NCBI RefSeq assembly: GCF_001425825.1
Contig: NZ_LMDM01000009.1
Location: 83,339 to 147,338 of the forward strand
Reading direction: 5' to 3'
Length of the DNA: 64,000 nt
From: Rhizobacter sp. Root1238
Lineage (GTDB): Bacteria > Pseudomonadota > Gammaproteobacteria > Burkholderiales > Burkholderiaceae_C
Positions 1-64,000 of the stretch are shown here, piece after piece. Both the position numbers and the translations under genes were made by a program. Under the pieces are notes generated by a model, which was not told the DNA's origin, made no database searches, and saw only the letters and a program-made list of their open reading frames with translations. Numbering within the stretch: the first letter of the stretch is position 1; each line of letters begins with the position of its first letter.

Positions 1-707
1 CCGAGCCCGGCGAGGCAGGCCGCCTGGTAGGCATCGGTGCCGTTGACGACCACCGTGCTGCGCATCGGGTGCACGCGCGTCACGCCCCCCTCCTGGTACT
101 CCCAGCCGGCGCCTTGCGTGCCGAGCTTGGCCGCGTAGTGGACGATGCGGTGCTGCGCCAGCTCGGCCAGCGTCGTCGGCGTGCCGTGCGCGCGCAGGTA
201 GGCCGGGCTCGCGACGTTGCCCATCGCCAGCACGCCGAGCGGCCGCGCCACCAGGTCGGCATCGGCCAGCGCGCCGACACGCAGCACACAGTCGAAGCCT
301 TCGCGCACCAGGTCGACCTGCCGGTCGGTGGTGCTGATGCCGACCTCGAGCAGCGGGTGCGCCGCGAGGAACTCCGGCAGCCGCGGGATCACCACCTCGC
401 TCGCGAGCTTGTTCGGCAGGTCGATGCGCAGCCGCCCCTTCAGGCCGCCGGCGACCGGCTGGAACATCGCCTGCAGCTGGTCGGCGTCGGCCAACAGCGC
501 CTTGCTGCGCGCGAGGAAGACCTCACCGTCGGGCGTCAACTGCACGCGCCGCGTGGTGCGCTGGAGCAGCCGCGCGCCGACGCGCGACTCCAGCTGCAGC
601 ACCACCGCCGAGACGCGGCTCTTCACGATCCCCAGCTGCTCGGCCGCCTGCGTGAAGCTGCCCAGTTCGGCCACCCGGGCAAAGATGCGGAGTTGATCGA
701 GTTCCAT
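1..707 (-). CDS. LysR-family transcriptional regulator (3' end beyond left edge)
   Basis: This is a partial LysR-type regulator: about 235 N-terminal residues are visible and the C-terminus is off the window. The first 60 residues (MELDQLRIFARVAELGSF...) read as the family's winged helix-turn-helix DNA-binding domain. The start of the periplasmic-binding-like effector domain follows (around TTDRQVDLVREGFDCVLRVG). The start is the ATG at 707-705, which gives the canonical LysR N-terminus. It is divergent from the short-chain dehydrogenase at 823, the usual arrangement when a LysR protein controls its neighbour and itself. The inducer cannot be read from sequence. Confidence 0.93.
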   Translation of the reverse strand, partial: MELDQLRIFARVAELGSFTQAAEQLGIVKSRVSAVVLQLESRVGARLLQRTTRRVQLTPDGEVFLARSKALLADADQLQAMFQPVAGGLKGRLRIDLPNKLASEVVIPRLPEFLAAHPLLEVGISTTDRQVDLVREGFDCVLRVGALADADLVARPLGVLAMGNVASPAYLRAHGTPTTLAELAQHRIVHYAAKLGTQGAGWEYQEGGVTRVHPMRSTVVVNGTDAYQAACLAGL

Positions 708-716
708 CGCTTCATT

Positions 717-733
717 GTTCCTTTGTGAAGAAC
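717..733. promoter_or_regulatory. candidate LysR operator between the divergent genes
   Basis: The 115-bp gap between the LysR gene and the SDR holds an interrupted dyad, GTTC-N9-GAAC (717-733). It contains a T-N11-A core (T719, A731), the generic LysR binding signature. It lies 10 bp upstream of the regulator's start codon, which would suit autoregulation. Assignment is inference from position and motif shape only. Confidence 0.35.
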
Positions 734-822
734 AGTCCTGTCGTTTTTCTCGACTTTATCCTCCTGCAGTGAACTCCTAAAGTCCCCTTCACCGCAACCC
801 GTTCCCCCCGAAGGAGACCGAC

Positions 823-1590
823 ATGACCGCATCGAACACCCGCATCGCGCTGATCACCGGCGCAAGCCGCGGCCTGGGCCGCAGCACCGCGCTCGCGCTG
901 GCCGCGCAAGGCAGCGACGTGATCCTCACCTACAAGGGCAGCGAGGCCGAGGCGCACGACGTGGTGCGCCGGATCGAGGCGTCGGGACGGCGCGCCGTCG
1001 CGCTGCAGCTCGACGTCGGCGACAGCCAGCGCTTCAGCGCGTTCGCCGACACGGTGAAGAAGGTGCTGGCCACCACCTGGCAGCGCGAGCGCTTCGACCA
1101 CCTCGTCAACAACGCCGGCATCGGCCTGAACGCACCGATCGCCGAGATGACCGAGGCGCAGTTCGACGAGCTGTCGAACATCCACCTGAAGGGCACCTTC
1201 TTCCTGACGCAGAAGCTGCTGCCGCTGATCGCCGACGGCGGGCGCATCGTCAACGTCTCGACCGGGCTCGCGCGCTTCACGTTCCCGGGCTATGCCGCGT
1301 ACGCCGCGATGAAGGGCGGCGTGGAGGTGCTGACGCGCTACATGGCGAAGGAGTTGGGCCCGCGCGGCATCAGCGTGAACACGATCGCCCCGGGCGCGAT
1401 CGAGACCGACTTCCGCGGCGGCCAGGTGCGCGACGACAAGCAGGTCAACGCGCACATCGCCGGCATCACCGCGCTCGGCCGCGTCGGGCTGCCGGACGAC
1501 ATCGGCGGCGCGGTGGCCGCGCTGCTGTCGGACGGCAGCCGCTGGATCACCGGCCAGCGCATCGAGGTGTCGGGCGGGATGATGCTGTGA
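823..1590 (+). CDS. SDR-family NAD(P)-dependent oxidoreductase
   Basis: Classical short-chain dehydrogenase of 255 residues, the usual length for the family. The cofactor-binding TGASRGLG lies at residues 12-19 and the structural NNAG at 96-99. The catalytic triad reads as Ser146, Tyr160 and Lys164 (YAAMK). The C-terminus IEVSGGMML is typical of 3-oxoacyl-ACP-reductase-like SDRs. An AAGGAG ribosome site precedes the ATG by about 8 bases. It is divergently transcribed from the LysR gene, so it is probably its target. Substrate is not predictable; related proteins reduce or oxidise secondary alcohols in the cytoplasm. Confidence 0.93.
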   Translation: MTASNTRIALITGASRGLGRSTALALAAQGSDVILTYKGSEAEAHDVVRRIEASGRRAVALQLDVGDSQRFSAFADTVKKVLATTWQRERFDHLVNNAGIGLNAPIAEMTEAQFDELSNIHLKGTFFLTQKLLPLIADGGRIVNVSTGLARFTFPGYAAYAAMKGGVEVLTRYMAKELGPRGISVNTIAPGAIETDFRGGQVRDDKQVNAHIAGITALGRVGLPDDIGGAVAALLSDGSRWITGQRIEVSGGMML

Positions 1591-1594
1591 GCCG

Positions 1595-2027
1595 CTAGTC
1601 CGACGCACCCCGCGGGGGCGTGCGCCCGCCCGCCGCCATGGCCAGCGAGAAGCATTGGATCGACTGCAGCAGGTAGCGCTTCTGCATCACGTACGTCAGC
1701 CATGCAAAGACCGGGAACAGCAAGGCGGTCGCGGCCGTCTCGGGCCTGCTTGATGGCCGGAAACCAGCGCCGGCGAATCAGAAAGGCATCCAGGGTATTG
1801 GCGCCCAGCGCGATGAAGATGCCGATCACGTAGGCGGTCACGAGGGCCATCCCGACCGCCGACCAGCTGCGCCAATCGGGCGGCAGCGGTGGTGGCTCCA
1901 GCAGCTTCAGCACCGTCTCGGTCAAGGGTTGGTAGCGCTCGCGGAACATCCACAGGAACAAGGACCCCGGGATGATCTTCGAGATCAGCTCCAGCAGCAG
2001 CGACGGGAATATCTTGAGCACATCCAC
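1595..2027 (-). pseudogene. small membrane protein, frameshifted
   Basis: The reading frame opens at a GTG (2027) behind a good GGAGG ribosome site with 7-nt spacing. It encodes an amphipathic start (VDVLKIFPSLLLELI), a hydrophobic segment near residues 50-70 (AVGMALVTAYVIGIFIALGA) and a basic stretch ending at WFPAIKQA. A convincing second membrane segment (TALLFPVFAWLTYV) and a natural C-terminus ending at TAG 1597-1595 continue in another frame. One extra base near 1741-1746, in a GC run, accounts for the break. Repaired, it would be about 143 residues. Either a real frameshift or a sequencing error; I recognise no family. Confidence 0.6.
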
Positions 2028-2113
2028 GGCACGGCCTCCACCCCCGGTGCGCAAGCGTATCGCCGGCCCGTCGGCGGCGACTCCTCAAGAGTGAGGATCC
2101 GGAGCGCCGTGCG

Positions 2114-3088
2114 TCAGCGCTCCTTCACGTAGGCCCGGCCGAGCGCGCGCGGCGCCTCGGCCCGGCCGAAGAAGCCGGCCAGCAGCACCACCGTCAGCAG
2201 GTAGGGCAGCGCCTGGATCAGCTCGACCGGCACGCTGCCGAGCCCCGGCAGCTCGACGCCCTGCAGCCGGATCGCGACCGCGTCGAGAAAGCCGAACAGC
2301 AGGCAGGCAACGGCCGCGCGCAGCGGGTGCCACTTGCCGAACACCATCGCGGCCAGCGCCATGAAGCCGCGGCCGGCGGTCATGCCGGGCGTGAACGATG
2401 CGTTCTGCGCCAGCGCAAGGTAGCCGCCGGCAGCGCCGCACAGCACGCCGGCCAGCAGCACCGCGCCGTAGCGCAGCGCACCGACCGAGATGCCGGCTGC
2501 GTCGACCATCGCCGGGTTCTCGCCGACCGCGCGCAGCCGCAGCCCGAAGCGGGTGCGGTACAGCAGCCACCACGAGGCCGGCACCAGCGCCACCGTGACC
2601 CACACCAGCAGGTTGTGGCGCAGCACGCCTTCGGCCAGCAGCGGGCCGACGACGGGCCAGCCCTGGACTGCGTTCGCGGCTTCGGGAAACAGCGCCATGA
2701 AGCGGCTCGCGTCGCCGATGTTCGGCGTGCGCCCGCCCTGGTGGAACCACACCAGGCCGAGCACCACCGTGAGCCCGGCGGCGATCACGTTCAGCGCAAC
2801 GCTGGAGACGATCTGGTCGCCACGGTGCGTGACGCAGGCCCAGGCGTGCACCAGCGCGAGCAGCGCCGACACCGCGATCGCGCCCGCCATCGCCGGCCAG
2901 GCCGGCCAGCCGATCGCGCCCAGGCAGGCGGCAGCGAACGCGGCCGCGAGCATCTTGCCTTCGAGCCCGATGTCGATCACGCCGGCGCGCTCGCTGAACA
3001 CGCCGGCCAGCGCGCACAGCACCAGCGGCGCGGCGATGCGCAGCGTGGCGCCGATGACGGACGCGACGATCAGCCAGTCGTCTGTCAT
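2114..3088 (-). CDS. nucleoside ABC transporter permease (second permease)
   Basis: Inner-membrane permease of 324 residues with about nine hydrophobic segments, of the RbsC/YufQ-NupQ type that works with BMP-family binding proteins. The stretch VIDIGLEGKMLAAAF is a family hallmark. The ATG (3088) overlaps the stop of the preceding permease by four bases (ATGA), so translation is coupled. It is the last gene of the deoC-deoA-cdd-bmp-ATPase-permease-permease operon. Known relatives import purine and pyrimidine nucleosides. An 86-bp gap separates it from the frameshifted gene downstream. Confidence 0.9.
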   Translation of the reverse strand: MTDDWLIVASVIGATLRIAAPLVLCALAGVFSERAGVIDIGLEGKMLAAAFAAACLGAIGWPAWPAMAGAIAVSALLALVHAWACVTHRGDQIVSSVALNVIAAGLTVVLGLVWFHQGGRTPNIGDASRFMALFPEAANAVQGWPVVGPLLAEGVLRHNLLVWVTVALVPASWWLLYRTRFGLRLRAVGENPAMVDAAGISVGALRYGAVLLAGVLCGAAGGYLALAQNASFTPGMTAGRGFMALAAMVFGKWHPLRAAVACLLFGFLDAVAIRLQGVELPGLGSVPVELIQALPYLLTVVLLAGFFGRAEAPRALGRAYVKER

Positions 3089-4194
3089 GCTGCGACCCTC
3101 GCCAACCGCCCATACACCCACGCCACCGGAGGCCGCAGCATCAGCGACAAGGCGCCGCAGAACAGCACGACGAAGCCCTGCACCGCGACCGACATGTCGC
3201 GCGTGAAGGCCGGCATCTCGAACACCAGTTCCGAGCCGCCCTGCGCCAGCGCGCCGAACAGCAGCGCCGACAGCACGATGCCGACCGGGTGGTTGCGGCC
3301 CATCAGCGCCACCGCGATGCCGGTGAAGCCGGCGCCGGCGACGAAATCGAGCAGCAGCTTGTGGTGCACGCCGGCGATCTCGTTGACGCCGACCAGCGCC
3401 GCCAGCGCGCCCGACAGGCACATCGCGATCACCGTGAGCCGCCGCGGGTCGATGCCGGCGTAGCGCGCCGCATCGCTCGCCAGGCCCACCGCGCGCAGCG
3501 CATAGCCGAGCCGCGTGTGCCACAGCAGCGCCCACACCGCGACGCAGGCGACGATCGCGAGCACGAACGCGAGGTTCAGCGGCGTGTCGGGCCACTCGAT
3601 GCCGAACGCGCCGAACAAGGCCTGCGCGCTCGGCAGCACCGCGCCGGGCGCGAACAGCCGCGACTCGACCGCCTGGTTGCCCGGCACCTTCACGACGTTG
3701 ACCAGCAGCCACACCATCAGCGTCGACGCGAGGAAATTGAACATGATCGTCGTGATCACGATGTGGCTGCCGCGCCGCGCCTGCAGCCAGGCCGGCACGA
3801 ACGCCCACGCCGCCCCTGCCAGCAGCCCGCCGACCACCGCCAGCGGCACCACCAGCGCCGGCGCCAGCCAGGCGTCGCCGGCCAGCAGCACCAGTCCCAC
3901 TCCCAGCCCGCCGACCGTGCCCTGCCCTTCGGCCCCGATGTTGAAGTGGCCGCAGTGGAAAGCCACCGCCACCGCCAGCCCGGTGCAGATGAAGTTGGTC
4001 GTGTAGTACAGCGTGTAGCTCCAGGCGAGCTCGCTGCCGAACGCGCCCTGCACCAGCAGCTGCACCGCGGTGAACGGGTTCTGGCCGATCGCCCACACCA
4101 CGAGGCCGGCGGCGAACAGCGCCATCGCGACGTTCAGCACCGGCAGCAGCAGCACGTCGATCCAGCGCGGCAGCACGGCAGGGACATGCTTCAT
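3085..4194 (-). CDS. nucleoside ABC transporter permease (first permease)
   Basis: Integral membrane protein of 369 residues, the longer of the two permeases usual in BMP/NupNOPQ-type systems. The cytoplasmic coupling region around FNIGAEGQ and the C-terminal GFTGIAVALMGRNHPVGI match this family. The start ATG (4194) overlaps the stop of the ATPase gene at 4191 by four bases. Several upstream in-frame starts exist but would read through the ATPase gene out of frame, so the ATG giving MKHVPAVLPRW, followed by a hydrophobic segment, is preferred. It should pair with the permease at 2114-3088 to form the membrane channel. Confidence 0.9.
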   Translation of the reverse strand: MKHVPAVLPRWIDVLLLPVLNVAMALFAAGLVVWAIGQNPFTAVQLLVQGAFGSELAWSYTLYYTTNFICTGLAVAVAFHCGHFNIGAEGQGTVGGLGVGLVLLAGDAWLAPALVVPLAVVGGLLAGAAWAFVPAWLQARRGSHIVITTIMFNFLASTLMVWLLVNVVKVPGNQAVESRLFAPGAVLPSAQALFGAFGIEWPDTPLNLAFVLAIVACVAVWALLWHTRLGYALRAVGLASDAARYAGIDPRRLTVIAMCLSGALAALVGVNEIAGVHHKLLLDFVAGAGFTGIAVALMGRNHPVGIVLSALLFGALAQGGSELVFEMPAFTRDMSVAVQGFVVLFCGALSLMLRPPVAWVYGRLARVAA

Positions 4195-5735
4195 GCAGCA
4201 CTCCTCGCATCGCCCATCAGGCAGCCGAGACGCGTCTCGTCCGCCTCGTCGTGCGCCAGCTCGCCGGTGATGCGCCCGCCGCTCATCACGACGATGCGGT
4301 CCGACAGCGCGAGGATCTCGTCCAGCTCGGTCGACACCAGCAGCACCGCGCAGCCCGCATCGCGCAACTCGATGATGCGGCGGTGGATGAACTCGATCGC
4401 GCCGATGTCGACGCCGCGCGTCGGCTGGCCGATCAGCAGCACGCGCGGCGCGCGCCGGAACTCGCGCGCGAGGATCAGCTTCTGCTGGTTGCCGCCGGAG
4501 AACTTCGACGACGCGAGCCGCTCGTTGCGCGGGCGCACGTCGAATTCCTCCATCATCTGCCGGCACCGTGCCCGCGCGACGCCGCCGTCGACGAAGGGCC
4601 CGCGCCGCAGCGCCGCGTCGTCCACATACCCGAGCAGCGACGACTCCCAGGCCTCGAAGCCGAGCACCAGGCCGAGCCGGTGCCGGTCTTCCGGCACATG
4701 GGCGATGCCGAGCTCGCGCAGCCGGTGCGGGTTGCCGGGGTGGGCGGCATCGATCGCGACCTGGCTGCCGTCCTCGCAGGTGACCTGCAACCGGCCCTGC
4801 TGCAGCGGCTGCAGCGTGCTCAGCAACGCCAGCAGCTCGCTCTGCCCATTGCCCGAGACGCCGGCCACGCCGACGATCTCGCCGGCATGGAGATCGAGCG
4901 ACACGTCCTGCAGCCGCAGCACGCCGCCGGCATCGCGCCAGGCGAGGCCTTGCGCCTGCAGCCGCAATTCGCCCCGCCCGCGCGCGGCGCGCGCGCCGGA
5001 GCGCTGCACCTGGCGGCCCACCATCAGCTCGGCCAGCTCGGCCTCGGTGGTCTGCGCGGTCTCGCGGTCGGCGACGACGCTGCCGCCGCGCATCACGGTG
5101 ACGCGGTCGGTCACCGCGAGGATCTCCTTCAGCTTGTGCGTGATCAGCAGCACCGTGACGCCGCGCGCCTTCAGCGTGGCCAGCACGCGGAACAGCGCCT
5201 CGGTTTCCTGCGGCGTCAGCACGCCGGTCGGTTCGTCGAGGATCAGGATGCGCGCGCCGCGGAACAAGGCCTTCAGGATCTCGACGCGCTGCAGCACGCC
5301 GACCGGCAGCTCCGACACCCGGGCGTCCGGGTCGACCATCAGCCCGAACTCCTGCTCGAGCCGCTGCAGCTCGCGGCGCGCCGCGGCCAGGCTCTTCGAC
5401 AGCGCGAAGCCCTGCTCGGCGCCGAGCACCACGTTCTCGAGCACCGTGAAGCGGTCGACCAGCATGAAGTGCTGGTGCACCATGCCGATGCCGTGCGCGA
5501 TGGCGTCGTGCGTGCCGCGCAGCGCGACCGCCTGGCCGTCGATCGCGATGCCGCCCTCGTCGGCCGGGTAGAAGCCGTAGAGGATGCTCATCAGCGTCGA
5601 CTTGCCGGCGCCGTTCTCGCCGACGATGCCGTGCACGCTGCCGCGCCGCACCGCGAGGTTCACGCCGCGGTTGGCGTGGACGGCGCCGAAGCGCTTGTGG
5701 ATGCCGCTCAGCTCGACGGCCAGGTCAGCGTTCAA
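4191..5735 (-). CDS. nucleoside ABC transporter ATP-binding protein (double domain)
   Basis: ATPase of 514 residues with two fused nucleotide-binding domains, as in RbsA/NupO-type importers. Domain 1 has Walker A GENGAGKS (residues 39-46), a weak signature (LPVGVLQRVEI) and Walker B LILDEPTG. Domain 2 has the degenerate loop GVSGNGQS, lacking the Walker A lysine, and the signature FSGGNQQK. That asymmetry, one intact and one degenerate site, is normal for this family. It starts 6 bp after the binding-protein stop and overlaps the next permease by ATGA. It supplies energy for nucleoside import. Confidence 0.93.
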   Translation of the reverse strand: MNADLAVELSGIHKRFGAVHANRGVNLAVRRGSVHGIVGENGAGKSTLMSILYGFYPADEGGIAIDGQAVALRGTHDAIAHGIGMVHQHFMLVDRFTVLENVVLGAEQGFALSKSLAAARRELQRLEQEFGLMVDPDARVSELPVGVLQRVEILKALFRGARILILDEPTGVLTPQETEALFRVLATLKARGVTVLLITHKLKEILAVTDRVTVMRGGSVVADRETAQTTEAELAELMVGRQVQRSGARAARGRGELRLQAQGLAWRDAGGVLRLQDVSLDLHAGEIVGVAGVSGNGQSELLALLSTLQPLQQGRLQVTCEDGSQVAIDAAHPGNPHRLRELGIAHVPEDRHRLGLVLGFEAWESSLLGYVDDAALRRGPFVDGGVARARCRQMMEEFDVRPRNERLASSKFSGGNQQKLILAREFRRAPRVLLIGQPTRGVDIGAIEFIHRRIIELRDAGCAVLLVSTELDEILALSDRIVVMSGGRITGELAHDEADETRLGCLMGDARSAA

Positions 5736-5741
5736 GGTCGC

Positions 5742-6719
5742 TCAGTACTTGCAACCGCCTTCGGGCGTGTAGTTCGCGACCGATTGCTTGCCGGACACGA
5801 TGTCGGCTTCCACCGCCGCGAGCTTCTTCTTCGTGTCGTCGCTGACCAGCTTCGCGTTGTGCTGGTCCATCGCGAGGCCGACGCCCTGCTCCTTCAACCC
5901 CAGCACGACGAGGCCGGGCTTCCAGCTGCCGTTCTTCGCCGACATCACGAGGCCGTAGACCGCGTTGTCGACGCGCTTCAGCATCGACGACAGCATCGTG
6001 CCCGGCTGCAGGTGGTTCTGGTTGCTGTCGACGCCGATCGCGAGCTTGCCCTGGTCCTTGGCCGCCTGGTAGACGCCGATGCCGGTGCCGCCGGCGGCCG
6101 CGAAGACCACGTCGACGCCGCGCGAGAACTGCGCCTTCGCGAGTTCGCCGCCGCGCGTCGGGTCGCTCCAGGCGGACGGGGTCGTGCCGGTCATGTTGCT
6201 GACGACCTCGACCTTCGGGTTCGCGACCTTCGCGCCCTGTTCGTAGCCGCACTGGAAGCGGCGGATCAGCGGCACGTCCATGCCGCCGACGAAGCCGACC
6301 TTGCCCGACTTGCTGGTCGTCGCGGCCAGCCAGCCGGCGAGGAACGAGCCTTCCTGGTCCTTGAACAGCACCGACTGCACATTGGGCTGCTTGACCTCGG
6401 AATCGATGATCGCGAAGTGCGCCTTCGGAAACTCCTTGGCCACCTTCTCCAGCGCCGACGCATGGCCGAAACCGACCGCGATGACCGGGTCGGCCCCCTT
6501 CTGCGCCATGCGGCGCAGCGCCTGCTCGCGCTGGGTGTCGTTGGAGATCTCGAAGTCGAGGTAGCTGGTACCGGTCTCCTTCTTGAAGCGCTCGATGCCG
6601 TTGTAGGCGGCTTCGTTGAACGACTTGTCGAACTTGCCGCCGGCGTCGTAGACGATGGCCGGTTCGGCATGGGCGATGGCGGTGGCCGCGAGTGCCATGG
6701 TGAAGGCGATGCGCTTCAT
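5742..6719 (-). CDS. BMP-family nucleoside-binding protein
   Basis: Extracytoplasmic binding protein of 325 residues with a short signal peptide ending at AHA-EP (about residues 1-18). The mature N-terminus AIVYDAGGKFDKSFNEAAYNG is the diagnostic Bmp/PnrA/Med motif (DxGxxxDKSFN). Later segments (GVDSNQNHL, about 220) match the ligand pocket of purine-nucleoside-binding relatives such as PnrA. There is no lipobox cysteine, so it is probably free in the periplasm. It lies directly before the ATPase and two permeases and after cdd, which strongly supports nucleosides as ligands. Confidence 0.92.
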   Translation of the reverse strand: MKRIAFTMALAATAIAHAEPAIVYDAGGKFDKSFNEAAYNGIERFKKETGTSYLDFEISNDTQREQALRRMAQKGADPVIAVGFGHASALEKVAKEFPKAHFAIIDSEVKQPNVQSVLFKDQEGSFLAGWLAATTSKSGKVGFVGGMDVPLIRRFQCGYEQGAKVANPKVEVVSNMTGTTPSAWSDPTRGGELAKAQFSRGVDVVFAAAGGTGIGVYQAAKDQGKLAIGVDSNQNHLQPGTMLSSMLKRVDNAVYGLVMSAKNGSWKPGLVVLGLKEQGVGLAMDQHNAKLVSDDTKKKLAAVEADIVSGKQSVANYTPEGGCKY

Positions 6720-6818
6720 TCGTGTGTCCCTGGAGAGAAACTGGTGCGGGACATTCTCGCAAGAAGCGTGCGCACGAACGCGATGCGGACCTGAGGGAAA
6801 GCCCTCGGGCCGGCGTCG

Positions 6819-8541
<1,723 letters not shown>

Positions 8542-8542
<1 letters not shown>

Positions 8543-9324
8543 CAGTAGCCGCTCGCCGCCGGTGCGGCCGGGCCGCCGTCGATCGCCGACAGCAGCACCG
8601 CCAGCAGGCTCGATGCGCCGAAGCGCAGCGTGCCGGGGCCGAGCCGATCGGCGCCGTACACCGCGCTCGCCAGCGCGAGATAGCACTGCACGTCGGCGAT
8701 CGTCGACACGCCGCCGGCCACCTTCAGCCCGGCGCGCGCGCCATCGGCGCGGATCGCCTCGCCCATCAGCTCGACCGCCTGCGGCGTCGCATTGACGGCC
8801 ACCTTGCCGGTGGAGGTCTTCAGGAAATCGGCGCCCTCGCGCAACGCGATCTCGCTGGCCTGGCGGATCAGGTCGGGGCGCTGCAACTCGCCGGTCTCCA
8901 GGATCACCTTCAGCGGCAGCGTCCCGCAGGCGCGGCGGCAAGCGGCCACCAGCGCGGCGCCGGCCTGCGCATCGCCGACCCGCAGCGCGCGCCACGGGAA
9001 CACCGTGTCGATTTCGTCGGCGCCGGCGTCGCGGGCCGCGGCGATCTGTGCCGCCACGTCGTCGGGCGAAGCCTCGCCACGCGGGAAGTTGACGACCGTC
9101 GCGACGCGCACCGCATCGAGCCCGAGCGCCGAGAGCCGGCGCCGCGCCGCCGGCACGAAGGCCGGATACACGCACAGCGCGGCCGGCGCTCCGTGCGGCG
9201 TGCGGGCCTTGTCGGCCAGCGCCTCGATCGACGCGGGCGTGTCGTCGTCCTTCAGCGAAGTCAGGTCGAGGCAGCGCAGCGCCAGGCGCGCGGCGTCGGC
9301 TGCAGAGGCAAGCGGGGTCGTCAT
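8542..9324 (-). CDS. deoC: deoxyribose-phosphate aldolase
   Basis: Class I aldolase of 260 residues. The Schiff-base lysine is Lys169 in FLKTSTGK and the second catalytic lysine is Lys201 in LKVAGGVST. The DEID segment at 103-106 corresponds to the proton-relay aspartates. It splits 2-deoxyribose-5-phosphate into acetaldehyde and glyceraldehyde-3-phosphate. It is the first gene of the nucleoside operon, so the operon promoter should lie in the 135-bp gap 9325-9459. No phosphopentomutase gene (deoB), needed to link DeoA to DeoC, is present in the operon. Confidence 0.96.
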
Positions 9325-9459
9325 GGGCCGATTGTGGCGCGTCCGTCCATCCTCAATCGAATGGATGCGGCCGCCGTTTTCCACGGTGACAGTCCCCTCT
9401 TCCGGGGGCCTGCTTCCTGTGGATTGGCAGCGGCCTCGACCGATCGAAGAATCCACCCC

Positions 9460-9663
9460 ATGCAAACGCTCTCTCCCCTGCTGGACCGCCAGGCCTGGAT
9501 CGACCAGGTCGCCGCGGAACTGATCGCCGCCTCCAAGCTGATGAGCCCCGGCATGGCCGCCGGGTTCGCGGCCGACCTGTGGCAAGCCTGGGGCCACCTG
9601 CCGCCGTCGGCCGCGGCACAGTACTTCCTCGATCCGGCGGTCGAATACCCGTCGACGTTCTGA
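9460..9663 (+). CDS. small hypothetical protein
   Basis: A 67-residue protein beginning MQTLSPLLDRQAWIDQVAAEL and ending DPAVEYPSTF. It is mostly helical in appearance and has no signal peptide or metal motif. It is divergent from deoC and converges on zwf with only 15 bp between the stop codons. Codon usage matches the neighbours, which supports it as real despite its size. I do not recognise the family. Confidence 0.6.
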   Translation: MQTLSPLLDRQAWIDQVAAELIAASKLMSPGMAAGFAADLWQAWGHLPPSAAAQYFLDPAVEYPSTF

Positions 9664-9678
9664 GCGCCGACCTGGAGA

Positions 9679-11142
9679 TCAGCCGCCCGTCTTGTTCGGG
9701 TCGCGCCACGCGCGCTCGAACGGCAGCCGCCACGCATGCGGCGCGATCAGCTGGTGGATCGACTTCGGGCCCCATGAGCCCGGCGGATACAGCCGCACCG
9801 GCGGCGGCGATTCGAGCAGCTGCGTCGACACCTGCCACAGCCGCTCGATGCCTTCGGCGGTGGTGAACAGCGTGCGGTCGCCGCGCATCGCGTCGAGGAT
9901 CAGCCGCTCGTAGGCTTCGAGCACCTCGCCGATCAGCCCGGTGTCGTGCATCGCGAACTGCAGGCTCAGCTTGTCGAGCCGCATGCCCGGCCCGGGGCGC
10001 TTGCCGTAGAACGACAGCGACATCTTCGATGCATCGGCCAGGTCGAACGTGAGGTGGTCGGGGCCCTGCGCACCGACGCCGGAGCCGGGCGGGAACATGC
10101 TCTTCGGCGGCTCGCGGAACGCGATCGAGATGATGCGCTGGCCTTCGGCCATGCGCTTGCCGGTGCGCAGGAAGAACGGCACCCCGGCCCAGCGCCAGTT
10201 GTCGATGTAGCACTTCAGCGCGATGAAGGTCTCGGTCTCGGATTCGGGATCGACGCCAGGCTCGCCGCGGTAGCCGGCGTACTGGCCGCGCACCACGTCG
10301 GCCGGCTGGATCGGCAGCATGCTGCGGAAGACCTTGTTCTTCTCCTCGCTGATCGGCGCCGGCTCGAGCGCGGTCGGCGGCTCCATCGCCATGAACGCGA
10401 GGATCTGGAACAGGTGCGTGACGACCATGTCGCGGTAGGCGCCGGTCTGTTCGTAGAAGCCGGCGCGCGTGCCGAGGCCCAGCGTCTCCGGCACGTCGAT
10501 CTGCACGTGGTCGATGAAGTTGCGGTTCCAGATCGGCTCGAACAGGCCGTTGGCGAAACGGAACGCGAGGATGTTCTGCGCCGGCTCCTTGCCGAGGAAG
10601 TGGTCGATGCGGAAGATCTGCTCTTCGGCGAAGGTCTGGTGCAGCCGCGCGTTCAGCGTGACGGCGCTCGCGAGGTCGGTGCCGAAGGGCTTCTCCATCA
10701 CGATGCGCGAACGCTCGACCAGGCCGGCCTCGCCGAGCATCTGCACCGCCGACAGCGCGGCACTCGGCGGCACGCTCAGGTAGTGCAGGCGGCGCGTCTC
10801 GCCCCCCAGGCTGCGCTCGGCGGCGTCGACCGCGGTCTTCAGCGCCGCGGGACCGGCCGCCAGCGGCACGTAGTCGAGGCCTTGAGCGAAATGGGCCCAG
10901 TCGGCCTCGGTGACCGGGCGGCTGGAGAACTCGCCGAGCGCGCCGCGCGCCGCGGCCCGGAAGCCGTCGGCATCGAGGTCGTCGAGCGAGACCCCGATGA
11001 TGCGGCAGCCCGGGATGAAGCCGGCCGCCGACAGGTGGTACAGCCCCGGCAGCAGCTTGCGCCGCGCGAGGTCGCCGGTGGCGCCGAACAGCACGACGAC
11101 CTGCGGGAAGCGCGGGCCGACGCCCGGGGGGATCTTGGCCAT
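9679..11142 (-). CDS. zwf: glucose-6-phosphate 1-dehydrogenase
   Basis: Protein of 487 residues that oxidises glucose-6-phosphate to 6-phosphogluconolactone with NADP+ or NAD+, the entry to the pentose-phosphate and Entner-Doudoroff routes. The nucleotide-binding [10 protein letters not shown] is at residues 20-29. The active-site signature RIDHFLGK carries His181 and Lys185. I chose the ATG at 11142 ([10 protein letters not shown]) because it puts the GxxGDL motif at the usual position. It stands alone rather than beside pgl and edd. Confidence 0.95.
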
Positions 11143-11272
11143 GGGGAGGGAGTCCTGGATCGGGCTGCGATGGCGACGCAGCTTGCCACAGGGCTTGGCG
11201 AACACCAACCTTGTCGATCCGGGGGCTCGTCGTTCGTCGTTGGAGAATCACCCACCTCCAGGAGCGCAACTC

Positions 11273-11698
11273 ATGCCGGCCGACAACCCGATCCACCAGT
11301 TCCTCGCCGCCTACCAGGCCACCGTCCTCGCGCGGGACGTCGACGCCTTCGTCGCGCTGTATGCCGACGACCTCCAGGTCTTCGACCTGTGGGGCCGCTG
11401 GTGCCATGACGGCCTCGCGGCCTGGCGTGCGATGGCCGAGGGCTGGTTCGGCTCGCACCCGGGCGATCGCTTCGTCGTCGAGTTCAGCGGGGTGCACGAC
11501 ACCGTCGGTGCCGACCTGGCCACCGTCCATGCGTTCGCCCGGTTCAAGGGGGTCGGGCCCGACGGCACGGTGCTGCGTTCGCTCGAGAACCGGTTCAGCG
11601 CGACGCTGCGGCGGCACGGCAGCGCGTGGAAGGTGTTTCACCAGCACACCTCGGTGCCGGTGGCGATGGAGACCGGCCAGCCGATGTTCCAGCGCTGA
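11273..11698 (+). CDS. SnoaL/NTF2-like protein
   Basis: Protein of 141 residues with the cone-shaped NTF2-like pattern: an N-terminal helix (FLAAYQATVLARDVDAFVALYADDL), a Trp-rich strand (FDLWGRW), and a C-terminal WKVFHQHTSVP, typical of the DUF4440/SnoaL group. An AGGAG site lies 8 bases before the ATG. These proteins are small enzymes or ligand binders of varied role, so no reaction is assigned. It is divergent from zwf with a 130-bp gap. Confidence 0.85.
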   Translation: MPADNPIHQFLAAYQATVLARDVDAFVALYADDLQVFDLWGRWCHDGLAAWRAMAEGWFGSHPGDRFVVEFSGVHDTVGADLATVHAFARFKGVGPDGTVLRSLENRFSATLRRHGSAWKVFHQHTSVPVAMETGQPMFQR

Positions 11699-11753
11699 GG
11701 TCCGATGTCGGGCGGCCGGGCATACTCCGCCGGTCGCCACCACCGGACAGCCG

Positions 11754-12521
11754 ATGCAACGCATCAAGTGGGCCCTGCTGGGCGGACTGAGTTTCCTGCT
11801 GGTCGCCTGGCTCGGCTACCGCCAGGGCCTGCACACCTGCCCGGCGTGCGCCGAGATCGACCGCACGCAGGTGCTGTCGGAGCTGATCGTGCCGGCGCAG
11901 AAGCTGGTGCTGGTGGAAGCCAGCAGCCAGCAGCGCGTCGCGTGGACGCTGAAGACCGGTTGGCCGCGCATGGCCGAGCTGCTGCACTTCCTCAGCTTCA
12001 ACAACATCAACAAGGACTCGACCGGCACGCTCAGCTACGAGGCCCGCTACGCCTACGGCTACGACCTGGCGAAGCGCGGCAGCTGGTCGCTCGCGAAAAC
12101 GGCGCAGGGCGGGCTGCTGTTCAAGGCGCCGCCGGTGCAGCTGGTCGGTTGCCCGTCGGTGCAGACGCAGAGCTTTCGCTTCGAGACTGTCGAGAAGGGC
12201 ATCTTCATCGACGAGTACGCGCGGCAGAACGAGGTGCTGGTGTATGCCACCGCGCTCGCGCTGGCGCAGGCGCACGAGCGGCTGCGCACGCCGGCCACGC
12301 TGGCCCCGATGAAGCAGGCCGCCGACAAGGAGCTGAAATCGCTGCTGATCTCGCTGGCGCAGCCGCTCGGGCTGGCGCTCACGCCCGAGCAGATCGCGAT
12401 CGAGCCGATGGATGCGCAGCAGCCGTCGGCGCCGCCCGCGTGGGGCCCGCGCATCGATGCGGCCGGCGTGCCGGATGCGGCGACGTCGAAGATGCTGAAG
12501 GACGCGGGCTGCGCGTCGTAG
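11754..12521 (+). CDS. membrane-anchored protein of unknown function (possibly DUF4230-like)
   Basis: Protein of 255 residues. Residues 5-22 (KWALLGGLSFLLVAWLGY) form one N-terminal membrane anchor. The rest appears soluble and is probably periplasmic. A CPAC pair follows the anchor near residues 29-32 and a further cysteine lies near the C-terminus (GCAS). The overall layout, anchor then a beta-rich region then a helical ALAQAHERLRTP segment, recalls DUF4230 proteins, but I cannot confirm it. The ATG lies 55 bp after the upstream gene. Confidence 0.75.
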   Translation: MQRIKWALLGGLSFLLVAWLGYRQGLHTCPACAEIDRTQVLSELIVPAQKLVLVEASSQQRVAWTLKTGWPRMAELLHFLSFNNINKDSTGTLSYEARYAYGYDLAKRGSWSLAKTAQGGLLFKAPPVQLVGCPSVQTQSFRFETVEKGIFIDEYARQNEVLVYATALALAQAHERLRTPATLAPMKQAADKELKSLLISLAQPLGLALTPEQIAIEPMDAQQPSAPPAWGPRIDAAGVPDAATSKMLKDAGCAS

Positions 12522-12554
12522 GTCGGAACAAGCGTCACGAAAAGAGGGGATCCG

Positions 12555-13931
12555 ATGAAACGTTGGCTGGGAGCCGCGCTGGACTACCTGCCGCGCTGGC
12601 TGGAACACCAGATGCGCGTCAGCGAGCAGCCGGGCTGCGCGATCGCGGTCGCGCTCGACGGCAAGCTGGTGTTCGAGCACGCCTTCGGGCATGCGAACCT
12701 GGCGCAGCGCACGGTGCTGACACCGCAGCACCGCTTCCGGGTGGCCTCGCATTCGAAGACCTTCACCACCGTCGCGATCATGAAGCTGCGCGAGGCCGGC
12801 CGGCTGCAGCTCGACGACCGCATCGGCCGCTTCGTCGGCGGCCTGCACCGCGACGTGGCGGCGAGCACGCTGGCCCAGCTGCTGTCGCACACCGCGGGGC
12901 TGGTGCGCGACGGCACCGATGCCGGCCAGTGGCACGACCGGCGGCCGTTCCTCGATGAAGCCGAATTGCGCGCCGACCTGGCCGACGGGCCGGTGATCGA
13001 TGCCCATGTGCGGCTGAAGTATTCGAACCACGGCTACGGGCTACTGGGCCTCGCGATCGAGGCGATCACCGGCGAGCGGTACGGCGACTGGATGCGGCGC
13101 GAGGTCATCGCGCCGGCCGGCCTGGACGCGACCTCGCCCGATGCGCCGATCGACGCCGCCCTGCCCTTCGCCAACGGCCACAGTGCCAAGTGGCCGCTGG
13201 GGCGGCGCGTCGTGATCGCCGGCGACAACCCGACGAATGCGCTGGCCTCGGCCACCGGCTTCGTCAGCACTGCGGGCGACCTGGCGCGCTTCTTCGGCCG
13301 CCTGTCGCCGGCTGCAGCCGGGCGCGGTGTGATCGGCAAGGCGAGCCGCCGGATGATGTGGCACCGGCAATGGCCGGATCCGTACTCCAGCCTGAACCGC
13401 TGGTACGGGCTGGGCACCATGTGCGGTTCGGTGGCCGACTGGGAATGGTTCGGCCACACCGGCGGCTTCCAGGGCACGTTGACGCGCACCGCCTGCGTGC
13501 CGGCGCAGGGCCTGACGGTGACGGTGCTGACCAACGCGGCCGACGGAATGTCGAACGTGTGGGTCGACGGCGCATTGCAGGTGTTGCGGGCGCATGCGGT
13601 GCACGGTGCGCCGTCGAAGCGCGCGGCCGCGTGGTCGGGCCGCTGGTGGACGCTGTGGGGCGCGAGCGACCTGCTGCCGATGGACGGCAAGGTGCTGGTC
13701 GCCAACCCCGCGCTGGCGAACCCGGTGCTCGACGCCACCGAATTCACGCCCGACAGCCGCGAGCGCGGCCGCATCACGCTGGCCGGCGCATTCGGCAATC
13801 ACGGCGAGACGGTGCGGCTGCGGCACGACGCACGCGGCACGGCCAGCGAGTTCTGGCTGGGCGGCACGAAGATGCTGCCGGAGCGGCGGGTCGTGAAGGA
13901 GCTGGCGGGGCGGGAAGACGCGTCGTCCTGA
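12555..13931 (+). CDS. serine hydrolase, class C beta-lactamase/DD-peptidase fold
   Basis: Protein of 458 residues. It has the three motifs of penicillin-recognising enzymes: the nucleophile Ser65-x-x-Lys68 (SHSK), the Tyr156-Ser-Asn158 triplet, and His301-Thr-Gly-Gly in place of KTG. No signal peptide is evident, which suggests a cytoplasmic esterase or peptidase of the EstB/LACTB type rather than a secreted beta-lactamase. An additional C-terminal domain of about 120 residues (around SGRWWTLWGASDLL) is common in this group. An AGAGGGGAT ribosome site precedes the ATG. Confidence 0.9.
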   Translation: MKRWLGAALDYLPRWLEHQMRVSEQPGCAIAVALDGKLVFEHAFGHANLAQRTVLTPQHRFRVASHSKTFTTVAIMKLREAGRLQLDDRIGRFVGGLHRDVAASTLAQLLSHTAGLVRDGTDAGQWHDRRPFLDEAELRADLADGPVIDAHVRLKYSNHGYGLLGLAIEAITGERYGDWMRREVIAPAGLDATSPDAPIDAALPFANGHSAKWPLGRRVVIAGDNPTNALASATGFVSTAGDLARFFGRLSPAAAGRGVIGKASRRMMWHRQWPDPYSSLNRWYGLGTMCGSVADWEWFGHTGGFQGTLTRTACVPAQGLTVTVLTNAADGMSNVWVDGALQVLRAHAVHGAPSKRAAAWSGRWWTLWGASDLLPMDGKVLVANPALANPVLDATEFTPDSRERGRITLAGAFGNHGETVRLRHDARGTASEFWLGGTKMLPERRVVKELAGREDASS

Positions 13932-13953
13932 ACCCGAACGGGCTGTATTCCGC

Positions 13954-14040
13954 TCGTCCTGAGCTTGTCGAAGGATCGCCCTGAGCCTGTCGAAGGGCTG
14001 ATCGCATCGAGCCGGGGCTTCGACAAGCTCAGCCTGAACG
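13954..14040. repeat. cluster of TTCGACAAGCTCAG-type palindromic repeats
   Basis: The gap between two convergent genes holds three copies of one short repeat. Two are direct (CCTGAGCTTGTCGAAGG at about 13957-13974, and a variant at 13980-13998) and one is inverted (CTTCGACAAGCTCAG at 14018-14032). The inverted copy can pair with either direct copy to form a hairpin. Repeats of this kind are widespread between genes in many proteobacteria. Here they may act as a bidirectional terminator or transcript stabiliser. Confidence 0.8.
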
Positions 14041-14056
14041 GCGTGCAGGCGTCACC

Positions 14057-14509
14057 TCACGCCGGAGGCCGCACCGCCTGCCGCGCCACCAGCTTCCACG
14101 CCCCGCCCTGGCGCTGCCACACCTGCAGCACGTGCAGCTTGACGTTGCCGGCGGCGCCGCGGTCGTTGGTCTTCGCGACCAGCGTGTGGCGGATCAGCGT
14201 GATGTCCTGCACCACCTTCACCGTCTGGTCGCTGATGTCGATGCTGACGAAGTCGGAATTGCCGGCCATCAGGTCGCCGATGAAGCTGGTCTTCGTGTCG
14301 ATCCGGCCGCTCGAGTGGCCGTAGCTCAGGTCGTCGGCCACCAGCGAGGTCAGCACCGCCTGGTCGGGATCGACCATCGCGACGCGCAGCTTCTCGGCCG
14401 CAGCCACCGCCGATTCGCCGCCGCTGGCGTTGCCGCCACTGGCCGGCATCACCGAACAGGCGCACAGCGCCAGGCTGGCCATCAGGCCCAGGATCGTCTT
14501 CATCGTCAT
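14057..14509 (-). CDS. NTF2-like lipoprotein/secreted protein
   Basis: Protein of 150 residues. A signal sequence (MTMKTILGLMASLALCACSV) carries a lipobox-like LCAC, so it is probably a lipoprotein. The mature part is an NTF2/DUF4440-like domain (AEKLRVAMVDPDQAVLTSLVADDLSYGHSSG), with a C-terminal VWQRQGGAWKLVARQAV. ATG 14509 is preferred over ATG 14503 because AAGGAG stands 6 bases before it. It converges with the serine hydrolase across the repeat cluster. Function is unknown. Confidence 0.82.
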   Translation of the reverse strand: MTMKTILGLMASLALCACSVMPASGGNASGGESAVAAAEKLRVAMVDPDQAVLTSLVADDLSYGHSSGRIDTKTSFIGDLMAGNSDFVSIDISDQTVKVVQDITLIRHTLVAKTNDRGAAGNVKLHVLQVWQRQGGAWKLVARQAVRPPA

Positions 14510-14737
14510 CGTCTTCTCCTTCGGGGGTGGACCGTGAACGCGGGTCCTTGTCGGGCTGGGGAGCAGATGTCGTACGTCGTCGTACAACTTCCCAGCGGGT
14601 CGCATTATGAGAAGGGTCGGGCGCGCGCATCCATGCGGGTAAGCCCGGGTGCAATCGGCATCGCGATCGTCGATGCGACCATTTCGACCAGCGACTTGTA
14701 TGACAAGTGGCGACTTCCCAGCCGCCACGGTCGCGCG

Positions 14738-15646
14738 CTACACCGCGCGCAGCGCGGCCTTCAGTTCCTCGCCGAGTTCGGGCTTCTGCGCGAACGGATC
14801 GGTCGGGTTGCGCGGCATCATGATGTCTTCGAGCCGCGTCTGCACGCTGGCCAGGCTCTTCGGGTGGCTGAAGATGTAGAAGCGGTCATCGGCGATCGCA
14901 TCGAACACCATCTGCGCAACCTCGGCGGCGGTCACCTTGCCGCTGGTGACCGCCTTGTTGCTCATCGCCTGCGCGATCAGCTGGCTCTTCGTCGGCTTCG
15001 CGCCGCCGTCGCGCAGGTCGGCCGGCCGGTTGCGGTGGCTCTGGTGGATGCCGGTGGGCACGAAGAACGGGCACAGCACCGACGCGCCGACCTGGTCGGT
15101 GACGAGGCGCAGGTCCTGGTACAGCGTCTCGCTCAGCGCGACGACCGCATGCTTGGTGACGTTGTAGACGCCCATGTTGGGCGCGCACACCATGCCGGCC
15201 ATCGACGCGGTGTTGACGATGTGGCCGCGCCAGGCCGGGTCCCGCTTCGCGGCGTCGAGCATCATCGGCGTGAAGACCCGCACGCCATGCGCGACGCCCA
15301 TCAGGTTGACGCCGACGACCCACTCCCAGTCCTTCAGCGTGTGTTCCCAGATCAGGCCGCCGGCGCCGACACCGGCGTTGTTGAACACGACGTTCGGCGC
15401 GCCGAAGCGCTCGAACGCCGCGGCACCGAGCGCCTCGACCTCGGCCGCCTTCGCGACATCGAGCCGCTGCGCCAGCACCGGCACGCCGAGCGCGCGGATC
15501 TCGGCCGCGGCGGTGTCCAGCGCATCCTGCTGCACGTCGGCCATCACGACGTTCATGCCCAGCCGCGCGGCGATGCGCGACGCTTCGAGCCCGAAACCCG
15601 AACCCGCGCCGGTGATGACGGCGGTGCCACCCTTGAAGTTCTTCAT
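14738..15646 (-). CDS. SDR-family oxidoreductase
   Basis: Short-chain dehydrogenase of 302 residues, about 50 longer than a minimal SDR because of a C-terminal extension. The TGAGSGFG cofactor loop is at residues 12-19, NNAG near 90, and the active site reads as Ser (NTASMAG), Tyr and Lys (YNVTK). The C-terminal part (FYIFSHPKSLASVQTRLEDIM) is typical of a subgroup linked to fatty-acyl or steroid-like substrates. Its stop codon overlaps the start of nothing, but its own ATG overlaps the GST stop by four bases, so the two are co-translated. Confidence 0.9.
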   Translation of the reverse strand: MKNFKGGTAVITGAGSGFGLEASRIAARLGMNVVMADVQQDALDTAAAEIRALGVPVLAQRLDVAKAAEVEALGAAAFERFGAPNVVFNNAGVGAGGLIWEHTLKDWEWVVGVNLMGVAHGVRVFTPMMLDAAKRDPAWRGHIVNTASMAGMVCAPNMGVYNVTKHAVVALSETLYQDLRLVTDQVGASVLCPFFVPTGIHQSHRNRPADLRDGGAKPTKSQLIAQAMSNKAVTSGKVTAAEVAQMVFDAIADDRFYIFSHPKSLASVQTRLEDIMMPRNPTDPFAQKPELGEELKAALRAV

Positions 15647-16581
15647 GCTGTCTCCGTTGAAACCTTCTTGACCTGGTAGCCGATGCGCGGAAAGTGCACA
15701 TGCAGCAGGCCGCCGCGCTCGTCGACCCGCTCGATGACCACCTCGTGCGCGGTCAGGCCGACCAGCGTGCCGGCCACCGGGTCGGGCGCATAGTCGGTGG
15801 GCATCACGGTGACGGGTGCGCCCGCGTCGAAGCCGAGCCCTGCCTCCACCTTCACCGGCACGTGGGTCGCAGCGCTCGCAGCGATGTCGAGCGCTTCGGC
15901 GCTGGTCATCTTCTCGACGCTGCCGTGCCCGAAGGCCGCGACGCGCTCATACCAGCCGATCAGCTTCTGGAACGGCGCGAGGATCGTGGCCACCGGCGGT
16001 GCGCGGCGGATGTACCACAGCGACTGCGCGACCGAAAAATCCGCGATGCACGGCTGCGCGGCCATCAGGAACGGCCGGCCGTCGGCCAGCTGCGATTCGA
16101 GCCAGCCGCAGTAGCCCTGCAGCTGCACCGCGGCGTCAGCGGTGGTCAGGCGGCGCATGCCGGCGGTCATCGCGGCGCGGTCGGCGCCGAAGGCTTTCAG
16201 GAATTCGGGCGGCGCGCCTTCGAAGAGGTGGGCCACGCCGGCCGGCTGCATCGTGTACGGAATCGCGGTCCAGAACAGCGTCGAATCGGCCCATTGCGCG
16301 ACGAGGTGCTGCAGATCGCCGGCCGCATGCGGGTACAGCGGCGGCTTCGGCGCCAGCGTGTCGATCACACGGGCCATCAATGCGGTGTCGCACCAGATAT
16401 CGGAACCGATCTGCAGGAACGGCGTGCGGCGGTAGCCACCGGTCAGCGCGACGACGTCGGGCTTGGGCAGCATCACCGGCACCTTCACCGACTTCCAGGC
16501 CAGGCCCTTGAAGCCCAGGATCAATCGCACCTTCTCGGAGAACGGCGAGCCGTCGTAGTGATGCAGGATCAGGTCAGTCAT
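15643..16581 (-). CDS. glutathione S-transferase family protein
   Basis: Protein of 312 residues, longer than a standard 200-220 residue GST. The N-terminal thioredoxin-like domain starts LILHHYDGSPFSEKVRLILGFKG, in which a serine sits where GSTs often carry the catalytic Ser or Cys. An all-helical domain follows (WADSTLFWTAIP onward). An extra C-terminal segment of about 80 residues (VTVMPTDYAPDPVAGTLVGL) is not part of the GST fold. It precedes and overlaps an SDR, which suggests a joint detoxification or lipid role. Upstream of its start lies the first nested-hairpin element. Confidence 0.87.
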   Translation of the reverse strand: MTDLILHHYDGSPFSEKVRLILGFKGLAWKSVKVPVMLPKPDVVALTGGYRRTPFLQIGSDIWCDTALMARVIDTLAPKPPLYPHAAGDLQHLVAQWADSTLFWTAIPYTMQPAGVAHLFEGAPPEFLKAFGADRAAMTAGMRRLTTADAAVQLQGYCGWLESQLADGRPFLMAAQPCIADFSVAQSLWYIRRAPPVATILAPFQKLIGWYERVAAFGHGSVEKMTSAEALDIAASAATHVPVKVEAGLGFDAGAPVTVMPTDYAPDPVAGTLVGLTAHEVVIERVDERGGLLHVHFPRIGYQVKKVSTETA

Positions 16582-16611
16582 CTCGTGTCTCCGATGGAGT
16601 CTTGGTATGCG

Positions 16612-16859
16612 CGACGGCTGCGGCTGGGGGTGTGGCCTGGTGGCTCATGCCGGGGCGGTCGGCCCTGGCGGGCCGACTGCACGAAGAAGCTCGGCTTCGG
16701 GAGTGCGTCGGCAAACTCCCTCCGCTCACTTCGTTCGCTGTGGTCAAACAGTGCCGACGAGTCAGTCCACGAAGCGTGCTGCGCACGCCACTCCCGAAGC
16801 CGAGCTTCTTCGTCGCCCCAGAAATCGCCACCAGGCCACACCCCCAGCCGCACCCGTCG
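16612..16859 (+). repeat. nested covarying hairpin element, type I, copy 1
   Basis: Non-coding element in the 596-bp gap between the GST and desaturase genes. Outer stem A is 16619-16644 with 16827-16852 (26 bp perfect, extending to about 32 bp with one C-C mismatch). Stem B is 16681-16705 with 16789-16813 (25 bp perfect). Stem C is 16706-16712 with 16753-16759 (7 bp), closing a 40-nt loop at 16713-16752. Small hairpins sit in the 36-nt A-B spacer (16658-16665 with 16670-16677) and in the 29-nt segment after C (CGTGC-TGC-GCACG). The unpaired parts match the copy at 24724 almost exactly; the arms do not. Confidence 0.85.
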
Positions 16860-16898
16860 ATCGGAGCGTATTCGACGAAGTCCACTGCCGTCTCCGCG

Positions 16899-17145
16899 AA
16901 GGCGCGGGCGGGGAGTCCGTGGAGCGCCAATAGGGACGGGGCGCCGGAGCTGGCTGGTTTCATGGCCCGCGTGCGCCAGCACGCTTCGTGAACTGACTGT
17001 CGTCGACTGTTTGACCACAGCGAACGAAGTGAGCGGAGGGAGTTTCGACGACGGGCCATGAAACCAGTCGGCGGAGGGAAGTCATCGCCCCCCGGGGGCG
17101 ATGACCGCACCGGCCGGCGCGCCACGGACTCCCCGCCCGCGCCTT
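16899..17145 (-). repeat. nested covarying hairpin element, type II, copy 1
   Basis: Second element of the same gap, inverted relative to the first. Outer stem is 16899-16928 with 17116-17145 (30 bp, one mismatch). Stem B is about 16949-16968 with 17053-17072, including two G-T pairs. Stem C is 16999-17005 with 17046-17052. The 40-nt loop at 17006-17045 is the exact reverse complement of the type I loop. A 12-bp hairpin built on GTCATCGCCCC occupies the outer spacer (17081-17105). The rest of the gap (16582-16611, 16860-16898, 17146-17177) shows nothing recognisable. Confidence 0.83.
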
Positions 17146-17177
17146 TGCCACACCGATGCTCGAATGCGTGCATCAGC

Positions 17178-18278
17178 TCACGCCCTGCGCGCACGCGGCG
17201 CAAAGATGATCCGCCAGGTGCCGTGCAGGTCGCGCACCTCGGCGTTCTGCAACGCGCCCTTCTCCACCAGCAATCGATGCAGGCGCGGCAGGTGGTAGTG
17301 CGGCACGGCGGGGTACAGGTGGTGCTCCAGGTGGTAGTTCACATGGTGCGGGAACAGCAGCGCGCGGCCCATCACATTGGCGACACCGCCGCTCGTGCGG
17401 TTGCTGCGCGCCGCCGTCAGCGGCGACGACAGGTCGGTCACGCCGCCGTGTTCCATGATCGCGCGCAGCCGCAGGATCGGCTGCAGCACCGTCAGCAGCG
17501 GCAGCATCCACAGCACCGCGTACTGCAGCAGGCCGCGGCCGCCGCCGAGCGCCCAGCACAGCAGCGGCGCGGCCACCTGGAACGCCACCACGGCCCAGCG
17601 GTCGCGGCGGGCGCTGGCGCGCAGCTGCGGCGAGGTGTCGTCCAGCGGGCGGGCCGCCTTCTGCGTCACGTCGTTCAAGGCCGGCGCGCCGAAGAAGTAC
17701 GCGAAGGTCTTCCAGGCGTTCCATCCGACGAGGTCCTGGCCCAGCTTCTTCCACAGGTAGCCGACGCCACGCGGGTAACCACCATGGATCGCGGTGTCCG
17801 GATCTTCGGCGGTGTAGAGGTTGTTGTGGTGCAGCCGGTGGATCACGCGGTAGGTGCACATCGAGATGCCGCCGGCCATGCCGATCAGCCGGCCGACCGC
17901 ATCGTTGACACCGCGGTGGCTGAACAGCCGGTAATGCGCCGATTCGTGCGCCAGGATGAACAGGCCGTGCTGGTGCACGCCGATCACCAGCACGGCCAGC
18001 AGCGCAATCGCCCAGCCCCACGGCTCCCCCCAGGTGACCAGCGCCGCGGCGACGGCCAGCCCGATGCTGCCGAAGGTGGTCAGCACCGCGCCGAGCGAGC
18101 GCCAGTCGTTCAGCCGCGTCAGCGACGCGATCTCGTCGGCGTTCAGGATGCGGCGCGCGGCCGCATTGCCCGAGCCTGCCGCGCCGGCGACGCGCGCCAC
18201 CGCGGTGCGAGGCGGCTCGATCGGCCGCAGGTCTTCGCGGAACTCTTCGCCCGCGCCAGGGGTGGATGAGGTCTTCAT
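17178..18278 (-). CDS. membrane fatty acid desaturase
   Basis: Integral membrane desaturase of 366 residues with the three histidine boxes of the di-iron family: HESAH (about residue 108), HRLHH (about 146) and HLEHH (about 314). The hydrophobic stretches between them should bring the boxes together on the cytoplasmic face. Relatives act on fatty acyl chains, carotenoids or sphingoid bases using O2. ATG 18278 is preferred to the in-frame TTG at 18293 because GGAGG lies 8 bases before it. It probably follows the oxidoreductase at 18331 in one transcript. Confidence 0.9.
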   Translation of the reverse strand: MKTSSTPGAGEEFREDLRPIEPPRTAVARVAGAAGSGNAAARRILNADEIASLTRLNDWRSLGAVLTTFGSIGLAVAAALVTWGEPWGWAIALLAVLVIGVHQHGLFILAHESAHYRLFSHRGVNDAVGRLIGMAGGISMCTYRVIHRLHHNNLYTAEDPDTAIHGGYPRGVGYLWKKLGQDLVGWNAWKTFAYFFGAPALNDVTQKAARPLDDTSPQLRASARRDRWAVVAFQVAAPLLCWALGGGRGLLQYAVLWMLPLLTVLQPILRLRAIMEHGGVTDLSSPLTAARSNRTSGGVANVMGRALLFPHHVNYHLEHHLYPAVPHYHLPRLHRLLVEKGALQNAEVRDLHGTWRIIFAPRARRA

Positions 18279-18330
18279 CGCCGGGTCCTCCAATCGCTGT
18301 CGGCGTTCGACCGCCGACAGCGCGTCGGGT

Positions 18331-19350
18331 TCAGACGAGTTTCACCAGCTGCTTGCCGAAGTTGCGGCCCTTCAGCAGCCCCAGGAAGGCCTCGGGCGCC
18401 GACTCGATGCCCTGCGCCACCGTCTCGCGGTACTTCAGCTTGCCGGTGGCCACCAGCGTGCCCAGCTCCTTCAGCGCCTCGGGCCAGACGTCCATGTGCT
18501 CGCTGACGATGAAGCCTTCGAGCTTCAGCCGCGACTGCAGGATCAGCTGCGGGTGCGTCAGTGGGATCGGCTGGCCGTCGTAGCCGGAGATCATGCCGCA
18601 CAGCGCGATGCGGCCGAAGGCGTTCATGCGCGAGAGCACGGTGTCGAGCATCAGCCCGCCGACGTTCTCGAAGTAGCCGTCGACGCCGTCCGGCGTCGCG
18701 TCCTTCAGCGCGGCGTACAAGGCCTTCGGGTCGCGGTGCGCCTTGTAGTCGATGCAGGCGTCGAAGCCGAGTTCATCGACCACGTAGCGGCACTTGTCCG
18801 GACCACCGGCAATGCCGACCGCGCGGCAGCCGCGCACCTTGGCCAACTGCCCCACCGCGCCGCCGACCGCCCCGCTGGCGGCGCTGACGACGACGGTCTC
18901 GCCGGCCTTCGGCATGCAGATCTTCACCAGCCCATACCAGGCGGTGACGCCCGGCATGCCGACCGCACCGAGGTAGGCCGCCAGCGGGATGTGCGCGGTG
19001 TCGACCTTGCGCAGCGTGCCGGGCTGGCTCGCGTCGACCACCGCGTACTGCTGCCAGCCGCCCATGCCGACCACCTTGTCGCCGGCCTTGAAGCCCGGGT
19101 GGCGCGATTCGACCACTTCGCCGGCGGTGCCGCCGATCATCACCTGGTCGATCGGCTGCGGCTGCGCGTAGCTCTTGCCGGCGTTCATGCGGCCGCGCAT
19201 GTAGGGGTCGAGCGACAGGTAGTGGTGGCGCACCAGCACCTGGTTGTCGGACAGCGCCGGCAGCGGTTTCGAATCGAGGCGGAAGTTGGCGGCCGTCGCT
19301 TCGCCTTCGGGGCGCGACGCGAGAACGATCTGCTGGTTGCTGGCGGTCAT
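18331..19350 (-). CDS. NADP-dependent medium-chain reductase (CurA/leukotriene B4 dehydrogenase-like)
   Basis: Zinc-independent medium-chain dehydrogenase/reductase of 339 residues. The N-terminal region LSLDPYMRGRMN is diagnostic of the CurA/YncB and leukotriene B4 12-hydroxydehydrogenase group. The NADP-binding region reads VSAASGAVGGAVGQLAK near residue 155. Relatives reduce the double bond of enones and alkenals. It lies 26 bp from the thioesterase gene and probably shares its transcript with the SDR, thioesterase and desaturase genes. Confidence 0.92.
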   Translation of the reverse strand: MTASNQQIVLASRPEGEATAANFRLDSKPLPALSDNQVLVRHHYLSLDPYMRGRMNAGKSYAQPQPIDQVMIGGTAGEVVESRHPGFKAGDKVVGMGGWQQYAVVDASQPGTLRKVDTAHIPLAAYLGAVGMPGVTAWYGLVKICMPKAGETVVVSAASGAVGGAVGQLAKVRGCRAVGIAGGPDKCRYVVDELGFDACIDYKAHRDPKALYAALKDATPDGVDGYFENVGGLMLDTVLSRMNAFGRIALCGMISGYDGQPIPLTHPQLILQSRLKLEGFIVSEHMDVWPEALKELGTLVATGKLKYRETVAQGIESAPEAFLGLLKGRNFGKQLVKLV

Positions 19351-19375
19351 GCGGGTCTCCTGTTGGTGTGTTGGG

Positions 19376-19831
19376 TCAGTCGGAGGCGTTCGAGCGGAGG
19401 ATCTTGCGTCCCCCTGCCGGAAGCCCTTGCAGGTACTTGAAGGTGCCGCTCGCGCTCGCGAGCAGCTCGCCCTTCTCGTCGACGACCGTGCCTTCGCAGA
19501 AGGCCATCGACGCGGTCGCGTGCAGCAGCCTGCCGCGCGCGACGATGCGGCCCAGGCCGGGCCGCATGAAGCTCGTCTTCATCTCGATCGTCACGACGCC
19601 GGTGCCGCCCGGCTGCCCGCCCGGCTTGATCGAGCTGCTGCGCGCCGCATGCGCCATCGCGACGTCGAGCAGCGTCATCGTGACCCCGCCGTGTGCAACG
19701 CTCCACGAGTTGCACAGCTCGTCGCGCAGCGTCAGGCCGATCTCGGCCTCGCCGTTCTCGAACTTCAGCAGCTCGAAGCCGAGCTGGTCGACGAAGGGGA
19801 TGTGGACCGGAAATTCCATCTCAGTGGCCAT
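19376..19831 (-). CDS. PaaI-family hotdog-fold thioesterase
   Basis: Acyl-CoA thioesterase-like protein of 151 residues. The hotdog motif WSVAHGGVTMTLLDVAMAHAA, near residues 44-64, contains the HGG and downstream acidic residue used for hydrolysis in PaaI-type enzymes. The start at 19831 overlaps the SDR stop by 11 bases. A second ATG at 19819 (MEFPVHIPF) is an equally plausible start. It would release free acids from CoA esters produced by the surrounding acyl-CoA enzymes. Confidence 0.88.
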   Translation of the reverse strand: MATEMEFPVHIPFVDQLGFELLKFENGEAEIGLTLRDELCNSWSVAHGGVTMTLLDVAMAHAARSSSIKPGGQPGGTGVVTIEMKTSFMRPGLGRIVARGRLLHATASMAFCEGTVVDEKGELLASASGTFKYLQGLPAGGRKILRSNASD

Positions 19832-20612
19832 GCACCGCGCTGACGCCGCCGTCGACCGCGAGGATCTGTCCGGTGATGTGCTTGCCCGCGGCCGACGCGA
19901 ACAGCAGCGCGGCGCCCTTCAGGTCGTCGTCGTCGCCGATGCGGCCGAGCGGCGCGCCGCTGGCCAGCGCATCGGCACCGACCTTGGCAATCGTGCCGGC
20001 CGTCATCTTGCTCGGGAACATGCCCGGCGCCAACGCGTTCACCGTGATGCCGTGACGTCCCCATTCGGCAGCCAGCGTGCGCGTGAAATTGACGACCGCG
20101 CCCTTGCTGGTGCCGTACGCGATGTACTTCATCGTCGACGGCGAGCCCGACAGCCCGGCGATCGACGCGACGTTGATGATGCGGCCCGACTGGCGCGGGA
20201 TCATGCTCAGCCGCCCGATCGCCTGGCTCATCAGGAAGATGCTGCGGATGTTCAGGTTCATCACCTTGTCCCAGGCCTCCAGCGGGTACTCCTCGGCCGG
20301 GGCACCCCAGGTGGCGCCGGCGTTGTTGACGAGGATGTCGACGCGGCCGAGCCGCTGCATCGCCTCGTCGGCCACGCGCTGGATCTCGTCCGGCTGGCTT
20401 GCATCGGCCGCCACCCAGCGGGTGTCGATGCCGCGCGCCTGCAGGTGGGCCGCGGCCTCTTCCAGGTCGGCCGCCTTGCGCGAGGTCAGCAGGATCTTCG
20501 CGCCCGCCTCGCCCAGCGATTCGGCGATCTGCAGTCCGAGCCCGCGCGAGCCGCCGGTCACCAGCGCGGTCTTGCCTTCGAGGCTCAAAAGGGTCTGGAT
20601 CGGCGTGCTCAT
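19821..20612 (-). CDS. SDR-family oxidoreductase
   Basis: Short-chain dehydrogenase of 263 residues. It has TGGSRGLG (about residues 19-26), NNAG (about 97) and the active-site Ser (NVASIAG) with Tyr-x3-Lys (YGTSK). The C-terminus ITGQILAVDGGVSAV is typical of FabG/gluconate 5-dehydrogenase-like members. It lies in a minus-strand run with the thioesterase and CurA-like reductase, which suggests work on acyl or ketone intermediates. Exact substrate is not predictable. Confidence 0.9.
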   Translation of the reverse strand: MSTPIQTLLSLEGKTALVTGGSRGLGLQIAESLGEAGAKILLTSRKAADLEEAAAHLQARGIDTRWVAADASQPDEIQRVADEAMQRLGRVDILVNNAGATWGAPAEEYPLEAWDKVMNLNIRSIFLMSQAIGRLSMIPRQSGRIINVASIAGLSGSPSTMKYIAYGTSKGAVVNFTRTLAAEWGRHGITVNALAPGMFPSKMTAGTIAKVGADALASGAPLGRIGDDDDLKGAALLFASAAGKHITGQILAVDGGVSAVHGH

Positions 20613-20624
20613 GGGTTCGGTCTC

Positions 20625-22634
20625 CTAGTCGTTGTGCCTGTTGAGGGATCTGAAGAACGCGTCGCTGTTCGTTTCGCGCCCGAGGAAGTTGCGCATCAGC
20701 TGCGCCGGTGCCGCCTGCGCGCCCTGCGACAGCACCTGCTCGCGGTAGCGCATGCCGACCTCGCTGCTGAGCTTGTCGGCGGCGAACGCGGTGCGCAGGT
20801 CCTCGGCCAGCACCAGGCTCCACAGGTAGCCGTAGTAGCCCGAGGCGTAGCCGGTCGCGATGTGCGAGAAGCCGGCGGGGAACATGCTGCCCTTCACGTG
20901 GCCGAGCGGCGTCGCGCCTTCCATGCGCTGCCACGTGGCCATCGGCTCCGGCGCATCCTTCGCGTACAGCGCGAGGTCGTAGCTCGCGTACAGGTGCTGG
21001 CGCGCCACCGCGATGCCCTTCGCGAAATCGCGCGCCTTCGAGGCCCGCGCCACCAGGTCGTCCGGCGCCGGCTTGCAGGTCGGGCAGACCTCCTTGAACA
21101 GCGCCAGCACGCGGGCGTCGTAGACCCAGTCCTCCAGCATCTGCGACGGCGCCTCGACGAAATCGAGTTGCACGTTGGTGCCGCCCTGCGTCGCGTAGCG
21201 GGTGTTCGACAGCAACCCGTGCATCGCGTGTCCGAATTCGTGCAGCAGCGTCTCGAGCTCGTCGATGTTCAGCCCCTGGCGGTTGAAGTTGACGACGAGG
21301 CCGGCGGCGGGCGTGCGGTTCGCGAGCGTCGACGGGTTGCGGAAGCTCCAGACCGCCGCATGGTTGTACTTGCCCTCGCGCGGGTACAGGTCGACGAAGA
21401 AGCTCCCGAGCACCTTCTTGCTGGCCACGTCGCGCACCTCGAACGACTGCGCGTCGGGGTGCCACAGCGCCTGCTTCAGCGGCTCGAACTGCACGCCGAA
21501 CAGCTGGCCGGCGACGCGGAACACGAAGTCGAGGCTGGCCTGCGGCGGGAAGTAGGTGCGGAACTCCTCGGCGTCGAGCTGGAAGCGGTTGCGGCGTTCG
21601 CTGAAGGTGTAGTAGGTCAGGTCCCAGCGGTTCAGGGGCGTCGACTCGACCGGTTGCTTCAGGTCGCGGGCCTTCGCTTCGCGCAGGATCGCGAGATCGG
21701 CCACCTCGCGCTGCGCGACGGCGTCTTTCACGGTGCCGAGGAAGGCCTGCACCGCCGCGGCGTTGCCGGCCATGCGGCGGCGCATCGCGAAATCGGCATA
21801 CGACTCCAGGCCGAACAGCCGCGCGTACTCGCGGCGCAGCTGGCCGAGCTGCTGCAGCGTCTTCAGGTTGGCCGCGCCACCGAGGCCCTGGAACGCACGC
21901 CACATGCGCTCGCGCGTGGCGCCACGGGTCGCGTTCTCGATGATCGCGTCGTAGCTCGGGTAGTCGAGGCCGAACACGTAGCGGCCGGTCGCGTCGCGCT
22001 TGCGATCCTTCAAGGCCTCGGCCGGCACGCCGTCGAGTTCCTCGGGCGCGAATGCGACGCGCGTCTTGTCGTCGCGGATGCGGCGGTCGAACAGCTGGCC
22101 GAGCCGGGTGATCTCGTTGCTGACCTTCTTCGCGCGCGCCTGGCGGGCCGGCGTCAGCGCGACGCCGGCGTCCTCGAACGCATCGAGCGTGTCGCGCAGC
22201 AGGCGGGCGTCGATGTCGTCGGCCGGCTTCACCTGCTTCAGCAGCGCGTAGATCTTCGGGTTCTGCAGGAAGGCGTTGCGGAAGGTCTGGTAGCCGAGGT
22301 CGCAGGCATCGGCCGCGTCGCGCACCGCCTTGTCCGGGTGCACCGCGTTCAGCAGCGACAGCGGGCCGACGATGTCTTCATAACGCCGGTTCATCGCATC
22401 GAGCTCGACCAGCAGCTGGGTGCCCGGGCTCGCCGGCAGCGCCTGAAGCCGCTTCTCGTCGGCACGGGCGCCGGCGATCAGCGCCTTGCAGTCGGCATCG
22501 GCCTGCGCCGAGTTGCGGTAGTTCGGGAACACATAGGACGGCGTGGCCGGCTGGGCGGCGGCGGGGCCGGCGGCGAGCACGATGGCCAGCAAGCTGAAAC
22601 GAAAGTTCATGGGAGTGCGGATCAGGGGGTTCAC
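20625..22634 (-). CDS. M3-family zinc metallopeptidase (oligopeptidase), exported
   Basis: Thimet-oligopeptidase-like protein of 669 residues. The gluzincin motif HEFGH appears in LLHEFGHAMHGLL near residue 460. A signal peptide (NFRFSLLAIVLAAGPAAAQ) indicates a periplasmic enzyme, unlike cytoplasmic OpdA/Dcp. Two starts are possible: GTG 22634, which overlaps the upstream stop as GTGA and has AAGAG before it, or ATG 22610, which lacks a clear ribosome site. I keep the GTG because of the coupling. It would trim short peptides in the periplasm. Confidence 0.9.
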   Translation of the reverse strand: MNPLIRTPMNFRFSLLAIVLAAGPAAAQPATPSYVFPNYRNSAQADADCKALIAGARADEKRLQALPASPGTQLLVELDAMNRRYEDIVGPLSLLNAVHPDKAVRDAADACDLGYQTFRNAFLQNPKIYALLKQVKPADDIDARLLRDTLDAFEDAGVALTPARQARAKKVSNEITRLGQLFDRRIRDDKTRVAFAPEELDGVPAEALKDRKRDATGRYVFGLDYPSYDAIIENATRGATRERMWRAFQGLGGAANLKTLQQLGQLRREYARLFGLESYADFAMRRRMAGNAAAVQAFLGTVKDAVAQREVADLAILREAKARDLKQPVESTPLNRWDLTYYTFSERRNRFQLDAEEFRTYFPPQASLDFVFRVAGQLFGVQFEPLKQALWHPDAQSFEVRDVASKKVLGSFFVDLYPREGKYNHAAVWSFRNPSTLANRTPAAGLVVNFNRQGLNIDELETLLHEFGHAMHGLLSNTRYATQGGTNVQLDFVEAPSQMLEDWVYDARVLALFKEVCPTCKPAPDDLVARASKARDFAKGIAVARQHLYASYDLALYAKDAPEPMATWQRMEGATPLGHVKGSMFPAGFSHIATGYASGYYGYLWSLVLAEDLRTAFAADKLSSEVGMRYREQVLSQGAQAAPAQLMRNFLGRETNSDAFFRSLNRHND

Positions 22635-22822
22635 GTGGGGCTCTTCATGCGCGAACGCACGTAGATGAGGACGGCGCCGCAGATCGCGACCACCAGGCCG
22701 ACCGCCGCGATGCCCCAGCCCAGCGGCTCGACGTAGCGTTGCACGGCAAGCCCCAGGCCGACGCCCAGCAAGCCACCGTAGATCAGCACCCAGACGAGGG
22801 TTTCGACCGTCGAAGTCTTCAT
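22631..22822 (-). CDS. small two-span membrane protein
   Basis: A 63-residue protein with two hydrophobic segments (about residues 8-26, VWVLIYGGLLGVGLGLAV, and 34-53, GIAAVGLVVAICGAVLIYV) ending in a basic tail RSRMKSPT. The stop overlaps the GTG start of the M3 peptidase (GTGA), so the two are probably co-translated. I know no named family. The 17-bp gap upstream to the acyl-CoA dehydrogenase stop suggests one transcript. Confidence 0.75.
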   Translation of the reverse strand: MKTSTVETLVWVLIYGGLLGVGLGLAVQRYVEPLGWGIAAVGLVVAICGAVLIYVRSRMKSPT

Positions 22823-22839
22823 CGGAATCTGGCCTGGCG

Positions 22840-24684
22840 TCAGAACCAAGCGTCGTTCATGGAACGGCAAGTATCGTCGCGCGACTCGACCACGTTCAAC
22901 CAGGCGGGAACTTTGGGCAGTTCGTAGCGGAAGAAGAAGCGGGCGGCGGCGAGCTTGCCGTGCAGCAACGCATCCCCACCCTGCTCCCGCCCGGGCTGCT
23001 CCAGCCGCTGCTGCGCGCAGATCGCCACGTCCAGCCACACCCACGCCAGCACCGTGTGCCCGAAGGCCTGCAGGTAGGGCGTCGCATTCGCGAGCGCCTC
23101 TTCCGGCACGCCGGTGGCCCAGGCGGCCCTGGTGGCGTTGCCCAGCGCCTTCAGCGCGCCAGCAAGTGCATTGGCGTGCTCGGCCAGCGCCGGCAACATC
23201 AAGGCGCGCTGCAGCGTCGCATTGACCTTGGTGGCCAGCAGCATCAGGCCCTTGCCGCCGTCCATCACGACCTTGCGGCCGAGCAGGTCCAGCGCCTGGA
23301 TGCCGTGGGTGCCTTCGTGGATCATGTTCAGGCGGTTGTCGCGCCAGTACTGCTCGACCGGGTAGTCGCGGGTGTAGCCGTAGCCGCCGAGCACCTGGAT
23401 CGCGAGGCTGTTGGCCTCCAGGCACCATTCGCTGGGCCAGCTCTTCGCGATCGGCGTCAGCATCTCCAGCAGCAGCGCGGCTTCGGCCGCAGCCTCGGGC
23501 GGCGCGGTGTGCTGTTCGTCGACGAGGCGAGCGCAGTACAGCTCCAGCGCGAGCGCGCCTTCGCAATAGCTCTTCTGTGCGAGCAGCATGCGTTTCACAT
23601 CGGCGTGCTGGATGATCGGCACCTGTGGTCGGGTCGCATCCTTGCCGCCCGGCCCGATCGGCCGGCCTTGCGGACGGCCGCGCGCGTAGTCCAGGCTCGC
23701 TTCGTAGCCGGCGTAGCCGAGCATCGTCGCGCCGAGCCCGACGCCGATGCGCGCCTCGTTCATCATGTGGAACATGCAGCGCAGCCCGTCGCCGGGCTGC
23801 CCGACGAGGTAGCCGATAGCGCCAGCCGACCCGCGCACCGGAAACTTGCCCTCGCCGAAGTTCAGCAACGTGTTCGGAATGCCGCGGTAGCCGAGCTTGT
23901 GGTTGAGCCCGGCGAGCGCCACGTCATTGCGTTCGCCGGTCAGGCGCCCGTCGCCATCGACCATCTTCTTCGGCACGACGAACAGCGAGATGCCGCGCGT
24001 GCCGGGCACCAGCGCGCCGTCGGGTCCGGGGATCTTCGCGAGCACCAGGTGGACGATGTTCTCGGCCAGCTCGTGCTCGCCGTTCGAGATCCACATCTTG
24101 TTGCCGCGCAGCCGGTAGCGGGGACCGAGCGGGTCGCCCGCGGCGTCGGGACCATCGGGCGTGGCGCGGGTGACGATGTCCGACAAGCTCGACCCGGCCT
24201 GCGGCTCGCTGAGGCACATGGTGCCGAAGAAGCGCCCGGAGAACTCGTTCTTCGCGAACACTTCCTTCTGCAACGCGGTGCCATGCGCCATCAGCAGGTT
24301 GGCATTGCCGCTGGTCAGCATGCCGCCGCCGCCCATGCCGATGCCGCCTTTCGCGAAGAAGCCGTTGGCCGCCATCTCGATGACGCAGGGCAGCTGCATG
24401 CCGCCGATCTCGTAGTCTTGCGCCGCCGCGAGCATGCCGGATTCGACATAGGCCCGCGAGGCCTCGTGCGTGGCTTGCGGCTGGATCACCCGCTCGCCAT
24501 CGAAGCGCGGCTCTTCGGTGTCGGTGATGCGGTTGAACGGCGCAAACTTCTCGCGGGCGATGCGCTCGCAGGTGTCGAGCACGGCATCGAAGGTGTCGCG
24601 CGAGTGGTCGGCGAAGCGGCTGCGATTCTTCAGCGTGTCGGCCTGGAGCCAGTCGTACAGCAGGAAGTCCAGTGTTTGGCGCAT
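22840..24684 (-). CDS. acyl-CoA dehydrogenase (DmdC/FadE-like, extended C-terminus)
   Basis: Flavoprotein of 614 residues, the long form with an extra C-terminal helical domain found in DmdC and related enzymes. The FAD/substrate loop MCLSEPQAGSSLSD lies near residue 155. The RxxxxQxxG-type dimer region is followed by LQVLGGYGYTRDYPVEQYWRDNR. The probable catalytic base is Glu in MIHEGTHGIQALD near residue 440. It introduces the 2,3 double bond into acyl-CoA. The ATG at 24684 gives the expected MRQTLDFLLYDWL start; the long upstream extension runs through the hairpin elements and is spurious. Confidence 0.93.
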   Translation of the reverse strand: MRQTLDFLLYDWLQADTLKNRSRFADHSRDTFDAVLDTCERIAREKFAPFNRITDTEEPRFDGERVIQPQATHEASRAYVESGMLAAAQDYEIGGMQLPCVIEMAANGFFAKGGIGMGGGGMLTSGNANLLMAHGTALQKEVFAKNEFSGRFFGTMCLSEPQAGSSLSDIVTRATPDGPDAAGDPLGPRYRLRGNKMWISNGEHELAENIVHLVLAKIPGPDGALVPGTRGISLFVVPKKMVDGDGRLTGERNDVALAGLNHKLGYRGIPNTLLNFGEGKFPVRGSAGAIGYLVGQPGDGLRCMFHMMNEARIGVGLGATMLGYAGYEASLDYARGRPQGRPIGPGGKDATRPQVPIIQHADVKRMLLAQKSYCEGALALELYCARLVDEQHTAPPEAAAEAALLLEMLTPIAKSWPSEWCLEANSLAIQVLGGYGYTRDYPVEQYWRDNRLNMIHEGTHGIQALDLLGRKVVMDGGKGLMLLATKVNATLQRALMLPALAEHANALAGALKALGNATRAAWATGVPEEALANATPYLQAFGHTVLAWVWLDVAICAQQRLEQPGREQGGDALLHGKLAAARFFFRYELPKVPAWLNVVESRDDTCRSMNDAWF

Positions 24685-24723
24685 GGGTCTGGGTCCTTGT
24701 GCGTGGTGATATCGGCGCGGCGC

Positions 24724-24967
24724 GGCGTGGCGGGTGGCGGGAGGGGCTGGGGACTCATGCCGGGGCGGTCGGCCCTGGCGGGCCGACTCCACGAGAAGGG
24801 CAGTGCTTGCGGGTGCATCGCCAAACTCCCTCCGCTCACTTCGTTCGCTGTGGTCAAACAGTGGCGATGAGTCAGTCCACGAAGCGTGCTGCGCACGCCA
24901 CCCGCAAGCACTGCCCTTCTCGTCGCCCCAGAAATCGTCCCCAGCCCCTCCCGCCACCCGCCACGCC
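24724..24967 (+). repeat. nested covarying hairpin element, type I, copy 2
   Basis: Second type I element, in the 747-bp gap between the acyl-CoA dehydrogenase and thiolase genes. Stem A is 24724-24754 with 24937-24967 (31 bp perfect). Stem B is 24791-24815 with 24899-24923 (25 bp perfect). Stem C is 24816-24822 with 24863-24869 (7 bp). The 40-nt loop 24823-24862, the 13-nt B'-A' spacer and the 29-nt segment after C are identical to copy 1. The 36-nt A-B spacer differs at one base. Stem B differs from copy 1 at 13 of 25 positions, each change compensated. Confidence 0.85.
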
Positions 24968-25090
24968 ACGCAGAACCACCCGCTGGTGTTTGGGGGAAAA
25001 GACTGAAGTGACCGACGGGCGTTCGTGCGCTCGCGTGCTCTGTCCATCATTTGTTCGCTTGTCACCGCCCAAGTACCAGGGCGGTGGCCG

Positions 25091-25428
25091 AAGGCGCGGG
25101 TGGGGAGGCTGTGGCGCGCCAATAAGGAGGGGGCGCCGGAGCTGGCTGGCTTCGTGGCCCGCGTGCGCAGCACGCTTCGTGAACTGACTGTCGCCGACTG
25201 TTTGACCACAAATAAGGAGGGGGCGCCGGAGCTGGCTGGCTTCGTGGCCCGCGTGCGCAGCACGCTTCGTGAACTGACTGTCGCCGACTGTTTGACCACA
25301 ACGAACGAAGTGAGTGCAGGGAGTTTCGGCGACGGGCCGCGAAGCCAGCCAGCGGAGGGAAGTCATCGGCCCCCCAGGGGCCGATGACCGCCCCCGACGG
25401 CGCGCCACAGCCTCCCCACCCGCGCCTT
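25091..25428 (-). repeat. nested covarying hairpin element, type II, copy 2
   Basis: Inverted partner of the preceding element. Its outer arm ends 3 bp before the thiolase stop codon. Outer stem is 25091-25120 with 25399-25428 (30 bp perfect). Stem B is 25231-25250 with 25334-25353, one G-T pair. Stem C is 25280-25286 with 25327-25333. The loop 25287-25326 differs from the consensus at three positions. A spacer hairpin on GTCATCGGCC is at about 25362-25388. The remaining gap sequence (24685-24723 and 24968-25090) holds nothing I recognise. Confidence 0.83.
25121..25300. repeat. exact 90-bp tandem duplication inside the type II element
   Basis: Positions 25121-25210 and 25211-25300 are identical over 90 bp. 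The unit covers the 15-nt spacer, the B' arm, the 29-nt segment, the C' arm and the first 14 bases of the loop. Arm B on the other side can therefore pair with either copy. Copy 2 is the one contiguous with the full loop. Absence of any difference implies a recent event. Confidence 0.95.
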
Positions 25429-25431
25429 TGC

Positions 25432-26607
25432 TCACAGCACCTCGAACACGCCGGCAGCCCCCATCCCACCACCGATGCACATCGTGACGCAAACCCGCTT
25501 GGCACCCCGACGCTTCCCCTCGATCAACGCATGGCCGGTGAGCCGCTGGCCACTGACGCCATAGGGATGTCCAACGGCGATGGCCCCACCGTTGACGTTC
25601 AGCCGATCCATCGGAATCCCCAGCGTGTCCGCGCAGTACAGCACCTGCACCGCGAACGCCTCGTTCAGTTCCCACAGGTCGATGTCCTGCACCGTGAGCC
25701 CGAGCCGCTTCAGCACCTTCGGCACCGCGAACACCGGCCCGATGCCCATTTCGTCGGGCTCGCAGCCCGCCACCGCGAAGCCGAGGAAGCGACCCAGCGG
25801 CTTCAGCCCGCGCTGCTGCGCCAGTGCCTCGCTCATCACGACGCAGGCGCCCGCACCGTCGCTGAACTGGCTTGCGTTGCCCGCCGCGATCAGCCCGCCC
25901 GGCAGCGCCGGCTTGATGCCCGAGATGCCTTCGACCGTCGTCCCGTAGCGCAACCCTTCGTCGACGCTGATCGTCACTTCCTTGCTGCGCAGCCCCATCA
26001 CCGGATCGGCCACGCCCGCGATCACCGTCATCGGCACGATCTCATCCTTGAACTTGCCGGCATCCTGCGCCGCACAGGCCTTCTGCTGGCTCGCCGCGCC
26101 GTACGCGTCCATCCGGTCGCGGCCGATCTTGTAGCGCTTGGCCACCTGCTCGGCCGTCTGCAGCATGCTCCAGTAGATCTCCGGCTTGTGCTCGCGCAGC
26201 CAGGGGTCGGCGATCATGTGCGTGTTGGCCTCGTTCTGCACGCACGAGATGCTCTCGACGCCGCCGGCCACATACACGTCGCCCTCGCCGGCCACGATGC
26301 GCTGCGCGGCCATCGCGATCGTCTGCAGCCCGCTCGAACAGAAGCGGTTCACCGTCACGCCACTCGTCGTCACCGGCAGGCCGGCGCGCAACGCGATCTG
26401 GCGCGCGATGTTGCTGCCGGTCGCGCCTTCGGGCGTCGCGCAGCCCATGATCACGTCGTCGACCTCGGCGGCGTCGATGCCGGCGCGCTCGACCGCGGCC
26501 TTCACCGCGTGCCCGCCCAGCGTCGCGCCGTGCGTCATGTTGAAGGCGCCCTTCCAGCTCTTGGCCAGCGGCGTGCGGGCGGTGGAAACGATCACTGCAG
26601 TCGTCAT
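25432..26607 (-). CDS. acetyl-CoA acyltransferase (thiolase)
   Basis: Thiolase of 391 residues. The acyl-accepting cysteine is Cys90 in [10 protein letters not shown]. The GHPYGVSG motif near residue 350 provides the histidine, and CIGGGMGAA near 380 provides the second cysteine. It catalyses the last step of beta-oxidation or its reverse. It lies 32 bp after the FadB/FadJ-like gene, which feeds it 3-ketoacyl-CoA. The ATG at 26607 gives the normal [16 protein letters not shown] start. Confidence 0.95.
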
Positions 26608-26639
26608 GATGGTCTTCCGGTTGTCGGTGCGGATGAGGT

Positions 26640-28745
26640 TCAGGAGAAGGTCTTGCCTTCGGCCGCCAGGCGCGCCAGCAGCGGCGCCGGCTGCCAGAAC
26701 GCGGCGTCGTCGTGCGGGTTCTTCGCGAAGCGGCGCATGCTCGCGACCACGTTGAACAGGCCGACGGTGTCGGCATAGCACATCGGCCCGCCGCGGTGCA
26801 GCGGGAAGCCGTAGCCGGTCAGGTACACCATGTCGATGTCGCTCGCGCGCAGCGCAATGCCCTCTTCGACGATCTTCGCGCCCTCGTTGACCAGCGCATA
26901 GACCAGCCGGTGCACGATCTCGTCGTCGCCGATCTTGCGCGGCACGATGCCCAGCTCGGCGCGGTGCTTCTCGATCATGCCGTCGACCAGCGCGCTCGGG
27001 ATCGCGTCGCGCTTGCCCGGCAGGTAGTCGTACCAACCGGCGCCGGTCTTCTGGCCGAAGCGGCCCATCTCGCACAGCAGGTCGGCGGTCTTGCTGTAGC
27101 GCAGGTCCGGCTTCTCCAGGTACCGGCGCTTGCGGATGTACCAGCCCACGTCGTTGCCGGCCAGGTCGCCCATGCGGAACGGGCCCATCGCGAAGCCGAA
27201 CTTCTCGACCGCCTTGTCAACCTGCTGCGGCGTGCAGCCTTCTTCCAGCAGGAAGCCGGCCTGGCGCGAGTACTGCTCGATCATCCGGTTGCCGATGAAG
27301 CCGTCGCACACGCCCGACACCACGCAGGTCTTCCTGATCTTCTTGCCGAGCGCCATCACGGTGGCCAGCACGTCCTTCGCGGTCTTCTCGCCGCGCACCA
27401 CCTCCAGCAGCTTCATCACGTTGGCCGGGCTGAAGAAGTGCGTGCCGATCACGTCCTGCGGGCGCTTCGTGAAGGCCGCGATCTTGTTCACGTCGAGCGT
27501 CGAGGTGTTGCTCGCGAGGATCGCGCCGGGCTTCATCACCTCGTCGAGCGTCTTGAACACCTGCTCCTTCACGCCGATGTCCTCGAACACCGCCTCGATC
27601 ACCATGTCGGCGTCCTTCAGGTCGGCATAGTTCAGCGTGGTGCTCAGCAAGGCCATGCGCGCATCGAGCTTGTCCTGCTTCAGCTTGCCCTTCTTGACCT
27701 GCGCGTCGTAGTTCTTGCGGATGATCGCGACGCCCTTGTCCAGCGCCTCCTGCTTCATCTCGAGGATCACCACCGGGATGCCGGCGTTCAGGAAGTTCAT
27801 CGCGATGCCGCCGCCCATCGTGCCGGCGCCGATCACCGCGAGCTTCTTCACGTCGCGCACCGGCGTGTCGGCCGGCACGTCGGGGATCTTGCTGGTGGCG
27901 CGCTCGGCGACGAAGGCATGGCGCAGCGCGCGGCTCTCGGGCGTCATCATCAGCGCGATGAAGGCCTCGCGCTCCTGCTTCATGCCGTCGTCGAACTTCT
28001 TGTAGACCGACGCCGCCACCGTCTCGACGCACTGCAGCGGCGCCGGGAAGTTGCGCGACATCGCACCGACGGTGTTGCGGGCGAACTGGAAGAAGGCGTC
28101 GGGGTTCGGGTGCTCGGCCTTCAGGTGGCGCACCAGCGGCAGCGGGCCGCCTTTGCCAATTCGGTCGGCCACTTCCGTCGCGAACGCCACCGCGCCGGCC
28201 AGCAGGTCGCCGTCGATCATCTTGTCGAACAGCTTCTGGCCGGGCGCCATCGCGAGCAGCTCGCTCTTGACCGGCTCGCCGCTGACGATCATGTTCAGTG
28301 CGTTCTCGACGCCGATCACGCGCGACAGCCGCTGCGTGCCGCCGGCGCCGGGCACCAGGCCCAGCTTCACTTCCGGCAGCGCGACCTGCGTGCCGGGTGC
28401 CGCCACGCGGTAGTGACAGCCCAGCGAGAGTTCGAGCCCGCCGCCCATGCACACCGTGTGGATCGCCGCAACCACCGGCTTCGTGCAGGCCTCGACCGCG
28501 AGGATCACGCTCAGCAGGTTCGGCTCCTGCAGCGCCTTCGGCGAGCCGAACTCGCGGATGTCGGCACCGCCCGAGAAGGCCTTGCCGGCGCCGGTGATCA
28601 CGATGGCCTTGACCTTGTCGTCGGCCTGGGCCTTGTCGAGCCCGTCGGTGATGCCCTTGCGGGTGTCGTAGCCGAGCCCGTTGACCGGCGGGTTGTCCAG
28701 CGTGATCACGGCAACCGGGCCGCGAAGTTCGTAGGTGGCGCTCAT
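26640..28745 (-). CDS. bifunctional enoyl-CoA hydratase/3-hydroxyacyl-CoA dehydrogenase (FadB/FadJ type)
   Basis: Multifunctional beta-oxidation enzyme of 701 residues. The N-terminal crotonase domain carries the oxyanion-hole segments [15 protein letters not shown] and [12 protein letters not shown] and the catalytic region [13 protein letters not shown]. The NAD-binding motif [15 protein letters not shown] starts the dehydrogenase domain near residue 303. The length fits FadJ or the peroxisomal-type MFE1 slightly better than FadB (about 729). It is expressed with the thiolase. A 20-bp dyad 18 bp upstream of the start is a likely operator. Confidence 0.94.
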
Positions 28746-28763
28746 GCGGTGTTCTCCGGGTGG

Positions 28764-28783
28764 AATAGAACGATCGTTCGATT
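28764..28783. promoter_or_regulatory. candidate TetR-type operator for the beta-oxidation genes
   Basis: A perfect 12-bp palindrome GAACGATCGTTC (28768-28779) sits within a near-symmetric 20-bp site (28764-28783). It lies 18 bp upstream of the FadB/FadJ-like start codon. Short palindromes of this form are bound by TetR-type acyl-CoA-sensing repressors such as PsrA and its betaproteobacterial counterpart FadP. The regulator is not encoded in this window, so the link is inference. Confidence 0.55.
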
Positions 28784-28854
28784 CTAGGAAGGAATCGTGG
28801 CGGCGTGGTGTCTCGTCAGCGACAAAGGCGCGCAGCCCGGGTGTTGCCTCGGGG

Positions 28855-28878
28855 ATCCCGGATTGGCATCCGGGCTAC
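28855..28878. repeat. REP-like palindrome overlapping the livF stop codon
   Basis: A 7-bp stem CCCGGAT/ATCCGGG with a 4-nt loop, followed by CTAC. The CTAC contains the livF stop codon (TAG on the minus strand). Related palindromes with the same CCGGAT core occur at 34072-34102 and 48443-48468, each at the 3' end of a gene. Confidence 0.75.
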
Positions 28879-29570
28879 ACCTCCAGCCACTCCTTGCGAA
28901 TATAGGCGTTCGACTTCAGCTCGGCAGGACTGCCCTCGAACACGATCCTGCCATGCCCCATCACGAAGCAGCGCTGCGAGATCTCCAGCGCGATGGTCAG
29001 CTTCTGCTCGACCAGCAGCACCGACACGCCGCGCCGCTTCAGCTCGTTCAGGTACTGCGCGACCTGCTCGACGATCTTCGGCGCGAGGCCTTCGGTCGGC
29101 TCGTCGATCATGATCAGGTCCGGGTCGCCCATCAGCGTGCGGCACAGCGTCAGCATCTGCTGCTCGCCGCCCGACAGCACGCCCGCTTCGGTGTGCTGCC
29201 GCTCCTTCAGCCGCGGGAACATCGCGTACATGTCGTCGAAGGACCAGCGCGGCTTCGGCCGGCCGCGCTTCTCGCCGAGCAGCAGGTTCTGGTGCACCGT
29301 CAGCTTCGGGAAGATGTCGCGGTTCTCCGGCACGTAGCCGATGCCCTGGTGCGCGATCTCGAAGGCCTTCAGCCCGAGCAGCTCGCGCTCGCGAAAGCGC
29401 ACCGAGCCCTTCCCGTCGACCAGGCCCATGATCGCCTTCACCGTGGTCGAGCGCCCCGAGCCGTTGCGCCCGAGCAGGCTGACGATCTCGCCCGGCTTCA
29501 CGTCCAGCGTCACGCCGTGCAGCACATGGCTCTTGCCGTAGAACGCATGCAGGTTGTCGAGTTTCAGCAT
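28875..29570 (-). CDS. livF: branched-chain-type ABC transporter ATP-binding protein LivF
   Basis: ATPase of 231 residues of the LivF type. Walker A reads GRNGSGRST (residues 34-42), with arginine (Arg40) where the invariant lysine normally stands. The signature VLSGGEQQML and Walker B LIMIDEPTEGL are normal. ATG 29570 (MLKLDNLHAFYGKSHVLHG) is chosen because it matches LivF N-termini and has GGAG 10 bases upstream. The alternative ATG 29585 would overlap the end of livG. It pairs with LivG to drive uptake through LivHM. Confidence 0.92.
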   Translation of the reverse strand: MLKLDNLHAFYGKSHVLHGVTLDVKPGEIVSLLGRNGSGRSTTVKAIMGLVDGKGSVRFRERELLGLKAFEIAHQGIGYVPENRDIFPKLTVHQNLLLGEKRGRPKPRWSFDDMYAMFPRLKERQHTEAGVLSGGEQQMLTLCRTLMGDPDLIMIDEPTEGLAPKIVEQVAQYLNELKRRGVSVLLVEQKLTIALEISQRCFVMGHGRIVFEGSPAELKSNAYIRKEWLEV

Positions 29571-29574
29571 CGCG

Positions 29575-30357
29575 TCAGGCTCCATGCGCTTTTTCGTGAG
29601 CCACCAGGACGGAACCCAGGTACGCCTCCTGCACCTTCGCATTCGCCCGCACCGCTTCCGGCACGTCGAACGCGATCACCTCGCCATACACCAGCACCGC
29701 GATCTTGTCGGCCAGGCCGAACACCACGCCCATGTCGTGCTCCACCGTCAGCAGCGTCTTGCCCACCGTCACCTCGCGGATCAGCTGGATGAAGCGCGTC
29801 GTCTCGCTCTTGCTCATGCCGGCGGTCGGCTCGTCGAGCAGCACCACGCTGGCGCCGCCGGCGATCGTGATGCCGATCTCCAGCGCGCGCTGCTCGGCAT
29901 AGGTCAGGTTCATCGCCAGCACGTCGCGCTTCTTGTCGAGCCTGATCATGCGCAGCACCTCGTCGGCCCGGTCGTTCGCGTCGCGCAGGTCGGCCAGGAA
30001 CTTCCAGAAGGCGTAGCGGTAGCCCATGGACCACAGCACCGCGCAGCGGATGTTCTCGAACACCGACAGCCGCACGAACAGGTTCGACACCTGGAAGCTG
30101 CGCGCGAGGCCCATGCGGTTGATCTCGTAGGGCTTGCGGCCGGCGATCGACGCGCCGTTCAGCCGGATGTCGCCGGTGCTGACGCCGAAGCGCCCGCTGA
30201 TCAGGTTGAACAGCGTCGACTTGCCGGCACCGTTCGGGCCGATGATCGCGACCCGCTCGCCCGGCTTCACCTGCAGCGTCGCGCCGCGGATGATCTCGGT
30301 CTTGCCGAAGCTCTTGCGGACGTCGTTCAGTTCAAGTGCGTAGGGGCTCGCGTTCAC
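29575..30357 (-). CDS. livG: branched-chain-type ABC transporter ATP-binding protein LivG
   Basis: ATPase of 260 residues with Walker A GPNGAGKST (about residue 40) and Walker B VVLLDEPTAGMS. The signature is degenerate, LTYAEQRALEI in place of LSGGQ; LivG proteins often deviate here. The start is GTG 30357, which overlaps the livM stop (GTGA). The C-terminus (VQEAYLGS) is typical of LivG. It forms the ATPase pair with LivF. Confidence 0.93.
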   Translation of the reverse strand: MNASPYALELNDVRKSFGKTEIIRGATLQVKPGERVAIIGPNGAGKSTLFNLISGRFGVSTGDIRLNGASIAGRKPYEINRMGLARSFQVSNLFVRLSVFENIRCAVLWSMGYRYAFWKFLADLRDANDRADEVLRMIRLDKKRDVLAMNLTYAEQRALEIGITIAGGASVVLLDEPTAGMSKSETTRFIQLIREVTVGKTLLTVEHDMGVVFGLADKIAVLVYGEVIAFDVPEAVRANAKVQEAYLGSVLVAHEKAHGA

Positions 30358-31703
30358 AGCGCCTCCCTCCGCTTGATTTCCTTTTCGATGTCCTGCTGGG
30401 TCTCGTCCCACTGCCGCTTGAACTCGCGCCGGGCCACCTCGAACATCGCGATGCCGATCGCCATCACGAAGACCGCGCCGAACCAGCTGTCCAGGCCCTG
30501 CACGTTCAGCGTGCCGCCCATGAAGCGCAGCGTCGGGCCGAGCGCCGAATTGAGCTGCAGGTGGTAGATCATCTCGACGATCGCCGCCGCACCGGCCAGC
30601 GCCACCGCGCCGGTGCCGCCCAGCGCCAGGTACGAGGACGCGAGCCGGCGCAGCTTGCCGAAGCCGGCCACGCGCAGGTTCATCATGATCAGGCTCGAGA
30701 TGCCGCCGGGCGCGAACATCACCATGAACATGAACACCAGCCCGAGGTAGATCTGCCAGGCCTTCGTGATCTCGGAGAACATCACGAACGCGAGCACCAG
30801 CAGCACCGCGCCGATGATCGGCCCGAAGAAGAAGAACGCGCCGCCGAGGAAGGTGAACAGCAGGTAGCTGCCGGAGCGGAAGCCGCCGACCGAATCGGCG
30901 GTGACGATCTCGAAGTTCAGCGCGGTCAGCCCGCCGCCGATGCCGGCGAAGAAACCGGCGATGACGAACGCCAGGTAGCGCACCACCTGCGTGTTGTAGC
31001 CGACGAACTCGACGCGCTCCGGGTTGTCGCGCACCGCGTTCAGCATGCGGCCGAACGGCGTGCGCGTCAGCGCATACAGCGCCGCGGTGCAGACGAAGCA
31101 GTAGACCGCGATCAGGTAGTAGACCTGCACCTGCGGGCCGAAGGTGATGCCCAGCACCGCCTTGCCGGCCACGCGGTTCGAGCTGACGCCGCCCTCGCCG
31201 CCGAAGAACTCGGGGAACATCAGCGCCATCGCGGCGACCAGCTCGCCGACGCCGAGCGTGATCATCGCGAAGGTGTTGGCCGATTTCTTCGTCGTGACCC
31301 AGCCGAGCAGCGCCGCGACGCCGGCGCCGGCCAGCCCGCCGACCAGCGGCACCAGGCTCATCGGCAGCGGCAGCCGCCCGGCGCCGATCATGTTCATCGC
31401 GTGGACCGCGAAGAACGCGCCCAGCCCCACGTACACCGCATGCCCGAAGCTCAGCATGCCGCCCTGGCCGAGCAGCAGGTTGTAGCTCAGGCAGATGATG
31501 ATCATGTAGCCCATCTGCGACAGCATCGTCATCGCGAGGCCGCTGGTGAACAGCATCGGCGCGACGATCAGCAGCAGCGCGAACACGCCCCAGATCACCC
31601 AGCGGCCGACGTTCCACGGCCGGAAATGGATGCGTCGGCCGCGCGCTTCGAGGCCGGCGCCTGGGTCGGCAGCCGGCACGGCGGGTTTCAGCACGGCACT
31701 CAT
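30354..31703 (-). CDS. livM: branched-chain-type ABC transporter permease LivM
   Basis: Membrane protein of 449 residues, about 100 longer than many LivM proteins because of a C-terminal extension. The extension holds another membrane segment (ALAGAAAIVEMIYHL) and a charged tail. The LivM hallmark YNLLLGQGGMLSFGHA lies near residue 75. The ATG overlaps the livH stop by four bases, and its stop overlaps livG. It forms the channel with LivH. Confidence 0.93.
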   Translation of the reverse strand: MSAVLKPAVPAADPGAGLEARGRRIHFRPWNVGRWVIWGVFALLLIVAPMLFTSGLAMTMLSQMGYMIIICLSYNLLLGQGGMLSFGHAVYVGLGAFFAVHAMNMIGAGRLPLPMSLVPLVGGLAGAGVAALLGWVTTKKSANTFAMITLGVGELVAAMALMFPEFFGGEGGVSSNRVAGKAVLGITFGPQVQVYYLIAVYCFVCTAALYALTRTPFGRMLNAVRDNPERVEFVGYNTQVVRYLAFVIAGFFAGIGGGLTALNFEIVTADSVGGFRSGSYLLFTFLGGAFFFFGPIIGAVLLVLAFVMFSEITKAWQIYLGLVFMFMVMFAPGGISSLIMMNLRVAGFGKLRRLASSYLALGGTGAVALAGAAAIVEMIYHLQLNSALGPTLRFMGGTLNVQGLDSWFGAVFVMAIGIAMFEVARREFKRQWDETQQDIEKEIKRREAL

Positions 31704-32647
31704 CCTTCGCGCGTCCCCATCAGGCCCTTCGGGCGGAAGATCAGCATCAGCACCAGCAGCAGGTACGGCAGGATCGGCGCCACCTGCGAGATCTTCAGCT
31801 TCAGCAGCGGGTAGCCGAAGCTCTCGGGCGTGATCGCGACGCCGGCCCACTGCAGCGCGCCGAGCGCCGACTGGTCGAGCGCGACCGCGAAGGTCTGGAT
31901 CAGCCCGATCAGCAGCGACGCGACGAACGCACCGGCCAGCGAGCCCATTCCGCCGACCACCACGACGACGAAGATGATCGGCCCGACCGCGCCGGCCATC
32001 GTCGGCTCGGTCACGTAGGCATTGCCGCCGATCACGCCGGCCAGGCCGGCCAGCGCCGCGCCGCCGCCGAACACCCCCATGAACACCAGCGGCACGTTGT
32101 GGCCGAGCGACTCGACCATCTCGGGGTGGGTCAGCGCGCCCTGGATCACCAGCCCGATGCGGGTGCGCGACAGCAGCAGCCACACCGACACCAGCATCAG
32201 CAGCGCGACGGCCATCATGAACGCGCGGTACATCGGGAACTGCGTGCCGTACAGCGTGAACAGCGGGCCGTCGAGGATCGCCGGCACCCGGTAGTCGACC
32301 GCCGAGCGGCCCCAGGTCAGCTGCACCAGCTCGAGGATCACGAACGACAGCCCGAAGGTGATCAGCAGCTCGGCCACGTGGCCGAAGCGGTGCACCCGGC
32401 GCAGGCAGAAGCGCTCGAACAGCGCACCGACCACGCCGGTCAGCAGCGGCGCGACCACCAGCGACGGCCAGAAGCCGACGAACAGCGTCGTGGTGTACGC
32501 GAAATAGGCGCCCAGCATGTAGAAGCTCGCATGGGCGAAATTGAGCACGCCCATCATGCTGAAGATCAGCGTGAGGCCGGAACTCAGCATGAACAGCAGC
32601 AGGCCGTAGCTGATGCCGTTCAGCAGCGAGGTGGTGAAGAACTCCAT
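31700..32647 (-). CDS. livH: branched-chain-type ABC transporter permease LivH
   Basis: Permease of 315 residues. The N-terminal SSGLTLIFSMMGVLNFAHASFYMLGAY is the classical LivH signature. About eight membrane segments follow. It is the first gene after the terminator at 32659-32697 that separates it from the binding-protein gene. It is expressed with livM, livG and livF. Confidence 0.94.
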   Translation of the reverse strand: MEFFTTSLLNGISYGLLLFMLSSGLTLIFSMMGVLNFAHASFYMLGAYFAYTTTLFVGFWPSLVVAPLLTGVVGALFERFCLRRVHRFGHVAELLITFGLSFVILELVQLTWGRSAVDYRVPAILDGPLFTLYGTQFPMYRAFMMAVALLMLVSVWLLLSRTRIGLVIQGALTHPEMVESLGHNVPLVFMGVFGGGAALAGLAGVIGGNAYVTEPTMAGAVGPIIFVVVVVGGMGSLAGAFVASLLIGLIQTFAVALDQSALGALQWAGVAITPESFGYPLLKLKISQVAPILPYLLLVLMLIFRPKGLMGTREG

Positions 32648-32658
32648 GGATGCGTCAA

Positions 32659-32697
32659 CAAAAATCCCGCGGCGACCGGGTGGTCGACCGCGGGATT
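32659..32697 (-). terminator. intrinsic terminator between binding-protein gene and livH
   Basis: Arms 32663-32672 and 32688-32697 form a 10-bp stem (AATCCCGCGG/CCGCGGGATT). On the minus strand it is followed by TTTTTG. It lies 15 bp after the binding-protein stop and 12 bp before the livH start. That position would let the binding protein be made in excess over the membrane complex by partial read-through. Confidence 0.82.
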
Positions 32698-32712
32698 GTC
32701 AGTGGATGGGGT

Positions 32713-33960
32713 TCAAGCTCCAGGACGCTTCATCTGGCACGACGTCGGCGTGCTCGACACGTAGGGCTCGTAGAACTTGTCCGGCACGAAGGTGTAGCCG
32801 GTGCCCTCGACGTTGTACTTGTTCTTCGCGTCGACCTTGCGCCAGGTGCTCAGGTACAGGCCCTGCTGCATCTGGTGGTCGGAGGCGCGCATCGTGATGT
32901 CGCCGCTGAAGCCCTTCACCGTCAGGCCTTCCATCGCGGCCGCCACCTTCACCGGATCGGTGCTCTTCGCCTTGGCCATCGCGGCCGGCAGCATCGTGAA
33001 GATGTTGTAGATGTCGGTGGTGAAGAAGTCTTCCTTGAACTTCTTGTTGAACTCGTCCCCGACGTTGGCGACGTCGCCAGGAATGTTGTGGTGGGAGTAG
33101 GCGATCATCTTGACCTTGCCCTCGCCGGCCGCGCCGATCGCGGTGGGCGTGCCGATCACCGCGGCGTAGTAGGTGTAGAAGGTGACGTCCAGCCCGGCGT
33201 CCTTCGCGGCCTTGATCAGCAGCGTCAGGTCCTGGCTCCAGTTGCCGGTGATCACGGTGTCGGCGCCGCTCTGCTTGATCTTCGCGACGTAGGGCGAGAA
33301 GTCCTTCACCTGGCCGAGCGGCGTCAGGTCGTCGCCGACGATCTGGATGTCGGGGCGCTTGCGGGCCAGCGTCTCCTTCGCGAACTTCGAGACCTGCTGG
33401 CCGTGCGAGTAGTTCTGGTTGATCAGGTAGACCTTCTTGATGGACGGCTGGTCCTTCATGTAGGTCGTCATCGCCTCCATCTTCATCGAGGTGTCGGCGT
33501 CGAAGCGGAAGTGCCAGTAGTTGCACTTGCTGTTGGTCAGGTCCGGGTCGACCGCGGAGTGGTTCAGGAACACGATTTCCTTGCCCGGGTTGCGCTCGTT
33601 GTGCTTGGACACCGCATCGATGATGGCCGCCGCCGCGCCCGAGCCGTTGCCCTGCGTCACGTAGCGGAAGCCCTGGTCGATCGCCGCCTTCAGCACGTTC
33701 AGGCTTTCCTGCGGCGAGGCCTTGTTGTCGAAGCCGACCACCTCGTAGGTGACGCCGGCCGGGTTCTTCTTGCCGCTGATGCGCTCGGCCATGAACTGGA
33801 AGCTCTTCAGCTGGTTCGCCCCCAGGCTCGCGAACGGCCCGGACAGCGGGTCGATCCACGCGATCTTCACCGTCTCGCCGGATTGCGCGAAGGCGATTCC
33901 GGCATGCAGCGAGAAGGCCGCAGCCACTGACAGACCGAACAGCTTCCGGGTGAATTCCAT
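32713..33960 (-). CDS. ABC transporter substrate-binding protein (LivK/urea/amide-binding family)
   Basis: Periplasmic binding protein of 415 residues with a signal peptide (residues about 1-25, cleaved after AFA). The mature start ETVKIAWIDPLSGPFASLG is typical of type I periplasmic-binding proteins of the branched-chain amino acid group. ATG 33960 is chosen because GAGG lies 5 bases before it. It is the ligand-recognising part of the LivHMGF system. Its neighbours, an acyl-CoA ligase and beta-oxidation genes, suggest a carboxylic acid as well as an amino acid as possible ligand. Confidence 0.92.
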   Translation of the reverse strand: MEFTRKLFGLSVAAAFSLHAGIAFAQSGETVKIAWIDPLSGPFASLGANQLKSFQFMAERISGKKNPAGVTYEVVGFDNKASPQESLNVLKAAIDQGFRYVTQGNGSGAAAAIIDAVSKHNERNPGKEIVFLNHSAVDPDLTNSKCNYWHFRFDADTSMKMEAMTTYMKDQPSIKKVYLINQNYSHGQQVSKFAKETLARKRPDIQIVGDDLTPLGQVKDFSPYVAKIKQSGADTVITGNWSQDLTLLIKAAKDAGLDVTFYTYYAAVIGTPTAIGAAGEGKVKMIAYSHHNIPGDVANVGDEFNKKFKEDFFTTDIYNIFTMLPAAMAKAKSTDPVKVAAAMEGLTVKGFSGDITMRASDHQMQQGLYLSTWRKVDAKNKYNVEGTGYTFVPDKFYEPYVSSTPTSCQMKRPGA

Positions 33961-34071
33961 GGGAACCTCGCGAGTTGATTGCGACAACGGCGAACGGTAA
34001 TGGAAGCGGGTAGGCGACTGTTTGAGGGACTACCCGACACACGTTGTCACGGGCGGGACAGGACCGGACGA

Positions 34072-34102
34072 GCCGCAGCCCGGATGCCGATCCGGGTGCG
34101 GC
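34072..34102. repeat. REP-like palindrome after the acyl-CoA ligase gene
   Basis: Stem CCCGGAT (34079-34085) and ATCCGGG (34090-34096) around a GCCG loop, with partly complementary CCGC/GCGG flanks. It lies one base beyond the ligase stop codon (34106-34104). It belongs to the same family as the palindromes at 28855 and 48443. Confidence 0.7.
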
Positions 34103-34103
34103 C

Positions 34104-35750
34104 TCACGCGCTCGGCAACTTGTGGTCCTTGAACCGCTCGCGCAACTTCAGCTTCAGCATCTTGCCGGTCGCCGTGTGCGGGATCTCGTCGACGAAGGCC
34201 ACGTCGTCCGGAATCTGCCATTTCGCGATGCGCCCTTCGAAGAAACCGAGCAACTCCCGCGCTTCGAGCGCGACGCCGGGCTTGCGCACCACCACCAGCA
34301 GCGGCCGCTCGTCCCATTTCGGGTGCGCGCAGGCGATGACGGCCGCCTCGTGCACCCCGGGGTGGCCCATCGCGATGTTCTCCAGCTCGATCGAGCTGAT
34401 CCATTCGCCGCCGGACTTGATGACGTCCTTGCTGCGGTCGGTGATCTGCATGAAGCCGTCAGGGTTGATCGTCGCGACGTCGCCGGTCGGGAACCACGAC
34501 ACGCCGTCGACCTCGACCAGCGGCGACCCGCTGCGTCCGAAATAGCTGTCGATGACCCACGGCCCGCGCACGACCAGGTTGCCGGACGAGACGCCGTCCC
34601 ACGGCAGCGGGCGCTCGTCGTCGCCGAGGATCTGCATGTCGACGCCATAGATCACGCGGCCCTGGGTTTCAAGCAGTTTGTGGCGCTGCGCGTCGTCCAG
34701 CCCGGCATGCTTGGCCTTCAGCTTCGCCAGCGTGCCGAGCGGCGACATCTCGGTCATGCCCCAGGCGTGGATCACCTCGACCCCGTGCTCCTCTTCGAGC
34801 GCCCGCATCATCGACGGCGGGCAGGCCGAGCCGCCGATCACCGTGCGGCGGAAGCTGCTGAACTTCAGGCCGTTCTGCCTGACGTGGTTGAGCAGCCCGA
34901 GCCAGACGGTCGGCACGCCGGCGCTGAAGGTGACCTGCTCGGCCTCGAACAGCTCGTACAGCGACTTGCCGTCCAGATGCGGCCCCGGCAGCACCAGCTT
35001 CGCGCCGACCAGCGCGCCGGCATACGGCAACCCCCAGGCGTTGACGTGGAACATCGGCACCACCGGCAGGATCACGTCGGCGGACGAGCAGCCCATCGCA
35101 TCCGGCAGCGCCGCCCCCATCGCGTGCAGCAGCGTCGAGCGGTGGCTGTAGACCGCCCCCTTCGGGTCGCCGGTGGTGCCGGAGGTGTAGCAGATGCTGG
35201 ACGCGGTGTTCTCGTCGAACTGCGGCCAGGCGTAGGCGCCGTCCTCGGCCTCGACCAGCTCGTCGTAGCAGGCCAGGTTCGGGATCGGGCTCGACGCCGG
35301 CATGTGCGCGCGGTCGGTCATCAGCACGAAGTGCTTCACCTGCGACAACTGCGGCGCGAGCTTCTCGACCAGTGGCAGGAAGCCGAGGTCGAAGCACAGC
35401 ACCCGGTCTTCGGCGTCGTTCGCGATCCACGCGATCTGCTCGGGAAACAGCCGCGGGTTGATGGTGTGGCATACCAGGCCGGAGCCGGAGCTGCCGTAGT
35501 AGATCTCCAGGTGGCGGTAGCCGTTCCAGGCCAGCGTCGCGACCCGGTCGCCGCTCTCGCAGCCCAGCCGCGCCAGCGCCTGAGCCAGCTGGCGCGAGCG
35601 CAGCTCAAGGGCCTTCCAGGTGGTGCGGTGGATGTCGCCCTCGCAGCGCTTCGAGACGATCTCGGTGTCGGCCGCATGCCGCGCGGCATGCACGATCAGC
35701 GACGAGATCAGCAAGGGCATCTGCATCATCTGGCCCATCAGGCGTGACAT
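34104..35750 (-). CDS. acyl-CoA synthetase (AMP-forming)
   Basis: Adenylate-forming ligase of 548 residues. The P-loop-like motif SICYTSGTTGDPKG is near residue 178. The A5/A8 motifs (HAWGMTEMSPLG, WFPTGDVATINPDGF, TDRSKDVIKSGGEWIS) are intact, and the catalytic lysine is in TATGKMLK near residue 532. It resembles the fatty acid and methylthiopropionate ligase group (FadD3/DmdB-like). The ATG at 35750 has GGGAG upstream. It activates an acid to its CoA ester for the dehydrogenase, hydratase and thiolase of this cluster. Confidence 0.93.
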   Translation of the reverse strand: MSRLMGQMMQMPLLISSLIVHAARHAADTEIVSKRCEGDIHRTTWKALELRSRQLAQALARLGCESGDRVATLAWNGYRHLEIYYGSSGSGLVCHTINPRLFPEQIAWIANDAEDRVLCFDLGFLPLVEKLAPQLSQVKHFVLMTDRAHMPASSPIPNLACYDELVEAEDGAYAWPQFDENTASSICYTSGTTGDPKGAVYSHRSTLLHAMGAALPDAMGCSSADVILPVVPMFHVNAWGLPYAGALVGAKLVLPGPHLDGKSLYELFEAEQVTFSAGVPTVWLGLLNHVRQNGLKFSSFRRTVIGGSACPPSMMRALEEEHGVEVIHAWGMTEMSPLGTLAKLKAKHAGLDDAQRHKLLETQGRVIYGVDMQILGDDERPLPWDGVSSGNLVVRGPWVIDSYFGRSGSPLVEVDGVSWFPTGDVATINPDGFMQITDRSKDVIKSGGEWISSIELENIAMGHPGVHEAAVIACAHPKWDERPLLVVVRKPGVALEARELLGFFEGRIAKWQIPDDVAFVDEIPHTATGKMLKLKLRERFKDHKLPSA

Positions 35751-35865
35751 GGACTTCTCCCGACGTGAAAACGTTTGTCTTTGGCGCAGGAATGATAGGA
35801 AGGCCACGCCCCGAGCCGGCTGGCTGTTTACCCGCATTCGACACGGCAGCGGAGCACCTGAAGGC

Positions 35866-35894
35866 TTGACAATTCGTATCCGAATGGATACTGT
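35866..35894 (+). promoter_or_regulatory. sigma-70 promoter with overlapping operator for the toxin-antitoxin operon
   Basis: A perfect -35 box TTGACA (35866-35871) is followed by a 17-bp spacer and a -10 box TACTGT (35889-35894; 4 of 6 consensus). A perfect inverted repeat, GTATCC-GAAT-GGATAC (35876-35891), fills the spacer and overlaps the -10. That is the expected layout for autorepression by the antitoxin or the complex. The toxin ATG follows 3 bp after the -10, so the transcript is nearly leaderless. Confidence 0.72.
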
Positions 35895-35896
35895 CA

Positions 35897-36196
35897 ATGA
35901 TGTTCTCGATCCAGCTCACGGAAGAATTCCAGGACTGGCTGGACGCCCTCTCTGATCGCCGTGGGCAAGCGCGCATCGCGGCCAGGCTTCGGCAGGCGGA
36001 ATCCGGCAACCTGGGCGATTGGAAGGCAGTGGGCGACGAGGTCTTCGAGATGCGCGTCGATTGCGGCCCGGGTTACCGTCTTTACTTCGCCCGCAGCGGA
36101 AAGATCGTGATCGTCATCCTCGCCGGAGGCGACAAGTCAACACAGGCACGAGACATTCAGCGCGCAAAACGCATCTTGAACCAACTGGAGTTGTAG
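35897..36196 (+). CDS. RelE/HigB-family toxin
   Basis: Protein of 99 residues of the RelE/ParE superfamily, in the HigB-like addiction-module killer group. Typical features are the N-terminal EFQDWLDALSDRRGQARIAARLRQAESGN and the core VFEMRVDCGPGYRLYFARSG. It ends with the usual KSTQARDIQRAKRILNQL. HigB/RelE toxins cleave mRNA on the ribosome. It is encoded first, ahead of its antitoxin, as in hig loci. ATG 35897 and the adjacent ATG 35900 are both possible starts. Confidence 0.9.
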   Translation: MMFSIQLTEEFQDWLDALSDRRGQARIAARLRQAESGNLGDWKAVGDEVFEMRVDCGPGYRLYFARSGKIVIVILAGGDKSTQARDIQRAKRILNQLEL

Positions 36197-36198
36197 CC

Positions 36199-36498
36199 AT
36201 GAGCCCCACGAAGAAGCTTGGCAAGCTGGTTCCCTTCGACGCGGCCCGGTATCTCACCGATGACGCAGCGGTGGCCGAGTACCTGACGGCCATCCTGGAG
36301 GCCGACGATACCGATCTGCTGCTGCTGGCGCTCGCCGACGTGGCGCGTGCCCGCGGTATGGCTCAGGTCGCCAAGGACTCGGGCTTGGGGCGCGAAAGCC
36401 TGTACAAGGCGTTGACCCCCGGCGCCAAACCGCGCTTCGACACCATTCTGCGGGTCACGCGAGCGTTGGGCGTGCGATTGACAGCGCAAACCGCCTGA
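36199..36498 (+). CDS. HigA-family antitoxin (addiction module antidote)
   Basis: Protein of 99 residues. The C-terminal part is a helix-turn-helix ([22 protein letters not shown]...) characteristic of addiction-module antidote proteins paired with HigB-like toxins. The N-terminal half ([23 protein letters not shown]) would contact the toxin. It starts 2 bp after the toxin stop, with GGAG at the end of the toxin gene as ribosome site. It should bind the operator at 35876-35891. Confidence 0.9.
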
Positions 36499-36579
36499 CA
36501 GCCGCCCGTGAAAGCGTACGGCGACGCCCTTATCCACCCTGTCGGGTCGGGGCAGAAGCGGTCGTTAAACTTTCCGCCA

Positions 36580-38094
36580 ATGAGTGCCCTGCCCGTTTCA
36601 ACGCCTGCTGCGTCCCCGACCTTTCTCACGCCGCTGCTCGCTGGCCGCTGGCTGAACCGCTTCGCCACGCTCGGCAGCGAGTTCTTCACCGAACTGCCGC
36701 CGCAGGGCCTGCCCGACCCGCACTGGGTCGCCTGGAGCGCCGACTGCGCGCGGCTGCTCGGCCTGCCGGGCGAGCCGCCGTCCGATCCACGCTCGCTGGC
36801 CGCCCTCAGCGGCAACCTGGGCGAAGCGCCGCTGCGGCCGCTGGCCAGCGTCTACAGCGGCCACCAGTTCGGCGTCTGGGCCGGCCAGCTCGGCGACGGC
36901 CGCGCGCTGTGGCTGGGCGAACTGCAGACGCCGTCCGGGCCGATGGAGATCCAGCTGAAGGGCGCCGGCCTGACGCCCTATTCCCGCATGGGCGACGGCC
37001 GCGCGGTGCTGCGTTCGTCGATCCGCGAGTTCCTGGCCTCCGAGGCGATGCACGCGCTCGGCGTGCCGACGACGCGCGCGCTGAGCATCACCGGCTCGGC
37101 GCTGCCGGTGCGGCGCGAAGAGGTCGAGACTGCCGCGGTCGTCACGCGGGTCGCGCCATCGTTCATCCGCTTCGGTCACTTCGAGCATTTCGCGCACACC
37201 GAGCCGAACACCGACGCGCTGCGCCGGCTGGTCGATTTCACGATCGACATCGGCTACCCCGAATGTCGCGGTGCGGCGCAGCCGGCCGTCGCGCTGCTCG
37301 ACGCGGTGGCGCGGCGCACCGCGCGGCTGATGGCCGACTGGCAGGCCGTCGGCTTCTGCCACGGCGTGATGAACACCGACAACATGTCGATCCTCGGGCT
37401 GACGATCGACTACGGCCCGTATGGCTTCCTCGACGCCTTCGACCCCGGCCACGTCTGCAACCACTCCGACCACCAGGGCCGCTACGCCTATGCGCGCCAG
37501 CCGAACGTCGCGTTCTGGAACCTGCACGCGCTGGCGCAGGCGCTGCTGCCGCTGATCGACGACCAGCAGGCCGCGCTCGACGCGCTGGAGCCCTACAAGA
37601 CCGAATTCGCGGCGACGCTCGATGCGCGCATGGCCGCGAAGCTGGGGCTGGCGACCGTGCAGGACGGCGACCGCGCACTGGCCGAGGGCCTGCTGCAGCG
37701 CATGGCCGCCGACCGCGCCGATTTCAGCATCGCCTTCCGCCGGCTGGCCGGCTTCGACAGCCGCGACGGCGCCGCCAACGATGCGCTGCGCGACCTCTTC
37801 ATCGACCGCGAGGCCTTCGACGCCTGGGCACGGAACTATGCGGCGCGGCTGCGCTCCGAAGGCAGCGTCGATGCCGAACGCGCCTTGCGGATGAACCGGG
37901 TCAACCCCAAGTACGTGCTTCGCAACCACATGGCCGACACCGCGATCCGCGCGGCCCGGGGTGGAGATTTCAGCAAGGTGCAGCGGCTGCTGAAAGTTCT
38001 GTCGGCGCCCTTCGACGAACAGCCGGAGCACGCGGCGTATGCCGATTTCCCGCCCGACTGGGCGCAACACATCGAGGTGTCCTGTTCATCATGA
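36580..38094 (+). CDS. selO: protein adenylyltransferase SelO (YdiU)
   Basis: Pseudokinase-fold AMP transferase of 504 residues. Family motifs are [18 protein letters not shown], the [25 protein letters not shown] block and [16 protein letters not shown], which hold the ATP- and metal-binding residues. The C-terminus ends VSCSS, keeping the conserved penultimate-region cysteine that is selenocysteine in animals. Known SelO proteins AMPylate targets in redox stress. The start ATG 36580 is preferred over a GTG at 36508. Its stop overlaps msrB. Confidence 0.94.
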
Positions 38095-38528
38095 GTGCGA
38101 ACGACCACGACCACCGCCAGGACGACGGTACGCCCTACACCGTCACGAAGACCGACGCCGAATGGCGCACCCAGCTGAGCCCGATGCAGTACGAGGTGGC
38201 GCGCCACGCGGCCACCGAGCGCGCGTTCACCGGCAAGTACTGGGACCATTTCAAGGCTGGCCACTACGACTGCATCGGCTGCGGCACGCCGCTGTTCGCA
38301 TCCGACACCAAGTTCGACGCCGGCTGCGGCTGGCCGAGCTACTGGGAGCCGATCAACAGCGAAGTGATCGAGCGCGTGGTCGACCGCAGCCACGGCATGG
38401 TGCGGGTCGAGGTGCGCTGCAACAACTGCGGCTCGCACCTCGGCCACGTCTTCGAGGACGGCCCGGAACCGACCGGCGAGCGCTTCTGCATCAACTCGGC
38501 AGCGATAGACTTCGCCCCCAAGCCGTGA
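38091..38528 (+). CDS. msrB: peptide-methionine (R)-S-oxide reductase
   Basis: Methionine-R-sulfoxide reductase of 145 residues. Zinc ligands are Cys61 and Cys64 (CIGC) and Cys110 and Cys113 (CNNC). The catalytic cysteine is Cys133 in RFCINS. There is no signal peptide, so it repairs cytoplasmic proteins. The ATG overlaps the selO stop (ATGA at 38091-38094), which ties its expression to the redox-linked SelO protein. Confidence 0.96.
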
Positions 38529-38569
38529 CCGCGGCCCCGTGACCGTTGCAACTGCCGACTGCGCCCCTG

Positions 38570-39241
38570 ATGACCCTGCTGCTCGATTTCCTCCCGCTGC
38601 TGCTGTTCTTCGGCACCTTCAAGTTCGCCGATTCCAACAAGGACGCCGCCGCGGCCTTCGCGAGCGAGCATTTCGGTTTCCTGGTCTCGGGCGGCAGCGT
38701 CGGCCCGAACGAGGCCGCGGTGCTGCTGGCCACGCTGGTGGTGATCGCCGCCACCTTGCTGCAGGTGGTCACGCTGAAGCTGCTGCGCCGCAAGGTGCAC
38801 ACGATGCTGTGGGTCACGCTGGCGCTGGTGGTGGTGCTGGGCGGCGCGACGATCTGGTTCCACAACGCCACCTTCATCATGTGGAAGCCCAGCGTGCTGT
38901 ACTGGGTGATGGGCCTGGCCTTCTGGTTCAGCCAGAGCGTGCTCGGCAAGAACATCCCGCAGAAGCTGATGGGCGAGCAGCTGGTGCTGCCGGCCGCCAT
39001 CTGGCAACGCCTGAATTTCGCATGGGTCGCATTCTTCGGGCTGATGGGCTTGTTGAATCTTTACGTGGCTTACAGCTTCACGCAGTCGACCTGGGCCACC
39101 TTCAAGGTGTTCGGCGCGACCGGGCTGATGCTGGTCTTCGTGCTGGGCCAGGGCTTCTACCTGAGCCGCCACCTGCCCGATGAAGACAAGCCCGCGCCGC
39201 CGGCCGACCCCCTCAAGGAACCGACGCAGGAGCGAGGCTGA
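38570..39241 (+). CDS. yciB: inner-membrane septation protein A (YciB family)
   Basis: Membrane protein of 223 residues with about five to six hydrophobic segments. The N-terminal LLLDFLPLLLFFGTFKFAD and the MKPSVLYW-like stretch MWKPSVLYWVMGLAFWFSQ are YciB/IspA hallmarks. Relatives are needed for normal envelope synthesis and septation. The start is ATG 38570 (MTLLLDFLP). It lies between msrB and bolA, the usual place in Burkholderiales. Confidence 0.93.
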   Translation: MTLLLDFLPLLLFFGTFKFADSNKDAAAAFASEHFGFLVSGGSVGPNEAAVLLATLVVIAATLLQVVTLKLLRRKVHTMLWVTLALVVVLGGATIWFHNATFIMWKPSVLYWVMGLAFWFSQSVLGKNIPQKLMGEQLVLPAAIWQRLNFAWVAFFGLMGLLNLYVAYSFTQSTWATFKVFGATGLMLVFVLGQGFYLSRHLPDEDKPAPPADPLKEPTQERG

Positions 39242-39243
39242 GC

Positions 39244-39510
39244 ATGGCCGTCAGCTCGCACGAGATCGAGGCCGCGCTGCGTGAAGCGCTGCAGCCCGAC
39301 AGCCTCGCGATCACCGACGACAGCCACCTGCATGCCGGCCATGCGGGGGCCCGCGAAGGCCGGCATTTCAGCGTGCAGGTGGTCAGCGCGCAGTTCAACG
39401 ATCTGTCACGTCTGAAGCGGCACCGCCTCGTATATGATGCCCTTCGAACCTTGATTCCGCGCGGCATCCACGCCCTGGCCATCGAGGCCCGCGCGCCGGG
39501 TGAACGCTGA
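39244..39510 (+). CDS. BolA-family protein
   Basis: BolA-like protein of 88 residues. It has the conserved DDSHLHAGHAGA segment (histidines for iron-sulfur cluster ligation with a monothiol glutaredoxin) and the C-terminal helix SRLKRHRLVYDAL. It begins 2 bp after the yciB stop. BolA proteins act in iron-sulfur trafficking and sometimes transcription. The gap 39511-39644 before the PPIase gene contains no further gene. Confidence 0.93.
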   Translation: MAVSSHEIEAALREALQPDSLAITDDSHLHAGHAGAREGRHFSVQVVSAQFNDLSRLKRHRLVYDALRTLIPRGIHALAIEARAPGER

Positions 39511-39644
39511 TCCGAAGACATCGCTGATCCAACAACGTCGGTGACCTTCCCCGGTCCCACGGCAGCACCCACCCGATCCGCGCGGTATTCCCCCTTCGTC
39601 CCCGTTCGCATCCATGCGATTCCCCGTTGAAAGGCCATAAGCCC

Positions 39645-40469
39645 ATGAAGAAGTCGACCCTTGCCCGCCACGCTTCGCTGCTGGTGATCAGTGCTGCCCT
39701 GTTCGTGCCGGCGGCGATGGCCCAGAACGTGGCGATCGTCAACGGCAAGCCCGTGCCGAAGTCGCGCGTCGAAGCGCTGCTCGCGCAGGCGACCCGCCCC
39801 GGCCAGCAAGGCAGCCAGCCGCGCACCGCCGAACTGGAAGCGCAGGTGCGCGACGAAGTCGTGCTGCGCGAGATGTTCATGCAGGAAGCCGAGAAGCGCG
39901 GCCTGACCGGCAGCGCCGACTACAAGCAGCAACTCGAACTGGCGCGCCAGAGCATCCTGATCCGCGAGCTGTTCAACGACTACCAGAAGAAGAACCCGGT
40001 GCTCGATGCCGACGTCCAGGCCGAGTACGAGAAGTTCAAGGCGCAGGCGAGCGGCACCGAATACCACGCCCGCCACATCCTGGTCGAGAAGGAAGAAGAC
40101 GCGAAGGCCCTGATCGCGCAGATCAAGGGCGGCGCGAAGTTCGAAGACCTCGCGAAGAAGAACTCGAAGGACCCGGGATCGGGCGAGAACGGCGGCGACC
40201 TCGACTGGGCCAACCCCGGTTCGTACGTGCCCGAGTTCTCGCAGGCGATGATCAAGCTGAAGAAGGGCGAGATGACCCCCGAGCCGGTGAAGACGCAGTT
40301 CGGCTACCACATCATCAAGCTCGAGGACACGCGCGACGCGCAGTTCCCGCCGCTCGAAGAAGTGAAGCCGCAGATCCTGCAGCGCCTGGGCCAGCAGAAG
40401 CTCGCCAAGTTCCGCGACGAGATCCGCGCGAAGGCCAAGACCGACTACAAGTTCTCGACCGCGAACTGA
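39645..40469 (+). CDS. parvulin-type peptidyl-prolyl isomerase, periplasmic
   Basis: SurA/PrsA-like foldase of 274 residues with a cleaved signal peptide (MKKSTLARHASLLVISAALF... ending AMA-QN). An N-terminal SurA-like helical region precedes one parvulin domain at about residues 140-235, with HARHILVEKE, GGDLDWANPGSYVPEF and FGYHIIKLED. It isomerises Xaa-Pro bonds and chaperones envelope proteins. The ATG at 39645 has AAGG upstream and places a lysine-rich start before the signal core. A strong terminator follows. Confidence 0.94.
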   Translation: MKKSTLARHASLLVISAALFVPAAMAQNVAIVNGKPVPKSRVEALLAQATRPGQQGSQPRTAELEAQVRDEVVLREMFMQEAEKRGLTGSADYKQQLELARQSILIRELFNDYQKKNPVLDADVQAEYEKFKAQASGTEYHARHILVEKEEDAKALIAQIKGGAKFEDLAKKNSKDPGSGENGGDLDWANPGSYVPEFSQAMIKLKKGEMTPEPVKTQFGYHIIKLEDTRDAQFPPLEEVKPQILQRLGQQKLAKFRDEIRAKAKTDYKFSTAN

Positions 40470-40490
40470 GCTCGCCGGATTGAATGAACG

Positions 40491-40513
40491 GGGCGCCTTC
40501 GGGCGCCCTTTTT
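40491..40513 (+). terminator. intrinsic terminator after the PPIase gene
   Basis: A 7-bp GC stem (40491-40497 with 40502-40508) closes a UUCG tetraloop and is followed by TTTTT (40509-40513). It lies 21 bp after the PPIase stop. It ends the selO-msrB-yciB-bolA-PPIase region. Confidence 0.93.
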
Positions 40514-40534
40514 CATGGCCGCCCGGTCAGCAGC

Positions 40535-41218
40535 TCACGCCGCCTCGGCCACCACCAGCCGCCCCGCCTCGATGTGCAGCTGCCGGTCGCAGCGCGCCGC
40601 GATGCTGCGGTCGTGCGTGACCAGCACCAGCGTCGTGCCCGATTCGCGGTTCAGCTCGAACATCAGCTCCATCACCTTCTCGCCGGTCGCGAAATCGAGG
40701 CTGCCGGTGGGCTCGTCGGCCAGCAGCACCGCCGGCTTCACGACGAAGGCGCGCGCCAGCGCGACGCGCTGCTGCTCGCCGCCCGACAGCACCTTCGGGT
40801 AGTGCGACAGCCGCTCGCCGAGGCCCACGCGGCGCAGCATCTCGGTGGCCAGCGCGCGCGCATCGTTGCGGCCCTGCAGCTCGAGCGGCAGCATCACGTT
40901 CTCGAGCGCGTTCAGGTTGCCGAGCAGCTGGAAGCTCTGGAACACGAAGCCGAGCTGCGCGGCCCGGACCGCGGCGCGGGCATCCTCGCCGAGCGCAAAA
41001 AGATCGTGGCCGGCCAGGCGAACCGTTCCGGTGCTCGGCGTGTCCAAGCCCGCGATGATCGACAGCAAGGTGCTCTTGCCCGAGCCGGACGCACCGACGA
41101 TGGCCGCCGACTGGCGCGCGGCGAGCGCGAAGTCGATCTCGTGGAGAATGGTCAGCACACCGGTCGAGTCCTGCACCTGCTTGGTGACGCGCTCGACGGA
41201 AATGATGGATTCGGACAT
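40535..41218 (-). CDS. ybbA: ABC transporter ATP-binding protein (YbbA/LolD-like)
   Basis: ATPase of 227 residues with Walker A GASGSGKST (about residue 42), the signature LSGGEQQRVALARAF and Walker B LLADEPTGSLD, all intact. It belongs to the MacB/LolD-type group that pairs with FtsX-like permeases. E. coli ybbA is likewise divergent from tesA, but the ybbP-type permease gene is absent here. The ATG at 41218-41216 overlaps the tesA ATG. A GTG at 41245 is an alternative start. Confidence 0.9.
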   Translation of the reverse strand: MSESIISVERVTKQVQDSTGVLTILHEIDFALAARQSAAIVGASGSGKSTLLSIIAGLDTPSTGTVRLAGHDLFALGEDARAAVRAAQLGFVFQSFQLLGNLNALENVMLPLELQGRNDARALATEMLRRVGLGERLSHYPKVLSGGEQQRVALARAFVVKPAVLLADEPTGSLDFATGEKVMELMFELNRESGTTLVLVTHDRSIAARCDRQLHIEAGRLVVAEAA

Positions 41219-41876
41219 GAATGCTTCTGCAGGTAGACGGCTCACGCGACGCGCGTTGCTGGTTCACTGTACCTTGCTTGCCGCGGCCGGCGCGCTGCCG
41301 GGGGCTCGCGCTGCCGCGCCGCGCCGCGTGCTGGTGCTGGGCGACAGCCTGTCGGCCGAGTACGGGCTGCAGCGCGGCGAGGGCTGGGTCGCGCTGCTCG
41401 GCGAGCGGCTCGCGCGCGACAAGATCGCCGCCAGCGTCGTCAACGCCAGCATCAGCGGCGACACCACCTCCGGCGGCCGCTCGCGCCTGCCGGCGCTGCT
41501 GAAGCAGCACCAGCCGGGTGTCGTCGTGATCGAACTCGGCGGCAACGATGCACTGCGCGGCCTGCCGCTCTCGATGACGCGCGACAACCTGCTCGCGATG
41601 GTGCGCGCGGCCAAGCAGGCCGGCGCCAAGGTGCTGGTGGTCGGCATGCAGGTGCCGCCGAACTACGGCCGCCAGTACGGTGCCGATTTCGCGGCGCTGT
41701 TCGCGCAGGTGGCCAAGACCGAGGACACCGGCCTCGTGCCGTTCCTGCTGAAGGGCGTGGCCGATTCGCCGCAGGCCGACGCGATGTTCCAGCCCGATCG
41801 CATCCACCCGATCGCGAAGGCCCACCCGACGATGCTCGACAACGTCTGGGCGGGCCTCAAGCCGCTGCTGGGCTGA
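41217..41876 (+). CDS. tesA: arylesterase/lysophospholipase TesA-like (SGNH hydrolase)
   Basis: SGNH-fold hydrolase of 219 residues with a signal peptide (RRLTRRALLVHCTLLAAAGALPG, possibly exported folded or processed after ARA). Block I is VLGDSLSAEYG with the nucleophile serine, block III is GGNDALRG, and block V is DRIHPIAKAH with Asp and His. It should hydrolyse thioesters and esters in the periplasm. The start codon overlaps that of ybbA head to head. Confidence 0.92.
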   Translation: MNASAGRRLTRRALLVHCTLLAAAGALPGARAAAPRRVLVLGDSLSAEYGLQRGEGWVALLGERLARDKIAASVVNASISGDTTSGGRSRLPALLKQHQPGVVVIELGGNDALRGLPLSMTRDNLLAMVRAAKQAGAKVLVVGMQVPPNYGRQYGADFAALFAQVAKTEDTGLVPFLLKGVADSPQADAMFQPDRIHPIAKAHPTMLDNVWAGLKPLLG

Positions 41877-41899
41877 ACGGCGGCGGACTGCCGCCGTTC
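41875..41899. terminator. hairpin between convergent genes
   Basis: A perfect 10-bp stem (41875-41884 with 41890-41899) has a 5-nt loop and takes in part of the tesA stop codon. It lies between convergent tesA and the FecR/DUF6600 gene (stop at 41901). No T-run follows on either strand, so it may terminate weakly or only protect 3' ends. Confidence 0.5.
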
Positions 41900-41900
41900 G

Positions 41901-44195
41901 TCAGCGGTTGTTCTCGCGCTCGTTGCGGCGCTCCGGCCGGTCCTGGCGCTCCTGCCGTTCCTGCCGCTGCTCGACGCGCGGCTGCTCCTGGCGCGGTTGC
42001 ACTTGCTGCGGCGGGCGCACCTCGGGCATGCGCTGCGGCTGCGGCTGCGGCTGCGGGTGCGGTTGCGGTTGCGGTTGCGGTTGCGGTTGCGGCGCTTGCG
42101 GTTGCGGCTGCGGTTGAGGACGCTGCGGGGCCTGCGGCTGCGCGGGCTGTTGCACCTGCGGGGGGCTCGGACGCTGCACCTGCGGCGCCGCCGGCTGCTG
42201 CTGCTGCGGCACCGGGCGCGGCTGCAGCTGCGGCTGGCCGCCCACCGGCGCCGGTCGCTCGAAGCGCTCGCCACGCGGGTTGCCGCGCGACTCGCCGTTC
42301 TGGTTCACCGGCATCGGATGGCGGCGGTCGGGCGTGTTCACCGTCGGTGCCGGCGGCTGGGCCGCATTCGCGACCGGCGGGCGGTTGCCATCGGGCCGCT
42401 CGGCGTTGTCGGGCACGTCGCGGCCCGGGCGCGGGCGCGGCGTCAAGCCGGGCTGCTGCGGTTGCTGCGGCTGTTGCACCGCCACCGGTGCCTGCGGCTG
42501 CTGCCCCGGCGCGTTGGGCCGTTCCGGACGGCCCCAGCCGCCTTCGCCGCGGCCGTTGTTGTCGCCGCGGCCATTGCCATCGCCTCGACCGCCGTTGTTG
42601 ACAGGAACATTGGGTTCGACGCGACCGAGGCTGTCGCCCCGGCCACCGTTGTTCTCGCGGCGCCCCGGCGGCGGTGGCACCGGCTGCTGCGGGTTCGGCG
42701 CGAAACTGATGCGCCCGGTGCGCGGATCTTCGACCCGCCGCCCACCGCCCTCGCCCCGTGCCGGCATCGGCATCGGCACCGGCGCATCGACGCGCGGCCG
42801 CTCGCGGCCCATGTCGCGCAGCACGCGGTCGTTGACGCGGGTCATCGCCGGCGCCACCGGCTGGCGGCGTTCCATCACCACGGCCGGCACCACCGTCACC
42901 GCATGCGGCATGCCGCGGTTGACGTAGTGCGTCTGCTGCACCACCGCGCCCGGGCTGTTGATGATGTTCGTGACGTTGGTGATGTTGGTCACGTGGGTCA
43001 CGTTGACGTTGCGGATGTAGCGCGGGCTGACGCGATAGCCCGGCACGTAGACCTCGCGCGGAGCGAGCGGGAACCAGCCGACCGACGGCGAGTTGCCGAC
43101 CGAGATCGACAGGCTCAGGTTCGGCCCGCCCACCCAGGCCACCAACGCCGGTGCGTACACCGGGCGCGCGATGTAGGTGCCCGGCGTCCAGCACCAGGCG
43201 CTGCGGTGCCACACCCAGCGGCCGTAGTGGAACGGCGCGAAGCCCCACGGCGCGTCGTCGACCCAGGTCCAGCCCCACGGATTGACCCAGGCCCAGTGGC
43301 CCATGCGGTACGGCGCCCAGTCCGGCGCGACGTTGCGCGGGATCCAGATCGCGCCGTAGTCGGGGCTCTGTTCCCAGCGGCCGTAGCGGTCCAGGTCTTC
43401 GACGCCGGTCATCTCGGGCGAGACATAGCGGGTCGAGACGCTGCGCTCCTCGCGCTGGTCGAGCGAGGCCACCCAGTCGGAGAACGGGTCGCGCACCGGA
43501 TCGGTGATGCTGTACTGCGTCGGCGCGTCGGGCTTGTCGCGCCAGAACTCGGCGCGCTGGTTCGGCATCACCGTCAACGCGGTGCGGTCGCCTTCGAACT
43601 GCGCCTGTCCGCTCACCACGGTGACCTGGCTGGTGTCGTCGATGCGGTCGAAGCGGTAGCTGCCGGTGCGGTCGGTGCGAAAGCGCCCCTCGCCGGTGGC
43701 GATGCCGAATTCATTGGCCGACTCGCGCGTGCGCAGCCGGGCCGACAAGCTGCCGCTCAGCAGCTGCAGGCTCAGGTGGTTGTCGTCGAGCTGCAGCACC
43801 TCGACCTCGGTGTTGGCGGCGACGCGCAGCGTGGTCGAGCCGATGCGGATCTCGGCGCGGCCGTCCTTCTCGGTCGACAGCCGGTCGCCGGTGGTGACGG
43901 GGCGGTTGCGCGCCGCGGCGATCCATTCGGCGCTCTCGGGGGCATAGACCCAGACGGCGCCGTCGACTTCGGAGAGCCGGCCGACCCGGCCCGGCGGGTC
44001 TTCGTCGGCGGCGCGCGCGGGCTGCGCGAACACCGCCATCAGCGAGATCAGCATCAAGCCGACCACCAGGCCCAGCCAGCGCGCGGGCCGGGCGGCCACT
44101 GGGGTACCTCCGTGCTGCGCACTCCGGTATTCGCCCTTGGGACGGCCCGGCGGGCTCATGCGGGCGGATGTAGCGTTTCGGGTGCTGTTCGGCAC
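41901..44195 (-). CDS. FecR-domain/DUF6600 envelope protein with PQ-rich tail
   Basis: Protein of 764 residues. A hydrophobic export segment (about residues 42-62, WLGLVVGLMLISLMAVFA) follows a long basic N-terminus. A FecR-like domain follows (GRVGRLSEVDGAVWVY... LRVAANTEVEVLQL). A Trp-rich block around residues 270-350 (WVNPWGWTWVDDAPWGFAPFHYGRW) is typical of DUF6600. The last 250 residues are low complexity, rich in Pro, Gln, Arg and Asn. GTG 44195 is chosen because AGGAG lies 6-7 bases upstream. Probably periplasmic or envelope associated; function unknown. Confidence 0.82.
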   Translation of the reverse strand: MPNSTRNATSARMSPPGRPKGEYRSAQHGGTPVAARPARWLGLVVGLMLISLMAVFAQPARAADEDPPGRVGRLSEVDGAVWVYAPESAEWIAAARNRPVTTGDRLSTEKDGRAEIRIGSTTLRVAANTEVEVLQLDDNHLSLQLLSGSLSARLRTRESANEFGIATGEGRFRTDRTGSYRFDRIDDTSQVTVVSGQAQFEGDRTALTVMPNQRAEFWRDKPDAPTQYSITDPVRDPFSDWVASLDQREERSVSTRYVSPEMTGVEDLDRYGRWEQSPDYGAIWIPRNVAPDWAPYRMGHWAWVNPWGWTWVDDAPWGFAPFHYGRWVWHRSAWCWTPGTYIARPVYAPALVAWVGGPNLSLSISVGNSPSVGWFPLAPREVYVPGYRVSPRYIRNVNVTHVTNITNVTNIINSPGAVVQQTHYVNRGMPHAVTVVPAVVMERRQPVAPAMTRVNDRVLRDMGRERPRVDAPVPMPMPARGEGGGRRVEDPRTGRISFAPNPQQPVPPPPGRRENNGGRGDSLGRVEPNVPVNNGGRGDGNGRGDNNGRGEGGWGRPERPNAPGQQPQAPVAVQQPQQPQQPGLTPRPRPGRDVPDNAERPDGNRPPVANAAQPPAPTVNTPDRRHPMPVNQNGESRGNPRGERFERPAPVGGQPQLQPRPVPQQQQPAAPQVQRPSPPQVQQPAQPQAPQRPQPQPQPQAPQPQPQPQPQPHPQPQPQPQRMPEVRPPQQVQPRQEQPRVEQRQERQERQDRPERRNERENNR
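42034..42117. repeat. hexanucleotide microsatellite coding for Pro-Gln repeats
   Basis: A tract of about 14 units of GCGGTT/GCGGCT. On the minus strand it encodes the (PQ)n segment of the FecR/DUF6600 protein. The unit is 6 bp, so gain or loss of units changes the linker length without shifting the frame. Confidence 0.9.
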
Positions 44196-44317
44196 GGCGA
44201 GCTCCTCACGTTGCATGGTCACGGTCCGGTGGGACCGTCGGGAACCGACGAGGTTCCTGGCGCACAACGTGTCAGAAGGCTGCGCGGCTGACGACAGAAA
44301 CCTTTCTTCGCAAAGAT

Positions 44318-44860
44318 TCAGTCATCGTCGTTCGGATCCAGCTCGGGGAACAGCACGCTGGTGAATCCGAACTTGCTGAAGTCCTCGATCCGCGTGGGAT
44401 AGAGCTTGCCGATCAGGTGGTCGCATTCATGCTGCACGACGCGGGCATGGAAACCCTCGGCCTCGCGGTCGATCAGGTTGCCCTGCGGATCCAGGCCGGT
44501 GTAGCGGATGCGCGCGTAGCGCGGCACGACACCGCGCAGCCCCGGCACCGACAGGCAGCCTTCCCAGCCTGCTTCCCGCTCGTCGGACAGCGGCACGATC
44601 GTCGGGTTGATCAGCACCGTCTCGGGCACCGCCGGCGCATCGGGATAGCGGGTGTTGTTCTTGAAGCCGAAGATCACCAGCTGCAGGTCGACGCCGATCT
44701 GCGGTGCCGCCAGCCCGGCGCCATTGGCATGGTGCATCGTGTCGAACATGTCGTCGATCAGCTGCTGCAGCTCGCGGCTGCCCAGCTGCTCGCGCGGCAC
44801 CGGCGGCGCCACGCGCAGCAGCCGGGGGTCGCCCATCTTGAGGATCTCGCGCACGGTCAT
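44318..44860 (-). CDS. def: peptide deformylase
   Basis: Metal-dependent deformylase of 180 residues. All three motifs are intact: [10 protein letters not shown] (47-56), EGCLSVPG with metal ligand Cys102, and QHECDHLIG with His144, Glu145 and His148. It removes the formyl group from nascent proteins. It is not next to fmt, the usual partner in many bacteria, so it may be one of two copies in the genome. Confidence 0.96.
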
Positions 44861-44969
44861 CGGTCAGCATCCTTTGCAGAGTCGTCGCATCGACCGTGCA
44901 TTGTCGTGAATCGGGTGCAGCCCTGCCGGCGTGTGCTATTTTCGGCGGCCTGCGCGCAACACACCTTCG

Positions 44970-45308
44970 ATGGCCGCCCTCCGCTTCCTCCGCCTTGCCC
45001 TGCTCGTCGGGTCGGTCCTGCTGACCCCGCAGCTGTGGCTCGCGCACGCGCTGTCGCACGGGCTGGCGGCCCCGGCCAGTCCTGCCCAGCCGGCAGACCC
45101 GGCCGGCAAGGAACGGCAGTCGCAATCCGACAAGGTGTGCGACGCCTGCCTCGCGTTCGCACAGCTCGACGCGGCGGTTCCGGCGCATTTCGACTGGACG
45201 GCCTGCGCCGACGCGGCACCGCTGGCCGCGCCGCTGCCTGCCGGTGCCTGGGACGGCGCCACGCCGATCGCCACCCGCGCCCGCGGGCCGCCGACGCCAC
45301 GCGCCTGA
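44970..45308 (+). CDS. small exported protein with CxxC (DUF2946-like)
   Basis: Protein of 112 residues. The N-terminal hydrophobic segment (residues about 5-25) is followed by HALSHGL and a CDACLAFAQLDAAVP segment. The C-x-x-C near residue 53 and histidines nearby resemble DUF2946 proteins, which often sit beside metal-transport genes. It is the first gene before an outer-membrane protein and a metal ABC transporter. A role in metal binding is inference. Confidence 0.7.
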   Translation: MAALRFLRLALLVGSVLLTPQLWLAHALSHGLAAPASPAQPADPAGKERQSQSDKVCDACLAFAQLDAAVPAHFDWTACADAAPLAAPLPAGAWDGATPIATRARGPPTPRA

Positions 45309-45388
45309 TCCGTCTCCGCCGCCGACGCGCGCCCCCCGGGCGCCTGCCGGCGCTCGATCACCCGCAGACCGTCTGCAGGACGCATCCC

Positions 45389-46789
45389 ATGCACCTCCAC
45401 CGCACCTGGGCCGCCGGCCTGGGCTCCTCGCTGGGCCTGGCCGCCGCGCTGGCCTGGCCCCAGCACGCGCTCGCCGACCCGGCCTCCGATGTCGAGCAGC
45501 TGAAGAAAGATATCGCCGACCTGCGCCAGTCCTACGAGGCCCGGCTGCAGGCGATGGAGCAGAAGCTGCTGCAATTGCAGCAGGCCGCGCCGGCCGCCGT
45601 GCCGGCCGAGGCACCGCCGCCCGCACCGGCACCGGCCGCTGCCGCAGCCGCCACCTCGGCATCGGCCTTCAACCCGGCGGTCTCGCTGATCCTCAACGGC
45701 ACCTACGCCAACCTGTCGCAGGACCCGGCGCGCTACCGGCTGCAGGGCTTCATGCCGTCGGGCGGCGAGGTCGGCCCCGGCCGGCGCAGCTTCCAGCTCG
45801 GCGAGTCCGAGCTCGGCTTCGCCGCGACCATCGACCCGACCTTCAGCGGCCACCTGACCTTCTCGCTGACTGGCGACGACACCGTCAGCGTCGAAGAGGC
45901 GGTCTTCGAGCGCCAGGGCCTGTTCGACGGCGCCACGCTGAAGGGCGGGCGCTTCCTGTCGTCGATCGGCTACCTGAACAGCCAGCATGCGCATGCCTGG
46001 GATTTCGTCGATGCGCCGCTGGCCTACCAGGCCTTCTTCGGCGGGCCGCTGAAGACCGACGGGCTGCACCTGCACTGGCTCGCGCCGACCGAGCGCTTCG
46101 TCGAGCTCGGCGCCGAAGTCGGCTCCGGCGCGACCTTCCCCGGCAACGACACCGGCCGCAACGGCATCGGCTCGGCCGCGCTGTTCGCCCACCTCGGCGA
46201 CGACGTCGGCGACAGCGCGAGCTGGCGGGCCGGGCTGTCGGTGTTACGGCAACGCGCGCAGGACTGGCGCTACGAGGACCTCGACGCGAACGGCGACGAC
46301 CACGGCGCATCGTTCAGCGGCCACAGCACCACCTGGGTGGCGGACGCGATCTACAAATGGGCCCCGGGCGGCAACGCGACGCGCGAGAACCTGAAGCTGC
46401 AGGGCGAGTACTTCCGCCGCACCGAAGACGGCACGCTGGCCCAGGGCGCCGCGCTCGGCGGCTACCGCAGCACGCAGAGCGGCTGGTACCTGCAGGCGGT
46501 GTATCAGTTCATGCCGCAGTGGCGGGTCGGCGCGCGCTACGACCGGCTCGACGCCGGCCGCCTCGGCATCGGCCTCGTCGACGACGGCACGCTGAATGCG
46601 GCCGACCTGCCGGTGCTGCAGCACGCGACGCCGACGCGCAGCACGCTGATGGTCGACTACTCGCTGTCGGAGTTCAGCCGCTTCCGGCTGCAGCTCGCGA
46701 ACGACCGCAGCCGCGGCGACGCGACCGACCGGCAGCTCTTCCTCCAATACATCATGAGCCTCGGCGCCCATGGTGCCCACTCGTTCTAG
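45389..46789 (+). CDS. outer-membrane porin-like protein of the metal-uptake locus
   Basis: Protein of 466 residues with a signal peptide (cleavage after ALA). A short coiled coil (ASDVEQLKKDIADLRQSYEARLQAMEQKLLQLQ) and an Ala/Pro linker follow. The C-terminal 370 residues alternate in a beta-barrel manner and end in Phe, as outer-membrane proteins do. There is no TonB plug domain. Its place before a metal-binding protein and permease suggests passage of a metal or chelate across the outer membrane. An AGGA site lies 9 bases before the ATG. Confidence 0.82.
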   Translation: MHLHRTWAAGLGSSLGLAAALAWPQHALADPASDVEQLKKDIADLRQSYEARLQAMEQKLLQLQQAAPAAVPAEAPPPAPAPAAAAAATSASAFNPAVSLILNGTYANLSQDPARYRLQGFMPSGGEVGPGRRSFQLGESELGFAATIDPTFSGHLTFSLTGDDTVSVEEAVFERQGLFDGATLKGGRFLSSIGYLNSQHAHAWDFVDAPLAYQAFFGGPLKTDGLHLHWLAPTERFVELGAEVGSGATFPGNDTGRNGIGSAALFAHLGDDVGDSASWRAGLSVLRQRAQDWRYEDLDANGDDHGASFSGHSTTWVADAIYKWAPGGNATRENLKLQGEYFRRTEDGTLAQGAALGGYRSTQSGWYLQAVYQFMPQWRVGARYDRLDAGRLGIGLVDDGTLNAADLPVLQHATPTRSTLMVDYSLSEFSRFRLQLANDRSRGDATDRQLFLQYIMSLGAHGAHSF

Positions 46790-46797
46790 GACACCGC

Positions 46798-47703
46798 ATG
46801 ACTCCCTTGCTGAAGACCCTCGCGCTGGCGGCCCTCGCCGGCTGCGCGCTGCAGGCGCAGGCCGCGCTGAACGTCGTCGCCTGCGAACCCGAATGGGCCG
46901 CGCTCGCGAAAGAGCTCGGCGGCGACAAGCTCAACGTGTCGTCGGCCACCACCGCGCTGCAGGACCCGCACCACATCGAGGCCCGCCCCAGCCTGATCGC
47001 CCGCGTGCGCGGCACCGACCTGCTGGTGTGCACCGGCATGGAGCTGGAGATCGGCTGGCTGCCGGTGCTCATCCAGCAGTCCGGCAATGCGAAGCTGTCG
47101 CCCGGTGCGCCGGCGATGTTCGAGGCCGGCCGCTTCGTCGCGCCGCTGGAGGTGCCCACGCGCCTGGACCGCGGCGACGGCGACGTGCATGCGCAGGGCA
47201 ATCCGCACATCCAGCAGGACCCGCGCAACATCGCGAAGGTGGCGGCCGCGCTCGGCGCGCGGCTCGCGCAGCTCGATGCCGCCAATGCGGCCACCTACCA
47301 GCAGCGGCTGCAGGACTTCAACACCCGCTGGGCCGCGGCGCAGCAGCGCTGGGAGGCGCAAGCCAGGCCGCTGAAGGGCGTGGTGGTCGTCGCGCACCAC
47401 AAGAACATGGGCTACCTGTGGAACTGGCTCGGCGTGCGCGAGATCGCGACGCTGGAGCCGAAGCCCGGCGTCGAGCCGAGCGCCGGCCACCTGACCGAGC
47501 TGAGCGCGCTGCTCGCGCAGCAGCCGGCGAAGATGGTGGTGCGGGCCGCCTACGAAGACCCGCGCGCGTCGAAGTGGCTGTCCGAGCACGCGAAGATCCC
47601 GGCCGTCGCGCTGCCGTTCACCGTCGGCGGCAACGACAAGGCGAGTGACCTGTTCGGGTTGTTCGACAGCAGCATCGCGCTGCTGCTGGAGGCGGCCAAA
47701 TGA
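46798..47703 (+). CDS. metal ABC transporter substrate-binding protein (ZnuA-like)
   Basis: Periplasmic binding protein of 301 residues of the zinc/manganese cluster-9 family, with a signal peptide ending AQA. Candidate metal ligands are the histidines in DPHHIEARPS (about residue 60), AHHKNMGYLW (about 200) and the acidic residues near the C-terminus. The His-rich loop of classical ZnuA is missing. It starts 8 bp after the porin-like gene and overlaps the permease gene by four bases. Confidence 0.88.
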   Translation: MTPLLKTLALAALAGCALQAQAALNVVACEPEWAALAKELGGDKLNVSSATTALQDPHHIEARPSLIARVRGTDLLVCTGMELEIGWLPVLIQQSGNAKLSPGAPAMFEAGRFVAPLEVPTRLDRGDGDVHAQGNPHIQQDPRNIAKVAAALGARLAQLDAANAATYQQRLQDFNTRWAAAQQRWEAQARPLKGVVVVAHHKNMGYLWNWLGVREIATLEPKPGVEPSAGHLTELSALLAQQPAKMVVRAAYEDPRASKWLSEHAKIPAVALPFTVGGNDKASDLFGLFDSSIALLLEAAK

Positions 47704-48442
47704 CGGTGGCGCCGATCGATTTCGCGATCCTCGCGCCGGCCTTCGCCGCCGGGCTGCTGGTCGTCGCGACGCATGTGCCGCTGGGTGCGCAGGTGCTGCG
47801 CAAGGGCATCGTCTTCATCGACCTGGCGATCGCGCAGATCGCCGCGCTGGGGGTGATCGTCGCCGGGCTGCTCGACATCGACCCGAACGGCTGGCAGGTG
47901 CAGGTGGCGGCGGCACTCGCGGCGCTGGCCGGCGCACTGCTGCTGACCTGGACCGAGAAGAAGTGGCCCGACGTGCAGGAGGCGCAGATCGGCGTGCTGT
48001 TCGTGCTGGCCGCCACCGCAGGGATCCTGCTGCTGGCGAAGAACCCGCACGGCGGCGAGCACCTGCGCGACCTGCTGGCCGGGCAGATCCTGTGGGTCGG
48101 CTATGCGCAACTGGCGATCCCGGCGGTGGTGACGCTCGCGATCCTCGGGCTGTGGTTCGGCGCGCGCGCACTGGTCGAGCGGGCCGGCTTCTACCTGCTG
48201 TTCGCGCTGGCGGTCACGGTGTCGGTGCAGCTGGTGGGCGTCTACCTGGTTTTCGCGACGCTGATCGTTCCGAGCCTGGGCACGCGCAGGCACCGCGAGT
48301 CGCGGCGACTGGCGCTGGCGTATGGCATCGGCATTGCAGGCTATGCGATCGGGCTCGTGCTGTCGTCTGCATTCGACCTGCCGGCCGGGGCATTGATCGT
48401 GTGGTGCCTGGCGCTGCTCGCGATGGCAGTGCATGCCGTGTC

Positions 48443-48446
<4 letters not shown>
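47700..48446 (+). CDS. metal ABC transporter permease (ZnuB-like)
   Basis: Membrane permease of 248 residues with about seven hydrophobic segments. It has the family's RKGIVFIDLAIAQIAALG motif near residue 35 and VSVQLVGVYLVFATLIVPSL near residue 185. The ATG overlaps the binding-protein stop (ATGA). No ATP-binding gene follows: the next gene is ligA on the other strand. The stop codon lies within a 26-bp palindrome shared with the ligA stop. Confidence 0.9.
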
Positions 48447-50501
<2,055 letters not shown>

Positions 50502-50546
50502 TTAGAGGCCGGCCAGCCCGCTCCCCGCGGCAGCCTCCCCCCAACT

Positions 50547-51170
50547 TCAGGCCGGACCGAAGCTCGCGGTGACGTTGTGCAGCATGTAGTTGCGGATCTC
50601 GCAGGTGTCGCGCTTGCCGGAGCCGATGCAGGCACCGCCCCAGCCGCGGAACACCTGGCCGGCCTTCGGCACCGCGCTCAGCAGCACCGTCTTGTACTTC
50701 GTGTAGATCGCGTTGCAGTTGGTGCCGCCCTGCACGCAGCTCATCGTGCCGGCGTTGCCGCGCACCGAGTTGCCCACCGTGCCCTGGCCGGTCACCAGCA
50801 CCCGGATCGGGCGCAGCGGATAGTAGGCATCCAGCTCCGCGTCGTTCCAGGTCTGCACCCACGCGTCGGTCGCCACGCTGGCGACGAACTCGGAGGCCAC
50901 CCCGGAGACCGGTTCGGCGCCGGCCGCCACGTCTTGCGTCGGTGCCGCGTCCTGCCCGGCCACCGGTGGCGTTGCCGCGTCGTCCGGGGTCTGTGGCGCC
51001 GAAGGATCCGTCGCCGGCTGCGTCGTCGGCGGAGTCGCCTGACCGACCGTCACGGCGTCATCGGCCGCGCGAGCTGCATCGGCCGCATCGCTGCCACCAC
51101 CCCCACCACCGCATGCAGCCAGCAGTGCCATCAGCAGGCATGCGCCGGCCGTCTTGCTCAAACTCTTCAT
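50547..51170 (-). CDS. lipoprotein with one GWxG-type cysteine module
   Basis: Lipoprotein of 207 residues with lipobox LLAAC followed by Gly residues. A long Ala/Thr/Pro-rich linker precedes a C-terminal module: YYPLRPIRVLVTGQG..., paired cysteines, then VFRGWGGACIGSG and VTASFGPA. This module is clearly homologous to the N-terminal part of the next gene's product (51375-53525). It resembles divergent InlB-B/BACON-like repeats of secreted proteins. GGAG stands before the ATG at 51170. Function unknown, probably an envelope or surface protein. Confidence 0.82.
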   Translation of the reverse strand: MKSLSKTAGACLLMALLAACGGGGGGSDAADAARAADDAVTVGQATPPTTQPATDPSAPQTPDDAATPPVAGQDAAPTQDVAAGAEPVSGVASEFVASVATDAWVQTWNDAELDAYYPLRPIRVLVTGQGTVGNSVRGNAGTMSCVQGGTNCNAIYTKYKTVLLSAVPKAGQVFRGWGGACIGSGKRDTCEIRNYMLHNVTASFGPA

Positions 51171-51325
51171 TCCCTGCTCCAACCACGCCCGGCCTTGCAC
51201 CCATCGCAAGGTCCGTGTGACCTGACTTGTTTCGGCGCCGCTGCCACTTCATTGAGTGGTCTGTCGGGCCGAATCGTTACCAATGCGCGTCTTCGAGAAT
51301 TGCTGCCCAGACTGCGCCGTTGACG

Positions 51326-51357
51326 AAAAAGCCCGGCCGTGCATCGCACGCCGGGCC
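51326..51357 (-). terminator. intrinsic terminator after the phosphoesterase gene
   Basis: Stem GCCCGGC (51331-51337) with GCCGGGC (51350-51356). On the minus strand it is followed by five T (complement of 51330-51326). It lies 18 bp after the stop of the metallophosphoesterase gene. Confidence 0.85.
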
Positions 51358-51374
51358 TCGTCGGATGGACCTGC

Positions 51375-53525
51375 TCAGCGCGTCGTGAAGGTGTCGAGCA
51401 CCGCGCCGTCCTGGCCGATCGTCTTCACGCTGACCTTGCCGCCGTCGACGTCGATGCGCATGTAGTGGTAGGCCGCGGTGGCCTTCGCGTTCAACGCGCC
51501 GACCTTGTTGAAGCCCGCGAGGGCCGAGCCGCCGCCGCCGGTCACCGTGTAGACGGTGCCCTTGGCATCGTCACGCACGCCGTTCGGGTTCGCGTCGTCG
51601 GCATACACCGGCACCGAGCGCTCGTACACGTGGCTGTGGCCCGAGATCACCATCTTCACCTTCGGGTACTTGCTGAAGTCCTTGATCAGCGTCGGCCACG
51701 AGGCGTTCGGCGCATGGCCGTCGGAGTACGAGATCAGCGGCGCATGCATCAGCACGATGGTGTTCTGGATGCCGGTGTTCGCGGCAGCCTGCGCCAGGTC
51801 GTAGCGCAGCCAGTCGAGCTGGTGCTTGTAGTAGTAGGCGTCGTAGTTGCCTTCGTTGGCGGCCGTGCAGTTGCTCGAGCACTCGTTCAGGTCGTAATAG
51901 TCCGAGTTCAGGCGCAGCACCACGAAGTGCGTGCCCTTGTAGTCGAACGAGTAGTACATGTAGTCCGGATAGACGCCACTGCGGGTCTTCGCGCAGGCCA
52001 GCTGGTAGAACTGGTCGTCGGTGTAGTGCGTGACGCCCGAGGTGGTCCAGTCCTTGAAGTAGGCCTTGTTCTGCGTGTGGTTCGGGATGCCGATCTTCTT
52101 CGGGTCGAACACGTCGCAGAAGCCGTTGCCGAACTTGTCCGGATACCAGCCGTCGCCGAAGTTGTCGTCGTGGTTGCCGACCACCGGGAAGTAGTACGTC
52201 GGCACGCCGGCGGCCGGCGTCTTGTTCTGCAGCGGCGCGATGATTTCCTTGAAGCTGCCCTTCGAGGCGTCGCTCGGGCAATCGCCGCGCTGCACCCAGT
52301 TGGTCGACTTGTCGTAGCCGGTGACCATGTCGCCGAGGTTGAACACGAAGGCGGCCGATTCGTTGACCATCCGGTTCACCAGCCCGATGTGCACGGTGTT
52401 GCCGCCGCAGCCGTTGCCCGAGCGGCTGTCGCCGTAGGCCAGGAAGCTGAAGGCACCGCCGCTCGCCGGGGGCGTGGTGGGCGGCGTGGTCGGCGGCGTG
52501 GTGGTCGCCGAAGCGGTCGTGAAATTCCAGCTGGTGGTGCCGGCGAGCGCGTTGCCGGCGGTGTCCTTGATGCCGCTCGTGCCGGCGGTCAGCGCCACCG
52601 GGTACTGCGCCGCCGTCGCGAGGGCCGCGGTCGGCGTGAAGGTCGCGGTGTTGCCGGTGCACGCGATCGTGCCCGACACCGAACCGACCTTGAAGGTCTG
52701 GCCCGAGACCGTCGAGCAGTCCAGCGTCTTGCTGAAGGTCACCTTGACCGGCGCGGTCACTGCAACGCCGGTGGCACCGGCGCCGGGCGTGGCGCTCGCC
52801 ACCGTCGGCGCGGTCGTGTCGGCGACGACGAAGCTCGCGCTGACGTCGCGCGCCTGGCTCATCGTGATGCTGCAGGTGCTGGCGCTGCCGGCGCAGTCGC
52901 CGCCCCAGGCGCTCAGCTTGAAGCCGGCCGCCGGCGCCGCGGTCAGCGTGACCGCCGCGTTCGGCGTCACGTCTTCGCTGCAGTCGGCGCCGCAGTTGAT
53001 GCCGCCGGCACCCGAGGTCACCGTGCCCGAGCCGCTGGTGCTGACATTCAGGCGGTACTTGGTGGGGCTGGTCGGCGGGGTCGTGGTACCGGCCGGGCCG
53101 AACTTGGCCGTGACCACGCGGGACTGGCTGTTGGTCAGCGTGCAGGTGTTGGCCGTGCCGGAGCAGGCGCCGCCCCAGCCGAGGAACACCATGCCGCTGT
53201 TGGGCAGCGCGCCCAGCAGCACCGAGGTGTAGGCCGAGTACTTCACCGAGCAGGCCGTGCCGCCGTTGCCGCAGTTCATCGGCCCGAGCACGCCGCCCAC
53301 CATGTTGCCCACCATGCCGGGGCCGGTCACCGTGACGGTGATCGGACGCGCGGTGTAGTAGCTGCTGTCGACGGCCTGCGCACCCTCGGTCGCGCCGGTG
53401 GCCGCCAGTTCGGGATCGACTTCGGACGCAGCCACCGTCGTGGTGCTGCCGTTGCTTCCGCCGCCGCAAGCCGCCAGCATCATCGCCAGCGACATCGCAC
53501 CGAACACCTTGTTCACCCTGTTCAT
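51375..53525 (-). CDS. secreted lipoprotein metallophosphoesterase
   Basis: Lipoprotein of 716 residues. A lipobox (MLAAC) is followed by two GWGG-type cysteine modules (FLGWGGACSGTANTC and FKLSAWGGDCAGSASTC). A Big_5-like domain follows (DTTAPTVASATPGAGATGV). The C-terminal half is a calcineurin-like phosphoesterase: YGDSRSG, NLGDMVTGYD, GNHDDN and GHSHVYER carry the dimetal ligands. It probably hydrolyses phosphate esters at the cell surface. It shares its N-terminal layout with both flanking lipoproteins. Confidence 0.9.
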   Translation of the reverse strand: MNRVNKVFGAMSLAMMLAACGGGSNGSTTTVAASEVDPELAATGATEGAQAVDSSYYTARPITVTVTGPGMVGNMVGGVLGPMNCGNGGTACSVKYSAYTSVLLGALPNSGMVFLGWGGACSGTANTCTLTNSQSRVVTAKFGPAGTTTPPTSPTKYRLNVSTSGSGTVTSGAGGINCGADCSEDVTPNAAVTLTAAPAAGFKLSAWGGDCAGSASTCSITMSQARDVSASFVVADTTAPTVASATPGAGATGVAVTAPVKVTFSKTLDCSTVSGQTFKVGSVSGTIACTGNTATFTPTAALATAAQYPVALTAGTSGIKDTAGNALAGTTSWNFTTASATTTPPTTPPTTPPASGGAFSFLAYGDSRSGNGCGGNTVHIGLVNRMVNESAAFVFNLGDMVTGYDKSTNWVQRGDCPSDASKGSFKEIIAPLQNKTPAAGVPTYYFPVVGNHDDNFGDGWYPDKFGNGFCDVFDPKKIGIPNHTQNKAYFKDWTTSGVTHYTDDQFYQLACAKTRSGVYPDYMYYSFDYKGTHFVVLRLNSDYYDLNECSSNCTAANEGNYDAYYYKHQLDWLRYDLAQAAANTGIQNTIVLMHAPLISYSDGHAPNASWPTLIKDFSKYPKVKMVISGHSHVYERSVPVYADDANPNGVRDDAKGTVYTVTGGGGSALAGFNKVGALNAKATAAYHYMRIDVDGGKVSVKTIGQDGAVLDTFTTR

Positions 53526-53620
53526 TGACTAGCTCCAGACAAGCCCGGTCCAGGCCCGATCGCGTGGATCGCCGGGCTGGGCTTCAGCGGCCGCATCGGC
53601 CGCATGTGTTGATCGAGGAA

Positions 53621-53644
53621 GGCGCCGGCAGGATCGCCGGCGCC
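53621..53644 (-). terminator. GC hairpin after the beta-helix gene
   Basis: A perfect 9-bp stem GGCGCCGGC/GCCGGCGCC (53621-53629 with 53636-53644) with a 6-nt loop. It lies 9 bp after the stop of the beta-helix gene and is followed on the minus strand by TTCCTC. With no T-run it is a weaker terminator candidate. Confidence 0.55.
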
Positions 53645-53653
53645 TGGTTGACA

Positions 53654-55762
<2,109 letters not shown>

Positions 55763-55929
55763 TCGATAGCTCCTCTAGCCAATCCAAACGCCGGGCCAAT
55801 CCCTGCGCCCGTCGATGCGGCATCCCTGTTTCGACGGCTGGGACGAATCTTTGAACGACCAGAGGTGAGCCCTGTTACGGGAAGTCAGATCAGGGGCTTT
55901 TGTTTTTGCAAGCGCTCGAATGCAGGCGG

Positions 55930-55991
55930 CACCCCCTTGTTCACGGGGGTGGCAGAGGGGGATCGCCCCATCCATCGGAAATCACGATGGA
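55930..55991 (-). other. three consecutive hairpins in the leader of the beta-helix gene
   Basis: This lies in the 419-bp gap 55763-56181, which holds no gene. Three adjacent stems are readable: CACCCCC/GGGGGTG (55930-55936 with 55945-55951), GGGG/CCCC (55957-55960 with 55966-55969) and TCCATCG/CGATGGA (55971-55977 with 55985-55991). They would fold in the 5' leader about 170-230 nt before the start codon. They do not match the conserved cores of the c-di-GMP riboswitches. The rest of the gap (56000-56180) is less GC-rich and contains no clear signal apart from a weak GCCCG/CGGGC hairpin near 56165-56176. Confidence 0.45.
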
Positions 55992-56181
55992 GCGATGTAG
56001 GGTTTATCCGACGTCCGACTTGTTTCAGATTCAGTTACAGACTCGTAGGCTTTCGCTACAAAACCGCCCCTGGCTGACGATAAGTCCTTGATTGCGCTCG
56101 GAAAATAGCAAGGCGAAAGCCTGCCAATCCTGGCGATCCGAACCTGCGTGTTTTCGAAGAAGGGGCCCGTTCGGGCGCCTA

Positions 56182-56805
56182 TTACGGCGACTGCTTCGCG
56201 GCCGGGGTATCGGCTTTTGGTTTGTCGCCGCGTTGCGCCGAATCCACATCGGCGGCGGGCGCCGTCGATTCCTGTTCCGCCAGGCGGCTCAGGCGGCGCC
56301 CGGCCTCGCTGTCGGGCGCCAATCGCAGGCCCAGGTGCACCTTGTGCTGCACCCGCGATGCATCGGGCGGGTAGTACGACACCGACAGCTCCAGCCCGCC
56401 CGGGCACAGCAGCTTCACCAGGTCGTTCATGAAGGACGGGCTCTTCGGGCACTTGTCGCCGTAGGCGCTGGCGATCTGTGCGGACTGGCGGGCCGCGAAC
56501 GCGCGCGCCTGGGTTTCATCGGCGAAATCGGCAACGCCGTGCACGCTGAGCAGCGTCAGGCTCTTCGGTGTCGCGAGCAGCTCGACCGCCTTGAACTCGG
56601 GCGCCTTGTCGGGCCGGTCGATCACCATCTCGACCATCGGCGAGACGCGCGTGCGCTGCTGCGTCAGCTCGCCGACGGCGTACGGTGCGCCGAGCTTGTA
56701 GCCGAACAGGTCGCCATCCGGCGGGCCGGCGTGCGCCGCGGCGCAGGCGGCAACGGCGCACAGCACGGCCAGCGCGCGGGTCGAGAAGCGTTGAATGCTG
56801 GGCAT
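56182..56805 (-). CDS. exported protein of unknown function
   Basis: Protein of 207 residues with a signal peptide (RALAVLCAVAACAAAHA-GPP). The mature domain of about 160 residues contains CPKSPSFMNDLVKLLCPGG, two cysteines that may pair, and alternating strands. The C-terminus is charged and rich in Ala, Lys and Asp. ATG 56805 (MPSIQRF) is chosen over the TTG at 56814. I recognise no family. A tRNA gene lies upstream. Confidence 0.75.
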   Translation of the reverse strand: MPSIQRFSTRALAVLCAVAACAAAHAGPPDGDLFGYKLGAPYAVGELTQQRTRVSPMVEMVIDRPDKAPEFKAVELLATPKSLTLLSVHGVADFADETQARAFAARQSAQIASAYGDKCPKSPSFMNDLVKLLCPGGLELSVSYYPPDASRVQHKVHLGLRLAPDSEAGRRLSRLAEQESTAPAADVDSAQRGDKPKADTPAAKQSP

Positions 56806-56876
56806 GCCGATCAACTATATCTGCGGCGAATGATGACTCCGGTCACGGCCGAACCGGCGGGCAGAAAGACGCGGGC

Positions 56877-56903
56877 AAAAAAAAGCAGCACGTCGTGCTG
56901 CTT
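56877..56903 (-). terminator. intrinsic terminator after tRNA-Val
   Basis: Stem AGCAGCAC/GTGCTGCT (56884-56891 with 56895-56902), extended by one A-T pair, with a 3-nt loop. On the minus strand a run of eight T follows (complement of 56884-56877). It lies 18 bp beyond the 3' end of the tRNA gene. Confidence 0.92.
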
Positions 56904-56921
56904 GTTTCGTGGTGATCGAGC

Positions 56922-56996
56922 TGGTGGGCGGTGCAGGGTTCGAACCTGCGACTTCCACCGTGTGAAGGTGGCACTCTACCGCTGAGTTAACCGCCC
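56922..56996 (-). tRNA. tRNA-Val (anticodon CAC)
   Basis: A 75-nt cloverleaf including an encoded CCA. The acceptor stem pairs GGGCGGT with ACCGCCC. The anticodon stem CCACC/GGTGG encloses the loop TTCACAC, so the anticodon is CAC, which reads GUG. The T-arm has GGTTCGAACC. It lies 70 bp downstream of dnaQ on the same strand and is followed by a strong terminator. Confidence 0.96.
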
Positions 56997-57066
56997 GAGT
57001 GTCTTTCGATCACCGGCTTCGCGCTGCTTGTGGACATTGCTGTCTCGTCATCCGCGAAGCCACGGA

Positions 57067-57771
57067 TTATGCCACAAGCTGGCGCCACCCCGTCTTGCCG
57101 CCGGAAGCCTTGTCGAGATCGGCGAGCTGTTTCTCGTGGGCCGCCAGCTCCTCGTCGTTCGCGACGATGACCGGCAGGTCGAAGCTGCTGAAGTCGATCG
57201 CCGCGATGACGATGTCCTGCGACGAGCTGCCGCCCGCATCGATGACCAGCGAGTTCTGCCCGCGCGTCATGTTGATGTAGACCTCGGCCAGCAACCCGGC
57301 GTCGAGCAGCGCGCCGTGCAGCGAGCGGTTCGAGTTGTCGACCTCCAGGCGCTTGCACAGCGCATCGAGCGAATTCGACTTGCCGGGGAACATCTCGCGC
57401 GCCATCAGCAGGCTGTCGCTGACGCCCGCCACGCACTCCGCGAACGGCCGGCGGCCGAGCCGGCGCAGCTCGGCATTCATGAAGCCGACGTCGAAGCCGG
57501 CGTTGTGGATGATGACCTCGGCGCCCGCCAGGAAGTCCATCAGCTCGTCGGCGATCGCGGCGAACAGCGGCTTGTCGGCCAGGAATTCGTCGGTCAGCCC
57601 GTGGATCTTCACCGCGTCTTCATGGCTCGAGCGCTGCGGGTTGACGTAGAAGTGCTTGGTGTTGCCGGTGAGCCGCCGGTTGACCATCTCGACGCAGCCG
57701 ATCTCGATGATGCGGTCGCCCGATTCGGGGCTCAGGCCGGTGGTTTCGGTGTCGAAGAAGACCTGCCTCAT
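57067..57771 (-). CDS. dnaQ: DNA polymerase III epsilon subunit (3'-5' exonuclease)
   Basis: Proofreading exonuclease of 234 residues. The DEDDh motifs are intact: Asp7 and Glu9 in [16 protein letters not shown] near residue 90, and HGALLDA near residue 155. The C-terminal tail that binds the polymerase alpha subunit is present. The ATG overlaps the lgt stop by four bases (57768-57771). tRNA-Val follows. Confidence 0.96.
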
Positions 57772-58589
57772 GCGGCCACCTTCTCGCCCGCCGGCACGCC
57801 GCGCCGCGCCGACCAGACGCACAGCACGACGCCGGCGAGGATCATCGGCACGCACAGCCACTGGCCCATGCTCATGCCGAGCGCGAGGATGCCGAGGAAG
57901 GCATCCGGCTCGCGGAAGAACTCCGCGGCGAAGCGGCACAGCCCGTAGCCGATCAGGAACACGCCCGACACCTGGCCCATCGGCCGCGGCTTGCGCGAGA
58001 ACCACCAGAGGAACGCGAACAGCAGCAGGCCTTCCATGCCGAACTGGTAGAGCTGCGACGGATGGCGCGGCTGCGTGCTGCCCGATTCCGGAAACACCAT
58101 GCCCCACGGCAGGTCCGGCGACGCGAAGCGGCCCCACAGCTCGCCGTTGATGAAGTTGCCGATGCGCCCGGACGCGAGGCCGGTCGGCACGCACGGTGCG
58201 ATCAGGTCGGTGACCTGCCAGAACGGCCGCTTGCGCATCCAGGCGAACACGCCCATCGCGGCGATCACGCCGAGCAGCCCGCCGTGGAAGGCCATGCCGC
58301 CCTTCCAGACCGAGAAGATCTCGAGCGGATGGCTGGCGTAGTAGCCCGGCTTGTAGAACAGCACGTAGCCGAGCCGGCCGCCGATCACGACGCCCAGCAC
58401 GCCGTAGAACAGCAGGTCCTCGACGTCGCGGCGGGTCCAGCCGGCCTGCGCGAACTGCGTCTGCCGCACGCGGATCGACGCGAGCCACAGGAAGAGCCCG
58501 AAGGCGACCAGGTAGGTGATGCCGTACCAGTGGATGGCCAGCGGGCCGACCTGCAGCGCGACGGGATCGAATTTCGGGTGAACGAGCAT
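57768..58589 (-). CDS. lgt: prolipoprotein diacylglyceryl transferase
   Basis: Integral membrane enzyme of 273 residues with about seven membrane segments. The conserved HGGLLG lies near residue 102 and the Lgt signature [14 protein letters not shown] near residue 142. It attaches diacylglyceryl to the lipobox cysteine, the first step of lipoprotein maturation. The three lipoproteins at 50547-55762 would be substrates. It is co-translated with dnaQ. Confidence 0.97.
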
Positions 58590-58650
58590 GGGTGTGGGGA
58601 GCCGGGCAATGCTGAAGCAGGCGAACGATACCGCAGCTCGGGCCGCCCGC

Positions 58651-59580
58651 TCAGCCGGTCAACGATGCGCGCACGAATCGCACGAAGCGCTCGACCACCG
58701 GCCCCGCATCGCCCGGCCACACCAGGCTGGTTTCGGACTGCGGCGCCGCGCCCGCCAGCGACGGCGGCAGCCGCCGGTACAGCACGCCGTCGCGCCGCAG
58801 CTGGGTCACCGATTCGGGCACCCACGCGAGGCCCAGCCCGGCCGACACCAGGTTGACGATGGTCTGCATCTGGATCGCCTCCTGGCCGATCACCGGCGTC
58901 GCGCCGTGACGGTGGTAGAACGCGACCACCGCATCGTGGATCGACGGCGCGATCGCCCGCGGGAAGATGATCAGCGGCTGCGCCAGCAGGGCCGGCAGCG
59001 CCAGCCGGCGCGCGCCGGCCAGCGGGGATGCGGCCGGCAGCGCCAGCACCAGCGGCTCGGTGCCGAGCGACAGGTGCTCGAGCGCCGGCGCCGGCAGCAT
59101 GCCCGGGGCGTGCAGCACGAAGCCGGCATCGGCCTCGCGCTGCGACAGCGCGGCGAGCTGCACGTCGGTGGTGGCTTCGCGCAGCTCGACATGGATGCCG
59201 GGCTCGGCGAGCCGGAAGTCGCGCAGCCAGCCCGGCAGCGGCCCGAAGCCGACCGTCGACACGAAGCCGAGCCGCAGCCGCCCGACCGCGCCGCTGCCGG
59301 CCGCACCGGCCACCGCCACCAGCGCCGCGGCCTGCTGCAGCAGCTGGCGCACCGGCGACACCAGCGCCTCGCCGGCCGGCGTCAGCGCGACGCGCCGGCG
59401 CGTGCGGTCGAACAGTGCCGTGCCCAGCCGGGCCTCGATCTGGCGGATCGCGAGCGTCAGCGGCGGCTGCGTCATGTTCAGCTGCTGCGCCGCACGGCCG
59501 AAATGCAGCGTCTCGGCCAGCACCAGGAACTGCCGCCATGCGCGCAGCTCGATCGCCGGCACGCGGAACTCTTCACTCAT
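58651..59580 (-). CDS. LysR-family transcriptional regulator
   Basis: Complete LysR protein of 309 residues. The N-terminal helix-turn-helix ([35 protein letters not shown]) is textbook and is followed by an effector-binding domain ([18 protein letters not shown]). It is divergent from ilvD with a 100-bp gap. Regulation of ilvD is possible but not certain. The effector domain most resembles the aromatic/short-acid responsive members (BenM/CatM/TfdR-like). Confidence 0.93.
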
Positions 59581-59589
59581 ACACAGGAC

Positions 59590-59613
59590 ATATCAATCCA
59601 CCACGCTGGATAT
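59590..59613. promoter_or_regulatory. candidate LysR operator upstream of ilvD
   Basis: An interrupted dyad ATATC-N14-GATAT (59590-59594 and 59609-59613) lies 9 bp upstream of the LysR start, in the LysR-ilvD gap. Symmetry and position suit a LysR-type site. No firm -35/-10 boxes could be placed. Confidence 0.3.
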
Positions 59614-59680
59614 ATTGGACGACATTCTGCACGCGATCGATACTCACGCTCCCCCCGAGCATCCGCCAGGAGACATCCCG

Positions 59681-61369
59681 ATGAGCAGCCCCGTCAACCG
59701 CCGTTCGAAGAACATCACCGAAGGCGTCGCGCGCGCACCGAACCGTTCGATGTACTACGCGCTCGGCTATCAGGAAGGCGACTTCAAGAAGCCGATGATC
59801 GGCGTGGCCAACGGCCATTCGACGATCACGCCGTGCAACTCCGGGCTGCAGAAGCTGGCCGACGCCGCGGTGGCCGGCATCGAGGAAGCCGGCGGCAATG
59901 CGCAGATCTTCGGCACGCCGACCATCAGCGACGGCATGGCGATGGGCACCGAAGGCATGAAGTACAGCCTGGTGTCGCGCGAGGTGATCGCCGACTGCAT
60001 CGAAACCTGCGTCGGCGGCCAGTGGATGGACGGCGTGCTGGTGGTCGGCGGCTGCGACAAGAACATGCCCGGCGGCATGATGGGCATGCTGCGCGCCAAC
60101 GTGCCGGCGATCTACGTCTACGGCGGCACCATCCTGCCGGGCCGCTACAAGGGCCAGGACCTGAACATCGTCAGCGTGTTCGAGGCGGTCGGCCAGTTCA
60201 GCGCCGGCAACATGAGCGAGGAAGACTTCTGCGAGATCGAGCGCCGCGCGATCCCCGGCAGCGGCTCGTGCGGCGGCATGTACACCGCCAACACGATGAG
60301 CTCGTCGTTCGAGGCGCTCGGCATGGCCCTGCCCTTCAGCAGCACGATGGCCAACCCGCACGACGAGACCGCCAACACCGCGAAGGCGGCGGCGCGCGCG
60401 CTGGTCGAGGCGGTGAAGGCCGACCTGAAGCCGCGCGACATCGTCACGAAGAAGTCGATCGAGAACGCGGTCGCGGTGATCATGGCCACCGGCGGCTCGA
60501 CCAATGCGGTGCTGCACTTCCTGGCGATCGCCCATGCGGCCGAGGTCGAGTGGACGATCGACGACTTCGAGCGCGTGCGCCGCAAGGTGCCGGTGCTGTG
60601 CGACCTGAAGCCTTCGGGCCGGTACCTGGCGGTCGACCTGCACCGCGCCGGCGGCATCCCGCAGGTCATGAAGGTGCTGCTGAAGGCCGGCCTGCTGCAC
60701 GGCGACTGCATGACGATCACCGGCAAGACGGTGGCCGAGAACCTGGCCGACATCCCCGACGTGCCGCGCGCCGACCAGGACGTGATCCGCACCATCGACA
60801 ACCCGATGTACGCCGAGGGCCACCTGGCGATCCTGAAGGGCAACCTGTCGCCCGAAGGCTGCGTGGCCAAGATCACCGGCCTGAAGAACCCGGTGATAAC
60901 CGGCCCGGCGCGGGTGTTCGACGACGAGCAGTCGGCGCTGGCCGCGATCATGGCCCGCAAGATCGTCGCCGGCGACGTGATGGTGCTGCGCTACCTCGGC
61001 CCGAAGGGCGGCCCGGGCATGCCGGAGATGCTGGCCCCCACCGGCGCGCTGATCGGCCAGGGCCTCGGCGAATCGGTCGGGCTGGTCACCGACGGCCGCT
61101 TCTCCGGCGGCACCTGGGGCATGGTGGTCGGCCACGTCGCGCCCGAGGCGTACGCCGGCGGCACCATCGCGCTGGTGCACGAGGGCGACTCGATCACGAT
61201 CGACGCCCACACGCTGACGCTGCAGCTGAACGTCAGCGACGCGGTGCTGGCACAGCGGCGCGCCACATGGACGCCGCCGCCGCCGCGCTACACCCGCGGC
61301 GTGATGGCCAAGTTCTTCAAGAACGCAGCCAGCGCCAGCCAGGGCGCGGTGCTCGACAGGATCGACTGA
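59681..61369 (+). CDS. ilvD: dihydroxy-acid dehydratase
   Basis: Iron-sulfur dehydratase of 562 residues for the third step of valine and isoleucine synthesis. The cluster and Mg2+ ligand regions are intact: [20 protein letters not shown] and [13 protein letters not shown]. The C-terminal [12 protein letters not shown] is a family signature. AGGAG stands 8 bases before the ATG. Its last 53 bp overlap the convergent RND gene. Confidence 0.96.
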
Positions 61370-64000
61370 GCCGGTACAGCACCGGCAGCACCAGCAGCGT
61401 GAGGGCGGTCGACGACAGGATGCCGCCGATCACCACCGTCGCCAGCGGCCGCTGCACCTCGGCGCCGGTGCCGGTGGCCAGCGCCATCGGCACGAAGCCG
61501 AGCGAGGCCACCAGCGCCGTCATCAGCACCGGCCGCAGGCGCGTCAGCGCGCCGTCGCGGATGGCCTCGTCCAGCCCCATGCCGTTCTCGCGCAGGCTGC
61601 GGATGTGCGACAGCATCACCAGCCCGTTCAGCACCGCGACGCCGCACAGCGCGATGAAGCCGACCGCCGCCGAGATCGACAGCGGCATGCCGCGCAGCCA
61701 CAGCGCCAGCACGCCGCCGGTCAGCGCGAACGGGATGCCGGTGAACACCAGCAGCCCGTCGCGCACGCTGCCGAACATCGCGAACAGCAGCGCGAACACC
61801 AGCAGCAGCGCCAGCGGCACCACCACCTGCAGCCGCTGCGTGGCCGACGCCAGCTGCTCGAACGTGCCGCCCCAGGCCGTCCAGTAGCCGGCCGGCACCT
61901 TCACCGCGGCCAGCGCGGCCTGGGCCTCGGCGACGAAGCTGCCGAGGTCGCGCCCGCTGACGTTGGCGCTGACGACGACGCGGCGCTTGCCGTCTTCGCG
62001 CGAGACCTGGTTCGGCCCCGGCGCGAGGTCCAGCGATGCGATCTCGCCCAGCGGCACGTAGGCCGGCCCCGATGACGAGGCCGGCAGCGCGATCGGCAGC
62101 CGGCGCAGCGCGTCGATGTCCTGTCGCACCGCCTCCGGCAGCCGCACCAGGATGTCGAAGCGCCGGTCGCCCTGGAAGAACGTGCCCGCCTCGCGCCCGC
62201 CGATGGCCGCGGCCACCGTCTCCTGCACCTCGCCGAGGTTCAGCCCGTAGCGCGCGGCGCGGCCGCGGTCGATCTGCACCGACAGCATCGGCAGGCCGCC
62301 GGTCTGCTCCACCTTCACGTCGGTCGCGCCCGGCACCGCCTGCAACACCGCCGCCAGGCGCGCCGCGGTCGCGTCGAGCACCTGCTGGTCGTCGCCGAAG
62401 ACCTTGACGGCGACATCGGAGCGCACCCCCGAGATCAGCTCGTTGAAGCGCAGCTGGATCGGCTGCGACAGCTCGTGCTGGCTGCCCGGTTGACGGGCCG
62501 CCTCGTCGCGGATCGCCGCCACCAGCTGCTCGCGGGTCTTGCGCGGCTCGGGCCACTGGTCGACCGGCTTCAGCATGATGTAGCCGTCGGAGATGTTCGG
62601 CGGCATCGGGTCGGCCGCGATCTCCGCGGTGCCGGTGCGCGCGAAGACGCGTTCGATCTCCGGGAAGGCGGCCACCAGCCGGGCCTCGAGCTGCTTCTGC
62701 ATCTCGACCGATTGCGTCAGGCTGGTGCCCGGGATGCGCAGCGCCTGGATCGCGAGGTCGCCTTCGTCGAGGTTGGGCACGAACTCGCTGCCGAGCCGGC
62801 TTGCCACCGCCAGCGAGAACAGCACCGCCACCCCGGCAAACGCCAGCACCACCGGCGCATTCGCCATCGCGGCCCGCAACGCCGGCTCGTACCACTGGCG
62901 CGCCCGCACCATCAGGCGGTTGTCCTGCTCGGCCACGCGGCCGCCCATGCACAAGGCCATCGCGGCCGGCACGAAGCTGAACGACAGCAGCATCGCGCCG
63001 AGCAGCGCCAGCAGCACCGTCCAGGCCATCGGATGGAACATCTTTCCCTCGACGCCGGTGAGCGCGAGGATCGGCAGGTAGACCACCATGATGATCAGCT
63101 GGCCGAACAACAGCGGCCGGCGCGTCTCCTTCGCCGCCAGCGCCACCTCGTGGAAGCGCTCGGCCCGCGTCAGCAGCCGCCCGTGTTTCGCCTGCGCGTG
63201 CGCGAGCCGGCGGATCGCGCCTTCGGCACCGACGATGGCGCCGTCGATCAGCAGGCCGAAGTCGAGCGCCCCGAGGCTCATCAGGTTGGCACTGATGCCG
63301 CGGCCCACCATGCCGCTGAAGGTGAACAGCATCGCCAGCGGAATCACCATCGCCACCACCAGCGCCGCGCGCAGGTTGCCGAGGAACGCGAACAGGATCG
63401 CGGTCACCAGCACCGCGCCTTCGAGCAGGTTGTTGCGCACGGTCGCGATGGCCTTGTCGACCAGCGTCGTGCGGTCGTAGACGGTGACCGCCTGCACGCC
63501 GTCGGGCAGCGTGGTGTTGATGGCCGCCATCTGCCGGTCGACCGCGCGCGAGACGCTGCGGCTGTTCTCGCCCATCAGCATGAACACCGTGCCGAGCACC
63601 ACCTCCCGGCCGTTCTCGGTGGCGGCGCCGGTGCGCAGCTCGCGGCCCGTCTCCACCTGCGCGACGTCGCGCACCCGCACGCCCGGCCCGACCAGGATGT
63701 CGCCGATGTCGTCGACCGAGCGCACCTGCCCCGGCGCGCGCACCAGCACCTGCTCGCCGCGCCGCTCGATGTAGCCGGCCCCCTGGTTGCCGTTGTTCTT
63801 CTCCAGCGCCGCCACCACGTCGGCCAGGCCCAGCCCGCGGGCACCGAGGCGCTCCAGGTCGGGAGCGACGACGTACTGCCGCTCGAAGCCGCCGATCGAG
63901 TTGACCTCGGTGACCCCGGGCACGTTGCGCAGCTGCGGCTTGATGACCCAGTCCTGGATCTCGCGCAGGTCGGTCGGCGTGTACGGCGTGCCGTCGGGCT
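61317..64000 (-). CDS. CusA/CzcA-family heavy-metal RND pump (5' end beyond right edge)
   Basis: Partial inner-membrane RND transporter: about 894 residues are visible and the N-terminus lies off the window. Family text includes [16 protein letters not shown], the transmembrane proton-relay helix [16 protein letters not shown], and [24 protein letters not shown]. The last membrane segments end at [10 protein letters not shown]. It exports divalent or monovalent metal cations with a membrane-fusion protein and an outer-membrane channel, presumably encoded further right. Its last 53 bp overlap the 3' end of ilvD. Confidence 0.93.

Follow-up and report, generated by a model that had tools for sequence, protein, structure and literature searches.

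Integron attC sites are recognised through the fold of single-stranded DNA, and their stems vary while the structure is kept. The p-dif (XerC/D) modules consist of inverted pairs of short recombinase sites around small gene modules. The elements reported here may be likened to attC sites in their varying stems with a kept structure, although they occur as divergent pairs dispersed between genes, and to p-dif modules in their inverted pairs around small genes, although each site is a 250-nt hairpin. REPINs and BIMEs are likewise inverted dimers of hairpin units, intergenic and present in many copies; in contrast, the units described below are branched, about 250 nt long, of two types and equipped with conserved large loops, the GTAG/CGTC tag is rare, and a RAYT gene is dispensable. 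BoxC/PIT intrastrand triplex repeats, as outlined in parts of PMC4666352, are also intergenic with non-B DNA potential. They differ in size and layout, and only a polypyrimidine hairpin flanking the elements of one group of genomes (G001 group) resembles them, as judged by eye.

The window, i.e. the whole 64,000-nt stretch of the Rhizobacter sp. Root1238 genome analysed here, holds four such elements, each located where an earlier sequence-only reading had placed it. That reading had distinguished two types, which is confirmed with the correction that they lie in opposite orientation. Elements 1 (16612–16859) and 3 (24724–24967) are of type I and are read on the minus strand, whereas elements 2 (16899–17145) and 4 (25091–25428) are of type II and are read on the plus strand. 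The architecture proposed for all four is found in elements 1, 2 and 3, which fold as described on the CTGTTTGACC strand, with intact units of 244–248 nt. Element 4 is not intact, as it contains a perfect 2 × 90-bp tandem duplication (25121–25210/25211–25300, plus strand), either genuine or an assembly artefact. The assembly, which consists of 50 contigs, contains comparable partial duplications at other places; some of these have N at their junction, and they may be assembly artefacts. Many of the 50 contigs end in these elements. Elements 1 and 2 form a divergent pair around a short spacer (16860–16898); the spacer of the second pair (24968–25090) resembles a hybrid of two spacer types from other copies.

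Window sequence and folding give the layout of element 1 on its reading (minus) strand. Outer stem A is followed by an internal loop (CGATT/GCATGAG), a stem GGGGCG/CGCCCC, side hairpin D (16658–16677, reading-strand loop GCCA) and stem B, which with its enclosed part spans 16681–16813 (arms 16681–16705 and 16789–16813). Beyond stem B lie side hairpin E (16774–16788, reading-strand C(GCA)G triloop) and stem C (16706–16759, arms 16706–16713/16752–16759), which closes the conserved 40-nt loop region (16713–16752). Within this loop, a mini-hairpin (16724–16738) carries a C(GAA)G triloop and tandem G·A positions in its stem; the positions of hairpins D and E, stem C and the mini-hairpin were assigned by sequence inspection. 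The corresponding loop regions lie at 17006–17045 in element 2 (plus strand) and 24823–24862 in element 3 (minus strand). The loops of elements 1 and 2 match at 100% over 40 nt in reverse complement. Folding with DNA parameters against 200 dinucleotide shuffles gave z = −15.1 for element 1 and z = −12.3 for element 2, and 0/200 shuffles folded as well in either case.

The family is larger than these four elements, and its size, its pairing rule and its gene-bearing versions emerge genome-wide. Searches of this genome and of other Burkholderiales returned 81 loop matches in Rhizobacter sp. Root1238, further matches in 59 of 150 genomes of the host's family (54 of 141 genera) and matches in 10 of 300 genomes of its order. 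Copies reach dozens per genome, and the survey copy numbers are lower bounds, as 13, 11 and 27 candidates were scored per genome and strict filters lost weak matches. Of one set of 20 loci, five (L352–L356) were analysed. The earlier contrast with a mobile repeat is not supported: some 80 copies are scattered as repeats through this genome, mostly in divergent pairs. Rfam structured RNAs share a multi-helix covarying fold with conserved loops, yet no element exceeded a gathering threshold at window positions 15800–25800 or at ten other loci. The former gave two sub-threshold matches, neither on an element, and the latter none at E ≤ 0.5. The family appears undescribed in Rfam and in the literature searched, as the sequence-only reading had supposed.

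Covariation was assessed in alignments of 41 type I copies (A1, with two Ideonella copies) and 42 type II copies (A2), together 83 of the 165 loop matches of loci L039–L149, retained if full length, free of N, with one loop and not identical. A third alignment (A3) comprises 31 cores from 35 greedily chosen, with five left out (one type I row, L083, and four rows that tandem duplications had disrupted) and L135 added. The fold is conserved between genera and comprises an outer stem (medians 34 and 35 bp), an internal loop, a junction, side hairpins and a stem closing the ~40-nt loop with its mini-hairpin. In type I, 96.9% of pair cells are paired and 54/87 pairs have changed on both sides, with 366 double-change cells vs 87.6 in shuffles; in type II, the figures are 99.0%, 40/90, and 225 vs 53.4, where the structures come from the very alignments tested and the shuffles ignore relatedness. 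Alignments A1, A2, A3 and A4 all lie above shuffled and slid controls and show covariation beyond sequence similarity, and stem C in A3 covaries at 8/8 pairs. Across genera, conservation is highest in the unpaired loops and junctions. The earlier proposals that stem changes are compensated, and that stems are selected for pairing and loops for sequence, are supported. Conversely, stem A is not unrelated between copies, as had been stated: the 41 type I copies share a G-rich/C-rich stem that is recognisably of one family and contains many double changes. Nor is every stem perfect: the outer stems of elements 1 and 2 each have a one-by-one mismatch, and single-sequence folds show an asymmetric stem A bulge in 13/41 type I and 17/42 type II copies.

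These bulges also bear on the idea, raised earlier, of an arm being recopied from its partner. In its full form, it would make the elements non-functional palindromes in which hairpin-primed template switching recopies an arm, so that covariation of the arms would require no selection, and stable DNA loops would persist through their role in priming the switch. According to sections of PMC8794818, hairpins can arise and be maintained by template switching, and hairpin D of type I lends the process some support. Its length varies between 4 and 11 counted pairs, the two arms changing in step, and 48/51 copies are Watson–Crick throughout from both ends, the other three having one other pair (these length statistics are limited to type I because the pattern mis-registered many type II copies). 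Partial deletion is frequent at the compared sites, and GNA loops on one strand only (see below) would make the process strand-specific. Still, recopying leaves the conservation of unpaired loops and junctions across genera unexplained, is at odds with the asymmetric bulges, and does not account for divergent pairing, which needs a unit of function or movement. Also against it, orthologous copies show 69 double-changed pairs still paired vs 2 broken, counted in 12 element comparisons out of 33 locus pairs tried, although exchange between copies could yield this as well. Taken as a whole, we consider this explanation unlikely.

Which strand acts, and as what, can be approached from the wobble pairs and the loops. 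G·T pairs exceed A·C pairs on one strand (66:10 in type I, 51:13 in type II, 22:3 in A4 and 31:3 in A5; the sets overlap, counts from related copies are not independent, and columns with >35% G·T or unpaired cells were left out), which argues that the reading strand acts single-stranded. Within a locus the two types occupy opposite strands, and each is G·T-rich on its own strand, so a strand bias of the neighbourhood does not account for the excess. Of the mini-hairpin loops, 39/41 in A1 (the other two are G(GAA)C), 42/42 in A2 and 66/84 in A5 are C(GNA)G. Likewise, 37/41, 41/42 and 60/84 copies, respectively, have C(GNA)G or C(GNYA)G at hairpin E. Hairpin E loops of the C(GNRA)G type number 0 in A1, 0 in A2 and 6 of 84 in A5, while GNRA loops do occur in hairpin D of type II (GAGA in 5, GCGA in 2 and GCAA in 2 of 42 copies). 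GNA and GNNA loops give extraordinarily stable DNA mini-hairpins, as reported in portions of PMC4686876, and GNRA loops are also stable in DNA according to excerpts of PMC8794818. Because the mini-hairpin and hairpin E loops are mostly of DNA-stable types and seldom GNRA, folded single-stranded DNA is favoured over RNA. The earlier alternative of a structured RNA or a single-stranded DNA substrate is supported, with the loop chemistry adding weight to the latter. GNA triloops and G·T tolerance are possible in RNA as well.

A structured RNA is a less likely alternative. The unit would be transcribed on the CTGTTTGACC strand and the branched RNA would act at gene 3′ ends (mRNA stability, termination or protein binding), with the divergent pair supplying a sense copy for either direction of transcription. 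Covariation with G·U-type intermediates on one strand, the conserved internal loops and the tandem G·A positions are all compatible with RNA. So is the genomic setting: by crude gene calls, and considered without a background, 33 clusters are placed between convergent (11), tandem (18) or divergent (4) genes, few thus lying between divergent genes, and many copies start at most some tens of bases away from where a called gene ends. Against RNA stand the lack of an Rfam match and the loops themselves, being mostly GNA triloops and GNYA tetraloops, whereas rRNA hairpins have 6.1% 3-nt loops and 17.9% GNRA loops (PMC8794818, going by its Table 2).

The arrangement of the units follows a rule. In 12 genomes, 62 of 64 neighbours 150–600 bp apart are divergent (−,+), as are 6/7 at 600–3000 bp, and neither class includes a (+,−) pair; the strands of G005 and Root1238 were flipped for this count since their search pattern had been written for the opposite strand, and one G287 position was taken from another analysis. 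At 3–20 kb, nine (+,−), one (−,−) and one (−,+) neighbours were found, and seven closer than 150 bp (5 −−, 2 ++), outside the 64, are partial tandem duplications. Single units inside contigs number 14 in Root1238. A palindromic spacer was rejected as a general rule, since a perfect inverted repeat of ≥15 nt is present in only 11/38 pairs. Longer spacers enclose unrelated genes, namely a LysR regulator, a sub-threshold RelE-like match together with an HTH protein, another HTH protein, and proteins without a Pfam match. Gene-bearing pairs are few, and chance neighbours may be among them. A transposase in the spacer was likewise rejected: in L133 the long spacer contains an RHS-like end besides other fragments, as seen by eye, and the other long spacers read contain other genes.

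In forming inverted dimers, lying between genes and being present in many copies, the units are REP-like in the terms of the consulted part of PMC3733652, and a Y1_Tnp match was obtained in 14 of 20 genomes searched. A classical REP/BIME family, merely larger and moved by a RAYT (Y1) transposase, is still highly improbable. The units of about 250 nt and their long outer stems contrast with REP units of 20–40 nt with a short stem, and tags at the stem foot are rare (type I, GTAG 2/41 and CGTC 2/41; type II, GTAG 0/42 and CGTC 2 matches in 42). Element-bearing genomes G287, G293, G202, G125 and G002 gave no Y1_Tnp match at E ≤ 0.001. In Root1238, the Y1_Tnp gene follows an HD-domain phosphohydrolase gene, proteins of this kind being known as dGTPases, and no loop match falls within the locus read. 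RAYT/Y1 transposase was therefore rejected as the partner, there being five element-bearing genomes without a match and no gene flanked by units in Root1238. No transposase or recombinase was tied to the family in this search, which covered Y1_Tnp.

Comparison of matching sites revealed loss rather than gain in the sister species. Nine sites of this species (G005) comprise six with partial remnants (L047, L054, L056/L072, L062, L063 and L082), one with a unit (L048/L055) and two that are nearly clean (L046 and L071). Many sites are common to sister species, so the copies are old. The stretch 16585–17181 is missing at the matching site of Rhizobacter sp. OV335, where one base lies between the flanks. 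No clean target-site duplication was seen at the ten sites compared, most of them remnants. The latter result, together with an outer stem that varies between copies, gives some reason to doubt that the elements are MITEs descended from a DDE-type insertion sequence, a reading that we regard as very unlikely even though size and intergenic spread would fit.

We tentatively favour giant REPIN-like, non-autonomous elements whose ends fold as single-stranded DNA and are recognised, and copied or moved, by an enzyme. What is observed is the family, its fold and covariation, its reading strand, the rule of divergent pairs, the chemistry of the loops and the spacers that carry genes; single-stranded DNA rather than RNA, recognition by a trans-acting enzyme and mobility are inferred. 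A dispersed element would have two ends in divergent orientation, each a branched hairpin of about 250 nt that functions on its own CTGTTTGACC strand as folded single-stranded DNA. The spacer between them is mostly short, is palindromic in some pairs and carries a gene in a few. When the strand is exposed, e.g. on the lagging-strand template, an enzyme whose gene lies elsewhere would recognise the fold with its conserved loops and junctions, and would then copy or move the unit; stems would be free to vary while paired, loops would not. More speculatively, and with considerable reservation, the divergent pair could delimit a cassette-type element, mobile in the form of folded single-stranded DNA, its two ends being recognised by three-dimensional shape instead of sequence. 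Such a cassette may carry arbitrary small genes, perhaps toxin–antitoxin pairs, and an enzyme class not yet linked to it would drive its spread across Burkholderiales.

The family amounts to a naturally occurring data set, resolved by covariation, for what appears to be a single-stranded DNA fold under selection. Distinguishing folds of this sort from RNA is difficult, and the loop chemistry makes the question testable here. The elements may also explain break points in the assemblies of these genomes and, if the pairs move genes, they would constitute a further route for small gene cassettes.

Two pairs of long hairpin elements lie in the window, pair 1 at 16612–17145 and pair 2 at 24724–25428, each with a type I element on the left and a type II element on the right. 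Pair 1 is flanked by glutathione S-transferase and fatty acid desaturase genes, and pair 2 by acyl-CoA dehydrogenase and thiolase genes, all on the − strand. The reading strand of an element is defined as the strand bearing the loop motif CTGTTTGACCACA; in both pairs this is the − strand for the left element and the + strand for the right. On the reading strand, stem A is the outermost helix. An internal loop and then a short stem lead inwards from it to a first junction, where side hairpin D is preceded by a conserved AGTC. Stem B leads on to a second junction, which carries side hairpin E, and beyond this come the conserved CTTCGTGNACTGACT and stem C, which closes a loop of ~40 nt containing a mini-hairpin. 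The internal loop next to stem A places CGATT opposite GCATGAG in type I and carries AATAA in type II, and stem A shows an asymmetric bulge in 13/41 type I and 17/42 type II copies. The mini-hairpin has tandem G·A positions in copies of the source-genome type and Watson–Crick pairs there in copies of the group around congener G001. Single-sequence folds from other genera show a like architecture.

A 28-base loop pattern (≤3 mismatches) matched 81 times in the 6.5-Mb, 50-contig source genome, and its reversed control gave none. With a shorter loop pattern (2 mismatches), the sister genomes Rhizobacter sp. SG703 and OV335 yielded 17 and 59 matches, respectively, and eight other congeners yielded none; four of these eight (G001, G002, G003 and G009, assembled in 2 to 4 contigs each) carry diverged relatives, seen as short matches of 71–94% identity. 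Relatives outside the genus occur in Pelomonas sp. Root1444, Ideonella paludis, an Ideonella MAG and an uncultured Burkholderiales MAG. Survey search R1 found matches in 10/300 genomes of the order, and search R2 in 59/150 genomes of the host's family, representing 54/141 genera; at class level R2 matched 3/369 genomes (host's family included), one of them through a weak divergent pair that lies outside the order. Rfam gave no match on the elements. No family with this layout emerged from a literature search of open-access journal papers, and the layout is absent from the excerpts covered of PMC4666352, PMC12306157, PMC3733652, PMC8794818, PMC4686876, PMC5430850 and PMC6479982. Many source-genome contigs end in or beside an element (e.g. 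C4, C6, C9, C12–C15, C22, C23, C29, C32, C36, C47 and C50), and N or incomplete tandem duplications occur in several copies; the assembly of individual copies may therefore be wrong.

The stems vary in sequence and remain paired. Type I (41 copies) has 96.9% of cells paired and double changes at 54/87 pairs (366 double-changed cells vs 87.6 shuffled; slid versions ≤44.9% paired), and type II (42 copies) 99.0% and 40/90 (225 vs 53.4; slid versions ≤46.8%). A cross-genus core of 31 sequences is 93.3% paired with 18/25 pairs double-changed (188 cells vs 56.8 shuffled), and 58 distinct rows from further genera, fitted to the model, reach 94.4% and 23/25 (326 vs 87.1). None of these figures is a probability, because the type I and type II structures were derived from the very alignments scored and the shuffles are blind to relatedness. 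In 12 comparisons of orthologous copies, i.e. the same site in two species, 69 double-changed pairs were still paired vs 2 broken. Single changes led to G·T in 38 cases, to A·C in 11, and from G·T to Watson–Crick in 21, with 42 others; 102/773 unpaired positions changed. Exchange between copies can contribute to this compensation. Template-switch recopying of arms may also help keep stems paired, since type I hairpin D ranges from 4 to 11 counted pairs and is Watson–Crick throughout in 48/51 copies.

Many element sites are common to the source genome and OV335 or SG703. In OV335, the 597 bp of window 16585–17181 are absent and the flanks abut; in SG703, the matching site is occupied by another kind of tandem hairpin array (GTTCGGGCTGAGCTTGTCGAAG ... 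CTTCGACAAGCTCAGGGCGAAC; loci L152:1–350 and L162 end). Nine other sites compared with SG703 show six partial remnants, one unit and two nearly clean sites. No element gain was seen at the sites compared with these two species. A unit like that of the SG703 array also lies beside elements in G001 (L165).

Across 12 genomes, 62/64 neighbours at 150–600 bp are divergent (reading strands −,+), two are (−,−) and none convergent; at 600–3000 bp 6/7 are divergent, and the seven neighbours at <150 bp are all same-strand partial duplications. Three additional long divergent pairs occur at L133, L135 and L138. The source genome holds 22 pairs, 14 single units within contigs and 16 at contig ends. Among the spacers examined, those of roughly 0.6 to 2.3 kb carry unrelated genes, whose products are a LysR regulator, an HTH protein accompanied by a RelE-like match that falls below the Pfam cut-off, a second HTH protein, and proteins that match no Pfam family. 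A perfect inverted repeat of at least 15 nt lies inside the spacer in 11/38 pairs (L039–L149 set). A second spacer motif, GGTGACAAGCGAACAAGTG...CCCGGGTT with its complement, itself REP-like, was noted between II/II pairs (L042, L044, L063, L114, L119, L139). A polypyrimidine hairpin, TTTTCTTTGGTTACTTTCTTTTGGC...GCAAAAGAAAG, potentially able to fold into an intrastrand triplex, stands 3′ of the element in L165, L174, L182 and other G001-group loci.

On the reading strand, G·T outnumbers A·C by 66:10 in type I, 51:13 in type II, 22:3 in the further-genera matches and 31:3 in an 84-copy set, counts from overlapping sets whose cells are not independent. Replication or neighbour transcription cannot cause this excess, as types I and II lie on opposite strands of one locus. 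The main rival reading is that the elements function as RNA. The mini-hairpin ends in C(GNA)G in 39/41 type I, 42/42 type II and 66/84 copies of the larger set, and hairpin E in C(GNA)G or C(GNYA)G in 37/41, 41/42 and 60/84, respectively, the motif being sought anywhere within the hairpin end in the 84-copy set; C(GNRA)G closes hairpin E in 0, 0 and 6 copies, the remainder having other loops. Type I hairpin D frequently has a GCCA end, and type II hairpin D has GNRA loops in 9/42. According to excerpts of the literature, GNA or GNNA loops give extraordinarily stable DNA mini-hairpins, GCGAAGC melting near 78 °C (PMC4686876), and among rRNA loops 6.1% are of 3 nt and 17.9% are GNRA, a loop stable in DNA too (PMC8794818). 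Taken together, this loop chemistry favours single-stranded DNA over RNA, albeit without amounting to proof.

In the source genome, a gene with weak similarity to Y1_Tnp lies immediately after one for an HD-domain phosphohydrolase (L150, 1426–2091), and the same order was seen by eye in the distant genome G240 (L317); this shared neighbour suggests vertical inheritance of the gene, not mobility. A short Y1_Tnp-like fragment near an element in G300 (L327, near 898–999) is probably incidental. The best fit to the family as a whole is a giant REPIN-like element, whose ends would fold as single-stranded DNA and be recognised in that folded form by an enzyme.
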